64,000 nt of DNA from Thiobacillus sp. 63-78 (GTDB taxonomy: Bacteria > Pseudomonadota > Gammaproteobacteria > Burkholderiales > Thiobacillaceae): positions 1 through 64,000 of the forward strand of contig MKWM01000016.1 in the NCBI GenBank assembly GCA_001899765.1, read 5' to 3'. The notes beneath the pieces are model-generated. The model was not told the origin of the DNA. It did not search any database and was given only the letters and a program-made list of their open reading frames with translations. Of the stretch, positions 1 through 64,000 are shown one piece after another. A program made the position numbers and the translations under genes. The number at the start of each line of letters is the position of its first letter. Position 1 is the first letter of the stretch.

Positions 1-43
1 TGCTTCGCTTGGCGTTTCAGCACGCCTGAATCGAATCCACAAA

Positions 44-77
44 AACAAAACCCCGACTTCGGAAAAAGACGGGGTTT
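44..77 (-). terminator. Intrinsic terminator after the P-type ATPase gene
   Basis: Read on the minus strand, an 8-bp stem (AAACCCCG with CGGGGTTT, plus-strand 48-55 and 70-77) is followed by a T-rich tract (complement of 41-50). It lies 80 bases beyond the ATPase stop codon, in the right orientation to end that transcript. Confidence 0.6.
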
Positions 78-89
78 GTCAGCAGTCTG

Positions 90-115
90 GGGACGCCACG
101 GCGTCCCGTTTTTTT
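90..115 (+). terminator. Intrinsic terminator, plus strand
   Basis: Plus-strand GGGACGCC pairs with GGCGTCCC (90-97 and 100-107) and is followed by a run of seven T. It probably ends a plus-strand gene whose 3' end lies at or before the left edge (an in-frame TGA at 27-29 is possible but too short to support). The stem resembles the hairpin at 3220-3253. Confidence 0.55.
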
Positions 116-159
116 ATGGATCGAATTCCCGGCCCGGCCGTTCAGTGCGGCTTCGTCGC

Positions 160-2892
160 TCAGGCGGGGGCCAGACGCGTGCGCCGGATCACGAATTTTT
201 CCATTTCGGCGACGCAGAATACCAATAGTCCGGCTCCCAGCACCTTGGCCCATTCCCGCGGCGACAGATCGGTGGAGCCAAAGATGGCCTGCATGACCGG
301 GGCGTGCGTGTAGGCAATCTGCAGCGGAATGCAGGCGGCAATCGCAAGCAGCACATAACGGTTACCGGTCAGGCCTGTCCAGTTCGTGACAGGCGCAAAG
401 ATGTAGCGGCTGTTGAGGAGGTAGAACATTTCCGCCGCCACCACCGCGTTGACAGCCATCGTGCGCGCCGTTTCGAGGCCGGTGCCGTCGCGCAATTCCC
501 ACAGGAACAGGCCGAGCGCCCCGGTCATCATCAGGATGGAAACCATCAGCACCCGCCAGATAAAGAAGCGGGAGAGCAGGGCTTCTCCGGGCGGCCGCGG
601 AGGGCGGTTCATGATGCCGCGCTCCGCCGGTTCGAAGGCCAGGGCCAGGCCCAGGGTGCTGGAGGTGACCATGTTGATCCACAACACCTGCGCCGGAGTG
701 AGCGGCAGGGCCAGCTCGAACAGGATGGCCGCGATGACCACCAGCGCCTCGCCACCGTTGGTCGGCAGCATGAACAGGATGAACTTCTTCAGGTTGTCGT
801 AGACCGCCCGGCCTTCACGCACGGCGGTCGCGATGGTCGCGAAGTTATCGTCAGTCAGCACCATGTCGGCGGCTTCCTTGGCCGCTTCGGTACCTTTCAT
901 GCCCATGGCCACGCCAACGTCGGCGCGTTTCAGCGCAGGCGCATCGTTCACGCCGTCGCCGGTCATCGCCACCACCTGGCCGCCGTCCTGCAGGGCCTGC
1001 ACCAGTCGCAGCTTGTGCTCCGGGCTGGCACGGGCAAACACGTCGACCTCCATTGCCACGCGACGCAGGTCAGCGTCGTCCATCGTGGCGACCTCGGCCC
1101 CGGTGATCGCAGGCTTGCCTATGCCGATGGCGAGCTGCGCACCGATGGCACGCGCCGTTTCACCGTGGTCGCCGGTAATCATCTTGACCTGGATGCCGGC
1201 GCGATGGCACTCGTGAACGGCGCGGATGGCTTCCTCGCGCGGCGGATCGATGAGCCCCACCATGGCCAGCAGCGTGTATCCCGACTTCATGACGGAAAAG
1301 TCCAGTCTGGTCCCCTCCGGCGCCGTGCGTTTGCAGGCGAGTGCAAGCAGACGCAAGCCCTGGGCCGCCGTTGCGGTCGCCAGACGGTGCCAGGTGTCGA
1401 TATCCAGCGGTGACGCCCCGCCATCGTGATTCATCTGGGTGGTGCACATGTCGAGAATGCGCTCGGGAGCGCCTTTGACGAAAATCCAGGGCTCACCGTC
1501 GCTATCGCGATGATGGGTGGCCATGAAACGATGCTGCGATTCGAACGGGATGACGTCGAGCCGCGGCCACGCCGCATCGCCGACGTGCTGCGTGAATCCG
1601 GCCTTGCCGCCCAGCACGAGCAACGCGCCCTCGGTCGGATCGCCCTCGACCCGCCACACGCCGTCTTCCTCGCGCAGGCGGGCGTCGTTGCACAGCACGC
1701 CGGCACGGGCCGCCATCGATAGCGCCGGGTAATGATCGGCATCGACGATGTTGCCCGCGATGCTGAAGTCCCCACCCGGGGCATAACCGATCCCGCCGAC
1801 CTCGAACACATGATCCGCGCAGATCACGCGCTGAACGGTCATTTCGTTGCGGGTCAGCGTGCCGGTCTTGTCGGAGCAGATCACCGTCACCGATCCCAGG
1901 GTCTCGACGGCGGGCAGACGCCGAATGATCGCGTTGTGCCGTGCCATGCGCTGCACCCCGAGCGCCAGGGTAACGGTCATGATCGCCGGCAGCCCCTCCG
2001 GAATGGCCGAGGCGGCCAGCGCCACCACCATCATGAACATTTCCGAGGGGGCATGGCTGCGCCACAGGACGCCGAGCACGAAGATCACAGCGGACATCGC
2101 AACGATGGCCAACGCCAGCAAACGGCCGAAGCGGTCTATCTGGCGCAGCAGCGGCGTGGACAGAATCCGGATGCCAGCGATCATCTGGTTGATCTTGCCC
2201 AGTTCGGTCATGTGGCTGGTCGCGACGACGATCCCCGTGGCCTGACCATAAACCACCAGGGTGCCCGAATAGGCCATGCCATATCGGTCGCCCAGTGGGG
2301 TATCGGCCGCCACGGCCTCGGTCGTCTTCTCGGCCGGCAGGGATTCGCCGGTCAGCGCAGCTTCCTCGACACGCAATTCCCTGACTGAAACCAGACGCAA
2401 GTCCGCCGGAACACGGTCGCCCGAAACCAGGGCGACCAGATCGCCCGGCACCAGGTCGGCGGCATCGATCTCGCGGTGGCTGCCGTCGCGGATCACCGTC
2501 GCATGGGGGGACAGCATCGCGCGGATCGCATCGAGCGCGGCCTCGGCTTTGCCTTCCTGGATGAAACCGAGGATCGCGTTGATGACCACGGCGGCCAGCA
2601 ACACGCCGGTGTCGATCCAGTGACCCAGAAACGCGGTGATGACCGCCGCCCCCATCATCACGTAAAGCAGGACGTTGTGGAACTGCATGAGCAGGCGCAT
2701 CAGGGGGCCGCGGCGCTTCGGCGGCACCAGACGGTTCGGCCCATATTGAGCGATGCGCCTGGCCGCTTCGGCATCGCTCAGACCTTTCGTTCCGGTTTGC
2801 AGTGCCTTTTGGACCTCTGCGGGAGTCAGGGTGTGCCAGTTTGCTGGCTGTGGATCGACGGTATTGGAATGTGAGTGGGTGTGGCGCGCCAA
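160..2892 (-). CDS. Cation-translocating P-type ATPase (type II, Ca2+/Na+ type)
   Basis: About 910-residue inner-membrane ion pump that uses ATP through an aspartyl-phosphate intermediate. It has an N-terminal cation-ATPase domain, the actuator motif TGES, the M4 motif PEGLPA, the phosphorylation loop SDKTGTLT, the hinge TGDGVNDAPAL, and C-terminal membrane helices with an INMVT segment as in type II ATPases. The PEGLPA motif points to Ca2+-like or Na+-like cations rather than heavy metals; the ion is inferred. I chose the TTG at 2892 because GGAGC lies six bases upstream; a TTG at 2952 is the longest option, and no ATG occurs before the first helices. It is a single-gene unit, with a His-rich stretch near the N terminus. 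Confidence 0.93.
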   Translation of the reverse strand: MARHTHSHSNTVDPQPANWHTLTPAEVQKALQTGTKGLSDAEAARRIAQYGPNRLVPPKRRGPLMRLLMQFHNVLLYVMMGAAVITAFLGHWIDTGVLLAAVVINAILGFIQEGKAEAALDAIRAMLSPHATVIRDGSHREIDAADLVPGDLVALVSGDRVPADLRLVSVRELRVEEAALTGESLPAEKTTEAVAADTPLGDRYGMAYSGTLVVYGQATGIVVATSHMTELGKINQMIAGIRILSTPLLRQIDRFGRLLALAIVAMSAVIFVLGVLWRSHAPSEMFMMVVALAASAIPEGLPAIMTVTLALGVQRMARHNAIIRRLPAVETLGSVTVICSDKTGTLTRNEMTVQRVICADHVFEVGGIGYAPGGDFSIAGNIVDADHYPALSMAARAGVLCNDARLREEDGVWRVEGDPTEGALLVLGGKAGFTQHVGDAAWPRLDVIPFESQHRFMATHHRDSDGEPWIFVKGAPERILDMCTTQMNHDGGASPLDIDTWHRLATATAAQGLRLLALACKRTAPEGTRLDFSVMKSGYTLLAMVGLIDPPREEAIRAVHECHRAGIQVKMITGDHGETARAIGAQLAIGIGKPAITGAEVATMDDADLRRVAMEVDVFARASPEHKLRLVQALQDGGQVVAMTGDGVNDAPALKRADVGVAMGMKGTEAAKEAADMVLTDDNFATIATAVREGRAVYDNLKKFILFMLPTNGGEALVVIAAILFELALPLTPAQVLWINMVTSSTLGLALAFEPAERGIMNRPPRPPGEALLSRFFIWRVLMVSILMMTGALGLFLWELRDGTGLETARTMAVNAVVAAEMFYLLNSRYIFAPVTNWTGLTGNRYVLLAIAACIPLQIAYTHAPVMQAIFGSTDLSPREWAKVLGAGLLVFCVAEMEKFVIRRTRLAPA

Positions 2893-2952
2893 GGTATCGC
2901 TCCATTCGTGAATGGTGAAAGGGATGGTGATGCACTTGCCGCAACGGGGCAA

Positions 2953-3219
2953 GATGCAAGCTTGCGCGTGACCTGGCCACGCGTGCAGGGCGTTTGATCG
3001 TCCGTCGGCAGGACGCTCCCATGCCCCGGCCCCGCACGCTGCCTGCCGCGACCGATTTCCCGGCCCGGCGCGCCAGGCGCGGGAGCGTGCCGCAGCGTGA
3101 AACGGGGCAGTTTGACGAGACCAAGGGTTTTCAGTCTGGAGAGATGCAGAAGCGTGACGACAAGGGCGAACTCGACCCCAAGGTCAACTCATCGTCGGCT
3201 TGCCGATATCTGACGCTGG
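2953..3219. other. Intergenic stretch without a recognised gene
   Basis: Between the ATPase and the restriction-modification island. A short plus-strand frame (2994-3251) has no recognisable domain and no good ribosome site. I see no RNA gene here. The hairpin and palindrome that follow are listed separately. Confidence 0.5.
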
Positions 3220-3253
3220 AATCAAACGGGACGCTGCGGCGTCCCGTTTGATT
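3220..3253. repeat. 15-bp perfect inverted repeat (hairpin)
   Basis: AATCAAACGGGACGC at 3220-3234 and its exact reverse complement at 3239-3253, separated by TGCG. The core (GGGACGC...GCGTCCCGTTT) resembles the terminator-like hairpin at 90-107. No T-run follows on either strand, so it is a weak terminator candidate. It marks the left side of the restriction-modification island. Confidence 0.6.
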
Positions 3254-3303
3254 CACAGATAGCGACGTCTGCCAGAAAATACCCAGAAAATACGTTGCGT
3301 CTG

Positions 3304-3331
3304 AAAAAAGATCTTTATAAAGATCTTTTTT
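3304..3331. promoter_or_regulatory. 28-bp perfect palindrome with two AGATCT sites upstream of the methyltransferase
   Basis: AAAAAAGATCTTTA at 3304-3317 is followed directly by its reverse complement at 3318-3331. The two arms carry AGATCT at 3309-3314 and 3321-3326. A -10-like TATACA follows at 3335-3340, ten bases before the methyltransferase ATG, and another -10-like TATAAA sits at the centre of the palindrome. It is probably an operator for the restriction-modification system. AGATCT is the BglII recognition sequence, and the neighbouring nuclease looks BglII/BstYI-like. Confidence 0.7.
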
Positions 3332-3349
3332 AAGTATACAGTTCGCCTC

Positions 3350-4213
3350 ATGTCGAACCGACCTCTCCGCCCCGAAAACGGGCCGCCTCCCCTTCCTGAG
3401 ATCGCCGGGGGATTCTCCACGGTTCTTGCCGACCCGCCTTGGCGATTCGCCAATCGAACTGGAAAGGTCGCCCCGGAACATCGGCGACTCGATCGCTATT
3501 CTACGATGTCATTGGAGGCGATCAAGGCAATGGATGTGGAAAGCATCCTCGCCCCGAAAGCCCATCTATATCTCTGGGTTCCGAACGCCTTGCTGCCTGA
3601 CGGGCTCGAGGTTATGAAGGCTTGGGGGTTCCGCTATGTGTCGAATATCGTTTGGGCCAAGAGGCGCAAAGACGGTGGTCCGGACGGGCGGGGCGTGGGG
3701 TTCTATTTTCGCAATGTTACGGAGTTACTGCTGTTCGGCGTTCATGGATCGATGCGCACGCTTGCACCGGGTAGAACTCAGGTCAATATGATCGAGACAC
3801 GGAAACGCGAACACTCCCGCAAGCCGGACGAGCAGTATGCCCTGATTGAATCGTGTTCTCCGGGGGCCTACCTCGAGTTATTCGCACGCCACGCGAGATC
3901 AGGGTGGTCCGCCTGGGGCGATGAATCGTCCGATGAAGTCACCCCGCGGGGGGGTATTCACAAGGGATATGAGGGGGGGCCGATATTGCCATCCTTGCTT
4001 CCAAACGAACATCTTGATCCTGACAGGGCGTCCGCTATCGGACTGGAACTGCGAACTCGATACGAGGCCGGGATGAGCGTGAGGCAGCTTGCGGATGAGA
4101 CAGGATATTCAATACAGCGTATTCGTACGTTGTTGAGTGCGTCAGGCGTCGCCATGCGTCCCCGGGGGCGCAACACACAACTCGCTCAATTCGACATGTT
4201 TCACGCGGAATAA
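3350..4213 (+). CDS. MT-A70 family adenine-N6 DNA methyltransferase of a type II R-M system
   Basis: 287 residues. It should transfer a methyl group from S-adenosylmethionine to adenine in a restriction site. The catalytic motif DPPW is at residues 28-31, followed by the MT-A70 pattern LYLWVPN and a later TELLLFG strand. Residues about 242-267 (VRQLADETGYSIQRIRTLL) look like a helix-turn-helix, an unusual C-terminal addition that could bind DNA and autoregulate. The start has no Shine-Dalgarno; a -10-like TATACA 15-10 bases upstream suggests a leaderless or nearly leaderless mRNA. The 3' end overlaps the convergent nuclease gene by 13 bases. The codon bias is less GC-rich than in neighbouring genes, which fits horizontal acquisition. 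Specificity AGATCT or RGATCY is inferred from the partner nuclease and the palindrome. Confidence 0.88.
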   Translation: MSNRPLRPENGPPPLPEIAGGFSTVLADPPWRFANRTGKVAPEHRRLDRYSTMSLEAIKAMDVESILAPKAHLYLWVPNALLPDGLEVMKAWGFRYVSNIVWAKRRKDGGPDGRGVGFYFRNVTELLLFGVHGSMRTLAPGRTQVNMIETRKREHSRKPDEQYALIESCSPGAYLELFARHARSGWSAWGDESSDEVTPRGGIHKGYEGGPILPSLLPNEHLDPDRASAIGLELRTRYEAGMSVRQLADETGYSIQRIRTLLSASGVAMRPRGRNTQLAQFDMFHAE

Positions 4214-4905
4214 GGCTGGCCGTTCCATGTGGCCTGGGTTGCCGCAACCACCAGGAGCGGGCAGGTTCCCATCACGCCACGTCGTACACGGAGCGCAGCT
4301 TTTTCCAGGTTGGTTGTGGTGGACGTGGACAGATCCACGGGTAGCCGCGGGTTGCGTTGGCCAATGGGCAGGGTTTCCTGATAAGACGCCCAAATCCGAT
4401 TCGCAAGTTCCTTTAGTGCGAGCCTGTCCTGCGTAATCAGCACCGCTGCTGAAATCACCCCAGCCTCGTGCCAGGCCCGGTATGCGGACAGGTCACGATC
4501 CAGGTTGCCGTCTTTGGCATTCCACTCGACGTCCAAAGCCACGCGCCCCTTGAAGTTATCCACCAGATAACCCTCCTGTTCCGTTGGCGGCAGCCTATCC
4601 ACCACATTGCCGTTCTTCGCGATCAGAACACCTTGGGTCGATAGGTCTACACGAATTTCTCGCCAACCTCGTTGAGAGAACAGGCCATCAATTTCCTGCG
4701 CGATGTCACCGCGGTTTCCCCCGCTTTTTAACCAGCGGGCAGGATCAAGAGAGAAGGAGGCTAGAACTTCAGTGATATCGCGCCATTCTTCGGGGCAAAC
4801 AGCCCGCAGTACTGCGGCGGCCGAGCTTGTCTCAAGGAACGCCCAGCGAGCACGGATTGCCGGGTCCAGAACGAGTGGATCCTCGTAGGTGTTTGTATCG
4901 TACAT
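4201..4905 (-). CDS. Type II restriction endonuclease, BglII/BstYI-like
   Basis: 234 residues, close to BglII (223) and BstYI (203). The best motif is DVEWNAKDGNLDRDL at 125-139, which resembles the catalytic strand of the BglII family (acidic pair followed by Glu-x3-Lys-like spacing, then a conserved Arg-Asp-Leu). GDIAQEIDGLFSQRGW at 66-81 fits the family's helical segment. It faces the methyltransferase gene and overlaps its 3' end by 13 bases, so the two transcripts collide, a layout common in R-M pairs. It lacks a strong ribosome site at the ATG at 4905. The family call rests on motif memory; recognition of AGATCT or RGATCY would follow from it but is not shown. Confidence 0.75.
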   Translation of the reverse strand: MYDTNTYEDPLVLDPAIRARWAFLETSSAAAVLRAVCPEEWRDITEVLASFSLDPARWLKSGGNRGDIAQEIDGLFSQRGWREIRVDLSTQGVLIAKNGNVVDRLPPTEQEGYLVDNFKGRVALDVEWNAKDGNLDRDLSAYRAWHEAGVISAAVLITQDRLALKELANRIWASYQETLPIGQRNPRLPVDLSTSTTTNLEKAALRVRRGVMGTCPLLVVAATQATWNGQPYSA

Positions 4906-5161
4906 AAGCTAGAAGTCCGCCGTTGGAACCCTTGTCAGGAAAAGCCCCCCGAGTGTCTCATGGATGACGCGCCTGCTTCAGCGAAAGTCGAAGCGGCTAC
5001 GGGCTTTCCAGGAATTTCGACGCCCCGGCCTCATAGGTCATCTTTACCGATCCAAAGCAGCTTGCGAACAAGCACGGAATTGAGTCCCGTGGCGAATTCG
5101 CGTCGATTCCGTCCTTTGCATCTTCACTGGAATGCAAAAGCTCCCCCTTTTTCTCCAAGGC

Positions 5162-7144
5162 TTAGCCGAGCATCGCCTTCAATGCCGCCAGCCGGTCGCT
5201 GCCGCTGGCCTTGGCTTCTGCGGTGGTGGGTTTCTCCGGCTGGCGCACGTCGTCGCCGAGTTCGTCGATGAAGCGCGAGGGGTCGCAGGCGACCGATTCG
5301 CGGGCGCGCTTGCGGCGCGAGCAGTACGACAGGGTGAGCGACTTCTTTGCACGGGTGACGCCGACGTACATCAGGCGGCGTTCTTCTTCCAGGCGGCCTT
5401 CGTCGACCGCGTCGCGGTGCGGCAGGATGTTTTCTTCGACGCCGACCAGGAACACATGGCCGAATTCCAGGCCCTTGGCGGCGTGCAGGGTGGATAGCCG
5501 CACGGCGTCGGGCTCTTGCTCTTCGCGGCCTTCGAGCAGGGTGATCAGCGCGATGGTCTGCGTCAGTTGCAACAGATCCTTCTCGTCCTCCTCGCCTTTC
5601 TTCGCGATCCAGGCGGCGAACTCCAGCACGTTGTTCCACTTGCCCTGCGCCGCGCGCTGGTCGTCCTGGTCGAACAGATAGATTTCGTAGTCGATGATCT
5701 TCAGCAGGTCGTTCAGCAGTTCGCCGGCCGGCTCGCGGACAATCCGTTCCTCGAAGCGGTTGATGAACTGACAGAACTCGGTGAGCGGCGCCAGCTGGCG
5801 CTCGCCGATCTGCGACGCGGCGGCGGCGGAGAACACCGCCTCGAACAGGCTGACGTGCAGGGTGGCGGCGACCTGGCCGAGCTTTTCCAGCGTGGCCGCG
5901 CCGATGCCGCGCTTCGGCGTGGTGACGGCGCGGATGAAGGCGGGATCGTCGTCGCTGTTGGCGATCAGGCGCAGGTAGGCAATCACGTCTTTGATTTCGG
6001 CGCGGTCGAAGAACGACTGCCCGCCCGACAGCTGGTAGGGCACTTTCTCGTTCCGCAGCGCCTGCTCGAACACGCGCGCCTGGTAGTTGCCGCGATAGAG
6101 GATGGCGTAGTCGCGCCATTCGGTGCGGTGCTGGAATTTGTGCGACAGCAGACGCATCACCACCGATTCGGCCTCGTGCTCGTCGTCCCGGGTCGGCATC
6201 ACCTGGATCGCGTCGCCGACGCCGAGCTCGCTCCACAGGCGCTTTTCGAACAGCTTGGGGTTGTTGGCGATAAGGGCGTTGGCGGCCTTGAGGATGCGAA
6301 TCGTCGAGCGGTAGTTCTGCTCCAGCTTGATCACGTGCAGATGCGGGTAGTCCTCGTTGAGTTGCCTGAGGTTGTCGGCCGAGGCGCCGCGCCAGCCGTA
6401 GATCGCCTGGTCGTCGTCGCCGACCGCGGTAAACGCGGCGCGCACGCCGGTGAGCTTCTGCAGCAGGCGGTACTGGGCGACGTTGGTGTCCTGGTATTCG
6501 TCGACGAGGATGTGGCGCAGGCGGTTCTGCCACTTTTCGCGCAGTTCAAGGTGGGTATCCAGCAGTTCCGCCGGCAGGCGGATGAGGTCGTCGAAATCCA
6601 CCGCCTGATAGGCGCGCAGGGTCGCATCGTAGCGGTCGTAGATTTTGGCGTAGACGCGCGCGTTGTCGTCCTCGGCGGCGGCGAGCGCGGCGGCGGGCGA
6701 CTGCAGCGCGTTCTTCCACAGCGAGATGCGGCCCACCGCGCGACGGATTTCCTGCTTGTCGGTGGTCTTGAGGATGTCCGACACGATGCCGGCGGCGTCG
6801 GCCGAATCGAGAATGGAAAACGCCGGCTTCAGCTCGGCGAACTTGGCGTCCTCGCGCAGCATCCTGAGGCCCATCGAGTGGAAGGTGGTGACGATCAGGC
6901 CCTTGGTGTTGACGTTCTGCGTCAGTTTCGAAGCGCGTTCCTGCATCTCGCGTGCGGCCTTGTTGGTGAAGGTAATGGCGGCGATCGAGCCCGGCTTGTA
7001 GCCGCACTCGCCGATCAGATACGCGATCTTGTGGGTGATCACCCGGGTCTTGCCGGAGCCGGCGCCGGCCAGCACCAGCAATGGACCGTCGAGATATTTC
7101 GCCGCTTCGCGCTGCGGCGGATTCAACGCGGCAAGCAGGCTCAT
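5162..7144 (-). CDS. rep: ATP-dependent DNA helicase Rep (UvrD/Rep superfamily 1)
   Basis: 660 residues from the ATG at 7144, the usual Rep length. SF1A 3'-5' helicase that moves along single-stranded DNA and clears protein blocks ahead of replication forks. Visible motifs: Q motif LNPPQREA, Walker A AGAGSGKT, motif Ia FTNKAAREM, Walker B VDEYQDTN, motif III DDDQAIYGWRGA, motif IV LEQNYRS, motif V TLHAAKGLE and motif VI YVGVTRAKK. The start ATG overlaps the stop of the upstream thioredoxin-fold gene as ATGA, so translation is probably coupled. A longer frame opens to 7594 but reads through that upstream gene and has no helicase similarity there. Confidence 0.95.
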   Translation of the reverse strand: MSLLAALNPPQREAAKYLDGPLLVLAGAGSGKTRVITHKIAYLIGECGYKPGSIAAITFTNKAAREMQERASKLTQNVNTKGLIVTTFHSMGLRMLREDAKFAELKPAFSILDSADAAGIVSDILKTTDKQEIRRAVGRISLWKNALQSPAAALAAAEDDNARVYAKIYDRYDATLRAYQAVDFDDLIRLPAELLDTHLELREKWQNRLRHILVDEYQDTNVAQYRLLQKLTGVRAAFTAVGDDDQAIYGWRGASADNLRQLNEDYPHLHVIKLEQNYRSTIRILKAANALIANNPKLFEKRLWSELGVGDAIQVMPTRDDEHEAESVVMRLLSHKFQHRTEWRDYAILYRGNYQARVFEQALRNEKVPYQLSGGQSFFDRAEIKDVIAYLRLIANSDDDPAFIRAVTTPKRGIGAATLEKLGQVAATLHVSLFEAVFSAAAASQIGERQLAPLTEFCQFINRFEERIVREPAGELLNDLLKIIDYEIYLFDQDDQRAAQGKWNNVLEFAAWIAKKGEEDEKDLLQLTQTIALITLLEGREEQEPDAVRLSTLHAAKGLEFGHVFLVGVEENILPHRDAVDEGRLEEERRLMYVGVTRAKKSLTLSYCSRRKRARESVACDPSRFIDELGDDVRQPEKPTTAEAKASGSDRLAALKAMLG

Positions 7145-7533
7145 GCGGTGCCGAATTCGCGCTCGAGATACGCGTTGATATCGTCGGACTCGTACAGCCA
7201 GGTCACGCTGCCGTGGGCATCGCTGATGGCGAGGCAGGGCACCTGCGGCTTGCCGCCGCCGGCGATGAGCGCGTCGCGGTGCGGGCCTGCGTGCTGCGCG
7301 TCGCGCAACTCGATGTCGAGCGACAGCCGCCGGATCGTGCGCCGGGTCTTGAGGCAGAACGGACAGGCGGGATAGTGATACAGCGCCAGCTTGCGTGTGC
7401 GGGCATCGACTGCCTGCTGTGCGGCAGCAGAGCGCACGATGCCTTTCGGGCGTGTCAGCCAATAGCCCGCGATCATGAAAGGGGCAAGGAGGAGACGCAG
7501 GGTTCTGAAAAACAGGCGGATCAGGGGTTTCAT
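7141..7533 (-). CDS. Membrane-anchored glutaredoxin/GST N-terminal domain protein
   Basis: 130 residues. Residues 1-25 are basic then hydrophobic and look like an uncleaved membrane anchor. The rest is a thioredoxin-fold domain with the redox motif CPFC (in YPACPFCLKTRR), a cis-Pro segment (PQVPCLAI) and the C-terminal YESDDINAYLEREF typical of glutaredoxin/GST_N proteins. It probably acts as a small thiol reductase facing the cytoplasm; the substrate is unknown. The start ATG at 7533 is preferred over one at 7548. Its stop overlaps the rep start (ATGA). Divergent from apaH. Confidence 0.82.
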   Translation of the reverse strand: MKPLIRLFFRTLRLLLAPFMIAGYWLTRPKGIVRSAAAQQAVDARTRKLALYHYPACPFCLKTRRTIRRLSLDIELRDAQHAGPHRDALIAGGGKPQVPCLAISDAHGSVTWLYESDDINAYLEREFGTA

Positions 7534-7614
7534 GGCGCAGGCGTACAAGAGGTTCAGGCGGGAGCGCTATGATGGGGGTCAACACAGCGTACACATGTTC
7601 AAAGCGTATTTTAT

Positions 7615-8439
7615 ATGTCCACCTATGCCATTGGCGATCCTCAGGGGTGTCAAACCTCGCTTTTGCGTTTGCTCGATGAAGTGAAATTCGATCCGGCCGC
7701 CGACCGGCTGTGGCTGGTCGGCGATCTGGTCAACCGTGGGCCGGATTCGCTGGCGGTGTTGCGCTTCGTCAAAAACCTGGGAAGCACGGCCATCAGCGTG
7801 CTCGGCAATCACGATTTGCACCTGCTGGCGCTGGCCGAAGGCTACGGCCGCGCGCACAAAGGCGACACGCTCGACGCGGTGCTGGCGGCGCCCGACCGCG
7901 ACGAACTGCTGCACTGGCTGCGTCAGCGCAAACTGGCCTGGCGTGAAGGCGATTTCCTGATGGTGCATGCGGGCGTGCTGCCGGGCTGGACGCTGGACGA
8001 TACGATGCAGCGGGCGGCCGAGGCCGAGGCGGTGCTGCATGGGGCGCATTACCGTGATTTCTTCGCGCAGATGTACGGCAACGCGCCGGTGGCCTGGGAT
8101 GGGGATTTGCAGGGTGTCGAGCGGCTACGCGTCATCGTCAACGCCTTCACCCGGCTGCGCTACTGCACGCCGACGGGCGAGATGGAATTCCACCACAAGG
8201 GCGCGCCCGGCACGCAGCCGGCCGGCTGGCTGCCGTGGTTCGAGGTGCCGGGGCGGCAGAGCGCGGCGGCGACGCTGGTGTTCGGCCACTGGTCGACGCT
8301 CGGGCTGGTCAACCGCCCCGGCCTGATCGCGCTGGATACCGGCTGCCTGTGGGGCGGCAAGCTGAGCGCGGTCAGGCTGGAGGACCGCCAGGCGTTTGCG
8401 GTGCAGTGTCCGCAGATGCAGCATCCCGGCCGCCCGTAA
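7615..8439 (+). CDS. apaH: Symmetrical bis(5'-nucleosyl)-tetraphosphatase ApaH
   Basis: 274 residues. Cytoplasmic metallophosphatase that splits Ap4A symmetrically into two ADP and can decap Np4-capped RNA. The calcineurin-like motifs are intact: GDPQGC at the N terminus, [10 protein letters not shown], and GNHD. The length matches E. coli ApaH (280). The ATG at 7615 gives the canonical N terminus [10 protein letters not shown], although no clear Shine-Dalgarno precedes it. The last 68 bases overlap the convergent acyltransferase gene. Confidence 0.96.
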
Positions 8440-9220
8440 GCGGTGTATCCGTCGCCGCTGCGTTTGCGGAGGGCGTGCCCAGAAGTCCGGCGGTGGCCGC
8501 TTCCGCCCGCGCGGCCAGTTCGCGCCGGTGGCCGTTCGGCGGGATCGGCTCGCCGAAGCGCAGTTCGGCGATGAGGCCGGGTTCGTCGATGATCTGTTTC
8601 AGACTTTGCCACATGCTGAGGTTGTCGATGTACGCGGGCGCGGCGCTGTAGTCGTTGTCCAGCGTGCGGTAACGCAGGGCGGCCGGCACGATCGGGCAGT
8701 TCAGTTCGACCGCCGGCTGCAGCAGCGACGGCATGAAGCGCTTGAGGCTGCGTCCGTCGCCGGTGGTGCCTTCGGGGAACACCGCCACCCAGGCGCCACT
8801 CGCCAGCAGCGCGCGCATTTCGGCATTGATGCGCGCGGTGTCGGCGCGGCGGCCGCGTTCGATGAACAGGGTGCCGGTCTTGTGCGCCAGCCAGCCTGCC
8901 ACCGGCCATTGCCGCACCTCGGCCTTGGAGACGAAGTGCACCCGCCGGGCAGCGTAGATCAGGTAAATGTCCAGCCACGAGACGTGGTTGCACACCAGGA
9001 GCGCGCCGCCCGGCAGGCCGGGGGCGGCGCTCGTACGCGCCTGCACGCCGAGCACCCGCAGCAGACGCCGCGACCAGGCCATGATGCGGCGGTCGCGTTG
9101 CGCCGGGCCGAGCAGCGGAAACACCAGCCCGGCCAGCGTCACGCCCCAGACCAGGTGCAGCCCCAGCAGGCCGATGCGGACGGGACGGCGAAGGAAGACG
9201 GGGAGACGGACAGGATTCAC
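8372..9220 (-). CDS. olsA: Lyso-ornithine-lipid O-acyltransferase, PlsC family (OlsA-like)
   Basis: 282 residues from a GTG at 9220. Inner-membrane acyltransferase of the PlsC/AGPAT family. An N-terminal hydrophobic segment is followed by the catalytic NHVSWLD (HX4D) and the acceptor motif FPEGTT. It starts 16 bases after the stop of the OlsB-like gene, so the two form an operon. By context I infer that it adds the second acyl chain to lyso-ornithine lipid rather than to lysophosphatidate. A longer frame to 9262 would overlap olsB. The 3' end overlaps apaH by 68 bases. Confidence 0.8.
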
Positions 9221-9236
9221 CCGTGCATTGTAAGAC

Positions 9237-9986
9237 TCAAACGATGAGGCGGCGGGCCTCACTGCGGTTGAGCTGCGCCATCGGCAGCAGCATCAAGAGG
9301 TCGGCGGTGTTGAAGTCGGGATCCCATGCCGGCTCCCCGCAGATCATCGCGCCGAGCCGGGTGTAGCCCTTGATCAGCGGTGGCAGCGCGGCATTGCGGC
9401 CATCGTCGAGCGATTCGACCGGCAGGCGGGTGCGCGGGGTGACGTGCCACTCGATCGGCGCGAGATGGCGTTCGGCCAACTGGCGATGCACGCTCGCCGC
9501 GATGTGGCCGCCGTCGGCCATGCCGATGCTGGCGCAGCCGACGATGGTTTCATAGCCGTAGCGCGTCATGTAATCGGCCAGTCCCCTCCACAAACGGGCG
9601 ATCACGCTGCCGCCGCGATGCGCCGGGTGCACGCACGAACGCCCCAGCTCGGCCATGCGCGGCCGCAGGAAGCCCAGCCGGGTGAGGTCGAATTCCTGTT
9701 CGGAATAATAGCTGCCGACGCGCCTGGCGGCTTCGGGCGGCAGGATGCGATAGGTGCCGACGACTTCGCCGCGGGCGAGTTCGCGCACCAGCAGGTGGTC
9801 GCAGAACGGATCGTACAGATCGATGTCGTGTCCCGGCAGGACGGACGACAGGCGTGCGCCCAGTTCCTCGGCGAACACCTTGTAGCGCAGACGCTGCGCC
9901 TCGCGGATTTCGTTGTCGTCGACTGCCAGCGATACGTGGTAGCGGCCGGCGGGGGTGGCTTGAACAGTGGTGCGGATATCGAGCAT
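9237..9986 (-). CDS. olsB: L-ornithine N-alpha-acyltransferase (OlsB-like, GNAT fold)
   Basis: 249 residues. It would transfer a 3-hydroxyacyl group from acyl-ACP to the alpha-amino group of ornithine, the first step of ornithine lipid synthesis. Characteristic stretches are QRLRYKVFAEELGA, DPFCDHLLVR, VGTYRILPP and ELGRSCVHPAHRGG, typical of the OlsB/hemolysin-like acyltransferase family. It sits directly upstream of the PlsC-type gene, which strengthens the assignment. These membrane lipids are phosphorus-free. The start ATG is preceded by GGGAGCG. Confidence 0.85.
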   Translation of the reverse strand: MLDIRTTVQATPAGRYHVSLAVDDNEIREAQRLRYKVFAEELGARLSSVLPGHDIDLYDPFCDHLLVRELARGEVVGTYRILPPEAARRVGSYYSEQEFDLTRLGFLRPRMAELGRSCVHPAHRGGSVIARLWRGLADYMTRYGYETIVGCASIGMADGGHIAASVHRQLAERHLAPIEWHVTPRTRLPVESLDDGRNAALPPLIKGYTRLGAMICGEPAWDPDFNTADLLMLLPMAQLNRSEARRLIV

Positions 9987-10086
9987 GAGGCGCTCCCGTT
10001 GACGGAAGGCGCCCAGCTTAGAGAGCCGCGGTTAATCCGGCGTGACGTTCAGGTTGCGAAACGATGACCGGCAAGCCCGCCGCGCG

Positions 10087-10551
10087 TCAATGCGACACGC
10101 GCGTCGCGCCGCCGCCCGACAGCACGCGCACGCGGTCGCCGACCTGGAACACCTCGTCCGCCGCCTGGGTGATGGCGAGCATGCGGCCTGAATCGAGCCT
10201 GACGGTGATTTCCACGCCTTTCTGGCGGGTTGTCCCTTCTTCCACGGCCGCGCCGCCCAGGCCGCCCAGCACCGCGCCGAGCGCCGCACCGACCACGCTG
10301 CCCTTGCCGCTGCCGACCGTGCTGCCGGCCACGCCGCCGACGACGGCGCCCGCGCCCGCGCCTATCGGCGTCTTGGTGCCTTCGATATTGACTTCGCGCA
10401 CCGATTCCACCACGCCCATCTGGACTTCCTGCACGGCACGGGTCTGATCGCGGCCGTAATCCTTGCCGCCGACGCCGCTGGCGCAGCCGCCGAGCACGGC
10501 CAGACTCGCCGCCATGAGCATGGCGGTCACGATTGCTGAGGTATTTTTCAT
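10087..10551 (-). CDS. Outer-membrane lipoprotein with glycine-zipper 2TM domain (SlyB/PcP-like)
   Basis: 154 residues. The signal peptide ends in a lipobox (VLGGC, Cys at about 23). Residues about 63-105 are a glycine zipper rich in G-A-V with a GxxxG pattern (PIGAGAGAVVGGVAG and similar). The C terminus is a small beta domain (EITVRLDSGRMLAITQAADE). This matches the SlyB/PcP/Lpp-like outer-membrane lipoprotein family, which stabilises the envelope. It stands alone between olsB and the PfkB kinase gene. Confidence 0.88.
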   Translation of the reverse strand: MKNTSAIVTAMLMAASLAVLGGCASGVGGKDYGRDQTRAVQEVQMGVVESVREVNIEGTKTPIGAGAGAVVGGVAGSTVGSGKGSVVGAALGAVLGGLGGAAVEEGTTRQKGVEITVRLDSGRMLAITQAADEVFQVGDRVRVLSGGGATRVSH

Positions 10552-10621
10552 GATGCGGGTTCTCCTGTTGAACTCATTGCATTCGGTTGTGGGTGATACG
10601 ACCCTTGATCCTCGGCGTGGT

Positions 10622-11554
10622 TCAGAACGTCTTGCCGAACGCGATCATGAGCCGCTCGGCAATCTGCTGCCGGTTTGGCGCATGATTCTGTCCCCCGCGG
10701 TGCTCGATTTTGATCGCGCCCATCACGCTTGCCAACTGACCGGATGTCTCCCAGTCGAGTCCGTGGCTAATGCCGTACAGAATACCGCTGCGGTAGGCGT
10801 CGCCGCAACCGGTGGGATCGACGATGGCCGCCGGCCGCACCGCCGGAATGTCGAGTTGTCCGGAAGCCGTGTGGATCACCGAACCCTCGCCGCCGCGCGT
10901 CACGATCAGCGCCTCGACGTGGCGTGCCAGCGTGGCCAGATCTTCTCCGGTGCGGCTCTGCAACAACTCGGCCTCGTAATCGTTGAGGATGACATACCTG
11001 GACTTGTGCACGCATTCCAGCAGTTCCTCGCCCGAAAACAGCGGCATGCCCTGGCCCGGATCGAACACGCACGGCACGCCGGCCTCGTGAAAGCCGCGTA
11101 TGTGGCACAGCATGCCGTCGCGCCCATCCGGGGCGACGATGCCCAGCCCGACGTCCGCCACCTGGCGCACGTCGTTCTCGTGCGAATAGTTCATCGCGCC
11201 AGGGTGGAAGGCGGTGATCTGGTTGTCGTCGAGGTCGGTGGTGATGAAGGCCTGGGCGGTGTAGGTGCCGGCGACATGGCGAATGCAGTCGCGCGGAATC
11301 TCCAGGGCATCGAGGCGCCCGGCATAAGGGCTGAAATCGTCGCCCACGGTCGCCATGATCAGCGGCTCGCCGCCCAGCAGCTTCAGGTTGTAGGCGATGT
11401 TGCCGGCGCAACCGCCATACTCGCGGCGCATCTCCGGCACCAGGAACGACACGTTCAGCATGTGGATCTTGTCGGGCAGGATGTGATGCTTGAAACGATC
11501 CTGGAACACCATGATGGAATCGAAAGCGAGGGAACCGCAAATGAGGGTGCGCAT
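10622..11554 (-). CDS. PfkB-family carbohydrate/nucleoside kinase (adenosine kinase-like)
   Basis: 310 residues, ribokinase fold. It phosphorylates a sugar or nucleoside hydroxyl from ATP. The N-terminal GSLAFDSI, the substrate-lid region REYGGCAGNIAYNL (PfkB signature 1) and the C-terminal DPTGCGDAYRSG (signature 2) are present. The last is an atypical form of the usual DTTGAGDAF, with Cys in place of Ala but the catalytic Asp kept. The beta-proteobacterial relatives I remember are annotated adenosine kinase or simply carbohydrate kinase, so the substrate is uncertain. No operon partner is obvious. Confidence 0.88.
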   Translation of the reverse strand: MRTLICGSLAFDSIMVFQDRFKHHILPDKIHMLNVSFLVPEMRREYGGCAGNIAYNLKLLGGEPLIMATVGDDFSPYAGRLDALEIPRDCIRHVAGTYTAQAFITTDLDDNQITAFHPGAMNYSHENDVRQVADVGLGIVAPDGRDGMLCHIRGFHEAGVPCVFDPGQGMPLFSGEELLECVHKSRYVILNDYEAELLQSRTGEDLATLARHVEALIVTRGGEGSVIHTASGQLDIPAVRPAAIVDPTGCGDAYRSGILYGISHGLDWETSGQLASVMGAIKIEHRGGQNHAPNRQQIAERLMIAFGKTF

Positions 11555-11644
11555 GATGGAGGTGGATTGAAAACGACAGCCCGGATTATACGCAGGCCGT
11601 CAGGACGGTGATTTACGGAAGTGTCTGGCCGGCGAAGCCGACGC

Positions 11645-13171
11645 TCAGGCGGCGGGCGGCAGTGTGTCCTGCGCGATCGAATGCAGCAGCAGGATGTCGC
11701 GGTAGGCGCCCGGTTCGAAGCCTGTGCGCGTGCCGCCCCGATTGTCGTGAATCAGATCGTGGAAGAAAGTCTCGGCATCCGGGGTGTTCCATACTTTCAC
11801 CAACTGTTCCAGGAGGTGTGGATACGCTTCCAGCCCGTGGCTGGTCTCGTTGTCCCGGGAAACCGGATGATCGGAGAGGTTGACGTTGAAATACCGGCGG
11901 CATTCAGTGCTGGCGGCGGCATAACCCGTGGTATTGCCTGCGCGGTGCAGCAGGTCGAGCAGCAGCAGCCAGGGCACCGGTGATTCGGTCGGCGTGGCGC
12001 GCAGATGTTCCTGCAGCAGATGGATGGCCAGGTCGCCATGTCCGAAGGCCATGAACACTTCGGCCTGGTCGAGCACATCTTCCTTGACCTCGGTGCCGCT
12101 GGTTGGCGGGGGCGGGGCGATTTCAGGCATGCGCGGGGAGGCGGAAGGCGGATCGGCCGGCATGGCGGCGTTCAATTCGGACAGTGTTTTCTCCGGCGTT
12201 CCCGCCTGCGTCCAGGGCGTGCCGACGCCAGGCGCGGACCGGTTGCGGCGCAGCAGCCAGGCGGCCAGCGCGATCAAGCCGGCCAGGATCGCGATCGTCA
12301 GCAGGTACAGCGGCCATTGCGCGGGCCGTGCGGGGGTGGCAGGCGCGGCAGACGTCGTGGGCGCGGCATGCCGGGCGGCTTCGAGTTCGGTATTGCGCCG
12401 CTGCAAGGCGGCGAGTTGGGCTTCCAGGTGCGCGAGCTTGCGGCCCAGCGCCGTGTTTTCATCGGACAGTTCGGTGGCGCTCAACCCAGCGGGACGCGGC
12501 TGCGTCAGATCGGGCAGGCGCGTGTCGAGGCGCAGCGCCACCGGCGTATCGCTCTGGTTGGGCCGCGCGTGTTTTCCGGACAATACCAGGTGCGGGGCGT
12601 GTTGCTTCGGCGCGGCCTGCGCGTGAGTCGGGGTCCGTGCGGCGGCGTCCGACGGCCGCGCGAGGGGAACGGGCGCGCGATGGGAAAACCGGTGAGCGGC
12701 ACGCCTGGGCGTGGCGCGACGGGGTGTGACGGCGGCGGGCGCCAGAGCGGGTTGCGCGTGCGCGGCGGAAGCGTTCTCGTCGAGAGGGACGTCCATCGTC
12801 ACGGGTGGGTCGAGCAATACGACATACTCGCGTTGCAAGCGCACCTCGCAGTCCGAAACCAGCACGAACTGTACGATCGGATCGTTCACCGGGGAGGACG
12901 TGCGGATGAGCAGGCGTGTCTGGCCTCCTGCGCGCTCGATGTTCATTTTTGCGCGGAGCGGCGGCGCGATGCTGTCTGTACTTGTGCCGAGGCTGAAGCA
13001 ATCCGCCGTCGTATCGGCGGTCGCGCCGAGCAGGGTGACGGTCGCGTTCAGGGGGCGGCCCAGTGGCGAATGCACGGCGATGTCGCCCATGCCCAGGGCC
13101 GCGGCGGAGCCGGCCTGACACAGACTGAGAAACAGCCAAACGGTTTTGAGGTTCACGCGGTCGGAAAGCAA
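11645..13171 (-). CDS. FimV-like pilus/polarity assembly protein
   Basis: 508 residues. A hydrophobic leader is followed by the FimV N-terminal domain (GMGDIAVHSPLGRPLNA), a Pro/Ala-rich low-complexity linker, a coiled coil (about residues 225-270, TALGRKLAHLEAQLAALQRR), one membrane helix (WPLYLLTIAILAGLIALAAW) and a C-terminal TPR-like cytoplasmic domain (AEVFMAFGHGDLAIHLLQEH). This layout matches FimV/HubP proteins, which organise type IV pili and the cell pole, although it is shorter than Pseudomonas FimV (about 900) and no LysM motif is evident. The start is TTG at 13171 (AGGGG upstream) or GTG at 13156. It is far from the pilMNOPQ operon. Confidence 0.8.
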   Translation of the reverse strand: MLSDRVNLKTVWLFLSLCQAGSAAALGMGDIAVHSPLGRPLNATVTLLGATADTTADCFSLGTSTDSIAPPLRAKMNIERAGGQTRLLIRTSSPVNDPIVQFVLVSDCEVRLQREYVVLLDPPVTMDVPLDENASAAHAQPALAPAAVTPRRATPRRAAHRFSHRAPVPLARPSDAAARTPTHAQAAPKQHAPHLVLSGKHARPNQSDTPVALRLDTRLPDLTQPRPAGLSATELSDENTALGRKLAHLEAQLAALQRRNTELEAARHAAPTTSAAPATPARPAQWPLYLLTIAILAGLIALAAWLLRRNRSAPGVGTPWTQAGTPEKTLSELNAAMPADPPSASPRMPEIAPPPPTSGTEVKEDVLDQAEVFMAFGHGDLAIHLLQEHLRATPTESPVPWLLLLDLLHRAGNTTGYAAASTECRRYFNVNLSDHPVSRDNETSHGLEAYPHLLEQLVKVWNTPDAETFFHDLIHDNRGGTRTGFEPGAYRDILLLHSIAQDTLPPAA

Positions 13172-13243
13172 TAAGGAGCGCCCCTACTATTCCGGCCAGG
13201 AACGCCACAACTTTAGTGTGCGGCGTCTGTTTTTGTTGTGGGC

Positions 13244-13621
13244 TTAACCCCCCAGCACCAGCGCCCACACGATGACCACGTTGGCAAGCGCGATCATCAC
13301 CGCTGCGCTGCCCATGTCCTTGGCGCGTTTGATGAGCTGGTGGTGATCGAGGGAAATCCGGTCCACCGCCGCCTCGAGCGCGGAATTCAGCAGTTCGACG
13401 ACCAGTACCAGCAGGACCGCGCCGATCATCAGGGCGCGGCTGACCCCGGTCTCGCCCAGGTAGAACGCGAGCGGAATCAGCAGCAGCGCGAGACACACTT
13501 CCTGGCGGAATGCGTCCTCGTGCCGGAATGCGGCCGAAAGGCCGGCCCACGAATAGCCTGCCGCGTTCAGCATACGCCGCAGGCCGGTCTTGCCCTTGTA
13601 GGGGCTGGCGGGGTCGGTCAT
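13244..13621 (-). CDS. dgkA: Diacylglycerol kinase DgkA
   Basis: 125 residues with three membrane helices; an integral inner-membrane enzyme that phosphorylates diacylglycerol to phosphatidate. The signature [15 protein letters not shown] and the N-terminal [20 protein letters not shown] match DgkA. Its ATG overlaps the gcvPB stop as ATGA, so it is the last gene of the glycine cleavage operon by position, although it has no known role in glycine metabolism. Confidence 0.95.
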
Positions 13622-15081
13622 GCCTGAGGGGAGGCGACGGGTTGGCAGGCCAGATCGAGTTCACGCGCGGCCTTGACGTCGTCGAGACGCCGTACCGGCA
13701 GGCTGTAGGGTGCGCCCTTCACCAGCTCGGCCGTGGTTTCGGCCTCGTGCTTGATCGCCTTCATCGCCTCGATGAAGCCGTCCAGCGTTTCGCGGCTTTC
13801 GGTCTCGGTCGGCTCGATCAGCAGGCATTCCGGCACCAAGAGCGGGAAGTAGGTGGTCGGCGCGTGGTAGCCGTAATCGAGCAGGCGCTTGGCGAAATCC
13901 ATCGCGGTGACGCCGGTGGCGTCCTTCAGTTTTTTCAGCGTGACGATGAATTCGTGGCTGGCGCGGCGCTCGGGATAGGCCAGCTCGAAGCCGGCGTCGC
14001 GCAGTCTGGCCATCAGGTAGTTGGCATTGAGGGTGGCGTATTCGGCGACGCGCTGCATGCCCGTGCCGCCCAGCAGGCGCGCATAGACGTAGGCGCGCAT
14101 CAGCACGCCGGCATTACCCATGTTGGCCGACAGACGGCCGATCGACTGCGGCAGGTCGGCCTCGGTCGCCAGCCGGTAGAAGCCGTTTTCGTTCAGCACC
14201 AGTGGAAGCGGCATGAAAGGCAGCAGGCGCGCCGCCACCCCCACCGGACCCGCGCCCGGTCCGCCGCCGCCGTGCGGGGTGGAGAAGGTCTTGTGCAGGT
14301 TCATGTGGATGACGTCGAAGCCCATGTCGCCGGGGCGCGCCTTGCCGAGGATGGCGTTGAGGTTGGCGCCGTCGTAATAGAGCAGACCGCCGGCGTCGTG
14401 GACGATCTGCTGGATCTCGGCGATGCTCTGCTCGAACACGCCGAGGGTCGACGGGTTGGTCAGCATCAGCCCGGCGGTGTGCGGGCCGACCGCGGCGCGC
14501 AAGGCGGCGAGGTCGACGCTGCCGCTCGCGTCGGTGGGGATTTCCCTGACCGCGTAGCCGCACATGGTGGCGGTGGCCGGATTGGTGCCGTGTGCCGCGT
14601 CCGGCACGATGATTTCACGCCGCGCGCGGTCGCCGCGCGCGTCGTGCCAGGCGCGGATCATCGCCACCCCGGCGAATTCGCCGTGCGCGCCCGCCATCGG
14701 CGCCATCGACACGCCGGCCATACCGGTGACGTCCTTCAGCATTTCCTGCAGCTCGAACATGCTGGCGAGGAAGCCCTGGCCGGTTTCGTCCGGACTCGCC
14801 GGATGGCGCGCCAGGAACTGCGGCAGCATCGCCAGCGAATTGCACGCGCGCGGGTTGTACTTCATGGTGCACGAGCCGAGCGGGTAGAACTGCGTGTCGA
14901 TCGAGAAGTTCTTCTGGCTCAAACGCGTGTAGTGGCGCACCACGTCGAGCTCGGAAACTTCGGGCAGTGCGGGTGCGTCTTTGCGGCGCAGCGCCGGAGG
15001 CAGGTCGTCGAGGCTGCCGCCGGCGGCCGGCAACTGGGCGGCGGCGGTGCGGCCGGGACGGGAATGGTCGAATATCAGCAT
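13618..15081 (-). CDS. gcvPB: Glycine dehydrogenase (decarboxylating) subunit 2
   Basis: 487 residues. The PLP-binding half of the split P-protein, which decarboxylates glycine and loads the aminomethyl group on lipoyl-GcvH. The PLP lysine lies in [17 protein letters not shown] (about residue 264), with [12 protein letters not shown] near the N terminus. The split two-gene form agrees with gcvPA upstream. Unusually, tpx and a DUF3144 gene lie between the two halves, and a palindromic repeat fills the gap to tpx. Confidence 0.96.
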
Positions 15082-15085
15082 GGTT

Positions 15086-15189
15086 TTCAGGGGTCAGGGT
15101 TCAGGATTCAGGGGCCAGGGAAAACCGGAATCGAACGGGTGCGGCGTAGCCGCTCCACCCCTGATCCCTGAATCCTGACCCCTGAACCC
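15086..15189. repeat. Intra-operonic palindromic repeat, copy A (tpx-gcvPB)
   Basis: The left arm has repeated GGGGTCAGGGTTCAGGATTC-type units and the right arm has the complementary CCCTGAATCCTGACCCC type. The core contains GGTGCGGCGTAGCCGC, a diverged form of the core in copies B-D. It fills the whole gap between the two genes. Confidence 0.85.
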
Positions 15190-15681
15190 TTATTTCAATA
15201 CTGCCAGCGCGGCCGCGTAATTCGGCTCCTGCTTGATCTCGGGCACGAGTTCGGCATGCAGCACCTTGTTGGCTTCGTCCAGCACGACCACGGCGCGCGC
15301 GGTGACGCCGGCGAGCGGGCCGCTGGTGATGTCCACGCCGTAGGCACGCTTGAATTCGGCGCCGCCGCGCAGGGTCGATAGCGTGACGACGTTGGGCGCC
15401 TCGGCGCCGCAGAATCGGCTCTGCGCGAACGGCAGGTCGGCAGAGATCACCAGCACGGCGACTGTGTCGGATGCGGCGTCGTTGAATTTTTTGGTCGAGA
15501 TCGCACACACCGGGGTGTCGAGGCTGGGCACGATGTTAAGGAGTTTTTTCTTGCCGGCGAAGTCGGCCAGCGAAACGTCGGCCAGATCCTTGTTGACCAG
15601 CTTGAAGCCGGGTGCGGTGTCGCCGATTTTGGGGAAGTTGCCTGCGACGTCGATGGGATTGCCGCCTAAAGTCACTGCCAT
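15190..15681 (-). CDS. tpx: Thiol peroxidase Tpx
   Basis: 163 residues. Atypical 2-Cys peroxiredoxin that reduces hydroperoxides with electrons from thioredoxin. The peroxidatic Cys is C59 ([11 protein letters not shown]) and the resolving Cys is C91 (SRFCGAE), the normal Tpx spacing. The start ATG at 15681 has AGGAG upstream. It is placed inside the gcv operon between the DUF3144 gene and gcvPB, 70 bases from the former. Confidence 0.96.
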
Positions 15682-15751
15682 GTTTTTTCTCCTAGAGTGA
15701 ATCAAAAATATCGGGTGTCAGAACGATAACGTCCGGTCTGTTTCCCGCCGA

Positions 15752-16033
15752 TCAACTGCCATGCTGGTCGTAGCGCGCCAGATGCTCATCCAGATTTTCG
15801 CGCAGCATGTTTTCATACTGCTCCAGAAAGTAAGCGATCGCGGTTTCTTTTTCCGCGATGAACTGCTCTTTGCTTGCGGAGGCCGCCGTGATGACAAAGG
15901 CGTTGAACCTTGCAGCGGCAAACAGTGCACATGCACTGACCCGGCTGGGCTTCACTTCGTTCAAATGGGTGTTGGCCAATTGAATGAACGAGTCGGTGAT
16001 GTCCCAGAACTGCTTGTCTCGTACTCCGCTCAT
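15752..16033 (-). CDS. DUF3144 family protein
   Basis: 93 residues, probably cytoplasmic and helical. The pattern FIQLANTHLNEVKPSRVSA followed by AARFNAF and a C-terminal ENLDEH matches DUF3144, a family of unknown function. It starts 12 bases after gcvPA stops, so it is cotranscribed with the glycine cleavage genes. The position may suggest an accessory role, but nothing in the sequence shows one. Confidence 0.8.
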   Translation of the reverse strand: MSGVRDKQFWDITDSFIQLANTHLNEVKPSRVSACALFAAARFNAFVITAASASKEQFIAEKETAIAYFLEQYENMLRENLDEHLARYDQHGS

Positions 16034-16045
16034 GGTTCGCTCCGG

Positions 16046-17455
16046 TTAGCTCTTATACGCACACGGCGGGGCTTCGCGCCGTTTCGACAGGATACGTTCC
16101 ATCTGTTGCGCGTAGCGATCGAGATCGGCGCTGGTTTTGGTCTCGGTGGCGCAGACGAGAATGGCCTGTCCGAGTTCGGGATACCAGCCGGAAATGTCGA
16201 GCCCGCCGAGGATCCCCTGCGCGCGCAGCGCGCGCAGCACGTCCTTCGCGCTGGTGCCCTTCAGGGTATTGTCGGCGAGCTTCAGCACGACTTCGTGGAA
16301 GAAGGGGTTGGCAAACGCGCGCGTCACGCCCGGAATCGCCGCCAGTTTGTCGGCCAGTGCCATCGTGCCGGCATGGCTGGCAGTGGCTACTTTCGCCAGT
16401 CCCTGCGGCCCCAGCAGCGCCATGTATTGCGTCGCCGCGGTGACCACCAGGCCCTGGTTGGTGCAGATGTTGGAGGTGGCCTTGGAGCGGCGGATGTGCT
16501 GTTCGCGCGCCTGCAGCGTCAGCGAAAAACCCGGCTTGCCGTCGAGATCGACAGTGCGGCCGACGATGCGCCCCGGCATCTGCCGCACGAATGCCTGGCG
16601 GCAGCACATGAAGCCGAAGTAGGGGCCGCCGGATGCCATGGGCACGCCCAGCGGCTGGCCTTCGCCCACCGCGATGTCGGCACCGCCGCCTTGATTCACA
16701 CGGCTTCCCCACTGGCTGGGCGCTTCCAGCACCGCCAGGGACGTCGGGTTGACCAGCGCGATCGCCAGCGCGCCCTGGGCGTGCGCCCAGTCGGTCAGCG
16801 CGTGCACGTCTTCCAGCACGCCGAAGAAGTTGGGCTGCGGAATCACCAACCCGGCGAAGCTGCCGGGGTCGGCCGGCAGCACCGTCCGGCCGGTGGCGGG
16901 ATCGTAGTCGAGCTCGACGATCTCAATACCCTGGTTTTTCACCGTGGTGACGGCGACGCTGCGGTAGACCGGATGCACGCTCTTCGGCACCAGCACGCGG
17001 CGCGAGGTCTTATGGGATCTGACTGCCATCAGCACCGCTTCGGCCAGCGCCGAGGCGCCGTCGTACAGCGACGCGTTGGAGACGTCGAGCCCGGTCAGCC
17101 GGGTCATCATGGTCTGGTATTCGTAGATCAGCTGCAGCGTGCCCTGCGAGGCCTCGGCCTGGTAGGGCGTGTAGGCGGAATAGAACTCGCCGCGCGTGGT
17201 GATCTGCCAGATCGCCGCCGGAATGTGGTGCTCGTAGGCGCCGGCACCGATGAAGTTGGACCAGAAGCCGTCCTGTGAGGCACGTTCCTGCATCAGGCGC
17301 GTCACCGCCATCTCGGACAGGCCGTCGGGCACGTCCTTCAGCTTGCCGGTCTTCAATGCGGGCGGGATTTCGTCGAACAGCTCATCGATGCTGGCGGCGC
17401 CGATGGCGCCGAGCATCGCGGCGACGTCGGCTTCGGTGTGGGGAATGAAGGGCAT
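16046..17455 (-). CDS. gcvPA: Glycine dehydrogenase (decarboxylating) subunit 1
   Basis: 469 residues, the N-terminal half of the split P-protein. [19 protein letters not shown] at the start and [15 protein letters not shown] match GcvPA, which forms a heterotetramer with GcvPB and shapes the PLP pocket. It is separated from gcvH by repeat copy B and from the DUF3144 gene by 12 bases. Confidence 0.96.
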
Positions 17456-17456
17456 T

Positions 17457-17613
17457 TGGGTCAGGGATCAGGATTCAGGGGTCAGGATTCAGGGGTCAGG
17501 ATTCAGGGGTCAGGATTCAGGGGTCAGGATTCAGGGGGAGGATTCAGTGCCCGGTTCAGATGCGCGGCGCAGCCGCACATTCCCTGACCCCTGACCCCTG
17601 AATCCTGGCCCCT
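17457..17613. repeat. Intra-operonic palindromic repeat, copy B, with 14-bp tandem array
   Basis: The left arm contains four exact tandem copies of GGGTCAGGATTCAG (17479-17534) flanked by near copies. The core ATGCGCGGCGCAGCCGCAC is the exact reverse complement of the core in copy C. The right arm carries CCCTGACCCCTGAATCCTGG-type units. It fills the gcvH-gcvPA gap. Confidence 0.9.
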
Positions 17614-17615
17614 CC

Positions 17616-18005
17616 TCAGTGAGCTTCCGACTCGACCACCTTCTGGTAGGCCGCGGCGTCGAGCAGTCCGGAAACGTCGGCGGGATTGGCCGGCTTGATC
17701 TTGAACAGCCACGCGCTGTAGGCGTCCTGGTTCACCGACTCGGGGCTGGCTTCGACGTCGGCGTTGGCGGCGACGACTTCACCGGCCACCGGCGCGTAGA
17801 CATCGGAGGCGGCCTTCACCGATTCGACCACCGCGCATTCCTCGCCCTTGGCCAGCGTGCGGCCGGGGGCGGGGGGTTCGATGAACACCATGTCGCCGAG
17901 CAGGTCCTGCGCGTGGTGGGTGATGCCGATGGTCAGCGTGCCGTCGGCTTCGACGCGCACCCATTCGTGGCTGGGGGTGTATTTGAGGTCAGCGGGGATA
18001 GTCAT
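17616..18005 (-). CDS. gcvH: Glycine cleavage system H protein
   Basis: 129 residues. The lipoyl carrier that shuttles the aminomethyl group between the P, T and L proteins. The lipoylated lysine is K64 in [23 protein letters not shown] is the usual N terminus. It lies between repeat copies B and C in the operon. Confidence 0.97.
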
Positions 18006-18031
18006 CTGTGTATTCCTGGTCGAGTGGTAAT

Positions 18032-18122
18032 CCAGGGATCAGGGATCAGGATTCAGGATTCAGGGAAGGTGCGGCTGCGCCGCGCATTTTCCCTGACCCC
18101 TGGCCCCTGAATCCTGACCCTT
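18032..18122. repeat. Intra-operonic palindromic repeat, copy C (gcvH-gcvT)
   Basis: A left arm of TCAGGGATCAGGATTCAGG units, the core GTGCGGCTGCGCCGCGCAT and a right arm of CCCTGACCCCTGGCCCCTGA. It occupies nearly all of the 123-base gap between the two genes. Confidence 0.9.
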
Positions 18123-18128
18123 CCAAAA

Positions 18129-19208
18129 TCAAATCAAAACCTTGCCATTGCGCACGAACGGATATTTCACCACTTTCGCGCGCAGCTTCTTGTCGCGAAT
18201 CTCGACTTCAACTTCCTCGCCCGGGGCGATGCCGAGCGGGATGCGGGCGAGCGCGATGGATTGCTGCATCGTAGGCGAAAAAGTGCCGGAAGTGATTTCA
18301 CCGGCGCCGTGCTTCGTCAGCACTGTCTGGTGGCTGCGCAGGACCCCCTTGTCGAGCAGCACGAGGCCGGCGAGCTGCCTGGTCACTTCGCTCTTTTCCA
18401 GCGCGGCGCGGCCGACGAAGTCGCGTTCGGTTTTTAGATCCACGGTCCACGCCAGACCGGACTCCAGTGGCGAGGTGGTTTCGTCCATGTCCTGGCCATA
18501 CAGGTTCATCCCGGCTTCCAGCCGCAGCGTGTCGCGCGCGCCCAGCCCGATCGGCTTGCCGCCGGCTTCCATCAGCGCCTTCCAGAAAAAGGGTGCGGAT
18601 TTCGCCAGCACCGTCGCCTCGAAGCCGTCCTCGCCGGTGTAGCCGGTGCGGGCGATGAACATTTCACCCATGGCGGCGGCGTTGAAGGGCTTGAGGCTGG
18701 CGGTCAGGCTGTCGACGCCGGGCAGCGCTTCGTTCAGCACCCGGGTGGCGTCCGGCCCCTGGATCGCGATCATCGCCAGATCGCGGCGCGGGGTGAGCGT
18801 GAGGCCCATGCCCCAGTCGGCGTTGCATGTTTCCATCCACGCGAGATCCTTGTCCGCGGTGCCGGCGTTGACCACCAGGCGGAACCAGCTCTCGTCCATG
18901 AAATAGAGGATGAGGTCGTCGATGACGCCGCCGGCCTCGTTCAGCATGCACGAATACAGCGCCTTGCCGCAGACCTGCAGCTTGTCGACGTTGTTCGCCA
19001 CCAGCCGGCGCAGGAAGGGACGCACGTTGGCGCCCCTGAGGTCGAGCGACAGCATGTGGGAGACGTCGAACAGGCCGCAGCCGGAACGCACGGTGTGGTG
19101 CTCCCCGATCTGCGAGCCGTAGTGGAGTGGCATGTCCCAGCCGCCGAAATCGACCATCTTGGCGCCGAGCTCGCGGTGGAGGGCATTGAGTGGAGTGTGT
19201 CTGAGCAT
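18129..19208 (-). CDS. gcvT: Glycine cleavage system aminomethyltransferase (T protein)
   Basis: 359 residues. It moves the methylene group from aminomethyl-GcvH to tetrahydrofolate, releasing ammonia. [30 protein letters not shown] is represented by its key parts [15 protein letters not shown] and [23 protein letters not shown] is the family motif near the middle. It is the first gene after the tandem glycine riboswitch and terminator, with GGTGG eight bases before the ATG. Confidence 0.96.
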
Positions 19209-19220
19209 GGAGCCACCAAA

Positions 19221-19254
19221 AATAAAAAAGGGTGAAGCGGGATGCGCTCCACCC
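19221..19254 (-). terminator. Riboswitch-coupled intrinsic terminator before gcvT
   Basis: On the minus strand GGGTGGAGCG pairs with CGCTTCACCC (one G-U pair; plus-strand 19245-19254 and 19230-19239), with a 5-base loop followed by TTTTTTATT. The 5' half of the stem overlaps the 3' end of the second aptamer, so aptamer folding and terminator folding should exclude each other. Confidence 0.75.
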
Positions 19255-19462
19255 CTCTGTCCTTGGTACCTGAGAGATTACGGCGCCGATCCGGTCGGCG
19301 AGCCGCTGCCCCTTCGGTGGCAGTTGCGCTGGCCTGGGACGTCAGCGACTGCGCTCTCCAGAGTGTTCCGGTTGTTGCGGTCCTGGTGCCTGAGCGATTC
19401 CGGGTGGGTTACGCCTTCGGCGGCACGAGGTTCGTGCGCTCTCCCGCAACGGGAGAGCGCAC
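19240..19462 (-). ncRNA. Tandem glycine riboswitch (gcvT leader)
   Basis: Two aptamers read on the minus strand. The first has CCGCCGAAGGCG, GAATCGCTCAGGCACCAGGA and CACTCTGGAGAG. The second has CACCGAAGGGGC, GTAATCTCTCAGGTACCAAGGA and the 3' stem. These are the conserved CGAAGG and CTCAGG elements of the glycine riboswitch. A -10-like TATAGT (complement of 19461-19466) places transcription start near 19455. Because the 3' end overlaps a terminator stem, glycine binding probably relieves termination and turns on gcvT-gcvH-gcvPA and the genes downstream. The 5' edge is a 13-bp hairpin (19434-19462) that could compete with the first P1 stem. Confidence 0.92.
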
Positions 19463-19512
19463 TATACCGAAGATGCGCTGAGCCGGCTAGCCCGGTTTGC
19501 GTCGCGCTCCAA

Positions 19513-20538
19513 TCAATACGTCAGCTGCAGATTGAATCCCATCGGCGTGAGTTTGCGAATGCTCAGCGGAAGGCTCAGCGGCTGTTCGCTGTGCGCGGGG
19601 ATGCCGGCAGCGATGCGCGGGGCGTCGCCGAGGTATTCGCTCGGCGCGAAGCTGCGCCGTGCCAGCGAACGATTGTGCTGGTCGGTCAGCGTCAGCACGA
19701 GAACCGGCCAGGCCTGGGCGTGGTCGGCACGATTGCCCAGGGTCAATGTAAGCCTCATACGGTCGCTGCCTTCGGTTTGCAGATCGGAGCCGATGATCTG
19801 CAAGTGCGCAAGGTTCTTCGACAGGGAGAGCGAGCAGCCGAGCGCGTCGCAGGCCCGTTCAATGACGGGACGCGCCTGTGGTATCTGGCTGGCCAGGGTG
19901 TCGCGCAGGAAATAGGCGGTTTGCGCCAGCAGCACGATGAGCAGCAGCAGGCTGGCCAGGCCCCACACCCAGGCGCTGATGCGGCGGGAAGCGTATGCCC
20001 TGCGCGGCGTGCCGGGCAGGGGCGAAGCATATTCGATGCGTGCCGCGGGAGGGGCCGCGGCTGTTACGGGGGGTGGCCGGTGCATGGACGCAACGGGCTC
20101 GGACGCGTGGCTGGAAGCGGTACGAACCTGCGGCAGCGGGCCGGGATCGTCCGGGCAGGGGATATCCGGGTCGATCAGGATGATCGAATCGAGATCGGGC
20201 GATGCCTCACGATGAACGATGCCGCGTGGCGTGCCGGCAACGGAGAGATCGGTTTCTCCGGGTGGCAGGACGGGCGGAATGGTTTCGTCCGCCACGTCCG
20301 GCCCCGCGGCAGGTTGGGTTTCCTGTTCGGCGGGCCGGGCTTCAGGCGGCGGCGCGGATTCAACCCGACCGGGCTCAGGGGCAGGCAGGGGAGAACCGTC
20401 TTCCCCGAGCAGGCTCGGGCGTGCATCGAAAGCCGCTCCGCACACGCTGCATTGCACCCATCCCTGTGCAGCATCGAGCTGGTCCGTGCCAAGACGGAAC
20501 ACACTCAGGCAATGCGGGCAGGTCGTCCGGAAATTCAC
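19513..20538 (-). CDS. Zinc-ribbon (MJ0042-type) and DUF3426 membrane protein
   Basis: 341 residues from a GTG at 20538. The N terminus has a zinc ribbon of two CxxC pairs (CPHCLSVF and CSVCGAAFDA), then a long Pro/Glu-rich linker, one membrane helix (about residues 190-213, WVWGLASLLLLIVLLAQT) and a C-terminal DUF3426 domain. Function is unknown, although this gene commonly follows prmA in betaproteobacteria. The GTG overlaps the prmA stop (GTGA), which favours it over the ATG at 20565. Confidence 0.83.
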   Translation of the reverse strand: MNFRTTCPHCLSVFRLGTDQLDAAQGWVQCSVCGAAFDARPSLLGEDGSPLPAPEPGRVESAPPPEARPAEQETQPAAGPDVADETIPPVLPPGETDLSVAGTPRGIVHREASPDLDSIILIDPDIPCPDDPGPLPQVRTASSHASEPVASMHRPPPVTAAAPPAARIEYASPLPGTPRRAYASRRISAWVWGLASLLLLIVLLAQTAYFLRDTLASQIPQARPVIERACDALGCSLSLSKNLAHLQIIGSDLQTEGSDRMRLTLTLGNRADHAQAWPVLVLTLTDQHNRSLARRSFAPSEYLGDAPRIAAGIPAHSEQPLSLPLSIRKLTPMGFNLQLTY

Positions 20539-21425
20539 CGCTTGACGCCGGCCAGACGCACCCATCCCTCATCGACCGCGGGAGGGGCGAAAGTGAACCA
20601 GTCGCTGTAAACCACCATCACTTCATCAGCCTGTTCGGCAAGGATGCCGGACATTACCAGCTGGCCGCCGCTGCGCACCCGGCCGGCCAGCAGGGGGGCC
20701 ATTCCCTTGAGCGGGTTGGTGAGAATGTTGGCGACGACAATGTCGTACTGGCCGGCCGCGAGTTCCCCGGGCAGGCAGAAGTGGGCAGCCACTCCGTTCA
20801 ATGCGGCGTTGTCGCGCGATGCCGTGACGGCCTGGGCATCGATGTCGACCCCGTCGACGCCGGTTGCATCCAGCCTGGCTGCGGCGATCGCGAGGATGCC
20901 GGAGCCGCAGCCATAGTCCAGAAGCGTCTCCCCGCCGGTGAGATGCGCATCCAGCCAACGCAGACAAAGGCGTGTGGTGGGATGGCTGCCGGTGCCGAAC
21001 GCCAGGCCCGGATCGAGCTTGAGGTTGATCGCGCGACTGTCGGGGGCGTCGTGCCAGGTCGGCACGATCCACAGGCGCGGTGAAATCGGAATGGGGTCGA
21101 ACTGTGATTGGGTGAGGCGCACCCAGTCCTGCTCGGCCACGGTTTCGACCGAGTAGTCGGCGGGAACCGGGACGCCCGCCTGCTTTGCCGCGGCAGCCAG
21201 TATTCCCGCCACGTCGGCGTGTTCGTCGAGCAGTACCGTCGCGATGCTGTGCGGCCACAACTCGGCGCTCGGATGATCCGGCTCTCCGAACAGCGGCGTT
21301 TCATCGAGCGTGCCGGCGTCGGCGTCTTCCAGCGCCACCGACAGCGCACCGGTTTCCATCAGCGCGTCGGACAGCGGTTCGGCCTGCTTGGAGTCGACGA
21401 GAATGCGGACGGATTGCCAGGACAT
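20535..21425 (-). CDS. prmA: Ribosomal protein L11 methyltransferase
   Basis: 296 residues. SAM-dependent enzyme that trimethylates ribosomal protein L11. The N-terminal domain (SWQSVRILVDSKQAEPLSDA) binds substrate and the C-terminal Rossmann domain holds LLDYGCGSGILAIAA (motif I) and VVANILTNPL. The length matches E. coli PrmA (293). It is the fourth gene of the aroQ-accB-accC-prmA operon and is separated from accC by repeat copy D. Confidence 0.96.
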   Translation of the reverse strand: MSWQSVRILVDSKQAEPLSDALMETGALSVALEDADAGTLDETPLFGEPDHPSAELWPHSIATVLLDEHADVAGILAAAAKQAGVPVPADYSVETVAEQDWVRLTQSQFDPIPISPRLWIVPTWHDAPDSRAINLKLDPGLAFGTGSHPTTRLCLRWLDAHLTGGETLLDYGCGSGILAIAAARLDATGVDGVDIDAQAVTASRDNAALNGVAAHFCLPGELAAGQYDIVVANILTNPLKGMAPLLAGRVRSGGQLVMSGILAEQADEVMVVYSDWFTFAPPAVDEGWVRLAGVKR

Positions 21426-21426
21426 T

Positions 21427-21549
21427 TCAGGGATCAGGAGTCGGGATTCAGGGGACAGGGGGCTTTGTGCGGCTGCGCCGCGCTGGATTGCGAAAAGGTA
21501 TGGCGCGTCACGGTTTTACTCTGACCCCCGATCCCTGAATCCTGACCCC
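21427..21549. repeat. Intra-operonic palindromic repeat, copy D (prmA-accC)
   Basis: Left arm with TTCAGGGATCAGGAGTCGGG, core GTGCGGCTGCGCCGCGC as in copy C, and right arm CCCGATCCCTGAATCCTGAC. The arms are further apart than in copies B and C because extra sequence follows the core. Confidence 0.85.
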
Positions 21550-22899
21550 TCACGCTTTTTCTTCTGCCAGTTTGTGTTCCAGATAATGAATACTGGTGCC
21601 GCCGGCGATGAAGGCCGCGTCGTTCATCAGCTCCTGATGCAGCGGGATGTTGCAGTAGATTCCCTCGACCACCATTTCCATCAGCGCGCCGCGCATGCGG
21701 GCGATGGCCTGGTCGCGGGTATCGCCATAGGCGATCAGCTTGCCGATCATCGAATCGTAGTGCGGCGGCACGTAATAGCCGTGATAGACGTGCGAATCGA
21801 CGCGGATGCCGGGGCCGCCGGGCGCATGGTAGTTGGTGAGCTTGCCGGGGCTGGGAACGAAGGTGGTCGGGTGCTCGGCGTTGATGCGGCATTCGACGGC
21901 ATGGCCCTTGAAGCGGATGTCCTTCTGCTTCCACGGCAGTTTTTCACCGGCGGCGACGCGGATCTGCGTCTGCACAATGTCGATGCCGGTGATGAGCTCG
22001 GTCACCGGGTGCTCGACCTGCACCCGGGTGTTCATTTCGATGAAGTAGAACTCGCCGTTCTCATAGAGGAACTCGAAAGTGCCGGCGCCGCGATAGCCGA
22101 TCTTGCGGCAGGCTTCGGCGCAGCGTTCGCCGATTTTGTCCCTGAGCTTGGGGTCGAGCCCGGGCGCGGGGGCTTCTTCCAGCACCTTCTGGTGGCGGCG
22201 CTGCATCGAGCAGTCGCGCTCGCCCAGATGGACCGCGTTGCCGTGCTCGTCGGCCAGGATCTGGATTTCGATATGGCGCGGCGTCTGCAGGTATTTTTCC
22301 ATGTAAACCATGGGGTTGCCGAAGGCCGCGCCGGCCTCGGTGCGGGTCATGGTCACGGCATTCAGCAGCGCGGCCTCGGTATGCACCACGCGCATACCGC
22401 GCCCGCCGCCGCCGCCGGCCGCCTTGATGATTACCGGATAGCCGATGCGGGCGGCGGTCTTGATGATCTCGTCGGGATCGTCCGGCAGGGCGCCTTCGGA
22501 GCCGGGCACGCACGGCACCTTGGCTTCGAGCATCGCCTGCTTGGCAGTCACCTTGTCGCCCATCAGGCGGATGTTGTCGGGGCGCGGGCCGATGAAGGTG
22601 AAGCCGGAAGACTCCACGCGTTCGGCGAAATTGGCGTTTTCCGACAGGAAGCCGTAGCCGGGATGGATGGCGGCGGCGTCGGTGACTTCGGCGGCGGCGA
22701 TGATCGAGGGCACGTGCAGGTAGCTCTGCGCCGACGGTGCCGGGCCGATGCACACCGATTCGTCGGCCAGCTTCACATACTTGGCGTCACGGTCGGCCTC
22801 GGAATACACGACGACCGTCTTGATGCCCATTTCGCGGCAGGCGCGCTGGATGCGCAACGCAATTTCTCCGCGGTTGGCGATGAGGATTTTTTCGAACAT
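21550..22899 (-). CDS. accC: Biotin carboxylase subunit of acetyl-CoA carboxylase
   Basis: 449 residues. ATP-dependent carboxylation of the biotin on AccB, the first step of fatty acid synthesis. [16 protein letters not shown] at the N terminus, the ATP-grasp glycine-rich loop [12 protein letters not shown], and [16 protein letters not shown] are all intact. The length equals E. coli AccC. It follows accB, separated only by repeat copy E. Confidence 0.97.
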
Positions 22900-22904
22900 G
22901 GTTT

Positions 22905-23015
22905 AGGGGCTAGGGGTCAGGATTCAGGGATCAGGGAAAGTGCTGCGCGCCTTGGTTCAAATGGCGCGGCAAAGCTGCTCATTCCCTGAATCCTGACCCC
23001 TGATCCCTGAATCCT
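22905..23015. repeat. Intra-operonic palindromic repeat, copy E (accC-accB)
   Basis: Left arm GGGGTCAGGATTCAGGGATC and right arm CCCTGAATCCTGACCCCTGA. The core (GTGCTGCGCG...CGCGGCAAAGC) is more diverged than in copies B-D. Confidence 0.85.
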
Positions 23016-23018
23016 TTC

Positions 23019-23471
23019 TCAAGCAATCACAAACAGCGGCTCGCCGTATTCCACCGGCTGGCCGTTCTCGACCAGGATGGCCTTGATGACGCCGCCCTGA
23101 TCCGCTTCGATTTCGTTCAAGAGCTTCATCGCCTCGATGATGCACAGCGTGTCGCCGGCGTTCACGGTCTGGCCGACCTCGGAAAAATTCTTGGAACCGG
23201 GTGCAGGGGCGCGGTAGAAGGTGCCGACCATGGGCGAACGCACGACATGTCCTTCGTGAACGGTCTCTTCCATAGGGGCGGCCGCCGCGACCGGGATTGC
23301 CGCGGCCGGCGCTGCCATCTGCAGCATTTGCGGCGCGTGCGCCATCATCATCGGTGCGCCGGCAGGCGTTTTGGCAATGCGGACTTTTTCTTCGCCTTCG
23401 GTGATTTCCAGTTCGGCGATACCCGACGCTTCGACCAGGTCAATAAGCTTTTTCAGTTTTCTGAGATCCAT
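23019..23471 (-). CDS. accB: Biotin carboxyl carrier protein of acetyl-CoA carboxylase
   Basis: 150 residues from the ATG at 23471. The biotinylated lysine is K116 in [15 protein letters not shown]. An Ala/Pro-rich linker (residues about 50-68) separates the N-terminal helix from the biotinyl domain, as usual. The gene overlaps the 3' end of aroQ by 32 bases. A longer frame to 23735 reads through aroQ and is not the real start. Confidence 0.97.
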
Positions 23472-23970
23472 GGGGGGTCCTGTTTTGGAGGTGACGCAGC
23501 GCGTATTCCAGCGCCAGTTCGTAGCCATGCGCACCCAGGCCGGACACCACGCCCACGGCGAGGTCGGAGAAATACGAGTGATGGCGGAAGGCTTCGCGTG
23601 CGTGAATATTGGAAAGGTGAACTTCGACAAACGGAATGGCGGTCGCCGCCAGGGCGTCGCGCAGGGCAACGCTGGTGTGGGTGTAGGCCGCCGGGTTGAT
23701 GACGATGAAATCCACCTGATCGCGCGCGGCTTCATGCAATTTGTCGATCAGCACGCCTTCATGATTGTGCTGGAAGGTTTCGACATGCGCCCCGGCGGTT
23801 TCTCCCAGACCAACCAGCATGCGGTCGATATCGTCGAGCGTGGCGATCCCGTAGTGTTCGGGTTCGCGGCTGCCCAGCAAATTGAGATTGGGGCCGTGCA
23901 ATACCAGAACATGCGGCCGCAGGCTGGGACCCGACTGGGTCGACGCACGGCGGGTTCGTTTTGTCGTCAT
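23440..23970 (-). CDS. aroQ: 3-Dehydroquinate dehydratase, type II
   Basis: 176 residues from the ATG at 23970. It dehydrates 3-dehydroquinate in the shikimate pathway. Motifs: [19 protein letters not shown] (the active-site Tyr is in the final part), [14 protein letters not shown] and [18 protein letters not shown] basic N-terminal tail of about 18 residues precedes the core and is slightly long. It opens the operon with accB (32-base overlap), accC, prmA and the DUF3426 gene. Confidence 0.96.
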
Positions 23971-24028
23971 GGCGGCGATTTTGCCGTGAATGAGGGTGAA
24001 TTGTCCAGATATTGACGCTAAATCGCGA

Positions 24029-24556
24029 CTAGACGCCGATCTCAAGCAGGGTTTTCTCGAGCGTCGCGCGCGGCAGCCGGCCCAGATGCCGCAGCGCGAC
24101 GCGGCCGTCGCGATCGAGCACCACCGTGTACGGGAGCGCCCCGCTTGAGTTGCCGAGTCGCCGCGACAGATGATGGGCGGCGCCCTCGCCGATCAGAATC
24201 GGATAATTGACCGGCAGTCGCTGCAGAAATTGCGTGACATTGGCCGTATTGTCGATGGCGATGCCGACAAACTCCACGTTTCTGGGCCGGTATTGCGCGC
24301 GCAGGGCAATAAAATCCGGTATTTCTTCGCGGCATGGCGCACACCAGCTGGCCCAGAAATTCAGGACGACGATCTGCCCGCGCCACTGCGACAGGGCCTG
24401 TTCACGTCCATTCGTATCCGGAAAATCAAGCTGCCACAGCTCCGTTACAGCGGACGTAGCGGGCATGCGCGGCGCATAGCGCGCCTGCGCGATCCAGGCG
24501 CCTGCCGCCAGCGCGGCGAGGGCCAAAGGCACACCATACAACAGCTTTTTCTGCAT
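24029..24556 (-). CDS. TlpA/ResA-like thioredoxin-fold protein
   Basis: 175 residues from the ATG at 24556. A single N-terminal membrane helix anchors a periplasmic thioredoxin domain with WCAPC at 71-75. It follows ccsB and resB on the same strand, so it probably keeps apocytochrome CXXCH thiols reduced for System II heme attachment (a ResA/CcsX role). The upstream gap of about 97 bases to ccsB holds a GC-rich hairpin without a T-run. Confidence 0.87.
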
Positions 24557-24653
24557 GGACGCGGAGACGATCAGCCGGCCCGCCACGACAGGGCGGCGGA
24601 GGCGGGCCGGTGGCCCGCTTCGCCGGGAACGGGTTCAAGCATCGGCCGGCCGC

Positions 24654-25796
24654 TTACAGCGTGCCGTAAGAATGCAGGCCCGACAGGAACATGTTCACCC
24701 CAAGGAAGGCAAACGTCGTCACGATCAGGCCGCCCAGCGCCCACCACGCGAGCATCGGGCCGCGCAATCCCTTGACCAGGCGGATATGCAGCCAGGCGGC
24801 GTAATTGAGCCACACGATCAGCGCCCAGGTCTCTTTCGGATCCCACGACCAGTAGCCGCCCCAGGCTTCGGCCGCCCACATGGCGCCGAGAATGGTGGCG
24901 ATGGTGAAGAAGGCAAAGCCGATCGCGATGGACTTGTACATGACGTCGTCGATCACTTCCAGCTTGGGCAGGCGGCTGGCGAGGATGCCGCGCTGCGCCA
25001 GCAGATAGGCGGCGCCCAGCATGGCGGAAATCGAGAACGAGCCATAGCCGATGAAGTTGGCCGGGACATGCAGCTTCATCCACCAGGATTTGAGCGCCGG
25101 CACCAGCGGCTGGATTTCGTGCGCGCCCCGGTCCAGGGCATACCACAGGATGAAACCCACGGCGGCCGAGATCACCAGCAGCACGAAGGCGCCCATCTGC
25201 CGCGTCTGGTAACGCGCTTCGTAATACAGATACAGCATCGCGGTGATGAGGCAGAACAGCACGAACACTTCGTACAGGTTGGACACCGGGATATGGCCGA
25301 CGTCGGCGCCGATCAGATAGGACTCGTACCAGCGCACCATCAGGCCGATGAAACCGAGTGTGACGGCAGACCACGTCATCGCGGTGGCGGTTTTCATGGT
25401 GAATTCCGAGCGCGTCAGCAAGCCTGCCCAATACGTCACGGTGGCAAGCCCGAACAGGGCGCACATCCACATGATGGCGGCCTGGCTGGAAATCAGGTAC
25501 TTGAGGAAAAAGGCCTCATCCATGCGCGCCAGGTTGCCCTGGTACTGGCTGATGGCGAACAGGCTAACCGCGCCGACGATGATGAAGAGCGGGCGGAACG
25601 ACTTCCAGAACCAGCCGAACGCCGCCACCGACGGAATGGCCGCCAGCAGGATGCCTTTTTCATACGGATCCATGAATTCGCCGAAACGCGACAGCGCGAA
25701 CAGGCCGCTCGACGCGACAATGACGGCAAACAGCCAGTCGAACCAGGACAGGCGCTTCAGGAGCGGGGTGGGGGGGTGCAGCAGGGCGAGTTCCAT
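24654..25796 (-). CDS. ccsB: System II cytochrome c synthetase subunit CcsB (CcsA-type)
   Basis: 380 residues from the ATG at 25796. Polytopic membrane protein with the heme-handling WWD-like segment (WGGYWSWDPKETWALIVWL), diagnostic of the CcsA/CcmC superfamily. Together with ResB it exports heme and attaches it to apocytochrome c in the periplasm. It begins 16 bases after resB stops. An upstream extension of the frame to 25949 reads through resB. Confidence 0.93.
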   Translation of the reverse strand: MELALLHPPTPLLKRLSWFDWLFAVIVASSGLFALSRFGEFMDPYEKGILLAAIPSVAAFGWFWKSFRPLFIIVGAVSLFAISQYQGNLARMDEAFFLKYLISSQAAIMWMCALFGLATVTYWAGLLTRSEFTMKTATAMTWSAVTLGFIGLMVRWYESYLIGADVGHIPVSNLYEVFVLFCLITAMLYLYYEARYQTRQMGAFVLLVISAAVGFILWYALDRGAHEIQPLVPALKSWWMKLHVPANFIGYGSFSISAMLGAAYLLAQRGILASRLPKLEVIDDVMYKSIAIGFAFFTIATILGAMWAAEAWGGYWSWDPKETWALIVWLNYAAWLHIRLVKGLRGPMLAWWALGGLIVTTFAFLGVNMFLSGLHSYGTL

Positions 25797-25812
25797 GGTT
25801 GAGGCCTCCGGT

Positions 25813-27825
25813 TTACCTGGCGAGCGTGTCGAGCGCCTGGACGTGCTGTGCAAATTCTTTTTCGAAATCGATCGTGTGCTTGGCCGACGACATGGCCAGC
25901 AGGGCATGGCCGGGTTTGATTCGCAGCCAGACCCGGCGTTCGCGTACAAAGAGCATGAAGAATACGCCGAGTGTCAGCAAAAACGAACCCAGATAGACGA
26001 CATTCTTCCCGGGTGAGCGGGTGAGCTGCAGGCCGCTCGCTTTGACTTCGTCGTAATGCATCAGTTGCAGATAGATCGGCGCGCCGTAGACAAACAGGTC
26101 GCTGAGGCTGTTGAGCGTGTCGCGGACCAGCCAGCCGGTCGCGTCATCGACCTTGGGCGGCGGCAGGCGGGCCTGGCGATTGGCGATTTTAAGCGCTTCA
26201 AACGCGGTCAGTTCCAGGATGCGGAGGTAGGTTCCCGCCGCTTTCTCACGTTCGGCGGCGGGCACTTTATCTTCGATGAACTGGCCCAGGGTCTGGAACC
26301 CCCCTTTGTCGAACAATGCCAGCACCTGTATGGCGCTATTGGTCAGCTTGCCTTCGATGTCCGGGTCCGATGCATTGCTCGGCAGCGCCTGGCGGGCAAA
26401 ATTCGCGGCGATTTCGTGCCGCCATTCCGGATTCAGCAGCGCGCCGCGCAGCCGCATGAACGTCTCGATGTTGCCGTCCGCGTCGAGCGGCATGCGTATG
26501 TAGCGGAAGGCCTCGTTCGGCGCATCGCGTACGCCGGACATCATGTACCAGCGGCCATCGAGTTCCAGCGGCAGCATGTAATTGCTGAATTCATGCGCCT
26601 GTCCGCGCGTATCGCGCAGCTTGTACTGGAAACTGGGCCCGACATTGCGCAGGTGCTTCTTGTCGCTGACCGGGCTGCCGCCGAACACGCTCATCGTGCT
26701 GGCGGTTGTCGCGTCGTCGCCGCCCATGTTCTCGATATTGAAGGGACGGAAATCGGTGAATTCCAGTGTGTAATCGCCGGCCGCGCTGGTCAGCGTGGCA
26801 TTCTGGTGCACGGTGCCTTCGATCGGGAAGGGCGAGGCGGTCGGCGCGAACAGATTCCAGCCGCGCAGGCTCAGGCGCGTGCCGCCATCGGCAAAACTGG
26901 CCTGATAGATGGCGATGCCGTCCTGGATCAGCGGATGGTTGACCGCGATGGTCGCCTCACGGATTTTCTTTCCGGAGCGATCGAATATTTCAAGATCGCT
27001 TTCGAAATTCTTGGGCTGCCCCGTCGTGTAATGCTCGATGCGGAATTGCTTCAATGCCACGGTGAAAGGCAGGTCCTGGACCAGATAGCCGTTGGCCACG
27101 TTCAGGAAGACCACGTCGGCACTGGAGCCTTCCGGGATTTGCACGCTGCCCCGAAACGAGAGATTGGAGGGCGACAATCGTGAAATTTCCGGGACCTGGC
27201 TTTGCGGAATGTCACGCGTTTCGATCTTCTTGTATCCCAGTAGCTGCTGGGCCTTGAATACCAGATTGCCGTCGATCAGGCCGCCGATACAGATCATCAC
27301 GATGGCCGAATGCGCCAGAAAGTAACCGAGGCGGTTCCAGCTGCCGGCCTTGGCGGCCAGCAGTACGCCTTCCTCGCGCGGCAGGATTCTCACTTTGTAA
27401 CCCTGCCCTTCGAGATAGTGCTGGGCACTGGCGGCGAGCGCCGCGGGCGCGTGGGCCGTGGCCGCCTCGTGCTTGTGCTTGAACGCATTCAGCGACTGCT
27501 CGCTGACATTCTCGCGAAAGCTTTTCATTTCGCGTGCGAAATTCGGCGCATTGCGGTAGATGCAGACGCTGGTGGAGACGACCAGGAAAGTCAGTATGAC
27601 CAGGAACCAGGCCGCATGATAGACATCGTACAAGCCGAGTTTTTCATAGGTCTCGAACCAGAACGGGCCGAACTGGATCAGGTAGTTGCTGTAGGGCTCG
27701 GCCTGCTTCAGTACGGTCCCGATGATGGAGGCGACCGCGAGGATGGACAGCAGGCTGATGGCAAAACGCATCGAGCTCAACAGCTCGAACACGGATCTTC
27801 CAAAGGATGGGCGCGTTGAATTCAT
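25813..27825 (-). CDS. resB: System II cytochrome c biogenesis protein ResB
   Basis: 670 residues, the normal length for proteobacterial ResB. Membrane helices near residues 15-40, 65-90 and 160-185 and one near the C terminus flank a large periplasmic domain. GTVLKQAEPYSNYLIQFGPFWF and FLVVSTSVCIYRNAP are typical. It forms the cytochrome c synthetase with the CcsA-type protein encoded directly downstream. A terminator separates it from the cytochrome c4 gene. Confidence 0.93.
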   Translation of the reverse strand: MNSTRPSFGRSVFELLSSMRFAISLLSILAVASIIGTVLKQAEPYSNYLIQFGPFWFETYEKLGLYDVYHAAWFLVILTFLVVSTSVCIYRNAPNFAREMKSFRENVSEQSLNAFKHKHEAATAHAPAALAASAQHYLEGQGYKVRILPREEGVLLAAKAGSWNRLGYFLAHSAIVMICIGGLIDGNLVFKAQQLLGYKKIETRDIPQSQVPEISRLSPSNLSFRGSVQIPEGSSADVVFLNVANGYLVQDLPFTVALKQFRIEHYTTGQPKNFESDLEIFDRSGKKIREATIAVNHPLIQDGIAIYQASFADGGTRLSLRGWNLFAPTASPFPIEGTVHQNATLTSAAGDYTLEFTDFRPFNIENMGGDDATTASTMSVFGGSPVSDKKHLRNVGPSFQYKLRDTRGQAHEFSNYMLPLELDGRWYMMSGVRDAPNEAFRYIRMPLDADGNIETFMRLRGALLNPEWRHEIAANFARQALPSNASDPDIEGKLTNSAIQVLALFDKGGFQTLGQFIEDKVPAAEREKAAGTYLRILELTAFEALKIANRQARLPPPKVDDATGWLVRDTLNSLSDLFVYGAPIYLQLMHYDEVKASGLQLTRSPGKNVVYLGSFLLTLGVFFMLFVRERRVWLRIKPGHALLAMSSAKHTIDFEKEFAQHVQALDTLAR

Positions 27826-27858
27826 GGAGGAAACCGGTCATGCCCTGTGGGGTGCCAG

Positions 27859-27886
27859 AAAAAAAGGGTGACTCGCGTCACCCTTT
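27859..27886 (-). terminator. Intrinsic terminator after cytochrome c4 gene
   Basis: Minus-strand stem AAAGGGTGAC...GTCACCCTTT with loop GCGA, followed by seven T. It lies 28 bases past the cytochrome c4 stop and upstream of resB, so resB probably has its own promoter or relies on read-through. Confidence 0.9.
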
Positions 27887-27913
27887 CATCGACATTGAAG
27901 GCCGTTGTTAAGT

Positions 27914-28540
27914 TCAACGCAAGCCCTGAATGTAAGCGGCCACGGCTTTCATTTCCGCATCGGTCATCTTCGCCGCGATGGTTTGCATCATCTTGGCGCC
28001 ATCGTTGGCGCGCGTCCCAAGCCGGAAATTGTTCAGCTGGGCATAAATATAATCGCTGTGCTGTCCGGCCAGGCGCGGGAACTGGACAGGGATGCCCTTG
28101 CCTTGCGGGCCGTGACAGGAGGCGCACGCCGGTACGCCGGCACCCTGAACGCCGCCGCGGAAGATTCCCTGACCGAGCGTCGCCAGCACCTGATCCTTGG
28201 CGGTATCCGGTTTGGGTGTCTGGGCGCTGTAATAGGCGGCCAGGTTCAGCATGTCCTGGGGGCTGAGGCTGGCGACCATGCCGCTCATGATCGCATTGTT
28301 GCGCTCCCCCGACTTGAAGTTGGTGAGTTGCTTGTCAATGTATTCGGCATTCAAACCGGCCAGCTTGGGGTTGGCCGCGACGGTGCTGTTGCCGTCCACC
28401 GCATGGCAGCCCGCACAGACCTGATTGACAATGGATTCCGCAGCCTTGGGATCGCCTTTTCTGGCCGGGGTCGCGGCAGGTTCGTTGGCAAAGACGGAGG
28501 TGGCAACCAGGGCGGCAGCCAGGGTGACGACGAGTTTCAT
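27914..28540 (-). CDS. Di-heme cytochrome c4
   Basis: 208 residues. A signal peptide (cleavage after about residue 18, SVFA) is followed by two cytochrome c domains with CAGCH at 42-46 and CASCH at 139-143 and axial Met candidates (IMSGM and AKMMQ/AAKM). Periplasmic electron carrier, typically donating to a terminal oxidase such as cbb3. The ATG at 28540 has AGGAGC upstream. It is divergent from engB and next to the System II maturation genes that its own biogenesis needs. Confidence 0.94.
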
Positions 28541-29263
28541 CAAAAGCTCCTGAGGCTTGCAAAACTTGGGAAAACGGGTAGTTTAGCGGCAACTAATATG
28601 ACTGCCAAGCCCGTGCTCAATCGCGCTCAATTCCATACGTCTGCCGCCCAGTTGCGCGATTTGCCCTTCAGCCGGGCAGAGGTGGCGTTCGCCGGGCGCT
28701 CGAACGCCGGAAAATCGAGTTCGATCAATCTGTTAACTCGCAAGAATCGTCTGGCGTTCACCTCCAAAACACCGGGTCGTACCCAGCTGATCAACTTTTT
28801 CGAACTGGACGCCGACATCTATCTTGTCGACCTGCCGGGTTATGGCTACGCAAAAGTGCCGCCGGAAGTCAAAGCGAAGTGGGAAGGACTGCTCTCACGC
28901 TACCTGCAGGAGCGGGAAGCGCTGGTGGGCATGGTACTGATCATGGATGCACGCCATCCGCTCACCCCGCTGGACCGGCAGATGCTTGACTGGTTTACCC
29001 CGACCGGCAAGCCGGTGCATATCCTGCTGTCAAAGGCCGACAAACTGTCCAATAGCGAGAAAGCGTTGACCTTGCGTCGTGTCAAACAGGAGCTTGCGAC
29101 ACGGGAACTTGCGGCGCGGGAACACGTCACCGTACAACTGTTTTCAAGCCTCTCGCGCCTGGGCACCGAAGAAGCCGCGGCGTTGATCGAAGGCTGGTTT
29201 GCGCGCACGCAGCCGGCACATCCTGACCCGGTCAGCCCGGGCACGCTGTCCGTCGGCGTCCCA

Positions 29264-30440
<1,177 letters not shown>

Positions 30441-30514
30441 ACTTTCGCGCCATACGAACCGATAGATAGCATGTGGGAGCGGGGTTTTCACTCCCGGGAT
30501 GTCAGGAGCACAAG

Positions 30515-31297
30515 GTGACGCTGAGTTTGAATAAATTGATCGGGCGTGGCCGGAGCATTGCGGATGATTTTGATAAAACCATCATCAGCTTTGAGTCACC
30601 CTATCGTCTCAAGGATCTGAGCCCCCTGTCCGAAGGCGCGCCGGAAACCCAGGAGGAGCGTCTGGGCGAGAAGCTCTTCAAGCTGCGGTTTGCCCAGCAG
30701 GACGAAACCTTCAATCACGCCAGCATGCTGGTGCAGAAGCGCTATGCCTGGCGTGGCTTCCCCAAGGCCCAGTTGAAGAAGTATCCCAATCGCATCACGA
30801 TCCTCTCGTTCCACCAGGAAAAGATCGTCGGGACCGTCACGGTCGGCTACGACTCGGAAGAAGGCATGCTGGTCGACGAAATCTACAAACCGGAAATCGA
30901 CGCGCTCAGAGCGCAGGGCAGACGGGTCGGCGAGTTGAGCAAGCTTGCCATCGATGAAAATATCGGCTCCAAGCAATTGTTCGCCAGTCTCATTCACATT
31001 GCCTACCTGTATGGCGTGATCCACGACTGTACCGATGCCATCATTGAAATCGTTCCCCGCCACAAGGCCTTCTACGAAAGGATGCTGGGCTTCAGGCAGA
31101 TCGGCGAGGAAAAAATGAATAATCGGGTCAATTTCCCGGTATTGCTGATGCACCTGGAACTGGACTACATGCGGCAAAAGATCGAAGCGCTTGGCGGCAA
31201 GGGAAAAGCCGCCAAAGACCGCAGCCTCTACCCGTATTTTTTCTCGCCCCATGACCAGGAAGGTATTCTGGGACGATTATTGCGGGAGGAAACCTGA
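30515..31297 (+). CDS. FeeM-like N-acyl amino acid synthase / GNAT-fold acyltransferase
   Basis: 260 residues from a GTG at 30515 with AGGAG six bases upstream. Stretches such as RFAQQDETFNHASMLVQKRYAWRG (in part), KIVGTVTVGYDSEEGM, VGELSKLAID and EIVPRHKAFYERMLGF look like the FeeM/GNAT acyltransferases that join an acyl chain to an amino acid. A PEP-CTERM/exosortase-associated acyltransferase family has a similar fold, and a PEP-CTERM gene lies 1.2 kb downstream, so that is the main alternative. It is directly followed by the ThiF-like gene, suggesting a two-gene operon. Substrate unknown. Confidence 0.7.
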   Translation: MTLSLNKLIGRGRSIADDFDKTIISFESPYRLKDLSPLSEGAPETQEERLGEKLFKLRFAQQDETFNHASMLVQKRYAWRGFPKAQLKKYPNRITILSFHQEKIVGTVTVGYDSEEGMLVDEIYKPEIDALRAQGRRVGELSKLAIDENIGSKQLFASLIHIAYLYGVIHDCTDAIIEIVPRHKAFYERMLGFRQIGEEKMNNRVNFPVLLMHLELDYMRQKIEALGGKGKAAKDRSLYPYFFSPHDQEGILGRLLREET

Positions 31298-31308
31298 GTT
31301 CGATCGAC

Positions 31309-32178
31309 GTGCCAGCCTTCGACTACGGGGAAGCGTTCAGCCGCAATATCGGGTGGCTGACGCCGGACGAACAAACGCGGCTGCGCGGCAAAAAAATAGC
31401 CATTGCCGGACTCGGCGGCGCGGGAGGCGTGCATCTGCTGACGCTGACCCGTCTGGGTGTCGGAAAATTTCATGTGGCCGACATGGACGAGTTCGCCCTG
31501 GTCAATTTCAACCGCCAGGCGGGCGCCACCCTGGACAGCCTGGGGCAGCCCAAGGCGCAGGTCATGGCCGGGCTGGCGCGCGGGATCAACCCGGAACTGG
31601 ATATCCGGATATTCGATGCGGGCGTGCAGCCCCATAACGTGGAGGCGTTCCTGGAAGGGGTCGACCTGTACGTCGATGGCCTGGATTACTTTGTTTTTCC
31701 GGCGCGCCGTCTGGTCTATGACGCCTGCCGTGCCCGCGGCATCCCGATCACTTTCGCGGTGCCGCTGGGCATGGGCGCTGCCGTCCTCAATTTCCTGCCG
31801 GATGGCCCGAGCTTTGAAGAGTACTTCCGGCTGCAAGGCACCCCGGAACATGAATGGCCCACGCGTTTTATGGTCGGCCTGGCGCCCGCGCTGCTCCATC
31901 GCGGCTATCTGGTTTATCCCGATATCGTCGATTTCAGGATACAGCGGGTGCCATCGACCGGCCTCGCCTGCCAGTTATGCGCGGGGATGGCGGGGACGGA
32001 AGCGCTGAAGATCCTGCTGGGCCGGGGCAAGGTGCGTGGCGTGCCCCACAGCATGCAGTTCGATGCCTATACGGGCAAGCTGAAACATGTCTGGCGTCCG
32101 GGGGGCAATGCCCATCCCCTCCAGCGTCTGGCGATTGCGTATGTCAACTGGCGCCTGTCGCGCGCGGCGCCTGCCTGA
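31309..32178 (+). CDS. ThiF/E1-like adenylyltransferase domain protein
   Basis: 289 residues. The N-terminal half has the E1/ThiF nucleotide loop IAGLGGAGG (about residues 32-40), followed by the DMDEFALVNFNRQ strand and the Arg-containing segment that binds ATP in MoeB/ThiF proteins. The C terminus has CQLCAGMAGTEALKILLGRG, where the CxxC may be half of a zinc site; the second CxxC of MoeB is not evident. It is a non-canonical E1-like enzyme without a visible ubiquitin-like partner. The track-independent start is a GTG at 31309, but a CTG at 31294, overlapping the upstream stop and five bases after GGAGG, is better placed. Confidence 0.78.
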   Translation: MPAFDYGEAFSRNIGWLTPDEQTRLRGKKIAIAGLGGAGGVHLLTLTRLGVGKFHVADMDEFALVNFNRQAGATLDSLGQPKAQVMAGLARGINPELDIRIFDAGVQPHNVEAFLEGVDLYVDGLDYFVFPARRLVYDACRARGIPITFAVPLGMGAAVLNFLPDGPSFEEYFRLQGTPEHEWPTRFMVGLAPALLHRGYLVYPDIVDFRIQRVPSTGLACQLCAGMAGTEALKILLGRGKVRGVPHSMQFDAYTGKLKHVWRPGGNAHPLQRLAIAYVNWRLSRAAPA

Positions 32179-32294
32179 CCCGGATGCTCGCTGCCTGCTG
32201 GATCGGGCAAAACGGACCTGTCCGGCGAGCGCCGCGCACTTGAATTCACCCTGGCGGAATAATGGAAATGGTCGGGCATGATCCCGCCCGATGA

Positions 32295-32315
32295 GTGTCG
32301 GATTTCTTTACATTT
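32295..32315 (+). promoter_or_regulatory. PEP-CTERM box, candidate PrsR operator
   Basis: Starts GTGTCG and ends TTTACATTT, with a T-rich middle. The same layout occurs upstream of the second PEP-CTERM gene (63733-63753, other strand). It lies 61 bases before the -24 element of the sigma-54 promoter, a normal enhancer position. Confidence 0.6.
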
Positions 32316-32376
32316 CGCCTCCTAGCGCCTAAGGTGTTTTTTATTAATGTATTGATAGATATGAGAAATTTATAAC

Positions 32377-32392
32377 TGGCACATGCTGTGCT
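32377..32392 (+). promoter_or_regulatory. Sigma-54 (-24/-12) promoter
   Basis: TGGCACATGCTGTGCT has GG and GC in the exact -24/-12 spacing (consensus TGGCACN5TTGC). It lies 62 bases before the PEP-CTERM gene start. Fits activation by the sigma-54-dependent regulator PrsR encoded at 39.2-40.6 kb. Confidence 0.75.
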
Positions 32393-32454
32393 TCATGTTG
32401 GCCAAGGCAAGAAGGCGAATGCCCAGATCAGAAGTCAACATCAAGGAGCGCGAA

Positions 32455-33279
32455 ATGAAATTCAAATTGAAATTGGTGCAAGCAGGTTTGGTTGCCGCCA
32501 TGGCCACGGCAAGTGCGGCATCCATGGCTGCTGTTTTTCCTGATTTCCAGGTGGCGGAAGGCTCCGTGCCCGGAAGCAGCGTGCATAATTTTACTGCCGA
32601 CAAGATCACCGGCAATTACGTGGAAATCGTTACGTTCACCCCGACGGGTGTGGGCACGGGTACGTTTGACACCTCCATCAAGTGGAATGCCGGTCAATTT
32701 GTCGCAAATGATGGAACGACTCCGGTGACCACCCAGCTTGGCAGCTTTGGTACCGGCGGGTATGGCCTGTATGCGCTGTTGCAAGGCTCGGGATCATTCT
32801 CGACCAGCGGCGGCGTGACCACCTTCAACTTCAACCCGGGCGGCAGCCTGAATGTCTGGATTGATCCCAATCTCGACACCACCTTCACCGCGCCTGCGAC
32901 GGGCGCTGGTGCCTGGACGACGGGCAATACCGGCGATCCGGACATTCTGATTGCAACCGGCGCGCTGTTTGGTGGCGCGGGCACGCTGGATCCCGGCCTG
33001 AGCACCTGTGTGGGCGGCATCAACTGCGGCAGCTTCGGCACGTCGACCAGTTTCCTGCTGACGGCGCTCGGTTCGAGCTATTTCACCGGGCCGGTTCCTT
33101 TCTACAACATGTCGTTCGAGTCCGGCCAGCTGAATTCCTTTATCGTGGCGGGTACGCAGAGCATCAACGGTTCGCTGGACGTGGTGTTCGGTGTGCCGGA
33201 GCCGACCAGCATCGCCCTGATGGGTCTGGGTCTGCTTGGATTGGGTGTCAGCCTGCGTCGTCGCAAGCAAGCAGCCTGA
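32455..33279 (+). CDS. PEP-CTERM sorting domain protein
   Basis: 274 residues. A signal peptide (residues 1-25, ending SAASMA) directs export. The C-terminal sorting signal is VPEPTSIALMGLGLLGLG followed by a basic RRRK tail (from residue 247), which should be recognised by an exosortase. The middle is rich in Gly, Thr and Phe with repeated beta-strand patterns and shows no known enzyme motif. It is probably a surface or extracellular matrix protein. AAGGAG lies six bases before the ATG. Transcribed from a sigma-54 promoter. Confidence 0.93.
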   Translation: MKFKLKLVQAGLVAAMATASAASMAAVFPDFQVAEGSVPGSSVHNFTADKITGNYVEIVTFTPTGVGTGTFDTSIKWNAGQFVANDGTTPVTTQLGSFGTGGYGLYALLQGSGSFSTSGGVTTFNFNPGGSLNVWIDPNLDTTFTAPATGAGAWTTGNTGDPDILIATGALFGGAGTLDPGLSTCVGGINCGSFGTSTSFLLTALGSSYFTGPVPFYNMSFESGQLNSFIVAGTQSINGSLDVVFGVPEPTSIALMGLGLLGLGVSLRRRKQAA

Positions 33280-33302
33280 TCGATCGCTGTACGCTGTTCA
33301 TG

Positions 33303-33335
33303 AAAAGCCCCAAGGCGCTGCCTTGGGGCTTTTTC
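33303..33335 (+). terminator. Intrinsic terminator after the PEP-CTERM gene
   Basis: AAAAGCCCCAAGGC pairs with GCCTTGGGGCTTTT (14 bp, 3-base loop) followed by further T. It begins 24 bases after the stop codon. The next 235 bases, up to the convergent prsT-like gene, hold nothing I can name. Confidence 0.92.
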
Positions 33336-33571
33336 TTATGGGCTTGCGTAGAAGAAGCGTTGAAGATATTTCCCCTGGCCTCAGGCCGGCATCGCGCTGA
33401 TCGAAGGGTCGCCTGCCCTTTGGCGTCTCCCGGGGGCGGCGCAAGAAAATCGCTGGTATCTGTGCCCGCTTCGATGCGAAACGGCAGGGTCGCCTTCCGC
33501 CTGGACGGTTGGCCGCCAGGACTGGTGGTGCGTGTCTGCCTCGGGGGAAATCGATCGAGGCACGGCAGGTT

Positions 33572-36376
33572 CTACTGTTTGGCGGAAACCTCGATGGTTT
33601 TGAGGAGGGCGCTTGCCTGGGCGCGTTCGTCAAAGCGTTGTGAGGAGGCCAGCAGTTTCTGCAGCAGCGCCCGGGCTTCGGTGGCCTGCCCGGATTTGAC
33701 CAGCGCCGCGGCCCAGTGATATTGCACGGCGGGCGATTGCGGCAGGGTTTGCGCAGCCTGCTTCAACAAGGGCGTCGCTTCCTGGATTTTGCCTTGTTGC
33801 AAAAGGCTCCAGCCATAGGTGTCCATGACGACAGGATTGGCGGGCTGCAGGGTATAAGCGCGCTGGGCGTAGCCAGGCGCTGCGGGGTCGTTCCGCTCAT
33901 CGAGCAGGGCGGCCAGGTTGTTGAGCGCCATCACGTGATTGGGCACGGCTTTGACAATGTGCTGGTACTCGGCAATGGCGAGGCTGTTTTGTCGTTGCTG
34001 CAGATAGCGTCCCGCCAGATACATGCGAAACACACTGTCGTCGGCATGCTGTTTGAGCCATTGCTGGGCAACTTGCGCGGCCTGGTCGGTTTTCCCGGTC
34101 CGCAGTAACGCCAGGTGGTAGGTCGCGGCGGTATCGGGGGTCGGCAGGGTCTGGAAGGCGCGCGCCAGGGCCTGCAGGGCGGTATCCGGCTTCTTGAAGC
34201 GCGCGGCAAGCTCGGCTTCCAGATTGTAGCCGGTGGCGGTCCGGGGATTCAGCGTCTGGATCGTGCGCGCTTCCTGCAGGGCGTTGTCCTGTTGGCCCAA
34301 CGCGGCGTAGAGGCCGGCCAGCGCAATGTGGCCATCCAGATAATCGGGGCTCAGGCGCACTGATTTTTGCAGGGATTTCAGGGCCGCATTCATGTCTCCG
34401 GCCACCCGTTGTGCCCAGGCCAGGCGGTACCAGGCAACCGCTGAATCCGGCGTCCGGTTGGTGACATTGGTATAGGTGTCGATGGCATCCTTCTTGTGTC
34501 CGGCACCGAGTTGGGCTTGCCCCAGGTTATCGAGAAACGCCGGATTTCCGTTATTGGCCTGGGCGGCTTTCCGCGCCACGTCAAGTGCCCGTTCGGGCTG
34601 ACGCGCCTGATTCATGTAATACCGGGTCAACTGGCTGACCGGTTCAAGCGCATCCGGGTGCGACTGGATGGCTTTTCCGAGATACGTCACGAATTCGGCC
34701 TGATCCCCCAGGGCCAGGGCAATACGCGCCTGTCCCATGAGTGCGCCCAGGTTGTCGGGTGATTTTTCCAGAATCCGTTTGAAGCGTTCGCGTGCCTGAG
34801 CGGGTTTCTTTTCTTCGATATCCAGGTCGGCCAGGGCGCTGGCGGCGGGCAGAAAACCGGCATTCAGCGTCAGGCCTTTCTCGAATGCCTGGCGCGCCGC
34901 TGCCGGATTGTGTTGCATGAGATGAATGCGGCCTTCCAGCACCTGGGGAAGCGGGTTGGAAGGCTGCGCCGTGGTCATTTTCTGCAAAGTAGCCAGCGCC
35001 CCCTTGAAATCGTTTTTTCCGACTTGCGACGTGACGAGCAGCAGGTAGGCTTGCGGGTCGTCCGGATTGGCCGTGATGACGGATTCCAGTCCTTCGACCC
35101 CCCGCTGGTCTCCGGTCAGCAACTGGTTCTGCGCCAGCGTGCCGCGAATCACCGTGTCTTTCGGGTCGATCGTGCTGGCTTTGCCCAGGAAAGCCATGCC
35201 ACGCTCGGCTTCGCCCTGATTGAGCGCGGCCTGGCCGGCCAGCAGGAACGCCTTGGCGTTGTTCCCCTGCGCGATCAGCGGTTCCAGGGTTTTGATGGCC
35301 CCGGCATTGTTTCCCATGCGCAACTGCGTGGCGGCCAGAAGCAGGCGCGCTTCGGGCAGTTCAGCGGCGCTGAGCACCTTGTTGAAGCTGGCGAGCGCGA
35401 TTTCATCGTTCTTGGCGGCATAGTTGATCGTCCCATAGAGCAGGTTTGCCTGCACATTGTCGGGATTGTCCTTGAGGACTTCCTGCAGCAGGCTGCCGGC
35501 CTCGTTGTTCCGGCCCTGCTGGTAATACATATAGGCTTTCAGGTACTTCGCCAGGACGGCGTGGGGGCGCATGTCGATCAGCCGCTTGATTTCAGCCTCG
35601 GCTTCCTTCACCCGGTTGACCGACAGCAAGGTCATCGCCTTATAGGCAATGGCGTCGAAGTCATGGGCCTTGATGGTGAGGGCCTGGTCGTAGGCAGCCA
35701 GGGCCTGGTCCGGCTGCTTGATGGCGCGATAGAGGTCGCCCAGCAGATACCAGGATTCCAGATGGCCGGGATCGAGCGTGGTGGCCTGCCTGGCACTGGC
35801 CACTGCCGCGTCGGCGTGCCCGGCACGGTATTCGCAACGCGCACGCCCCAGGTAGCCTGGCGCAAAGGATTTGTCTGTCTGGATCGCGCGGTCGAACAAC
35901 GGGCAGCCTTCGGGGTATTTGCCGAGGCCGAGCAAGGCATTGCCGCGCAGATCCAGGATCTGGACGAGGGTTCCGGGTTCTTCCGTGTCGACGGCGGGCA
36001 GCGAGTCGAGAATCTGCTGGAAATCACCCTGATACAGCCGGGCTCGCGCAATCGGGATGCGCGCGCTTTTCGGATTGATGCCGAGCGTCACGGCCTTGTC
36101 GAGCTGGGTTTCCGCCTCGCCGCCCAGCCTCAGATCGAGATAGGCGTTGCCCAGCAACCAGCGCGCCTGCGCGTTGTTGGGATCCTTCTGGACGGCATTT
36201 TTCAGTTCAAGAATGCTGGCGCGCGTATCGCCTTTGCTCTGAAAATCCTTGGCGCGCTCGATGAGCTGTTCGACGCTCAGATCGGCGCGGCCGCAGCCTG
36301 TCAGCCATGTGGTCGAAGAGAAAGCCAGCGCAAGTGAAAGGGCGAGTGGCGCAATACGTGAGAGGCGGGGGCGCAT
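33572..36376 (-). CDS. PEP-CTERM system TPR lipoprotein (PrsT-like), downstream copy
   Basis: 934 residues. A lipoprotein signal (LTGC, Cys at about 28) is followed by about twenty tandem tetratricopeptide repeats with the usual W/L/G/Y/A/P spacing (for example WYLLGDLYRAIKQPDQALAAYD). It matches the PrsT family linked to the PEP-CTERM system, probably a periplasmic or outer-membrane scaffold for exosortase substrates or polysaccharide export. It starts 7 bases after its paralogue stops, so the two are cotranscribed. It is the last gene of the epsB-prsK-prsR-prsT-prsT run. Confidence 0.88.
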   Translation of the reverse strand: MRPRLSRIAPLALSLALAFSSTTWLTGCGRADLSVEQLIERAKDFQSKGDTRASILELKNAVQKDPNNAQARWLLGNAYLDLRLGGEAETQLDKAVTLGINPKSARIPIARARLYQGDFQQILDSLPAVDTEEPGTLVQILDLRGNALLGLGKYPEGCPLFDRAIQTDKSFAPGYLGRARCEYRAGHADAAVASARQATTLDPGHLESWYLLGDLYRAIKQPDQALAAYDQALTIKAHDFDAIAYKAMTLLSVNRVKEAEAEIKRLIDMRPHAVLAKYLKAYMYYQQGRNNEAGSLLQEVLKDNPDNVQANLLYGTINYAAKNDEIALASFNKVLSAAELPEARLLLAATQLRMGNNAGAIKTLEPLIAQGNNAKAFLLAGQAALNQGEAERGMAFLGKASTIDPKDTVIRGTLAQNQLLTGDQRGVEGLESVITANPDDPQAYLLLVTSQVGKNDFKGALATLQKMTTAQPSNPLPQVLEGRIHLMQHNPAAARQAFEKGLTLNAGFLPAASALADLDIEEKKPAQARERFKRILEKSPDNLGALMGQARIALALGDQAEFVTYLGKAIQSHPDALEPVSQLTRYYMNQARQPERALDVARKAAQANNGNPAFLDNLGQAQLGAGHKKDAIDTYTNVTNRTPDSAVAWYRLAWAQRVAGDMNAALKSLQKSVRLSPDYLDGHIALAGLYAALGQQDNALQEARTIQTLNPRTATGYNLEAELAARFKKPDTALQALARAFQTLPTPDTAATYHLALLRTGKTDQAAQVAQQWLKQHADDSVFRMYLAGRYLQQRQNSLAIAEYQHIVKAVPNHVMALNNLAALLDERNDPAAPGYAQRAYTLQPANPVVMDTYGWSLLQQGKIQEATPLLKQAAQTLPQSPAVQYHWAAALVKSGQATEARALLQKLLASSQRFDERAQASALLKTIEVSAKQ

Positions 36377-36383
36377 AGAATCC

Positions 36384-39167
36384 TCAGGGAGTGGCGGTCA
36401 GTTGCTTGTAAAGTGCGCGGGCCTCGTCATCGCCGAGGAAGCTGACCCGGCGGTCGAGCAGCGTTTTGAGTTCCTGCCGGGCGCGGGCCTTGTCGCCGCT
36501 GGCATTGAGGGCATACGCCAGATGCCATTGGATCTCCGCATCGTCGGGTGCCCTGGATTGCGCCTCCTTCAGGGTGTTCAGCCCCTTGGCGGCATCGCCC
36601 ATGCGAACCTGCAGCCAGCCATAGGTATCGAGTACGTCTGGCTGATCCGGCTTCAGTTTCAAGGCCTGTTCGGCAAAGAGCAATGCGCGTTGATCGCGCT
36701 GCTCCGACAAGGCCCATGCCAGATTGTTCAATACGAGCAGATTGCCAGGATTGCTCTTGTTCAGAATCAGATAATGCTCGGCTGCGGCGGCATACTGTTT
36801 TCGTTTGAGCAGATTTTCCGCCAGAGCGGCGCGCGTGCCGGCCTCCTGGGGATGGCTGCCCAGCCAGTCGGCGAGACGCTTCTCGCCGATCTCGGGGCGT
36901 TGGGTGGCATTGAACACCTGGAGCTGGCGTACCAGCAGCGCGCCGGAGGGGGCCAGTTTCTGCGCACGCTCGAATGCCGCCAGGGCGGCGGCGTAGTCCT
37001 TGCGTGCAAGTGCAATGTCGCCTTCGAGCGCGAAGCCGGCCGGGAGGGCAGGTTTCTGCTGTTGTATCTGCCGGGCGAGTTTGAGGGCGTCGTCGAGCCG
37101 GGCGCTCTGAATCTCGACGCCGCCCAGCATCAACTGGGCGTCGAGGAGGTCGGGCTGGATGCGCAAAGCCTCCTGCAGGGTCTTGCGTGCGCCCGGGAGA
37201 TCTTTTGCGGCGATCTGGGCCGTGGCGAGATGGATCAATGGCGCGGTCTGTCCGGGCAGGCGCTCGACCAGCTTGCGATAGCTGCCCAACGCATTCGGCA
37301 TGTCTCCCAGTGCCAGTTGCGTGGCGCCGAGAAGATCGAGCGCGGCGGGGTTGTCGGGTTGCGCATTGACCGCTTCGCGGGCGATGGCGAGCGCCTTGCT
37401 CCGGTCGCCGCGGGCCAGCAGATAGCGCGCCAGCGCCACGCGCGGCTGCAAGGCCTGCGGATGGGCGGCGGCGGCTTTTTCCAGCCAGCCTGTGTACGCC
37501 TTCTCATCCTGGCTGCGCAGGCTCAGGTCCGCCAATGCGAGCATGGCGTTGAGGTTCTTGGGGTCGGCCTTGAGGAAGCGTTCGAAGCGTTGGCGGGCGG
37601 CATCGGGTTGTTTGTCCTTCAGATCGAGCTGCGCCAGAATGGCCGCAGCGGGGAAGAATTTGGGGTCGAGCTTGAGCGCCTGTTCGAAACTGTCGCGTGC
37701 GCGGACGCTATCCTGCTTGCCGAGATAGGCGGCGCCCCGGTAATTCCAGGTCACGGGATTCGCGCCCTGCTTCTTTTCCAGTGCCGCAATGCTGGCCAGC
37801 GCGGCGTCGAACTGCTTGCGCTCCAGTTGATCGCGAATGATGATGATGTCAGCCCGGCTGCCGGCGCCTTCCATCCCGGCGGCGGTCTGCAGGTCGGCCA
37901 TGGCGCGACTGTCGCCCTGTGCGAGCCGGGAAATGCCGAGTTCGGTGCGGATCGCTGCGCTGTCGGGGCTGCGCTGCGCGGCCTGCTCGAAAAAGGCCGT
38001 GGCTTTGGCGAAGTCTTTTTTGGCCAGTGCGATTTCACCGGCGACGATCAATACGCCGGCGTCGTGATCGGCTGATCCAAGGGCGGGCGCGAGTGTGGCC
38101 GCCGCATCGTCGGGGCGCCCCAGCCGCAGTTGCGAGGCGGCCAGCAGGCGCAGTGCATAGAGATTGTTCGGGGTGGCCTTGACCACCTTGTTGAGGTACG
38201 CCTCGGCGGTTTGCAGGTTGCCGAGCGTGTACTCGATCGTGCCGCCCAGGAGCAGCGCGGGGGGATAATCGGGCGCCGCCTTGAGTACCGAGGCGAGACG
38301 GTCGCGCGCCTGTTCGGTTTTCTTCTCGCGGAAATCTATCAAGGCCTGCGTATAGCGGGCCTGCAGGCTGGCGGGCGTGATTTTCAGCGCGGCGTCGACT
38401 TCCTTGCGCGCCTCGTCCAGCTTGTTGCCGGAAATGGCGATACCCGCCAGCGCGAGCATCGTGCTGCTGTGGAGCGGATCGATTTGCAGGACCTGGCGAT
38501 AGACGGCGGCGGCCTCATCCGGCTTGCCCGCCGTGCGCAGCAGATCGCCTTTCAGCAGCAGGCTGTCACGGTGTTTGGGGTCGATGCGCAAGGCGGCATC
38601 GATGTCCTGCATGGCTTTGGCGGGATCGTGGTCGGCCAGGGCCAGTTGCGCCAGCGCGAGATATACCTCGGGATTGGCGGGCGCGATCGCTTGCGCGTGC
38701 CGCAACAGTTTGCGTGCTTCTTCCTTGCGCGTCAGTCCGAGTTCGGCGACGGCGCGTAATGCCTGCAGCGTGGCGGAATCGGGATCGCTGTCGGCCGGCG
38801 CCGGAAGCTCGTCCAGCACGCGCTGATATTCACGCTGTCCCAGCAGCGCGCGCGCGATCATCGGGTTGACCGTGCCGGCCGGAAAGCCGGCTTCACGTGC
38901 CCGGCGGAATTCTTTCTCCGCATTGGCGAGTTCAAGCCGGGTGAAATACAGCTTGCCCAGTTCGAAGCGCGCTTCGGCGTTTTTTTCGTCCTTCGCCACG
39001 GCGTTTTTCAGCTGAATCATCGCCGTCTGGTAATCGCCCGCCACGAGTTTCGCCCGGGCGTCGGTGACCAGGGTGGTGCTGTCCTCTCCGTTACACGCAC
39101 TCATCAGACACGCGCCGAGCAGCAGGGCAGGCAGCAGTAGCCGGGGGATAGGGGTGGCATGCGACAT
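36384..39167 (-). CDS. PEP-CTERM system TPR lipoprotein (PrsT-like), upstream copy
   Basis: 927 residues from the ATG at 39167 (GGAG upstream). The signal peptide ends in a lipobox (LMSAC). The rest is TPRs throughout (for example AEARFELGKLYFTRLELANA and VRMGDAAKGLNTLKEAQ). It shares the architecture and N-terminal start of the repeat region with its neighbour (DARAKLVAGDYQTAMIQLKNAVAKD), which points to an old tandem duplication. It is 49 bases from prsR. Confidence 0.88.
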   Translation of the reverse strand: MSHATPIPRLLLPALLLGACLMSACNGEDSTTLVTDARAKLVAGDYQTAMIQLKNAVAKDEKNAEARFELGKLYFTRLELANAEKEFRRAREAGFPAGTVNPMIARALLGQREYQRVLDELPAPADSDPDSATLQALRAVAELGLTRKEEARKLLRHAQAIAPANPEVYLALAQLALADHDPAKAMQDIDAALRIDPKHRDSLLLKGDLLRTAGKPDEAAAVYRQVLQIDPLHSSTMLALAGIAISGNKLDEARKEVDAALKITPASLQARYTQALIDFREKKTEQARDRLASVLKAAPDYPPALLLGGTIEYTLGNLQTAEAYLNKVVKATPNNLYALRLLAASQLRLGRPDDAAATLAPALGSADHDAGVLIVAGEIALAKKDFAKATAFFEQAAQRSPDSAAIRTELGISRLAQGDSRAMADLQTAAGMEGAGSRADIIIIRDQLERKQFDAALASIAALEKKQGANPVTWNYRGAAYLGKQDSVRARDSFEQALKLDPKFFPAAAILAQLDLKDKQPDAARQRFERFLKADPKNLNAMLALADLSLRSQDEKAYTGWLEKAAAAHPQALQPRVALARYLLARGDRSKALAIAREAVNAQPDNPAALDLLGATQLALGDMPNALGSYRKLVERLPGQTAPLIHLATAQIAAKDLPGARKTLQEALRIQPDLLDAQLMLGGVEIQSARLDDALKLARQIQQQKPALPAGFALEGDIALARKDYAAALAAFERAQKLAPSGALLVRQLQVFNATQRPEIGEKRLADWLGSHPQEAGTRAALAENLLKRKQYAAAAEHYLILNKSNPGNLLVLNNLAWALSEQRDQRALLFAEQALKLKPDQPDVLDTYGWLQVRMGDAAKGLNTLKEAQSRAPDDAEIQWHLAYALNASGDKARARQELKTLLDRRVSFLGDDEARALYKQLTATP

Positions 39168-39216
39168 GAGGGGCTCCGGAATGGTTGGGGACATTGCAAG
39201 AAGATTGAGCCAGGGC

Positions 39217-40569
39217 TCACTTCATGCCGATTTTTGCCATCAGGTCATACAGCGTTGGGCGGGTGATGCCGAGCAATTCAGCCGCCTGGGCGATATTGCC
39301 GTCGCTATGCGCGAGCGCGCGGCTGACGGCCAGGCGTTCAGCGCTTTCGCGCGCCTGACGGAGATTGAACGGCAGGGGCTCGGCGTGGCTGGGCTCGAGG
39401 CCAAGATCGACGGCCGTAATCTGGTTGCCTTCGGCCATGATGGTGGCGCGCTTGATCAGGTTTTCCATTTCACGCACATTGCCGGGCCAGGCATGCGCTT
39501 CCAGCGCGCCCAGTGCGTCAGCGGTGAAGCCCCGGAGGTTGCGGCCCTGTTCGCGCGCATAACGTTCCAGAAAAGCCTGCGCCAGCAATACCGCGTCGCC
39601 GGGGCGTTCGCGCAGGGGCGGGATTTTTACCGAGATTTCAGACAGGCGGTAATACAGATCCTCACGGAAGCTGCCTTCGCGAATCATGTCGGCGAGATCG
39701 CGATGGGTGGCGCAGACGACGCGTACGTCAACCGGAATTTCTCCACGCCCGCCCAGCCGCTCGATCACGCGTTCCTGCAGGAAACGCAGCAGCTTGGCCT
39801 GCAGCGGCATCGGCAGATCGCCGATTTCGTCAAGGAACAAGGTGCCTTCATTGGCGTATTCAATGCGGCCGATGGTCTGCTTGGCGGCGCCGGTGAAGGC
39901 GCCTTTTTCGTAGCCGAACAATTCGGATTCCAGCAGGGTGTCCGGGATCGCCGCGCAGTTGATGGCGACGAAACGCTTGCCGGCACGCGGCGATAGTTCG
40001 TGGATGCCGCGCGCCAGGACTTCCTTGCCGGTTCCGGATTCGCCCAGCAGCAATACCGTGGCATTGGCCGGTGCAACTTTTTCAATGGTGCGGCAGATTT
40101 TCAGCATGGGCTCGCTGCTGGTGATCAGCCCCTGCAGGGCGGAGCCCGCCTGCCTGGCCGCAAGCATGCGGTTCTCGGTTTCCAGTGCCTGGACATGCAG
40201 GGCGCGGGCAATCATCAGGGCCAGCACGTCGGGGTCGAAAGGCTTCTGGAAAAAATCGTAGGCGCCGAGATGAATCGCCTTCACCGCATTGCTGCGATCG
40301 AGGTTGCCGGTGACGACGATGACCTTGGTGGAAGGCGCCAGCGACAGAATCTGCTGCAGCGCCGCCAGGCCCTCGGTCGCGCCGTCCACATCGGGTGGAA
40401 GACCGAGATCGAGCATGACCACCGGCGGCTCGTGACGCCGCAATTGGGCAATCGCGCTGTCGCGGTCGGCTGCGATGACCAGTTCATAGTCGGAGAGACT
40501 CCACTTCAGCTGCTTTTGCAGTCCGGGGTCGTCTTCGACCAGCAATATTTTCTGTTTGGCGTCGCTCAT
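39217..40569 (-). CDS. prsR: Sigma-54-dependent response regulator PrsR
   Basis: 450 residues. REC domain with the phospho-acceptor Asp near residue 54 (VVMLDLGLP), AAA+ domain with Walker A GESGTGKE (about 176) and the sigma-54 contact loop GAFTGA, and a C-terminal Fis-type helix-turn-helix (NIAQAAELLGITRPTLYDLM). In the PEP-CTERM system this regulator activates matrix protein and export genes through RpoN. Its ATG overlaps the prsK stop (ATGA). The sigma-54 promoters and boxes found at both PEP-CTERM genes fit it as their activator. Confidence 0.95.
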   Translation of the reverse strand: MSDAKQKILLVEDDPGLQKQLKWSLSDYELVIAADRDSAIAQLRRHEPPVVMLDLGLPPDVDGATEGLAALQQILSLAPSTKVIVVTGNLDRSNAVKAIHLGAYDFFQKPFDPDVLALMIARALHVQALETENRMLAARQAGSALQGLITSSEPMLKICRTIEKVAPANATVLLLGESGTGKEVLARGIHELSPRAGKRFVAINCAAIPDTLLESELFGYEKGAFTGAAKQTIGRIEYANEGTLFLDEIGDLPMPLQAKLLRFLQERVIERLGGRGEIPVDVRVVCATHRDLADMIREGSFREDLYYRLSEISVKIPPLRERPGDAVLLAQAFLERYAREQGRNLRGFTADALGALEAHAWPGNVREMENLIKRATIMAEGNQITAVDLGLEPSHAEPLPFNLRQARESAERLAVSRALAHSDGNIAQAAELLGITRPTLYDLMAKIGMK

Positions 40570-42653
40570 GCGGCGTGTTCTCCTCCAGCAGATGCGTGAT
40601 GGGCAAGCGGCAGACTCAGGCGGAAGCGGGTGCCGCGGTCCGGGGTGCTGCTTACCTCGATATTTCCACCCAGTGCACGCAGGGTTTCGCGGCATTCATA
40701 GGCGCCGATTCCCATGCCTGCTCCTTTCGTCGAATCGAATGGCTGGAACAGCCGGGTGCGGATGAATTCGTCGTCCATGCCGATTCCCGTGTCGATGATC
40801 TCGATGATCGCCTGCCCGGATGCCTCAAACCCGCGCAGGGTGACCTGGCCGGTGGGCGGGGTGGCCTCAAGCGCATTCTGCAATATATGGCCAATTGCCC
40901 GGATGAGTCGATCGCGTTCGGCGCATACGCGCAATGTGGCGGGCGGCAATTCCAGAATCGGGCGCAATTTGAACGCCTGTTTGCTGACGACGGCCTCATT
41001 CAGGATGTCGGCCAGCACGACCGGCTGTACGTGTGCCGCCTCGCTGCCCCGACGTAACTGCACCAGCACCTTGTTCATGCGCGCCACGGCATTCGCGATC
41101 GTGTCCAGCATGTCGGCCTGGAATTCGGGTTTGTGCTGGTGTTTCTCGGCATTGGCCAGGAGCAGGGACAACTGGGCAATCAGATTCTTCAGGTCGTGGA
41201 TGACAAAGGTCGTGGTGCGATTGAACGACTCGAATTGCCGCGCCACGATCAACTGGTTGGACGCGCGCATCTGGGCCAGATGCGCTGCCGCCTGACGGGC
41301 CGCCACCTTGAGCAGGTCGCTGACTTCCCAGTTGAACGTGACATTGCCTAATGAGTGTTTCAACACGACAAATCCGAGCAGTTCCTCGTGCAGCATCAGC
41401 GGCACCACCAGCCAGGCGTTGTCGGCGTGCTCAAGCCAGGCCGGCGTACTCAGGTCGCCGTACAGATCGCGGCGTACTTTCATTTCGTCCAGGTCCACCA
41501 CCCATTGCTTGCTGGCGAGCCATTGAACGAACGGGGTATCGACCGGTTCGCTCCCCTGGATGTCGGCCCAGTTCCAGTGGCTGGCGCGCTGATAGCCGGC
41601 AGGGCCTTCGTGCATCCAGAGCGCTCCGCCAGGACTTTCGAGCAGCCTCGCCAGCGCCTCGACGGCGCGTTCGCACAACTGTTCGCCGGGCTGGCCCTCG
41701 GTGAGGGTGCGGGTGAAGTTGAGCCACTCCTCGCGGTAGTCGTAGCGGTAGCTGAAAAAATGCTTGGACAGAAAGACGCGCAAGCGCGCGCGCAAGGTGC
41801 CGGAGAACATCAGCAGCACCAGCAGCATGGCGGTGGCGAAGATGAAGACGGTCTGCACCACGTCGCCCCATTCGCCGCCGAACAGGCGCAGGTAATAGCC
41901 TGCACTCGCCATCAGCAGAAGATAGATGCCCGCTGCGACCAGACTGGCGGTATGGAAGGCCATGCTGCGCGACAGCCCCACCGGCGCCGCCCATTCCGGA
42001 TTGCGGGCGGCGGAGACCGCGATCAGCGGCGTCACCAGGGCGGCAATGTAGCCCCGCGCGGCCCACACCTGGGCATCCAGCGCATTGAACAGCGCGGCGT
42101 TGGCATAAAGATAGAAGTCGTAAACGAACAGCCCGCCCAGCCCCAGGCAGAGGAATTTGATCGCCCAGCGATCTTTCGGCGGGGTGCTGCGGTACACCTG
42201 TTCGGTGAGCACCAGCCCCATCACGGTAAGCAGAACCAGCCCCATGTTGCCGGCCCACCGGGCCAGCACAGGCTGGGTCGGCGCAATGAAGGGATAGACG
42301 CTGGCGACGAGCAGTCCCCCGACGAGCAGGCCGCTCACGGTGCGGATCAGACGGACAGGCGCGGGCAGGAGGGTGCCGTCAGGCAGGCGCAGATGAAGAA
42401 TGTGAAGCAACAGCGCCAGCCACGCGCCGTTGCGCGCCACTTCGATCGCCAGGCCTGGCTGTGGCGGGAATGCGCCCCAGGCCGTGAGCGCCGAGAATGC
42501 CGCCCACAGGGTGGTCAGTACGGTCGCGAGCACCAGCAGGCGGCCTTGCGGGCGGCGCCGCCAGCTGACGACGATCAGGCCGGACAAGCCGAGGTAGGCG
42601 AGCGTTGCCAGCCCATAGCCGATAGCAGCCAGAAAAAGCAGGGTATCGGACAT
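40566..42653 (-). CDS. prsK: PEP-CTERM system histidine kinase PrsK
   Basis: 695 residues. An N-terminal region of eight or so membrane helices (about 1-290) is followed by a GAF-like domain and a histidine kinase module with the H-box VIHDLKNLIAQL (His near 480) and the N/G boxes (GIGMDDEFI and KGAGMGIGAYE). This membrane-rich sensor architecture is typical of PrsK. It should phosphorylate PrsR, whose gene it overlaps by four bases. Confidence 0.94.
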   Translation of the reverse strand: MSDTLLFLAAIGYGLATLAYLGLSGLIVVSWRRRPQGRLLVLATVLTTLWAAFSALTAWGAFPPQPGLAIEVARNGAWLALLLHILHLRLPDGTLLPAPVRLIRTVSGLLVGGLLVASVYPFIAPTQPVLARWAGNMGLVLLTVMGLVLTEQVYRSTPPKDRWAIKFLCLGLGGLFVYDFYLYANAALFNALDAQVWAARGYIAALVTPLIAVSAARNPEWAAPVGLSRSMAFHTASLVAAGIYLLLMASAGYYLRLFGGEWGDVVQTVFIFATAMLLVLLMFSGTLRARLRVFLSKHFFSYRYDYREEWLNFTRTLTEGQPGEQLCERAVEALARLLESPGGALWMHEGPAGYQRASHWNWADIQGSEPVDTPFVQWLASKQWVVDLDEMKVRRDLYGDLSTPAWLEHADNAWLVVPLMLHEELLGFVVLKHSLGNVTFNWEVSDLLKVAARQAAAHLAQMRASNQLIVARQFESFNRTTTFVIHDLKNLIAQLSLLLANAEKHQHKPEFQADMLDTIANAVARMNKVLVQLRRGSEAAHVQPVVLADILNEAVVSKQAFKLRPILELPPATLRVCAERDRLIRAIGHILQNALEATPPTGQVTLRGFEASGQAIIEIIDTGIGMDDEFIRTRLFQPFDSTKGAGMGIGAYECRETLRALGGNIEVSSTPDRGTRFRLSLPLAHHASAGGEHAA

Positions 42654-42674
42654 GATCGTCTCCGGGCGTGTGCG

Positions 42675-44069
42675 CTAGCGCGCGCCCTTTCCCCACAGCA
42701 CGACTTGCGCGGTCTGGAACAGGATCATGAGGTCGAGAAACAGGCTGTGGTTCTTGACGTAGTAGAGATCGTATTGCAGCTTGTGCATGGCGTCTTCGTC
42801 GTTCGCGCCGTAGGGGTAGCGCACCTGCGCCCAGCCCGTGATGCCGGGTTTGACGGTATGGCGCACCCCGTAATAAGGAATTTTCTGGGTCAGGTCCTGT
42901 ACGAAATAAGGACGTTCCGGGCGGGGCCCGACGAAACTCATGTCGCCAAAGAAGACATTGAAAATCTGCGGAAGCTCGTCGATGCGGGTGCGCCGGATGA
43001 AACGCCCGGTAAGCGTCACGCGGCTGTCGTTCTGGCCGGCCCAGCGCGGCTTGCCGTCTTTTTCGGCATCGACGCACATGCTGCGAAACTTGAGAATGGT
43101 GAAATTGCGACACCCTTCGCCGACGCGCTCCTGACGGTAGAGCACCGGGCCCGGGCTTTCCAGCTTGATGAACAGCGCGGTGAGCGCCATGATCGGCAGG
43201 CAGACAATCAGCATGGCCGCGCTCACCAGCAGGTCGAACAGGCGCTTGGCCGTGTCGCGCAGCATGCCCTGGTGGAAACCTTCGGACAGGATCATCCAGC
43301 TGGCATTCATCGAATCGAGCTGCAGATGGCCGTTTTCACGTTCGAAGAAGCTCGACAACTCAAGAACCCGTATGCCGTAAAGCTTGCATTTAAGGAGATC
43401 CTGCACCGGCATGCCGCCGCCACGACGATCCCGCACGGCGAGAATGATTTCACCGATTTGCAGGCGAACAGCCAGTTCGGGCAGGGGCTCCTGGGTGTCG
43501 AGAATGCGGGCATGATCGACGAAATGATGACTGCCGCCCATCGGGAGATACCCGATGATCTGGATGTTGCTGGCATGGGAACGCCTGGCCAGCATGGCTT
43601 CGACGTGCGCGGCGCGACTGCCGGTGCCGATCACCAGGGCGCGGGTTTTGAGCGCGCCCACCCGCGCCCACCGGATGAACAGGGCGCGGCTGAGCAGAAT
43701 GCCCAGCAGCGCCAGACCGAACGACAACAGGAAGGCGCCGCGACCCACCAGCAAGGCAGGGAAGAAATAGAACAGCAGGCTCATGGTCACCAGGCCCAGT
43801 CCGAAGCTCAGGCCCAGACGCTGTAACAGGGCGCGCACCCCTCCCTGCCATTCAAGATCGTACAGGCCGCTCGCGGTCATCAGTCCCAGCATGACGAGGG
43901 CAAAGGCGAGGGCCTTCGGCAGCAGCGGATCGAGTTCAGGCGGAATCAGGTGGCCGTCAAGAAAGCGGACACCCACGCCGGCGTAGATCGATCCGCTGAG
44001 GATCAGCGCTTCGATCAATACCAGAAGCAATAAATTCAGCGGCACGTAGTGCCTGAAAAATCGGATCAC
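42675..44069 (-). CDS. Undecaprenyl-phosphate sugar phosphotransferase, PEP-CTERM/EPS associated
   Basis: 464 residues from a GTG. Four or five N-terminal membrane helices, a central CoA-binding-like domain, and a C-terminal bacterial sugar transferase domain with RQERVGEGCRNFTILKFRSM, DELPQIFNVFFGDMSFVGPRPE and KPGITGWAQV. It transfers a sugar-1-phosphate to undecaprenyl phosphate, the first step of exopolysaccharide repeat synthesis. This type is often found with PEP-CTERM/exosortase loci. It is 21 bases upstream of prsK and opens the five-gene run. Confidence 0.93.
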   Translation of the reverse strand: MIRFFRHYVPLNLLLLVLIEALILSGSIYAGVGVRFLDGHLIPPELDPLLPKALAFALVMLGLMTASGLYDLEWQGGVRALLQRLGLSFGLGLVTMSLLFYFFPALLVGRGAFLLSFGLALLGILLSRALFIRWARVGALKTRALVIGTGSRAAHVEAMLARRSHASNIQIIGYLPMGGSHHFVDHARILDTQEPLPELAVRLQIGEIILAVRDRRGGGMPVQDLLKCKLYGIRVLELSSFFERENGHLQLDSMNASWMILSEGFHQGMLRDTAKRLFDLLVSAAMLIVCLPIMALTALFIKLESPGPVLYRQERVGEGCRNFTILKFRSMCVDAEKDGKPRWAGQNDSRVTLTGRFIRRTRIDELPQIFNVFFGDMSFVGPRPERPYFVQDLTQKIPYYGVRHTVKPGITGWAQVRYPYGANDEDAMHKLQYDLYYVKNHSLFLDLMILFQTAQVVLWGKGAR

Positions 44070-44142
44070 GGCCGTTGACTCATCAGAACCATGGAGGGGG
44101 TGGAAGCATTTTCCATGCTAGGGGTCGTCACGACAGGAATGA

Positions 44143-44718
44143 TCAAATGAGTGTCCTGACCTGGGGCAAGCGCAGGCGCCGCGGACTGCCATCGGCCTGC
44201 AGGCGTTTCATGTTGCGCAGTTCGGAAGCGGGGTAGACGGTGAGATCGATGCGCGCGCGGGAGTCGTCAATCATGAAGCGGGGATGAATGCGTCCCGGGG
44301 TGTCCGTGACCCGGTGCTCGCCGGCCTGGTAGGGCACAGGCAGACGCATCAGCAGAAACTCCACGTCCTTCTGGTGGTCGGTAAAGAGTTGCAGATTGAT
44401 GTCGGCGTGCGGTCCGGCCGTGCCGTTGAGTACGGCCCCGGTGAGATGAGGGTCGAAGTCTGCGAACTGTTCCATGTATTCAATGGCGGTTTGCCGCAGC
44501 AGCGCCAGATGTGCCCGGGTTTCGCCGGTCTGGTAAATGGCCTGGTAGCTGCGCAGCGCGTCTTCGATCTGCTGGTTGTCGGGCAGATTGCCGCTGTCGG
44601 ACGCGCCAAGCTGGCGCGCGGCCTTGCGCTTGGCGCTGCCGTAATCGAGACTACCGTCCTCGGCCAGTATGCGCGCCGCCGCATGGGCGATGCGACGGCG
44701 CATGTCCTGATGTTTCAT
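44143..44718 (-). CDS. Hypothetical protein, degenerate nucleotidyltransferase-like
   Basis: 191 residues. The central stretch VLNGTAGPHADINLQLFTD resembles the nucleotidyltransferase pattern hG[GS]x9-13[DE]h[DE]h, but one acidic position is Asn (DIN for DxD). The N terminus is helical and basic (RRRIAHAAARILAEDGS). It overlaps the ponA stop as ATGA, so it is translated after the penicillin-binding protein. Function unknown; the motif suggests it has lost or altered catalysis. I am unsure of the family. Confidence 0.65.
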   Translation of the reverse strand: MKHQDMRRRIAHAAARILAEDGSLDYGSAKRKAARQLGASDSGNLPDNQQIEDALRSYQAIYQTGETRAHLALLRQTAIEYMEQFADFDPHLTGAVLNGTAGPHADINLQLFTDHQKDVEFLLMRLPVPYQAGEHRVTDTPGRIHPRFMIDDSRARIDLTVYPASELRNMKRLQADGSPRRLRLPQVRTLI

Positions 44719-47090
44719 GGTGGAGGCCCGGGCAGGGTTGGCGCGGAATCTCCCGGCGTGTCGATGCCTGTGTTCCATCCGGCCGGGGGCGCGTCGGGGG
44801 GCGGAAATTCCTGATAGAAATGTTCGACCATCCCCTCTGAATGGGTGCCCAGGATATTTCCCAGGAATTCTCCTATCGGGGAATCGGGCAGCCGGGTTCC
44901 GGTGTTCGGATCGATATTCACGCTGACGATGCCGGCGGGCATGGTCCAGCCCAGTTGCGGTACTCCTTTCAACGCGGGGCCCATGAAGCCCATCCAGATC
45001 GGCAGGGCGGATTGCGCGCCGGTTTCGTGCCGACCGAGCGAGCGTGGCTGGTCGTAACCCATCCAGGCGATGGCCACCAGATCGGGCGTATAGCCGGCGA
45101 ACCAAGTGTCGCGCGCATCGTTGGTCGTGCCGGTCTTGCCGGCGATGTCGCTGCGCCCGAGTTTGGCGGCGCGTGCGCCGGTCCCGTAGCGCACCACATC
45201 CTGCAGCATGTCCGTCATCAGCCAGGCGTTACGTGGATCGATCACGCGCGGGGCGCTTCCTCCTGCCGTCTGCGGCTTGGCTTCCATCAGCAGCCGGCCA
45301 TCCTTGTCGTAGACCTTGTCGATCAGATAGGGCGTGACGCTGAAACCGCCATTGGCGAAGACGCCGTAGGCCGCAGCCAGTTGCAGCGGGGTGACGCTGC
45401 CCGCGCCGAGCGCCATGGTGAGATAGGGGGGGTGACGGGCAGGGTCGAAGCCAAAACGCCGGATATAGTCGCGCGCGTAATTCGGTCCGATCCCCTGCAG
45501 AATGCGTACCGATACCAGATTGAGCGATTTGGTCAGCGCGGTGCGCATGCGCACCGGGCCGCTGGTGCCGCCGTCGTAATTCTGCGGCTCCCAGGCGGTG
45601 CCGCCCGCCTCTTCGGCGCTGAGCGTCAGCGGCATGTTGTCGATCATGGTGGCCGGGGTGTAGCCTTTTTCCAGGGCGGCCGAATAGATGAACGGCTTGA
45701 AGCTCGAACCGGGCTGCCGCCAGGCCTGGGTGACGCGGTTGAATTTATTGCGGTGGAAATCGAAGCCGCCGACCAGTGCGGTGATGGCGCCATTGTTCGG
45801 ATTCAGGGCCACCAGCGCGGCCTCCACTTCGGGAAGCTGTGCCAGTCGCCACTGCGGCGGCTTGCCGCCGGTCGCCTGGACGCGTACCACGGCGCCGGGG
45901 GCAAGCTGGCGTCCTTTTTTTCCGCTTGTCCAGTTGGCCACCCATTTGAGCGAGTCGCCGGTAATCTCGACGACCGTGTCGTCCTCCAGCTGGGCGCGGA
46001 TCAGTTTGGGGCTGACGTTCACGACGACGGCAGGCAGCATGTCGCTGACTGGCGCGAGATCTTCCAGCGCGTTGGCGATGGCCGCTTCGCGATCGGCCTT
46101 GTCAGCGGGCAGACTGACTTCTTTTTCCGGCCCGCGATAGCCATGGCGCTGGTCGTAGTCGGCAATGCCGCGCCAGACCGCGAGGTCGGCCGCGGCCTGT
46201 TGGGCGCGGCGCAAGGTGGTGATGGCCTTGTAACCCGAACTGTAAATCGATTCGCCATATTTTTCGAACAGGGTCTGGCGCACCATTTCGGCGGCGTAAT
46301 CGGCCGAAACGTCCGTTTGCTGCCGGGCCTGGCGAATCACCAGTTTCTGTTTGACGGCGGCCTGCCAGGTCGCCTGGTCAATGAATTTGAGCGTGCGCAT
46401 CCGCCCCAGGACATATTCCTGGCGTGCCTTGGCGCGGGGGAAATTGACGACCGGATTGTAGCGTGAGGGCGCCTTCGGCAAGCCGGCCAGCATGGCGAAT
46501 TCCGGCAGCGACAATTCGCGCATCGGTTTGCCGAAGTAGGTGCGGGCGGCTGCTTCGAAGCCGTAGGCACGCTGGCCCAGATAGATCTGGTTGAGATACA
46601 GCTCGAGAATCTTGTCCTTCGTCAGGCTGTGTTCGATCTTGATCGCCAGCATGGCCTCGGACAGTTTGCGGGTGAGCGTTTTCTCGTTGGACAGGAAGAA
46701 GTTTCGCGCCACCTGCATGGTGATGGTCGAGGCGCCTTCCTTGGCGCCGCCGGATACCAGATTGGATACTGCGGCGCGCAGCACACCCAGCGTATCCACG
46801 CCGCCATGCTCATAGAAGCGCTCGTCTTCGGCGGCGATGATCGCCTGTTTCATGTAAGTCGGGACTTTCTCGATGGCGATGAACGCCCGCCGTTCCTCGC
46901 CGAATTCGCCGATCAGGGCGCCGTCGGCCGTGTAGACGCGTAACGGCAGCTTGGGTTTGTAGTCTGTCAGCGCTTCGAGCGGCGGCAGATTCGGGTAAAT
47001 CAGGGCGGCCGCCAATCCGGCCAGTGCCGTGCCCACGACGCCGAGACTGACAATCAATGCCAGTGCGTAATGCCACCATTTCGAAAACAT
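44715..47090 (-). CDS. ponA: Penicillin-binding protein 1A
   Basis: 791 residues from the ATG at 47090 (AAGGAA upstream). One N-terminal membrane helix, a glycosyltransferase 51 domain (EDERFYEHGG near 83, GASTITMQVARN), an OB-like domain, and a transpeptidase domain with the active Ser in SSFKPF (near 462), a SLN motif and KTGTTND near 650. It polymerises and crosslinks peptidoglycan in the periplasm. It is divergent from pilM, an arrangement conserved in many beta- and gammaproteobacteria. Confidence 0.96.
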   Translation of the reverse strand: MFSKWWHYALALIVSLGVVGTALAGLAAALIYPNLPPLEALTDYKPKLPLRVYTADGALIGEFGEERRAFIAIEKVPTYMKQAIIAAEDERFYEHGGVDTLGVLRAAVSNLVSGGAKEGASTITMQVARNFFLSNEKTLTRKLSEAMLAIKIEHSLTKDKILELYLNQIYLGQRAYGFEAAARTYFGKPMRELSLPEFAMLAGLPKAPSRYNPVVNFPRAKARQEYVLGRMRTLKFIDQATWQAAVKQKLVIRQARQQTDVSADYAAEMVRQTLFEKYGESIYSSGYKAITTLRRAQQAAADLAVWRGIADYDQRHGYRGPEKEVSLPADKADREAAIANALEDLAPVSDMLPAVVVNVSPKLIRAQLEDDTVVEITGDSLKWVANWTSGKKGRQLAPGAVVRVQATGGKPPQWRLAQLPEVEAALVALNPNNGAITALVGGFDFHRNKFNRVTQAWRQPGSSFKPFIYSAALEKGYTPATMIDNMPLTLSAEEAGGTAWEPQNYDGGTSGPVRMRTALTKSLNLVSVRILQGIGPNYARDYIRRFGFDPARHPPYLTMALGAGSVTPLQLAAAYGVFANGGFSVTPYLIDKVYDKDGRLLMEAKPQTAGGSAPRVIDPRNAWLMTDMLQDVVRYGTGARAAKLGRSDIAGKTGTTNDARDTWFAGYTPDLVAIAWMGYDQPRSLGRHETGAQSALPIWMGFMGPALKGVPQLGWTMPAGIVSVNIDPNTGTRLPDSPIGEFLGNILGTHSEGMVEHFYQEFPPPDAPPAGWNTGIDTPGDSAPTLPGPPP

Positions 47091-47360
47091 CCGATTCCTT
47101 CTTTGAAGATCCCGCAAGCGCAGGATCATCCCTGTCAAACATCCGGCCTGCCGGCTCATCCCGTCCGGTTTTCAAGGGACCGGGGCGGGCCGCTTGCCGT
47201 GCAGTGTACTTGCGGCGGCCCACGCGCGGACAGTATTGGTCAAATCCGTGAGGGGACGCCTAAAGTTTCCGGCGATTATAGGCGTTAGTGGTGTTGGAAA
47301 TTGGACACAATTGTTCAATCCCGAAGTTGCCGCAAGAAAAAAACTGTTAAAAACCGTGTG
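47091..47360. other. ponA-pilM intergenic region
   Basis: Part of the 337-base gap between the divergent genes. I see no coding frame or RNA gene. The pilM-proximal third is AT-rich and holds the pilM promoter listed separately; no clear ponA promoter was picked out. Confidence 0.5.
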
Positions 47361-47390
47361 TTGTTGCTAGCATCTAAAAACACTTATAAG
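47361..47390 (+). promoter_or_regulatory. Putative sigma-70 promoter of pilMNOPQ
   Basis: TTGTTG at 47361-47366 and TATAAG at 47385-47390 (18-base spacer; 17 to TTATAA). It predicts a start near 47397 and a leader of about 30 bases with AAAGGA before the pilM start. Confidence 0.6.
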
Positions 47391-47427
47391 AAAAAGCTAC
47401 AACTCACAGAAGTGTAAAGGAAAACTC

Positions 47428-48516
47428 TTGCACCTGAATATCAATCTGGACTGGCTGTCTGCCAAGGGACTGCCCATCCTGGGACTCGACATCAGCACGA
47501 CCGCGGTCAAGCTGGTGGAATTGTCCGACGCCGGGAAGGGCATGCTGCGGGTGGAGCGCTATGTCATCGAACCCTTGCCCAAGGATGCCGTGACGGACGG
47601 CAATATCGCCAATCTCGATCAGGTGGCCGATGCCTTGCGTACCGCCTGGAAGGGTCTGGGGACGCGAATCAGGCACGTCGCCCTGGCGTTGCCGTCATCG
47701 GCCGTCATCACCAAGAAAATCCTGGCGCCCGCCAGCCTCAAGGGGATCGACCTGGAGAATCAGGTCGAGGCCGAGGCGAACCAGGTCATCCCCTTTTCAC
47801 TGGATGAGGTGAATCTGGATTTCCAGGTGCTGGGCCCGTCGCCCGGCAGCCCGGACGATGTGCAGATCCTGCTGGCCGCGGCGCGCAAGGAAAAGGTCGA
47901 GGACCGCGTGGCGGCCGTCGAGGCGGCTGGCCTCAAGGCGCTGATCATGGACGTCGAATCCTATGCCACGCAGACCGCCTACGAACAGATCGCCCATCTG
48001 CTGCCGAATAACGGCGCCGGGCAGATCGTGGCGATCATCGACGTGGGTGCGCAGAACATGCACATCAATATCCTCAACGACAACGAGTCGGTCTATCTGC
48101 GCGAACACGGTTTCGGCGGCAACCAGCTCAACAATGAAATCTCGCGCCGCTACGGCATGACCGGCGAAGAGGCCGAGAATGCCAAGCGTAAGGGCACGCT
48201 GCCCGAGAGCTACGACATGGAAGTGCTGCAGCCCTACAGCGAGACCCTGGCCATGGAAATCGGCCGTGCACTCCAGCTGTTCACCACCTCCACGCAGTAT
48301 CGCAAGGTCGATCAGATCCTGCTGGTCGGCGGCGGCGCCATGATTCCCGGTATTGATGAGGTGGTCGCCCAGCGCACCGGCACGCCGTCCATGGTCGTCA
48401 ATCCGTTTGCCAACATGGCCGTCGGCTCCAAAATCCGGCCACAGGCCCTGACCGCCGATGCGCCTTCCCTCTTTGTCGCTTGCGGCCTCGCCATGCGGAG
48501 GTTTGACCCACAATGA
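47428..48516 (+). CDS. pilM: Type IV pilus assembly ATPase-like protein PilM
   Basis: 362 residues from a TTG with AAAGGA upstream. Actin-like fold with LPILGLDISTTAVKLVEL at the N terminus and LLVGGGAMIPGIDE near the C terminus. Cytoplasmic; binds the N terminus of PilN and links the inner-membrane alignment complex to the motor. It is the first gene of pilMNOPQ and overlaps pilN by four bases. Confidence 0.96.
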   Translation: MHLNINLDWLSAKGLPILGLDISTTAVKLVELSDAGKGMLRVERYVIEPLPKDAVTDGNIANLDQVADALRTAWKGLGTRIRHVALALPSSAVITKKILAPASLKGIDLENQVEAEANQVIPFSLDEVNLDFQVLGPSPGSPDDVQILLAAARKEKVEDRVAAVEAAGLKALIMDVESYATQTAYEQIAHLLPNNGAGQIVAIIDVGAQNMHINILNDNESVYLREHGFGGNQLNNEISRRYGMTGEEAENAKRKGTLPESYDMEVLQPYSETLAMEIGRALQLFTTSTQYRKVDQILLVGGGAMIPGIDEVVAQRTGTPSMVVNPFANMAVGSKIRPQALTADAPSLFVACGLAMRRFDPQ

Positions 48517-49091
48517 TCCGCATTAACCTCCTCCCCCACCGTGAACTCGCACGCGCCGCCCGGCGGCGCCAGTTCAATATCCTGCTGGGCATTGCCGTGG
48601 CAACGGGCGTGCTTGTGGTCGTTCTCGGACACAGCGTGATTGCCGCGCGCCAGTCGACCCAGGATGCACGCAATGCTTACCTGGATCAGGAAATCACCCG
48701 GCTCGACGGCCAGATCGGCGAAATCAAGAAAATCCGCGAGCAGACGCAGGCGCTGCTGGAACGCAAGCAGGTCGTCGAGACCTTGCAGTCCAACCGCACC
48801 GAGGTCGTCCATTTGTTCGACCAGATGATCCGCCTGTTGCCCGACGGACTCTATCTCAAGTCCTTCAAACAGGCGGGCGGCATCGTGACCATCAGCGGGT
48901 TTACCCAGTCGAGCGCGCGCGTTTCGACACTGATGCGAAACCTGGACAGCTCGCCCTGGTTTGAATCGGCCGCGCTGGTCGAGATCAAGGCCGCTACCGT
49001 GAACAACCTGCGCGCCAACGAGTTCGTGCTGACCGTCAAGCAGACGCCCCAGCAAGCGGACGACGCGAATGACAAGGGGGGCAAGGCATGA
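48513..49091 (+). CDS. pilN: Type IV pilus assembly protein PilN
   Basis: 192 residues. The N-terminal MIRINLLPHRE is the PilM-binding motif, followed by one membrane helix (ILLGIAVATGVLVVVLGHSV), a coiled coil and a ferredoxin-like periplasmic domain. Overlaps pilM and pilO as ATGA. Confidence 0.96.
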   Translation: MIRINLLPHRELARAARRRQFNILLGIAVATGVLVVVLGHSVIAARQSTQDARNAYLDQEITRLDGQIGEIKKIREQTQALLERKQVVETLQSNRTEVVHLFDQMIRLLPDGLYLKSFKQAGGIVTISGFTQSSARVSTLMRNLDSSPWFESAALVEIKAATVNNLRANEFVLTVKQTPQQADDANDKGGKA

Positions 49092-49708
49092 CCCTGGACG
49101 ACCTGAATAAACTCGACCTGAAGACGCTGGCCGACTGGCCGCTGCCAAGCAAACTCGTTGCACTGGGATTGTTGTGTGTGGCGATCGTGCTGGCCGGCTG
49201 GTGGTTCGACTGGCGCGGGGGGATGGAAACGCTCGATACCGCGAAGCAGAAGGAGACGGAACTTCGCGGCGTATTCATCACCAAGAAAAACCAGGCCATC
49301 AATCTGGAGGCCTACAAGAAACAGCTGGCCGATATCGGGCAGGCATTCGGCGCGTTGTTGAAGCAGCTGCCGAACAAGCAGGAAATGGATGCGCTGATCA
49401 CGGACGTCAACCAGGCGGGGCTGGGGCGCGGCCTGCAGTTCGATCTGTTCAAGCCCCAGGCTGAAACCGTGTCCGAGTTTTATGCCGAAACGCCCATCCA
49501 GGTCAAGGTGACCGGCGGCTATCACGACATTGCCGCTTTCGTCAGCGATGTCTCCAAGCTGCCGCGCATCGTGACCTTGCAGGATATCTCCATGGAACCC
49601 GCCAAGGATGGCGTGCTGAATATGGACGCCATCGTCAAGACCTACCGTTACCTGGACGACGACGAAGTCATCGCCCGGAAGCAGAAAGCCAAGGAGCAAA
49701 AGAAATGA
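49088..49708 (+). CDS. pilO: Type IV pilus assembly protein PilO
   Basis: 206 residues. Cytoplasmic N terminus, one membrane helix (LVALGLLCVAIVLAGWWF), a coiled coil and a periplasmic domain. Forms the PilNO heterodimer that connects PilM to PilP. ATGA overlaps on both sides. Confidence 0.95.
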   Translation: MTLDDLNKLDLKTLADWPLPSKLVALGLLCVAIVLAGWWFDWRGGMETLDTAKQKETELRGVFITKKNQAINLEAYKKQLADIGQAFGALLKQLPNKQEMDALITDVNQAGLGRGLQFDLFKPQAETVSEFYAETPIQVKVTGGYHDIAAFVSDVSKLPRIVTLQDISMEPAKDGVLNMDAIVKTYRYLDDDEVIARKQKAKEQKK

Positions 49709-50202
49709 AGCGCCTGGCCATCGTATTGATCGTTACCGGCTTGAGCGGCTGCGGCGGCGGCGACATGGACGACCTGCGCCGCTTCGTCACCGAAACCGGC
49801 AAGGACACGCAGGGAAAGATCGACCCGCTGCCTGAAGTGAAGGTCTACGAGCCGTTCAGTTACGCGGCCTTCGACCTGCCCGACCCCTTCAAGCCCAGAA
49901 AGCTGTCGAGCGGCGGAGGCGGAGGCATGCAGCCCGATCTCAGCCGTCCGAAAGAGCCGCTCGAGGCGTTTTCTCTGGAAACCTTGAAAATGGTGGGCGT
50001 GCTGTCCCAGAAAGGCGTGATCCAGGCAGTGATCAAGACGCCGGACAACGCGATTTACCATGTCAAGAAGGGCAATTACATAGGCCAGAATTTCGGCCTG
50101 GTCACGCAGATCGGCGATAGCGAGGTCTCGCTGCGTGAAATTGTCCAGGACAGCGCCGGGGATTGGTCGGAGCGTACCAGCACCCTGAATTTGCAGGAAT
50201 GA
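49705..50202 (+). CDS. pilP: Type IV pilus lipoprotein PilP
   Basis: 165 residues. Lipobox LSGC near residue 15, an unstructured linker (DPFKPRK), then a small beta domain (GVLSQKGVIQAVIKTPDNAIYHVKKG) that binds the PilQ N0/N1 region. Tethers the inner-membrane complex to the secretin. Confidence 0.95.
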   Translation: MKRLAIVLIVTGLSGCGGGDMDDLRRFVTETGKDTQGKIDPLPEVKVYEPFSYAAFDLPDPFKPRKLSSGGGGGMQPDLSRPKEPLEAFSLETLKMVGVLSQKGVIQAVIKTPDNAIYHVKKGNYIGQNFGLVTQIGDSEVSLREIVQDSAGDWSERTSTLNLQE

Positions 50203-50232
50203 TTGACAGGACTGAATTTCAAAGAGGCTGAC

Positions 50233-52398
50233 ATGAATGCATTGCCGAAAATTGCACAGAAAATGACCCGCCATTTGCTCGGCGTCATCCTATTCACCGG
50301 TCTGGTGCTGCCGTTCGCGGCGCGCGCCGCCGACGCACCGCCCACGGGCAATGCGGTACAAAGCGTCGAAACCACGACCTTGCCCGGCGGCAAGGTCGTG
50401 GTGCGCGTCAATCTCAAGAAGGCGCTGGCCGCCACCCCGGCCGGCTTCACGGTGGGGAATCCGCCGCGCATCGCGCTCGACCTGCCCGATACGGGCAATG
50501 CCATGGGCCGCAACACCGTCGAGGCCAACCTCGGCCCATTGTCCAGCGTGAACGTGGTGCAGGCCGGAACGCGCACCCGTCTGGTGCTCAACCTGAATAA
50601 ATCGGTCGAATACGATGCCAGCGTGGACGGCAAATCCCTGTTGATCGCCCTGGGCGATGTCGGGGCCAGCGTCACGCCCGTGAATGTCAGCCCGCGTTTT
50701 GCCGAGACACGCCCCGGCGATGCGCGTCACGCCATCCGAGATGTCGATTTCCGACGCGGCTCGGCGGGTGAGGCGCGCATCGTCACCACCCTGTCCGACG
50801 CCCAGGCCGGGATCAACATCCGCCGACAGGCCAACGGCGTGATCGTCGACTTCGTGGGCACCGAATTGCCGAAAACCCTGCAACGCCGCCTGGACGTGGC
50901 CGACTTCGGCACACCGGTGCAGACCGTGGAAACCTACGCCCTCGGCGACAACACGCGCATGGTGATCCAGCCCAAGGGCGGCTGGGAATATTCCGCCTAC
51001 CAGACCGACAACAACTTCATCGTCGAAGTCAAGCAGAGCGACGACGCCCAGAAGAAAACAGCCGACGGCAAGGTGAAATACACCGGCGAGAAGCTCTCGC
51101 TCAACTTCCAGAATGTCGAAGTGCGTTCGGTGCTGCAGGTCATCGCCGATTTCACCGGCCTCAACATCGTCGCCAGCGACACCGTGACCGGCAACCTGAC
51201 TCTGCGTTTGAAAGACGTGCCATGGGATCAGGCGCTCGACCTCATCATGCAGACCAAGGGTCTCGACAAGCGCGAGAACGGCAACGTGATCTGGATCGCC
51301 CCCAAAGACGAGTTGATGACCAAGGAAAAACTGGAATTCGAAGCCAAGAATGCGGTGGCCGACCTGGAGCCGTTGACGACCGAGTATATCCAGCTCAACT
51401 ATATGCGGGCGGATGAGGCGCGATCAATGTTGTACGGGGCGACGGGTTCGTCCAACTCGGTGAGAGGCGAAGCGGTGAACTGTTCCGCGCAGGCACAAGG
51501 CCTGCAAGGTGTGGCAGCGCAGGCCGCCGCTCAGCAGAGCCAGGGGAATGATGCCGAGAAGGTTCTCACCAAGCGGGGCCGTGCGACCTTTGAACTGAAA
51601 ACCAACACACTCATCATCACCGATACTGCACGCAAAATTCAGGAAATTCGTGCGTTGCTTGCGCGCCTGGATGTGCCGGCACGCCAGGTTATGATCGAGG
51701 CACGGGTCGTGGTGGCGGACAGTGGCTGGAACCGTGATCTGGGTGCCCGGCTGAATTTCTCGGCTGCGAATGCCAGTGGTACCCGTTCATTCAGCGGCGC
51801 GGGACAAGCCCTGCCAAATGTGGCGCCTAATTTGCTTATGAGCCTCCTGGATCCCGCTAACGGAAACCTGCTGGGGCTGGAACTGCGTGCCCTTGAAATG
51901 GATAACCGCGGCAAGGTGATTTCCAATCCGCGTGTGCTGACCACTAACCAGAAGCCAGCGGTGATTCTCAATGGATCACAGATTCCCTTCGTTACGCCTG
52001 GGACGGTCAATTCACCAGCCACCGTGACCTTCAAGGACGTCTTTCTCTGTCTGTTGGTCGATCCACAAATTTTGAATAATGATTCGCTGATCATGACTGT
52101 TGAAGTGCAGAAAGACGCGCAAGATCCAGGGGGTAGTGTTACGACCGGTGGTTTCACCGTCCCGGCCATTGCGACTAAACGCATTAAAACTCAGGTGAGG
52201 GTGAATAATGGCGAAACTCTGGTATTGGGTGGCATTTTTGACGGTGACGAGAACTCGTCCGTGAACAAAGTTCCCCTGCTGGGCGATATTCCAGTATTCG
52301 GCAACCTGTTCAAGACGACCCACAAGGAAAACAAGAAAACCGAGTTGATCATTTTCCTCACGCCGCGCATTCTCGACGATCGCCTGTCGCTCCGCTGA
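50233..52398 (+). CDS. pilQ: Type IV pilus secretin PilQ
   Basis: 721 residues from the ATG at 50233 (AGAGG upstream; a TTG at 50203 is possible). Signal peptide, two AMIN domains (about residues 35-150 and 165-275) that bind peptidoglycan, a secretin N0/STN domain (KLSLNFQNVEVRSVLQVIAD), an N1 domain (PLTTEYIQLNYMRADEARSM) and the C-terminal secretin core (NNGETLVLGGIF, KVPLLGDIPVFGNLFK). Forms the outer-membrane pilus pore. Codon use in about 51420-52260 is much less GC3-rich than in the rest of the gene, suggesting a replaced segment. Its end is followed by a terminator. Confidence 0.95.
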   Translation: MNALPKIAQKMTRHLLGVILFTGLVLPFAARAADAPPTGNAVQSVETTTLPGGKVVVRVNLKKALAATPAGFTVGNPPRIALDLPDTGNAMGRNTVEANLGPLSSVNVVQAGTRTRLVLNLNKSVEYDASVDGKSLLIALGDVGASVTPVNVSPRFAETRPGDARHAIRDVDFRRGSAGEARIVTTLSDAQAGINIRRQANGVIVDFVGTELPKTLQRRLDVADFGTPVQTVETYALGDNTRMVIQPKGGWEYSAYQTDNNFIVEVKQSDDAQKKTADGKVKYTGEKLSLNFQNVEVRSVLQVIADFTGLNIVASDTVTGNLTLRLKDVPWDQALDLIMQTKGLDKRENGNVIWIAPKDELMTKEKLEFEAKNAVADLEPLTTEYIQLNYMRADEARSMLYGATGSSNSVRGEAVNCSAQAQGLQGVAAQAAAQQSQGNDAEKVLTKRGRATFELKTNTLIITDTARKIQEIRALLARLDVPARQVMIEARVVVADSGWNRDLGARLNFSAANASGTRSFSGAGQALPNVAPNLLMSLLDPANGNLLGLELRALEMDNRGKVISNPRVLTTNQKPAVILNGSQIPFVTPGTVNSPATVTFKDVFLCLLVDPQILNNDSLIMTVEVQKDAQDPGGSVTTGGFTVPAIATKRIKTQVRVNNGETLVLGGIFDGDENSSVNKVPLLGDIPVFGNLFKTTHKENKKTELIIFLTPRILDDRLSLR

Positions 52399-52420
52399 TC
52401 GCGACTGATATCGACACCCA

Positions 52421-52448
52421 AAGCGCGGGCATGTCCCGCGCTTTTTTT
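52421..52448 (+). terminator. Intrinsic terminator after pilQ
   Basis: AAGCGCGGG pairs with CCCGCGCTT, with a 5-base loop followed by further T. It separates pilMNOPQ from aroK. Confidence 0.92.
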
Positions 52449-52510
52449 GGCTTATTCTTTGCCCCTCGTGCGCCGCTATCCATCCGGCCGCTCTCAATTA
52501 GAATGGCGTC

Positions 52511-53062
52511 ATGAGCAAGCGAGACAATCTATACCTCGTCGGATTGATGGGAGCCGGGAAGACCACCGTGGGGCGGCTGTTGGCCAAGCATTATGGGTGT
52601 GTCTTTTACGACTCGGACCACGAGATCGAGGCGCGTACCGGCGTGAAGATTCCGGTCATCTTCGAAATCGAGGGCGAGGCGGGTTTCCGCAAACGCGAAG
52701 AGGCGGCGATCGCCGATCTGACCGGCTTGTCCGGCATCGTCCTGGCGACGGGAGGCGGGGCGGTTCTCTCGGCGGCCAATCGCGACAGGCTGAAGAAAAA
52801 CGGGGTGGTGATTTATTTGCGCGGCACCCCCGAGCACCTGCATGAGCGCACGCGGCACGACCGCAACCGTCCTTTGTTGCAGACCGAGAATCCGCTCGCC
52901 AGGCTGCGCGAGCTGTTCAGGCAGCGTGACCCGTTGTACCGCGACGTGGCGGACATCGTGGTGGATACCGGCCGGCAGAGCGTGGCCGGCATGACCCGTG
53001 TGCTGTATGGCAAGCTGGACCTGCTTAAAAGCGGGCTGCCGTTGCCGGCTTCGGCGGACTGA
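52511..53062 (+). CDS. aroK: Shikimate kinase
   Basis: 183 residues. Phosphorylates shikimate in aromatic amino acid synthesis. Walker A GLMGAGKTT (11-19), shikimate-binding DSDHEIE and GFRKREE, and GGGAVL. In many betaproteobacteria aroB follows; here a beta-helix gene follows at once, with no gap after the stop codon. Confidence 0.97.
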   Translation: MSKRDNLYLVGLMGAGKTTVGRLLAKHYGCVFYDSDHEIEARTGVKIPVIFEIEGEAGFRKREEAAIADLTGLSGIVLATGGGAVLSAANRDRLKKNGVVIYLRGTPEHLHERTRHDRNRPLLQTENPLARLRELFRQRDPLYRDVADIVVDTGRQSVAGMTRVLYGKLDLLKSGLPLPASAD

Positions 53063-54313
53063 ATGCGGCGCGCCGTCTGCGCGGCATGGCTCGGCCTGCT
53101 GGCGGGCACGGCGGCGGCCACGGATTATCGCGCGGATGCGCGGGATTACCTCGATTATGTGCGCCGCCTGCAACCGGGCGACCGCTTGCTGCTGGAGGCG
53201 GGCGATTACCGGCAGGGTTTGCCTTTGCGCAATTTGTCCGGCGAGGCCGGCCGGCCTGTCGTCATCGAGGCCGCTTCGCCTGCCGCGCCGCCGCGTTTCC
53301 TGGCCCGGCCGGGCGCCAATACGGTCAGCCTGGTCGACGTGCGCCATCTGGTATTGCGCCATCTGGAACTCGACGGCCGTAATCAGCCGGTGGATGCGGT
53401 CAAGGCTGAAGGCCACAGCCAGTATGCCGACTTCATCACACTGGAAAATCTCACCATCCACGACCATGCCGCCTCGCAACAAAACGTGGGCATTTCCACC
53501 AAGTGTCCGGCATTCGGCTGGGTCATCCGGGGGAACCGTATCGAGCGGGTCGGCACCGGCATTTATCTGGGCGACGCCGATGGCTCGGATCCTTTCGTCG
53601 GCGGCGTGATCGAGGCCAACCGGATTTCGGACACGCTGGGCTACGCCCTGCAGATCAAGCATCAAGCCGCCCGCCCGGCCCGCCTCGCGGGTCGTTACGA
53701 CACGGTGATTCGCTACAACGTTTTTTCCAAAGAAGGGGCCTTGCCCGGCCCGCAGGCGCGCCCCAACGTCCTGCTGGGGCATTTCCCGCTGGACGGGGCG
53801 GGCAGCGCGGACCGCTATCTGGTCTATGGCAACCTCTTCCGGCACAACCCCAGCGAAGCCTTGTTGCAGGCGGAGGGGCGCGTGGCGCTCTACGACAATG
53901 TCTTCATCAATGGCACGGGCGATGCGATCCATATCCAGCCGCACAACGAGGTGCCGCGCGACATGGATATTTTTTCCAATACCGTGCTGGCGTCCGGCAC
54001 CGGCATCCGGATACGCCCCGCCGCCGGCACCGCCTATCGCCAGCGCGTGATCGCCAATGTGGTGGCCGCCGCGATTCCGTTGCAAGGCGGCGAGGCGGCG
54101 TACAACGTCGCCCTGGCCTATCGCCCCGATCTGCTTGACGCCGCCGTCTCGGCACTGACGCCGGACCTGCTGGCGAACGCTCCGCAAAGCAGCCGCCTGC
54201 CGCGCACGCTGGCGCGCGAACTGGCGGCCTATCCCGACTGGCAGGCGGCACGGCATCCCGGCGCACGCGTCTCCGCCGCCTTGCAGCACACGCTGGACGC
54301 ATCCTGGCCATGA
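53063..54313 (+). CDS. Secreted right-handed beta-helix repeat protein
   Basis: 416 residues. The short N-terminal hydrophobic segment (MRRAVCAAWLGLLAGTAAA) is a signal peptide. The body has repeated beta-helix coils (NLTIHDHAASQQNVGIS, WVIRGNRIERVGTGIYLG, VIEANRISDTLGYALQIK and similar). Such proteins are often polysaccharide lyases, epimerases or hydrolases, but I see no catalytic residues I can name. The ATG directly follows the aroK stop and the gene overlaps the VanZ gene by four bases (ATGA), so all three are cotranscribed. Confidence 0.8.
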   Translation: MRRAVCAAWLGLLAGTAAATDYRADARDYLDYVRRLQPGDRLLLEAGDYRQGLPLRNLSGEAGRPVVIEAASPAAPPRFLARPGANTVSLVDVRHLVLRHLELDGRNQPVDAVKAEGHSQYADFITLENLTIHDHAASQQNVGISTKCPAFGWVIRGNRIERVGTGIYLGDADGSDPFVGGVIEANRISDTLGYALQIKHQAARPARLAGRYDTVIRYNVFSKEGALPGPQARPNVLLGHFPLDGAGSADRYLVYGNLFRHNPSEALLQAEGRVALYDNVFINGTGDAIHIQPHNEVPRDMDIFSNTVLASGTGIRIRPAAGTAYRQRVIANVVAAAIPLQGGEAAYNVALAYRPDLLDAAVSALTPDLLANAPQSSRLPRTLARELAAYPDWQAARHPGARVSAALQHTLDASWP

Positions 54314-56634
54314 ACGGCCGTGCGCCGCCTTCCCGCGATTCGCGTTCGCTGTTGTGGCTGAGCGCGCTGGGCTATACCGCGTTCGTCATCTACGGCAGCC
54401 TGGTGCCGCTCAAGTTTCATGCCTTGCCGTGGGAGGTCGCGCTGGCCCGGTTCGGCGCAATCCCGTTCCTTCAGCTCGGAATCGGCTCGCGCGCCGACTG
54501 GGTGGCCAACCTGCTGCTGTTCATTCCGCTGACTTATCTGTGGATGGGCGCCATGACCGGCGGCCGCGGCCGGCTGCGCAATCTGTTCGCCACGTTGGCG
54601 CTGGTTCCCGCGGCGACCGCGTTGAGCGTCGGCATCGAATTTACCCAGTTGTTTTTCCCGCAGCGCACGGTGTCGCAGAACGATATCTTTGCCGAAACAC
54701 TGGGCGGTCTCATCGGTGTATTGGCATGGTGGCTGACCGGCGCGCGCTTCGTCGACTGGCTGCAGGCCTGGCGCCACGACCATGCCCGCGCCGCACTCGC
54801 CGAGCGCCTGGCCTGGACCTATCTGGCGGGCGTCGTCGTGTACAACGTCCTGCCGCTCGACCTGACCATCAGCCTGGTCGAGATTTTTCATAAATGGCGC
54901 GACGGCATGGTGGTGCTGATTCCGTTTGGCGATTTGCCGCATGATCCCGCCATGGCCGTCTATGAAATTGCGACCGATGCGCTGATCTGGACGCCTTTGG
55001 CCTTGTTGTGGCGGCTGGACGGAACACGCAGCGCGTGGCGCGCATGGGGCATGACGCTGGCCGCCGCGACCGGCCTGGAATTCGCGCAGTTGTTCGTCTT
55101 TTCCCGCGTCAGCGACGTGACCGACATCCTGACGGCCGGGCTGGGCGGGGCGCTGGGCAGTGTCGTCGGCGGGCGTCTGGCCAGACGCGACGCGCATCAC
55201 GGCACGCCGTTGCCGTGGGGGACGTGGCTGCCTTTTGCGCTGGCGGCGGGATGGATGGTCGTGCTGCTGTTCGTATTCTGGTTTCCCTTCGATTTCCGCA
55301 CCGACGGCGCGTTCGTCAAAGACCGGCTCGATTTCGTGCAGCGGGTGCCGTTCGAAGTGTATTACTTCGGCACCGAATACCGGGCCATTACCGAAGTCTT
55401 GCGCAAGACCCTGTTCTTCGCGCCGCTGGGCGGATGGCTGGCATGGGGCGTGGCGCGCCAGCCGTGGCGCTGGCGCGGTCCGCTGTTTGCGGTGGCCATG
55501 CTGATACTGGTGCTGATGCCCGCCTTAATCGAGTTGGGACAGGTGATGCTGCCGGAAAAAATCGCCGACACCACCGACTGGTTCCTGGCCTGGATGGGTG
55601 GACTGGCGGGCTATGCCGTGACACACCGTTTCCTGCGGGCGCCGCGGCATGCCGCCGCGCCACGGGCCTCCCATCGCGCGGCGCCCGAGTCCGCGGCCGA
55701 ATCCTTGCCCGCCCCTCGGGCCATACGGGCGCGCTGGCATCTGCCGCTGGTGCTGGGCGGCATGGGCGCCCTGTTCTGGGGAGCCGGGCACTTTCCCTCC
55801 ATGCCCTACAACGTGCGCGAACTGCTGCGGCCGGAGAATGCCTGGCTGTCGGCGCTATGGCTGGCACTGACCTGCTACTGGCTGGCGGTGGGGCCGGTGT
55901 GGCTGGCGCGCAGGCAGGTATCCGGACTGGCCCGGCTGGGGCAAGTCCCGCTCGGTCTGCTGGCGTACGGCGCGATCGCTTTTCTGCTGCTGGACGCCGC
56001 CGTGCCGGATGAAAGTCTCTTCGATCTGGGCGGCAGCCCGGTGCTGGGCTGGCCGGGCCAGTGGGAACTCGGGCTGCGCTGGACGGCACTGGCCCTGATT
56101 CCCGGCGCACTGATCTATCTGGCGACGCAGACCGTCCGCCGCTGGCGCGGGCGGCGACTGGGCGCGCTGCATTTTCTGGCCGCGCTGCCGGCGCTGGGCC
56201 TGGCGTATTGGGGCGTAGTGGTCCAGGCCGACACCGACAACCTCGTCGAACTGATGGCCACGCCGCAGCCGCTGGCTTTCGCGGCGCTGTGCGCCTGGCT
56301 CTATCTCCTGTTCCTCGCCGCCGCATTGCTCGCCTCGCCCGCGACGGTCGCGCAACGCGCCCTGCGGTGGGTCGGCGTGCTGGTTTCGTGGCCGCTTGCC
56401 GCCCTGTTCCTGCACCTCGGGCTGGCAGGATCCCTCGACAAGTATGGCCAGCAATTCTCGGCCCTGCAGTTCCTGCTGAGCACCGACCGCCAGCATTACG
56501 CCGCCATGCCTGTCATCTGGCTGCGTTACAGTGTGCTGCACGGGCTTGTCATCGCGGCGCTTGCCTTCATACAATGGCCGCACTTTCGCGCCGGTCAACG
56601 ACAACAAAACCATCACCGCCATGAACCTCATTGA
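54310..56634 (+). CDS. Very large multi-VanZ polytopic membrane protein
   Basis: 774 residues with about eighteen membrane helices. VanZ-like modules occur at about 15-155 (IPFLQLGIGSRADWVANLLL, GIEFTQLFFPQRTVSQND), at about 190-300 (GLEFAQLFVFSRVSDVTD) and at about 340-445 (TLFFAPLGGW, LIELGQVMLPEKIADTTD), each with the E-x-x-Q...D pattern of the family. The last 270 residues are further hydrophobic helices without a match I know. Single VanZ proteins are about 160 residues, so this is a fusion of three. Role unknown; context with beta-helix and sulfotransferase genes suggests envelope polysaccharide. The 3' end overlaps the next gene by 14 bases. Confidence 0.82.
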   Translation: MNGRAPPSRDSRSLLWLSALGYTAFVIYGSLVPLKFHALPWEVALARFGAIPFLQLGIGSRADWVANLLLFIPLTYLWMGAMTGGRGRLRNLFATLALVPAATALSVGIEFTQLFFPQRTVSQNDIFAETLGGLIGVLAWWLTGARFVDWLQAWRHDHARAALAERLAWTYLAGVVVYNVLPLDLTISLVEIFHKWRDGMVVLIPFGDLPHDPAMAVYEIATDALIWTPLALLWRLDGTRSAWRAWGMTLAAATGLEFAQLFVFSRVSDVTDILTAGLGGALGSVVGGRLARRDAHHGTPLPWGTWLPFALAAGWMVVLLFVFWFPFDFRTDGAFVKDRLDFVQRVPFEVYYFGTEYRAITEVLRKTLFFAPLGGWLAWGVARQPWRWRGPLFAVAMLILVLMPALIELGQVMLPEKIADTTDWFLAWMGGLAGYAVTHRFLRAPRHAAAPRASHRAAPESAAESLPAPRAIRARWHLPLVLGGMGALFWGAGHFPSMPYNVRELLRPENAWLSALWLALTCYWLAVGPVWLARRQVSGLARLGQVPLGLLAYGAIAFLLLDAAVPDESLFDLGGSPVLGWPGQWELGLRWTALALIPGALIYLATQTVRRWRGRRLGALHFLAALPALGLAYWGVVVQADTDNLVELMATPQPLAFAALCAWLYLLFLAAALLASPATVAQRALRWVGVLVSWPLAALFLHLGLAGSLDKYGQQFSALQFLLSTDRQHYAAMPVIWLRYSVLHGLVIAALAFIQWPHFRAGQRQQNHHRHEPH

Positions 56635-57577
56635 CGTTTTCAACGGCGACGCCGACGGCCTCTGCGCACTGCACCAGCTGCGCCTGGCCGACCCCGCCGA
56701 TTCCGCGCTGATCACCGGACCCAAGCGCGACATCAGCCTGCTGAAACGGGCTCAGGTCCGGTCGGGCGATCGTGTCACGGTGCTCGATATTGCCCTGTCG
56801 AAAAACCGCGACGCGCTCGACCGGATTCTCGCCGCCGGCGCGAGCGTACGTTATTTCGATCATCACCAGCCGGGCGACATCCCCGAGCATCCCCATTTCG
56901 AGCCACACATCGATACCGACGCCAACGTCTGCACCAGCCTGCTGGTGAACCGGTATCTACAGGGCAGGCATCTGCCGTGGGCGGTCGCCGCCGCGTTCGG
57001 CGACAATCTCGCCGAGGCGGCACGGCGGGCCGCCGCTCCGCTGAACCTGTCGGTCGAACAGTTGGCGCAACTGCAATCGCTGGGCGAATGCCTCAATTAC
57101 AACGGCTACGGCGAAACGCTGGACGACCTGTTCTACGACCCGGCCGAGCTGTACCGCCAGATGCGTCCGTTTGCCGATCCTTTCGCCTTCATCGCCGAGT
57201 CGGCGGCCTACCGGACGCTGAAGGCGGGCTACCAGGAAGACATGGCGCGCGCCGTTGCGGTGGACGCCACGGACGCGCGCGCTGCCGGACGCATCTTCAT
57301 GCTGCCCGCCGAGAAATGGGCGCGGCGGATTTCCGGCGTGTTCGGCAATCAACTGGCGGTCGAATCACCCGCGCAGGCCCACGCCGTGCTCACCGCCAAG
57401 TCGGGCGGCGGCCACGTCGTCAGCGTGCGTGCGCCGCTGGTGACTAAATCCGGTGCCGACGAATTGTGCAGCCAGTTCGACACCGGCGGCGGGCGCAAAG
57501 GCGCGGCCGGCATCAATCATCTGCCCGATGCCGACGTTGGCCGGTTTATTGCTCGTTTCTTCGAAATTTATCAATAG
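56621..57577 (+). CDS. DHH family phosphoesterase
   Basis: 318 residues. DHH motif: NGDADGLCAL (8-17), DIALSKN and FDHHQPGD (79-86). C-terminal DHHA1-like part with GGGRKGAAGIN, where the usual His after GGG is Arg. Members cleave short oligonucleotides or cyclic dinucleotides; this one lacks the catalytic RecJ extensions and its substrate is not evident. The start ATG at 56621 lies inside the end of the VanZ gene. Confidence 0.85.
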   Translation: MNLIDVFNGDADGLCALHQLRLADPADSALITGPKRDISLLKRAQVRSGDRVTVLDIALSKNRDALDRILAAGASVRYFDHHQPGDIPEHPHFEPHIDTDANVCTSLLVNRYLQGRHLPWAVAAAFGDNLAEAARRAAAPLNLSVEQLAQLQSLGECLNYNGYGETLDDLFYDPAELYRQMRPFADPFAFIAESAAYRTLKAGYQEDMARAVAVDATDARAAGRIFMLPAEKWARRISGVFGNQLAVESPAQAHAVLTAKSGGGHVVSVRAPLVTKSGADELCSQFDTGGGRKGAAGINHLPDADVGRFIARFFEIYQ

Positions 57578-57606
57578 TCTTTGCGGTCTTTGTCCGGAGC
57601 TGACTC

Positions 57607-59235
57607 GTGAATCAACTGATCGCACCCTACGGCGGAACGCTCGTCAACCTGATCGATCCTGCCAGAACGACTGCCCTCAGGCAGGAAGCCCTGAGCCTGC
57701 CTTCGCTCGATCTGGACTGGCGGCAGCAGTGCGAACTTGAAATGCTGATGACCGGCGCCTACTCGCCGCTCACGGGCTTCATGACGCGCGCGCAATGCGA
57801 ACGCGTCGAATCCGACAGCCAACTCGACGACGGCACGTTCTGGCCGCTGCCGGTCACGCTCGCCAGCCGGCAGAAAGCCGCCGCCGACCTGAAGCCGGGG
57901 AGTCGGGTGGCCCTGCGCGACGGCGAAGGCTTCATGCTCGCGGTGCTGGCCGTCAGCGATGCGTGGGAGACGGATGGCGTCTGGCATCTGGGCGGGGCGG
58001 TCGAGGGGGTGGCCCTGCCGCAGCATGCCGATTTCGTTGCCCTGCGCGCCACCCCGGCCGACCTGCGCGCGTTGTTCAGCCGCCGCGGCTGGCGGCGCGT
58101 GGTGGCCTGGCAGGCGCGCCAGCCGATGCATCGCGCGCAATTCGAATTCTGTCTGAAAAGCGCGATCGAAAACGAGGCCAACCTGCTGCTGCACCCGCAG
58201 GGCGGCGGAGATATTACCGAGGCCCCCGCGTATTTCGGCCTGGTGAGAAGTTTTCTCGCCATCCGCGAGCGATTTCCGGCCGCGACCACCCACTTGTCGC
58301 TCTTGCCCGCGCCGCCGCGCGAGGGCAGCGCCCGCGCGCTGCTGCTGCGCGCCATCATTGCGCGCAACCACGGCTGCAGCCTGCTGATCGCGGGCGGCGA
58401 GCAGCAGCCCGATGGCGATTGCCGCCGGGGTGAGGATCTCGCGCAGGCGCATGCCGATCTGCCCGTGGTGGAACTGGCCAGAAAACTGGGCGTGCGCCTC
58501 ATCGCCTACCCGCGTATGGTCTACGTGGAAGACCGCGCCGAACATCTGGCAGAATCCGAAGTGCCCGCCGGCGCGCGTCTGCTGACCCTGAGCGGCGAGG
58601 AATTCCAGCGCCGCATGCGGACCGGACTGCGAATCCCGGACTGGTACAGCTTTCCCGAAGTCATCGCCGAATTGCACCGGCAAAGCCCGCCACGCGAACG
58701 CCAGGGATTCACGGTTTTCTTCACCGGCCTGTCGGGAGCGGGAAAATCCACCCTGGCGCGTGCGCTGGCGGCACGCCTGATGGAAATGGGCGGGCGCAGC
58801 GTCACCCTGCTCGACGGCGACATCGTGCGCCGCCATCTGTCGTCCGAGCTGGGCTTCACCAAGGCGCACCGCGATATCAACGTGCGGCGCATCGGCTTCG
58901 TCGCGTCCGAGATCACCAAGAACCGCGGCATTGCCATCTGCGCCCCCATCGCGCCGTATCGCCAGACGCGCCGTGATGTGCGCAGCATGATCGAAACGGT
59001 CGGCGGCTTTGTCGAGATCCACGTCGCCACCCCGATCGAAACCTGCGAGTCGCGTGACCGCAAGGGCCTGTACGCCAAGGCGCGTGCCGGCCTGATCCCC
59101 GAGTTTACCGGCGTGTCCGATCCCTACGAGGTGCCGGAGCGGCCGGAACTGGCGATCGACACCACCAGCCTGGGGATCGACGAGGCCGTGCAGCAGGTTT
59201 TGCTCAAACTGGAGCGCGAGGGCTATCTGCGCTGA
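57607..59235 (+). CDS. APS kinase fused to a degenerate ATP sulfurylase domain
   Basis: 542 residues from a GTG. The N-terminal half is a PUA-like plus ATP-sulfurylase fold, but the catalytic QTRNPxHRAH motif reads QARQPMHRAQ (169-178; the second His is Gln) and the GRDHAGPG loop reads GGEQQPDG (263-270), so sulfurylase activity is probably lost. The C-terminal APS kinase looks intact: GLSGAGKST (374-382), LLDGDIVRRHLSSELGFT, ICAPIAPYRQ and DRKGLYAKARAG. From memory, a T. denitrificans protein of this size has APS kinase but no sulfurylase activity. It would make PAPS for the sulfotransferases encoded next to it. Confidence 0.9.
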   Translation: MNQLIAPYGGTLVNLIDPARTTALRQEALSLPSLDLDWRQQCELEMLMTGAYSPLTGFMTRAQCERVESDSQLDDGTFWPLPVTLASRQKAAADLKPGSRVALRDGEGFMLAVLAVSDAWETDGVWHLGGAVEGVALPQHADFVALRATPADLRALFSRRGWRRVVAWQARQPMHRAQFEFCLKSAIENEANLLLHPQGGGDITEAPAYFGLVRSFLAIRERFPAATTHLSLLPAPPREGSARALLLRAIIARNHGCSLLIAGGEQQPDGDCRRGEDLAQAHADLPVVELARKLGVRLIAYPRMVYVEDRAEHLAESEVPAGARLLTLSGEEFQRRMRTGLRIPDWYSFPEVIAELHRQSPPRERQGFTVFFTGLSGAGKSTLARALAARLMEMGGRSVTLLDGDIVRRHLSSELGFTKAHRDINVRRIGFVASEITKNRGIAICAPIAPYRQTRRDVRSMIETVGGFVEIHVATPIETCESRDRKGLYAKARAGLIPEFTGVSDPYEVPERPELAIDTTSLGIDEAVQQVLLKLEREGYLR

Positions 59236-59259
59236 CTCCGAATTCAGGCGTATCGAACG

Positions 59260-60783
59260 ATGACCACCTTCTTGCAGCGCGGCTATGCCGCCATCCAGGC
59301 CCGCAACCTTCCGGATGCCGTCCAGTGGCTCGAAAAAGCCCTGACGGAACAGCCGGGCGATGCCCAGGCGATGGCCTGGCTGGGGCAGACATTGTGCAGT
59401 CTCGGGCGACGTGCGGAAGGGACCGCCCGGTTGCGCCAATCCGGCCGGACTCTGCTGGACAAGGCGCACCTGGACAGGGACATCGGCCGCGTGCTCGAAG
59501 TCGCCCAGCAATTGCAGCAATGGGGCGATTTCCCCGGCGCGCTCGAGCTGCTCGGCCCGGCGGTGGAGATCAACGGGACCGGGTTTCGCGGATTGCAACT
59601 GCTTGCGGTCACCCTGGCACAGTTGAACAAGAAGTCCGAAGCCCTCGATGCGGGCCGGCAAGCCTTGGCGCTTGCCCCGGACAACACCATGATGCAGGTC
59701 CTGCTGGCAAGCCTGGAGGCGGATGCGGGGCTGAACGGGGAGGCGAGGCGCCGCCTGGAAACGGTCCTGAACGGCCAGCCGAATGCCCGGGAAGCGTTTC
59801 GCGCCCGCAAGGAAATGGCGCGGGTGCTCGATAAGCTTCAGGAATACGATCAGGTATTCCCCCATCTCCATGCCTCGGCGCAATTGTCCGCTTCGCTGCC
59901 GGAATACAGCCAGCAGAATCGGGCGCTGCTTCCGGACTTGATCCGGGCCAACCAGGCGGGATTTGACCGGGCACTCATGGGGCGCTGGTCCGGCACCGCA
60001 TTTCCGCAGCCGGCGCCCGTTTTCCTCGTCGGTTTCTTCCGCTCCGGCACCACGCTGACCCAGGAAGTGCTGGGCGTGCATGCCGATGTCTTCGTCGCCG
60101 ACGAGACCGATTTCGTCTGGGCCATGCAGCGCGAGCTCCAGCACATGGATGGTTCGGGCGACAGCCTTCCGGACAAGCTCCGCAAACTGGATCTGGCCGG
60201 CATCCTGCGGCTGCGCGAGTTCTACTGGAAGCGGGTACGGGATCGTTTCGGCGACAGCATCGGCGAGCGCCGGCTGGTGGACAAGTTCACCATGAATACC
60301 CTCGAGCTTGGCCTGATCAACACCGTATTCCCGGACGCCAGGGTGGTCTTCGTCATGCGCGACCCCCGCGACGTCTGCGTGAGCTGTTTCATGCAACTCA
60401 TGGTGCCGACGCCGGCCACCGCCCATCTGCTGAGCTGGCAGGGGACGGTCGATTTCTATGGACAGGTCATGGCGTGGTGGATGCACATCCGGCCGCGCCT
60501 GACGATGGACGTCATCGAAATCCGCTATGAGGACGCGGTGGCGCAATTCGAGCCGACCTATCGGCGGGTGTTTGATTTTCTCGGCTTGTCCTGGGAGCCG
60601 GGCGTCGCAAATTTCCATGAGCATGCGGCGAAGAAGTTCATTGCCAGTCCGAGCCGCAACCAGGTGGCCCAACCCCTGTACGCCGCCTCGGTGGCGCGCT
60701 GGCGCCACTACGAGCCGGAATTCGCCCCGGTCGCCGATGCGCTGGGCCCGTTCATCAGCGCTTTCGGCTACGCGCCTTTCTGA
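59260..60783 (+). CDS. TPR-containing sulfotransferase
   Basis: 507 residues. N-terminal TPRs (about 1-200) followed by a sulfotransferase domain with the PAPS-binding 5'-PSB loop VGFFRSGTTL (257-266) and the 3'-PB motif VMRDPRDVCVS (near 365). It transfers sulfate from PAPS to an unknown acceptor, possibly a polysaccharide or protein, with the TPRs as substrate-binding region. It starts 24 bases after the APS kinase gene and faces the second TPR-sulfotransferase across a 36-base gap. Confidence 0.9.
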   Translation: MTTFLQRGYAAIQARNLPDAVQWLEKALTEQPGDAQAMAWLGQTLCSLGRRAEGTARLRQSGRTLLDKAHLDRDIGRVLEVAQQLQQWGDFPGALELLGPAVEINGTGFRGLQLLAVTLAQLNKKSEALDAGRQALALAPDNTMMQVLLASLEADAGLNGEARRRLETVLNGQPNAREAFRARKEMARVLDKLQEYDQVFPHLHASAQLSASLPEYSQQNRALLPDLIRANQAGFDRALMGRWSGTAFPQPAPVFLVGFFRSGTTLTQEVLGVHADVFVADETDFVWAMQRELQHMDGSGDSLPDKLRKLDLAGILRLREFYWKRVRDRFGDSIGERRLVDKFTMNTLELGLINTVFPDARVVFVMRDPRDVCVSCFMQLMVPTPATAHLLSWQGTVDFYGQVMAWWMHIRPRLTMDVIEIRYEDAVAQFEPTYRRVFDFLGLSWEPGVANFHEHAAKKFIASPSRNQVAQPLYAASVARWRHYEPEFAPVADALGPFISAFGYAPF

Positions 60784-60819
60784 ACCGGACAGGCGCGGCG
60801 GAACCGGCCGACAACTGTC

Positions 60820-62643
60820 TCATTCCCGATAACCGAAGCCGTCGATGAAGGGGCGCAAGGTCGCCATGACCGGCCCGAACGCATCCTCATAGCGCTTCCA
60901 GCGATACCTGGCGTGCTGGTACAGCGGCTGGGTGACCTGGTGGTAGCTGGGCGTGTGGATGGCAAGGCGCTGCTGGGCGTGACGCGTATGCTCCAGTACG
61001 GCTTCGTCCCAGCCCACACCGAGAAAGTCCAATAGCTTGCGGGCCTCAGGCTCGAAATCGGTGATCAGATCCTCATAGCGTATGCGTTGCCAATGGAGCG
61101 GCAGACGCTCCGCATGCTCGCTCCAGGCATTCATGACCCGTGCATAGATTTCGGCAATGCTGTCCAGGGTGACGAAACCGGCCATGGCATCGTTGTGGCC
61201 GAAGTTCTGCATCAGGCAACTCAAAGCCACATCGCAGGGATGACGGATGGCAAGAATGAAATGGGCTTCGGGAAAAATCCGCCAGATCAGGGGGACGGCA
61301 ACGATGTTGAGCGGCAGTTTGTCGATCAGTCGTGCCCCCGGCCGACGCTCCAGATGGCGCTCCGCTTCCTGGAAGTAGAGTCTGCGCAACTCGATAATGT
61401 GCGCCTTGCTGAGCGCCTGCAGCGCGCCGCTTCCGCCACCGGTCAACGCCAGGAAAGTCTGCTCCATCGTCGACACCATGGGCTTCTCTTCCAGGGCCTG
61501 CAAGGCCGGATGACTGTCAAGAATCTGTTCGAGGAGGGTGGTGCCGGAACGCGGAAACCCGATCAGAAAAATCGGCGTGTCTTCCAATGGAGGGAGTTCC
61601 CGCAGATCGATACCGGACGCTCCACTACCCAGCCACGTCCGGGCCTGGTCGATGCGGGCGAGAAAACGGGCGCGGCGGCTGCCGTCCGGATCGGTGGCCT
61701 GGGCCACACCGCGCTTGCCCGCGCTCAAGTGCGGCATGACCTGTTCCGCATTGCCCATGCGGTCATGCAATTGCCCGAGCAGCAAATGAACCTCGCAGCG
61801 CGTTTCCAGGGGCATGGAGTGGTCGAGGACATGTTCCAGCCTGGCCGTACCCTCGGCCAGGCGATCGTTTCGCCGATCCAGGCGGGCTGCCACCAGATTG
61901 AGGAGAGGATGGTTTGGCGCGAAAGCCAGTCCGCGTGTGATGGCCGCTTCCGCTTCATCGAGGTTCCCCAGACGCTCCAGCAGTTCGCCCTGTTTGGCCA
62001 GAACGTCCGGCGAATCCGGGCGTCGCGACAACGCTTGCCGGTAACATTCCAGGGCGCCGTCCATGTCCCCCGTTTTTTCCTTCAGGCTGCCCAGGTTGGC
62101 GAGAACCTCGATGCTGTCGGGTTGCTGTCCGAGGGCTCGTTGCAGGAAGTGAGCGGCCTCGTCGACCCGGTTCTGGGTGAGCAGCAGGGCGCCCAGGTCA
62201 CTCAGCGCTTCAAACTGGGTGGGCCGCAGTGCGAGCGCCTGGCGCAGGCAGGATTCCGCATCGTGCAGTTGGCCGGATTGCAGCAGGGCGTTGCCGAGCA
62301 GGTAGTGCGGATCGGGATAGTCCGGTGTGAGCCGGATCGCCTGGCGGTAGCACGACATGGCGTCTTCCAGCTTGCCCTGACATTGCAATGCCACACCAAG
62401 GGTATGGTGGGCGAAGGTCTGATTCGGCGCGAGCAGCACTGCCCGCCGCCCGCTGGCTTCGGCCTCGGTGTAACGGCCCAGACGACGCTGGGTCGCTCCA
62501 AGCTTGACCCAGGCTTCCGCGTCAGCAGGGTCGGTTTTGCAGACACCGGCAAATAGCGTCAGGGCTTCCTCAAGCCGGTTTTCCAAGGCCAGCCGGTCGG
62601 CCTTGGCTTTTTTCCCTTGGGTCAGGATGTTCTTCTTGGCCAC
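60820..62643 (-). CDS. TPR-containing sulfotransferase, convergent copy
   Basis: 607 residues. About ten TPRs fill the first 320 residues (for example WVKLGATQRRLGRYTEAEAS and SYRQ-type coils), then a sulfotransferase domain with IGFPRSGTTLLEQ (near 365) and AIRHPCDVALS (near 466). The start is uncertain: GTG at 62643 gives the usual N terminus AKKNILTQGKKAKA, while the frame continues to a GTG at 62694 that lies inside the terminator hairpin of the gene upstream. It differs from its neighbour in TPR number and sequence. Confidence 0.88.
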   Translation of the reverse strand: MAKKNILTQGKKAKADRLALENRLEEALTLFAGVCKTDPADAEAWVKLGATQRRLGRYTEAEASGRRAVLLAPNQTFAHHTLGVALQCQGKLEDAMSCYRQAIRLTPDYPDPHYLLGNALLQSGQLHDAESCLRQALALRPTQFEALSDLGALLLTQNRVDEAAHFLQRALGQQPDSIEVLANLGSLKEKTGDMDGALECYRQALSRRPDSPDVLAKQGELLERLGNLDEAEAAITRGLAFAPNHPLLNLVAARLDRRNDRLAEGTARLEHVLDHSMPLETRCEVHLLLGQLHDRMGNAEQVMPHLSAGKRGVAQATDPDGSRRARFLARIDQARTWLGSGASGIDLRELPPLEDTPIFLIGFPRSGTTLLEQILDSHPALQALEEKPMVSTMEQTFLALTGGGSGALQALSKAHIIELRRLYFQEAERHLERRPGARLIDKLPLNIVAVPLIWRIFPEAHFILAIRHPCDVALSCLMQNFGHNDAMAGFVTLDSIAEIYARVMNAWSEHAERLPLHWQRIRYEDLITDFEPEARKLLDFLGVGWDEAVLEHTRHAQQRLAIHTPSYHQVTQPLYQHARYRWKRYEDAFGPVMATLRPFIDGFGYRE

Positions 62644-62686
62644 TGCACTGGTCCGGGAATTGAGGGTTCTTGATTGTATGTCCTCC

Positions 62687-62720
62687 AAAAGCACTACGGC
62701 GACCGAAGTCGCCGTAGTGC
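62687..62720 (-). terminator. Intrinsic terminator after the second PEP-CTERM gene
   Basis: Minus-strand GCACTACGGCGAC pairs with GTCGCCGTAGTGC (13 bp, tetraloop TTCG) followed by TTTT. It lies 20 bases past the stop of the PEP-CTERM gene. Confidence 0.85.
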
Positions 62721-62739
62721 GGTTCGTGGTGAGGCCCGA

Positions 62740-63510
62740 TCAGACCGTCTTGCGGCGACGCGTCACGCCCAGACCAGCCAGACCGAGACCCAGCAGGGCC
62801 AGGGTGGCAGGCTCCGGAACGGTCGGGCCGGGCGGCTGGATCACCGGCGCAAAGCCGTCCAGATAGACGTAGCCGGCGTGACCGCCGTAGGGACAATCGG
62901 ACGCCAGCAAAGACAGGGTGAAGTCATGGCCCACGACGCCCAGTGCGGCCAGATCGATATGCTCAAGCTGCCAACCACTGCCATACCAGCGGCCATATTG
63001 TTTAAAGAGTCCTGCAGCAGACGCGGAACTGTAGGAACGGGTGAGCAGGACCGTGCTGGTCGTGTCGTCCGTCAGGGTCAGCGAGAAGTAGTCGGAGTCG
63101 GAGAGGCCATGGGACGCCTCCAGCACGGCGTTCCACTGGAAGAAGATGTCATTGTCCGTGTAGTTGAGCACCTGCTGGGTGAGGGTGGATACCGAATAGT
63201 TGTTATTGGAGTCGTTGACCCGGACGGAATAGTTGCCGTTGTAAACCGTGTTTTGGCCGGTGATGGGGTCCGTGCCGCCACTCATGATGGTGTTGTTGGA
63301 GGTGCCGCCGGCGTACTGGGGGGCCGTCGGCAAAGCGCCGCCGGTATAGGGAACATAGACGGAGCCAGAGTTGTAACCCCAATAGCCTCCGCCCTGGGTC
63401 CAGCCATTCAGATTGCCGTCTTCAAAGCCGCCGTTCGTGAAAGTACCCGAGAAGGCGGGGCCTGCGGCCATCATGGAGATGGCCAGGGCTAACGAGGTTT
63501 TTTTCAACAT
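62740..63510 (-). CDS. PEP-CTERM sorting domain protein
   Basis: 256 residues. Signal peptide ending GPAFS (about residue 21), a beta-rich Gly/Ser/Tyr/Asn-rich body beginning TFTNGGFEDGNLNGWTQGGG, and the C-terminal sorting signal VPEPATLALLGLGLAGLG followed by TRRRK (from residue 231). Probably an extracellular, possibly carbohydrate-binding, matrix protein. GGGAGAAC precedes the ATG. It is transcribed from its own sigma-54 promoter and shares an upstream box with the other PEP-CTERM gene. Confidence 0.93.
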   Translation of the reverse strand: MLKKTSLALAISMMAAGPAFSGTFTNGGFEDGNLNGWTQGGGYWGYNSGSVYVPYTGGALPTAPQYAGGTSNNTIMSGGTDPITGQNTVYNGNYSVRVNDSNNNYSVSTLTQQVLNYTDNDIFFQWNAVLEASHGLSDSDYFSLTLTDDTTSTVLLTRSYSSASAAGLFKQYGRWYGSGWQLEHIDLAALGVVGHDFTLSLLASDCPYGGHAGYVYLDGFAPVIQPPGPTVPEPATLALLGLGLAGLGVTRRRKTV

Positions 63511-63635
63511 GATGTTCTCCCGAAGTTTCGTCTGGGGATCGGCATAACGGCTTGCCCGCCATGCCTGTTCCTTTTCTGAGCATTACCGCCACAGCCTGGT
63601 GTGGGTGTCGTGGTGATGCATCCGCCGAAACATCA

Positions 63636-63651
63636 AGCATCAGGCATGCCA
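63636..63651 (-). promoter_or_regulatory. Sigma-54 (-24/-12) promoter
   Basis: Minus-strand TGGCATGCCTGATGCT has GG and GC at the exact -24/-12 spacing. It lies about 125 bases before the second PEP-CTERM gene, leaving a fairly long leader. Confidence 0.72.
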
Positions 63652-63732
63652 GTGGCGAGAGATTCCAGTTTCATTTTTATTTTCAAGTGCTTGAATTGCG
63701 GTGTGTCGGCTGCTTGGGGCAAGAGAAGGAAA

Positions 63733-63753
63733 AAATGTAAAAAAGATCGACAC
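63733..63753 (-). promoter_or_regulatory. PEP-CTERM box, candidate PrsR operator
   Basis: Read on the minus strand it starts GTGTCG and ends TTTACATTT, matching the box before the first PEP-CTERM gene (32295-32315) except in the middle. It is 81 bases upstream of the -24 element, close to the stop of the neighbouring symporter gene. Confidence 0.6.
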
Positions 63754-63768
63754 CGGCAAGGGTGCGGA

Positions 63769-64000
63769 TCAGTCGAAGGACGGGTCGCCATGGCGGCGCC
63801 GGGCCTGCCGGCCGCCGAAGTGCCGGGGCGCGAGCGAACCGACGATCATGCCCGTCAGGCTCGCGAGGAATCCCGCGAACTGCGGCGGCAGCAAGGCAGT
63901 GCCTTCCGGCAGCCAGACTTCCATGGGCAGCCAGACCATGAGGCCCAGGGCGATGGAAAGATAGGCGCCCCGCCTGTCTGCGCGTGTCCAGTAGAGACCG
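63769..64000 (-). CDS. Sodium:solute symporter, C-terminal part (truncated by window edge)
   Basis: The last 77 codons of a gene that enters from the right; the stop is at 63769-63771. The visible part, GLYWTRADRRGAYLSIALGL, then a hydrophobic segment and LLPPQFAGFLASLTGMIVGS, matches the end of sodium:solute symporters of the SSSF/PutP superfamily. The basic tail QARRRHGDPSFD is cytoplasmic. Substrate cannot be told from this part. Confidence 0.75.
   Translation of the reverse strand, partial: GLYWTRADRRGAYLSIALGLMVWLPMEVWLPEGTALLPPQFAGFLASLTGMIVGSLAPRHFGGRQARRRHGDPSFD

Follow-up and report, generated by a model that had tools for sequence, protein, structure and literature searches.

The window, by which we mean the whole 64,000-nucleotide stretch of DNA analysed here, contains a methyltransferase gene and, adjacent to it, a gene for a PF09195 nuclease. 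Judged by these family assignments, the locus is a type II R-M system of the BglII/BstYI family. The features relevant to its control are the following:

3304-3331, no strand: perfect 28-bp palindrome read from the sequence, with both sites inside; found once genome-wide at up to 3 mismatches
3309-3314, no strand: putative operator site 1, AGATCT, of the RGATCY class, position-conserved in relatives
3314-3319, plus strand: putative -35 element, TTTATA, with one base in common with site 1, 17 bp before the putative -10
3321-3326, no strand: putative operator site 2, AGATCT, 12 bp from site 1, the same spacing as in 35 aligned pairs
3337-3342, plus strand: putative -10 element, TACAGT, at a TAnnnT-type position with offset 28 from site 1; a nearly leaderless transcript would be expected
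3350-4213, plus strand: MT-A70 DNA methyltransferase (N6-adenine type), 287 aa; PF05063, 2.2e-28, residues 22-192
4040-4177, plus strand: HTH_58 domain at the C-terminus of the methyltransferase, residues 231-276; PF19575, 1.6e-10
4201-4905, minus strand: BglII/BstYI-family restriction endonuclease, 234 aa; PF09195 (Endonuc-BglII), 8.7e-28

The methyltransferase and nuclease genes are convergent and overlap at their 3' ends. The nuclease scores 97.5 bits against PF09195, for which the curated cut-off is 26, and its structural model (mean pLDDT 91.3) matches BstYI first and BamHI next among PDB entries. The first-pass annotation of this DNA had described the partner nuclease as BglII/BstYI-like, and the family match as well as the structural match to BstYI agree with that description. 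The model of the methyltransferase has a lower mean pLDDT (71.3), with a low-confidence stretch at residues 201-212 ahead of the HTH helices, which are themselves well predicted (224-239, 244-251 and 255-264).

The palindrome, AAAAAAGATCTTTATAAAGATCTTTTTT, was found at the coordinates originally given for it, with its two AGATCT copies in place, and two sites of the system's own type do indeed stand directly before its methyltransferase gene. It is the longest perfect even palindrome of the window, the runners-up measuring 18 and 16 bp, and occurs once in the 3.21-Mb genome even when up to 3 mismatches are allowed. Its final base is 18 bp ahead of the methyltransferase start, so that two RGATCY-class sites are located at 19-41 bp before the start codon. 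The window as a whole is not enriched in AGATCT (6 copies, 8.2 expected). The single copies mentioned earlier were found at 10938, 37198 and 46057, together with a fourth at 46583 that had been missed. Of the 298 AGATCT copies in the genome, two pairs fall within 30 bp; the second was considered as a further copy of the operator, lies inside an ORF and was taken as chance. The pattern RGATCY-N6-RGATCY is found at two further places. An AGATCT pair within 30 bp is thus unremarkable when taken alone; what goes beyond chance is its recurrence before homologous genes. A separate near-perfect inverted repeat with GAATCAAACGGGACGC arms lies at 3219-3254, 50 bp upstream of the palindrome. It is also a single copy in the genome, its predicted fold has an energy of -34.5 kcal/mol (z -9.4), and the scan reported no terminator-like T run there.

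Recurrence was examined in a survey of relatives. Loci gathered by the nuclease comprised 80 kept of 93 genome loci, and those gathered by the methyltransferase included 80 kept of 158 viral loci. Among plasmids, 151 records had a methyltransferase match, in 9 of them covering at least 80% of the query; 6 regions were taken from these and included. The nuclease Pfam family is present in 16 of 369 class-level genomes, and methyltransferase matches occur in 18 of 149 related genomes and in 32 of 398 genomes in the phylum. Filtering for an identity of at least 50%, a protein of at least 180 aa and at least 100 bp of upstream DNA passed 190 of 231 records. Two copies of the window (L025 and L116) were left out, and L109 was lost at this step despite carrying AGATCC and AGATCT 24 bp apart. 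Fifty-one methyltransferases, the window's own included, bear the HTH domain; at 85% identity they fall into 34 groups. The profile for this domain comes from 22 loci that had already been inspected; no promoter DNA was used.

At least two RGATCY sites lie within 120 bp upstream in 49 of the 51 HTH-bearing loci, as opposed to 3 of the 139 HTH-less ones. Among the latter, 124 have no RGATCY in this interval, 12 have one and 3 have two, none as a close pair. Restricting the count to AGATCT gives two copies in 40/51 and 0/139, respectively. One further HTH-bearing locus, L077, had a miscalled start; after correction its sites are at -44 and -19, making it the 50th with two sites. All ten HTH-bearing loci that came from the methyltransferase query (L117-L120 and L226-L231) have at least two sites, two of them sitting in records that were likewise recovered with the nuclease as query. 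Close pairs, with RGATCY sites 10-26 bp apart, stand upstream of 48 of the 51 HTH-bearing genes. The exceptions are L077, on account of its start, L226, with two sites 55 bp apart, and L050, with a single site. In L050 this is one AGATCT at -29, which takes the place of a pair inside an A/T-flanked palindrome of about 30 bp.

Could such pairs have arisen by chance in an A/T-rich promoter? AGATCT pairs do so, as shown by scanning viral contigs at the DNA level alone for sites in pairs or triplets. Among the matches listed there, 356 loci yielded one methyltransferase match, of 31% identity, and no pair upstream of it; the bare site pattern is not diagnostic by itself. Chance as an explanation of the window's pair is nevertheless extremely improbable, since only 23 of 5100 dinucleotide-preserving shuffles of the HTH-bearing upstreams produced a close pair, against 48 of 51 real sequences, and as a full account it is already refuted by the recurrence before homologous genes. 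Elsewhere in the HTH-bearing loci close RGATCY pairs number 5 in 366,641 bp, and close clusters in the 139 HTH-less loci number 19 in 816,401 bp. Ahead of the nuclease gene a close pair was seen in 1 of 43 cases, L080, in which divergent genes share the region.

Which part of the palindrome has been kept? The spacing within pairs is 12 bp in 35 cases, 18-20 bp in 9 and 22-24 bp in 5. When the 35 pairs with 12-bp spacing are aligned, GATC is invariant and the flanks are A/T-rich, with little else retained. The 96 operator sites comprise 83 AGATCT, 8 AGATCC and 5 GGATCT, so that all 13 departures stay within RGATCY; pairs were defined by RGATCY, yet in none of the HTH-bearing loci is a pair missing for the reason that one partner has drifted out of this class. 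The conserved feature is therefore the RGATCY pair, mostly AGATCT and mostly 12 bp apart, rather than the whole 28-bp palindrome. The overall dyad, earlier described as suited to a dimeric repressor, is not the conserved element: the entire palindrome is not kept among relatives, and the pairs of many of them lie outside any one long palindrome. The regulatory role ascribed to the sites, on the other hand, is supported by the depth of their conservation, the pair recurring across phyla together with an HTH-bearing methyltransferase.

The variants also bear on target specificity, which had been left as AGATCT or RGATCY. Over 175 residues the methyltransferase core shares 70% identity with M.Nph3I of Nitratiruptor phage NrS-3, and the nuclease is 30% identical to R.Nph3I. 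These two proteins are reported to methylate and cut RGATCY, with 6mA blocking the nuclease and RG(6mA)TCY as the measured methylation product (PMC10734518). Since the characterised relative M.Nph3I methylates RGATCY, since the variant sites are exclusively AGATCC and GGATCT, and since the nuclease model is nearest BstYI, the target is likelier to be RGATCY than AGATCT. Of the two candidates the RGATCY class is thus favoured by homology to Nph3I, and AGATCT becomes the less likely one. M.Nph3I has 209 aa and ends soon after the core, so that recognition of RGATCY requires no fused HTH there.

Is the HTH domain linked to the pair? Across the loci, presence of the pair tracks the HTH domain, not the nuclease. 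In L226-L229 an HTH-bearing methyltransferase with an AAA ATPase gene nearby has two sites in each case, and no nuclease matching the window's was found near the methyltransferase. These loci (L226/L237, L227, L228 and L229) are actinobacterial plasmids, in which the HTH methyltransferase stands beside the ATPase gene and not beside a BglII-type nuclease; in the L226/L237 record, a McrC-like protein (PF10117, 1.2e-19) is encoded next to the ATPase. The opposite combination occurs in L041 and L135: their nucleases are 77-78% identical to the window's, but their methyltransferases lack the HTH domain and have no pair upstream. The same loci bear on the idea of a fail-safe, by which the nuclease would cut the methyltransferase promoter when the sites are unmethylated and so tie survival of the module to methylation. 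The nuclease family does cut RGATCY, but sites that are kept with no matching nuclease nearby speak against this idea, which moreover accounts neither for the double site nor for its position before the gene. We regard it as highly improbable.

The association has its confounders. In a tree of core columns with 106 rows, the HTH label changes 4 times on the best topology, of which well-supported branches force only 1. The HTH-bearing enzymes are thus largely one clade and provide one independent contrast; therefore, their association with the pair is not independent proof, and no significance can be attached to it. Many of the HTH-less methyltransferases stand immediately behind another gene and might have no promoter to themselves. 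Only 22 of the 80 dereplicated HTH-less rows show an upstream gap of 60 bp or more, and 0 of these 22 show the pair. One HTH-less locus, L190, whose nuclease is 60% identical to the window's, carries two RGATCY sites 20 bp from each other (-289/-269 from the methyltransferase start), within or close to an ORF upstream. An HTH-like match downstream of the methyltransferase in L082, one of the Actinomycetospora loci, was found to be a separate ORF and was not counted as part of the system.

Several HTH-less methyltransferases (L027, L149, L127, L136 and L159) are abutted upstream by small ribbon-helix-helix-like genes, the matches in L127, L136 and L159 falling below the Pfam cut-off. These small genes are perhaps separate regulators, whose job the fused HTH may do in the HTH-bearing enzymes. 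Their presence raises the question of whether a separate, unlinked or host regulator binds an A/T-rich palindrome in the window, with AGATCT merely being part of its motif. Such regulators are common in R-M systems, and the aligned pairs have A/T-rich flanks. However, the sites recur across phyla along with the methyltransferase, whereas one would hardly expect a host factor to travel with a mobile gene, and the variation of the sites keeps to the RGATCY class. A separate regulator of this kind is therefore quite unlikely.

Where do the sites lie with respect to the promoter? The putative promoter would start transcription near the ATG, with site 1 touching the -35 element and site 2 within the -35/-10 spacer. 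Among the 35 aligned pairs, 24 have A at the second base of the -10 hexamer position. When tested for the TAnnnT type (A second, T sixth), 12 of 35 agree at offset 28, the highest count of 20 offsets, with the next at 7. A consensus promoter scan placed a promoter-like match at 3252-3280, ahead of both sites, and did not have the proposed -35 and -10 elements among its matches.

Given this placement, control could be exerted through methylation alone, after the manner of CfrBI: once methylated, the two sites within the putative promoter would directly alter the binding of RNA polymerase, and the HTH domain would serve some other end. The sites are probable methylation substrates inside the putative promoter, and the CfrBI methylation site is described as overlapping the -35 of the methylase gene (PMC3978073, PMC12707154). 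Against such control, the pair is linked to the HTH domain, and a device of this kind would work equally well in L041 and L135, which have no pair, a comparison confounded by operon structure because the methyltransferase of L041 overlaps an upstream 102-aa gene. On balance we consider control by methylation alone unlikely.

The reading that we think is probably correct is that the paired sites form an autoregulatory operator made of the system's own target sequence, bound by the HTH-fused methyltransferase, which thereby represses its own promoter. The first-pass annotation had imagined a dimeric repressor on the dyad. A binding protein is retained here, with the difference that the likelier binder is the methyltransferase itself by way of its C-terminal HTH domain, an element absent from that annotation. 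Once sufficient methyltransferase has accumulated, it would bind the site pair, the fused HTH domain giving stable or tandem binding. Since the sites fall at the putative -35 and in the spacer, RNA polymerase would then be blocked, and the resulting negative feedback would hold the methylase below the level at which incoming DNA is protected. Because these sites are probable substrates of methylation too, the affinity is probably adjusted by how far they are methylated. The pair itself, its conservation, its closeness to the gene and its association with the HTH domain can be seen directly in the loci; binding, repression, the promoter elements and the part played by methylation we infer from this arrangement, and the specificity from homology. 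Several observations count against autorepression by the HTH-fused enzyme: the HTH-bearing enzymes are largely one clade, many HTH-less genes may have no promoter to themselves, L050 has just one site, the two sites of L226 stand 55 bp apart, the scan's promoter-like match is not the putative promoter, and the spacing varies (12, 18-20 and 22-24 bp), which a rigid dimer would not predict.

That such control may matter is suggested by an R-M system in Acinetobacter baumannii A118. According to PMC10287943, the methylase mRNA of this RGATCY system rises about 50-fold without its HTH regulator, and deletion of the regulator leads to methylation of further GATC-containing motifs and lets foreign DNA pass. 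By analogy, keeping a methylase of this type scarce would therefore be a real need. It is also a general one, as an R-M system that enters a new host has to produce its protective enzyme ahead of the nuclease and later to limit the amount of that protective enzyme. If the proposed autorepression is true, the promoter would measure either the free enzyme at, or the methylation of, the enzyme's own target, and the locus would provide a compact circuit for testing methylation feedback.

A more far-reaching and rather doubtful version is that of a methylase that reads itself: a small array of sites that the enzyme itself methylates would make up the operator, and through the fused HTH domain the methyltransferase would convey to its own promoter how far the cell is methylated. 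Two actinobacterial loci with HTH-less methyltransferases, L085 and L095, have a RAMA-like gene before the methyltransferase (PF18755, 9.3e-18 in L085; the one in L095 is 59% identical to it). Just upstream of this gene are arrays of RGATCY in exact 8-bp steps, three in L085 (5597-5618) and four in L095 (5561-5590). RAMA is described as a proposed 6mA reader, for which evidence is conflicting (PMC11037411). These two related loci hint at more than one origin of operators assembled from sites of the enzyme itself, which possibly serve to sense methylation. No RAMA relatives were found in viral contigs, and the genomes of L101 and L115 have RAMA matches, but no methyltransferase in the stretches examined and no array.

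How does this arrangement compare with known systems? Two modes are described in reviews and introductions: autorepression by methyltransferases that carry an HTH domain, and methylase promoters sensitive to methylation. The methylases described as experimentally shown to be regulators are six C5-cytosine enzymes, and the sites of regulation are described as other than the site that is methylated. SsoII, Ecl18kI and EcoRII resemble the window's system in that HTH-fused methyltransferases are reported to act as repressors of their own expression at an operator that covers the promoter. They differ in being C5-cytosine enzymes with an N-terminal HTH, whereas the window's enzyme is of the MT-A70 type with a C-terminal HTH_58; it would therefore work like the SsoII-type class without being a member of it. 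For SsoII, the regulatory site is described as distinct from the methylation site and the two functions as mutually exclusive; the conserved sites here are RGATCY, the class that M.Nph3I methylates and the probable target of the window's enzyme.

Another close system is Nph3I (PMC10734518), which shares the MT-A70-type core and a nuclease of the PF09195 family. Its methyltransferase, however, has no fused HTH, compared with 287 aa including HTH_58 in the window. Its genes share one orientation, the nuclease gene coming first, then the methyltransferase gene and then a small separate HTH gene, while the genes of the window are convergent. The A118 system is described as sharing a BglII/BstYI-family nuclease, 6mA in RGATCY and repression of the methylase through an HTH protein; there, the regulator is a separate gene. 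CfrBI, LlaDII and AhdI are reported to carry one or more of their own recognition sites in the methylase promoter. CfrBI, as described, differs in having one site and divergent, overlapping promoters, where the window has two sites, convergent genes and an HTH-fused methylase. Further papers cited in this context are PMC3459991, PMC3874152, PMC6100179 and PMC3695355. In the open-licence literature searched, we found no description of an HTH methylase with an operator of its own target class. The window thus appears to combine two known modes of R-M regulation, an HTH-bearing methylase and an operator of that methylase's target class; if this is true, an MT-A70 adenine enzyme whose substrate serves as its operator, kept across phyla, would join the mode known from SsoII and its kin with that known from CfrBI.
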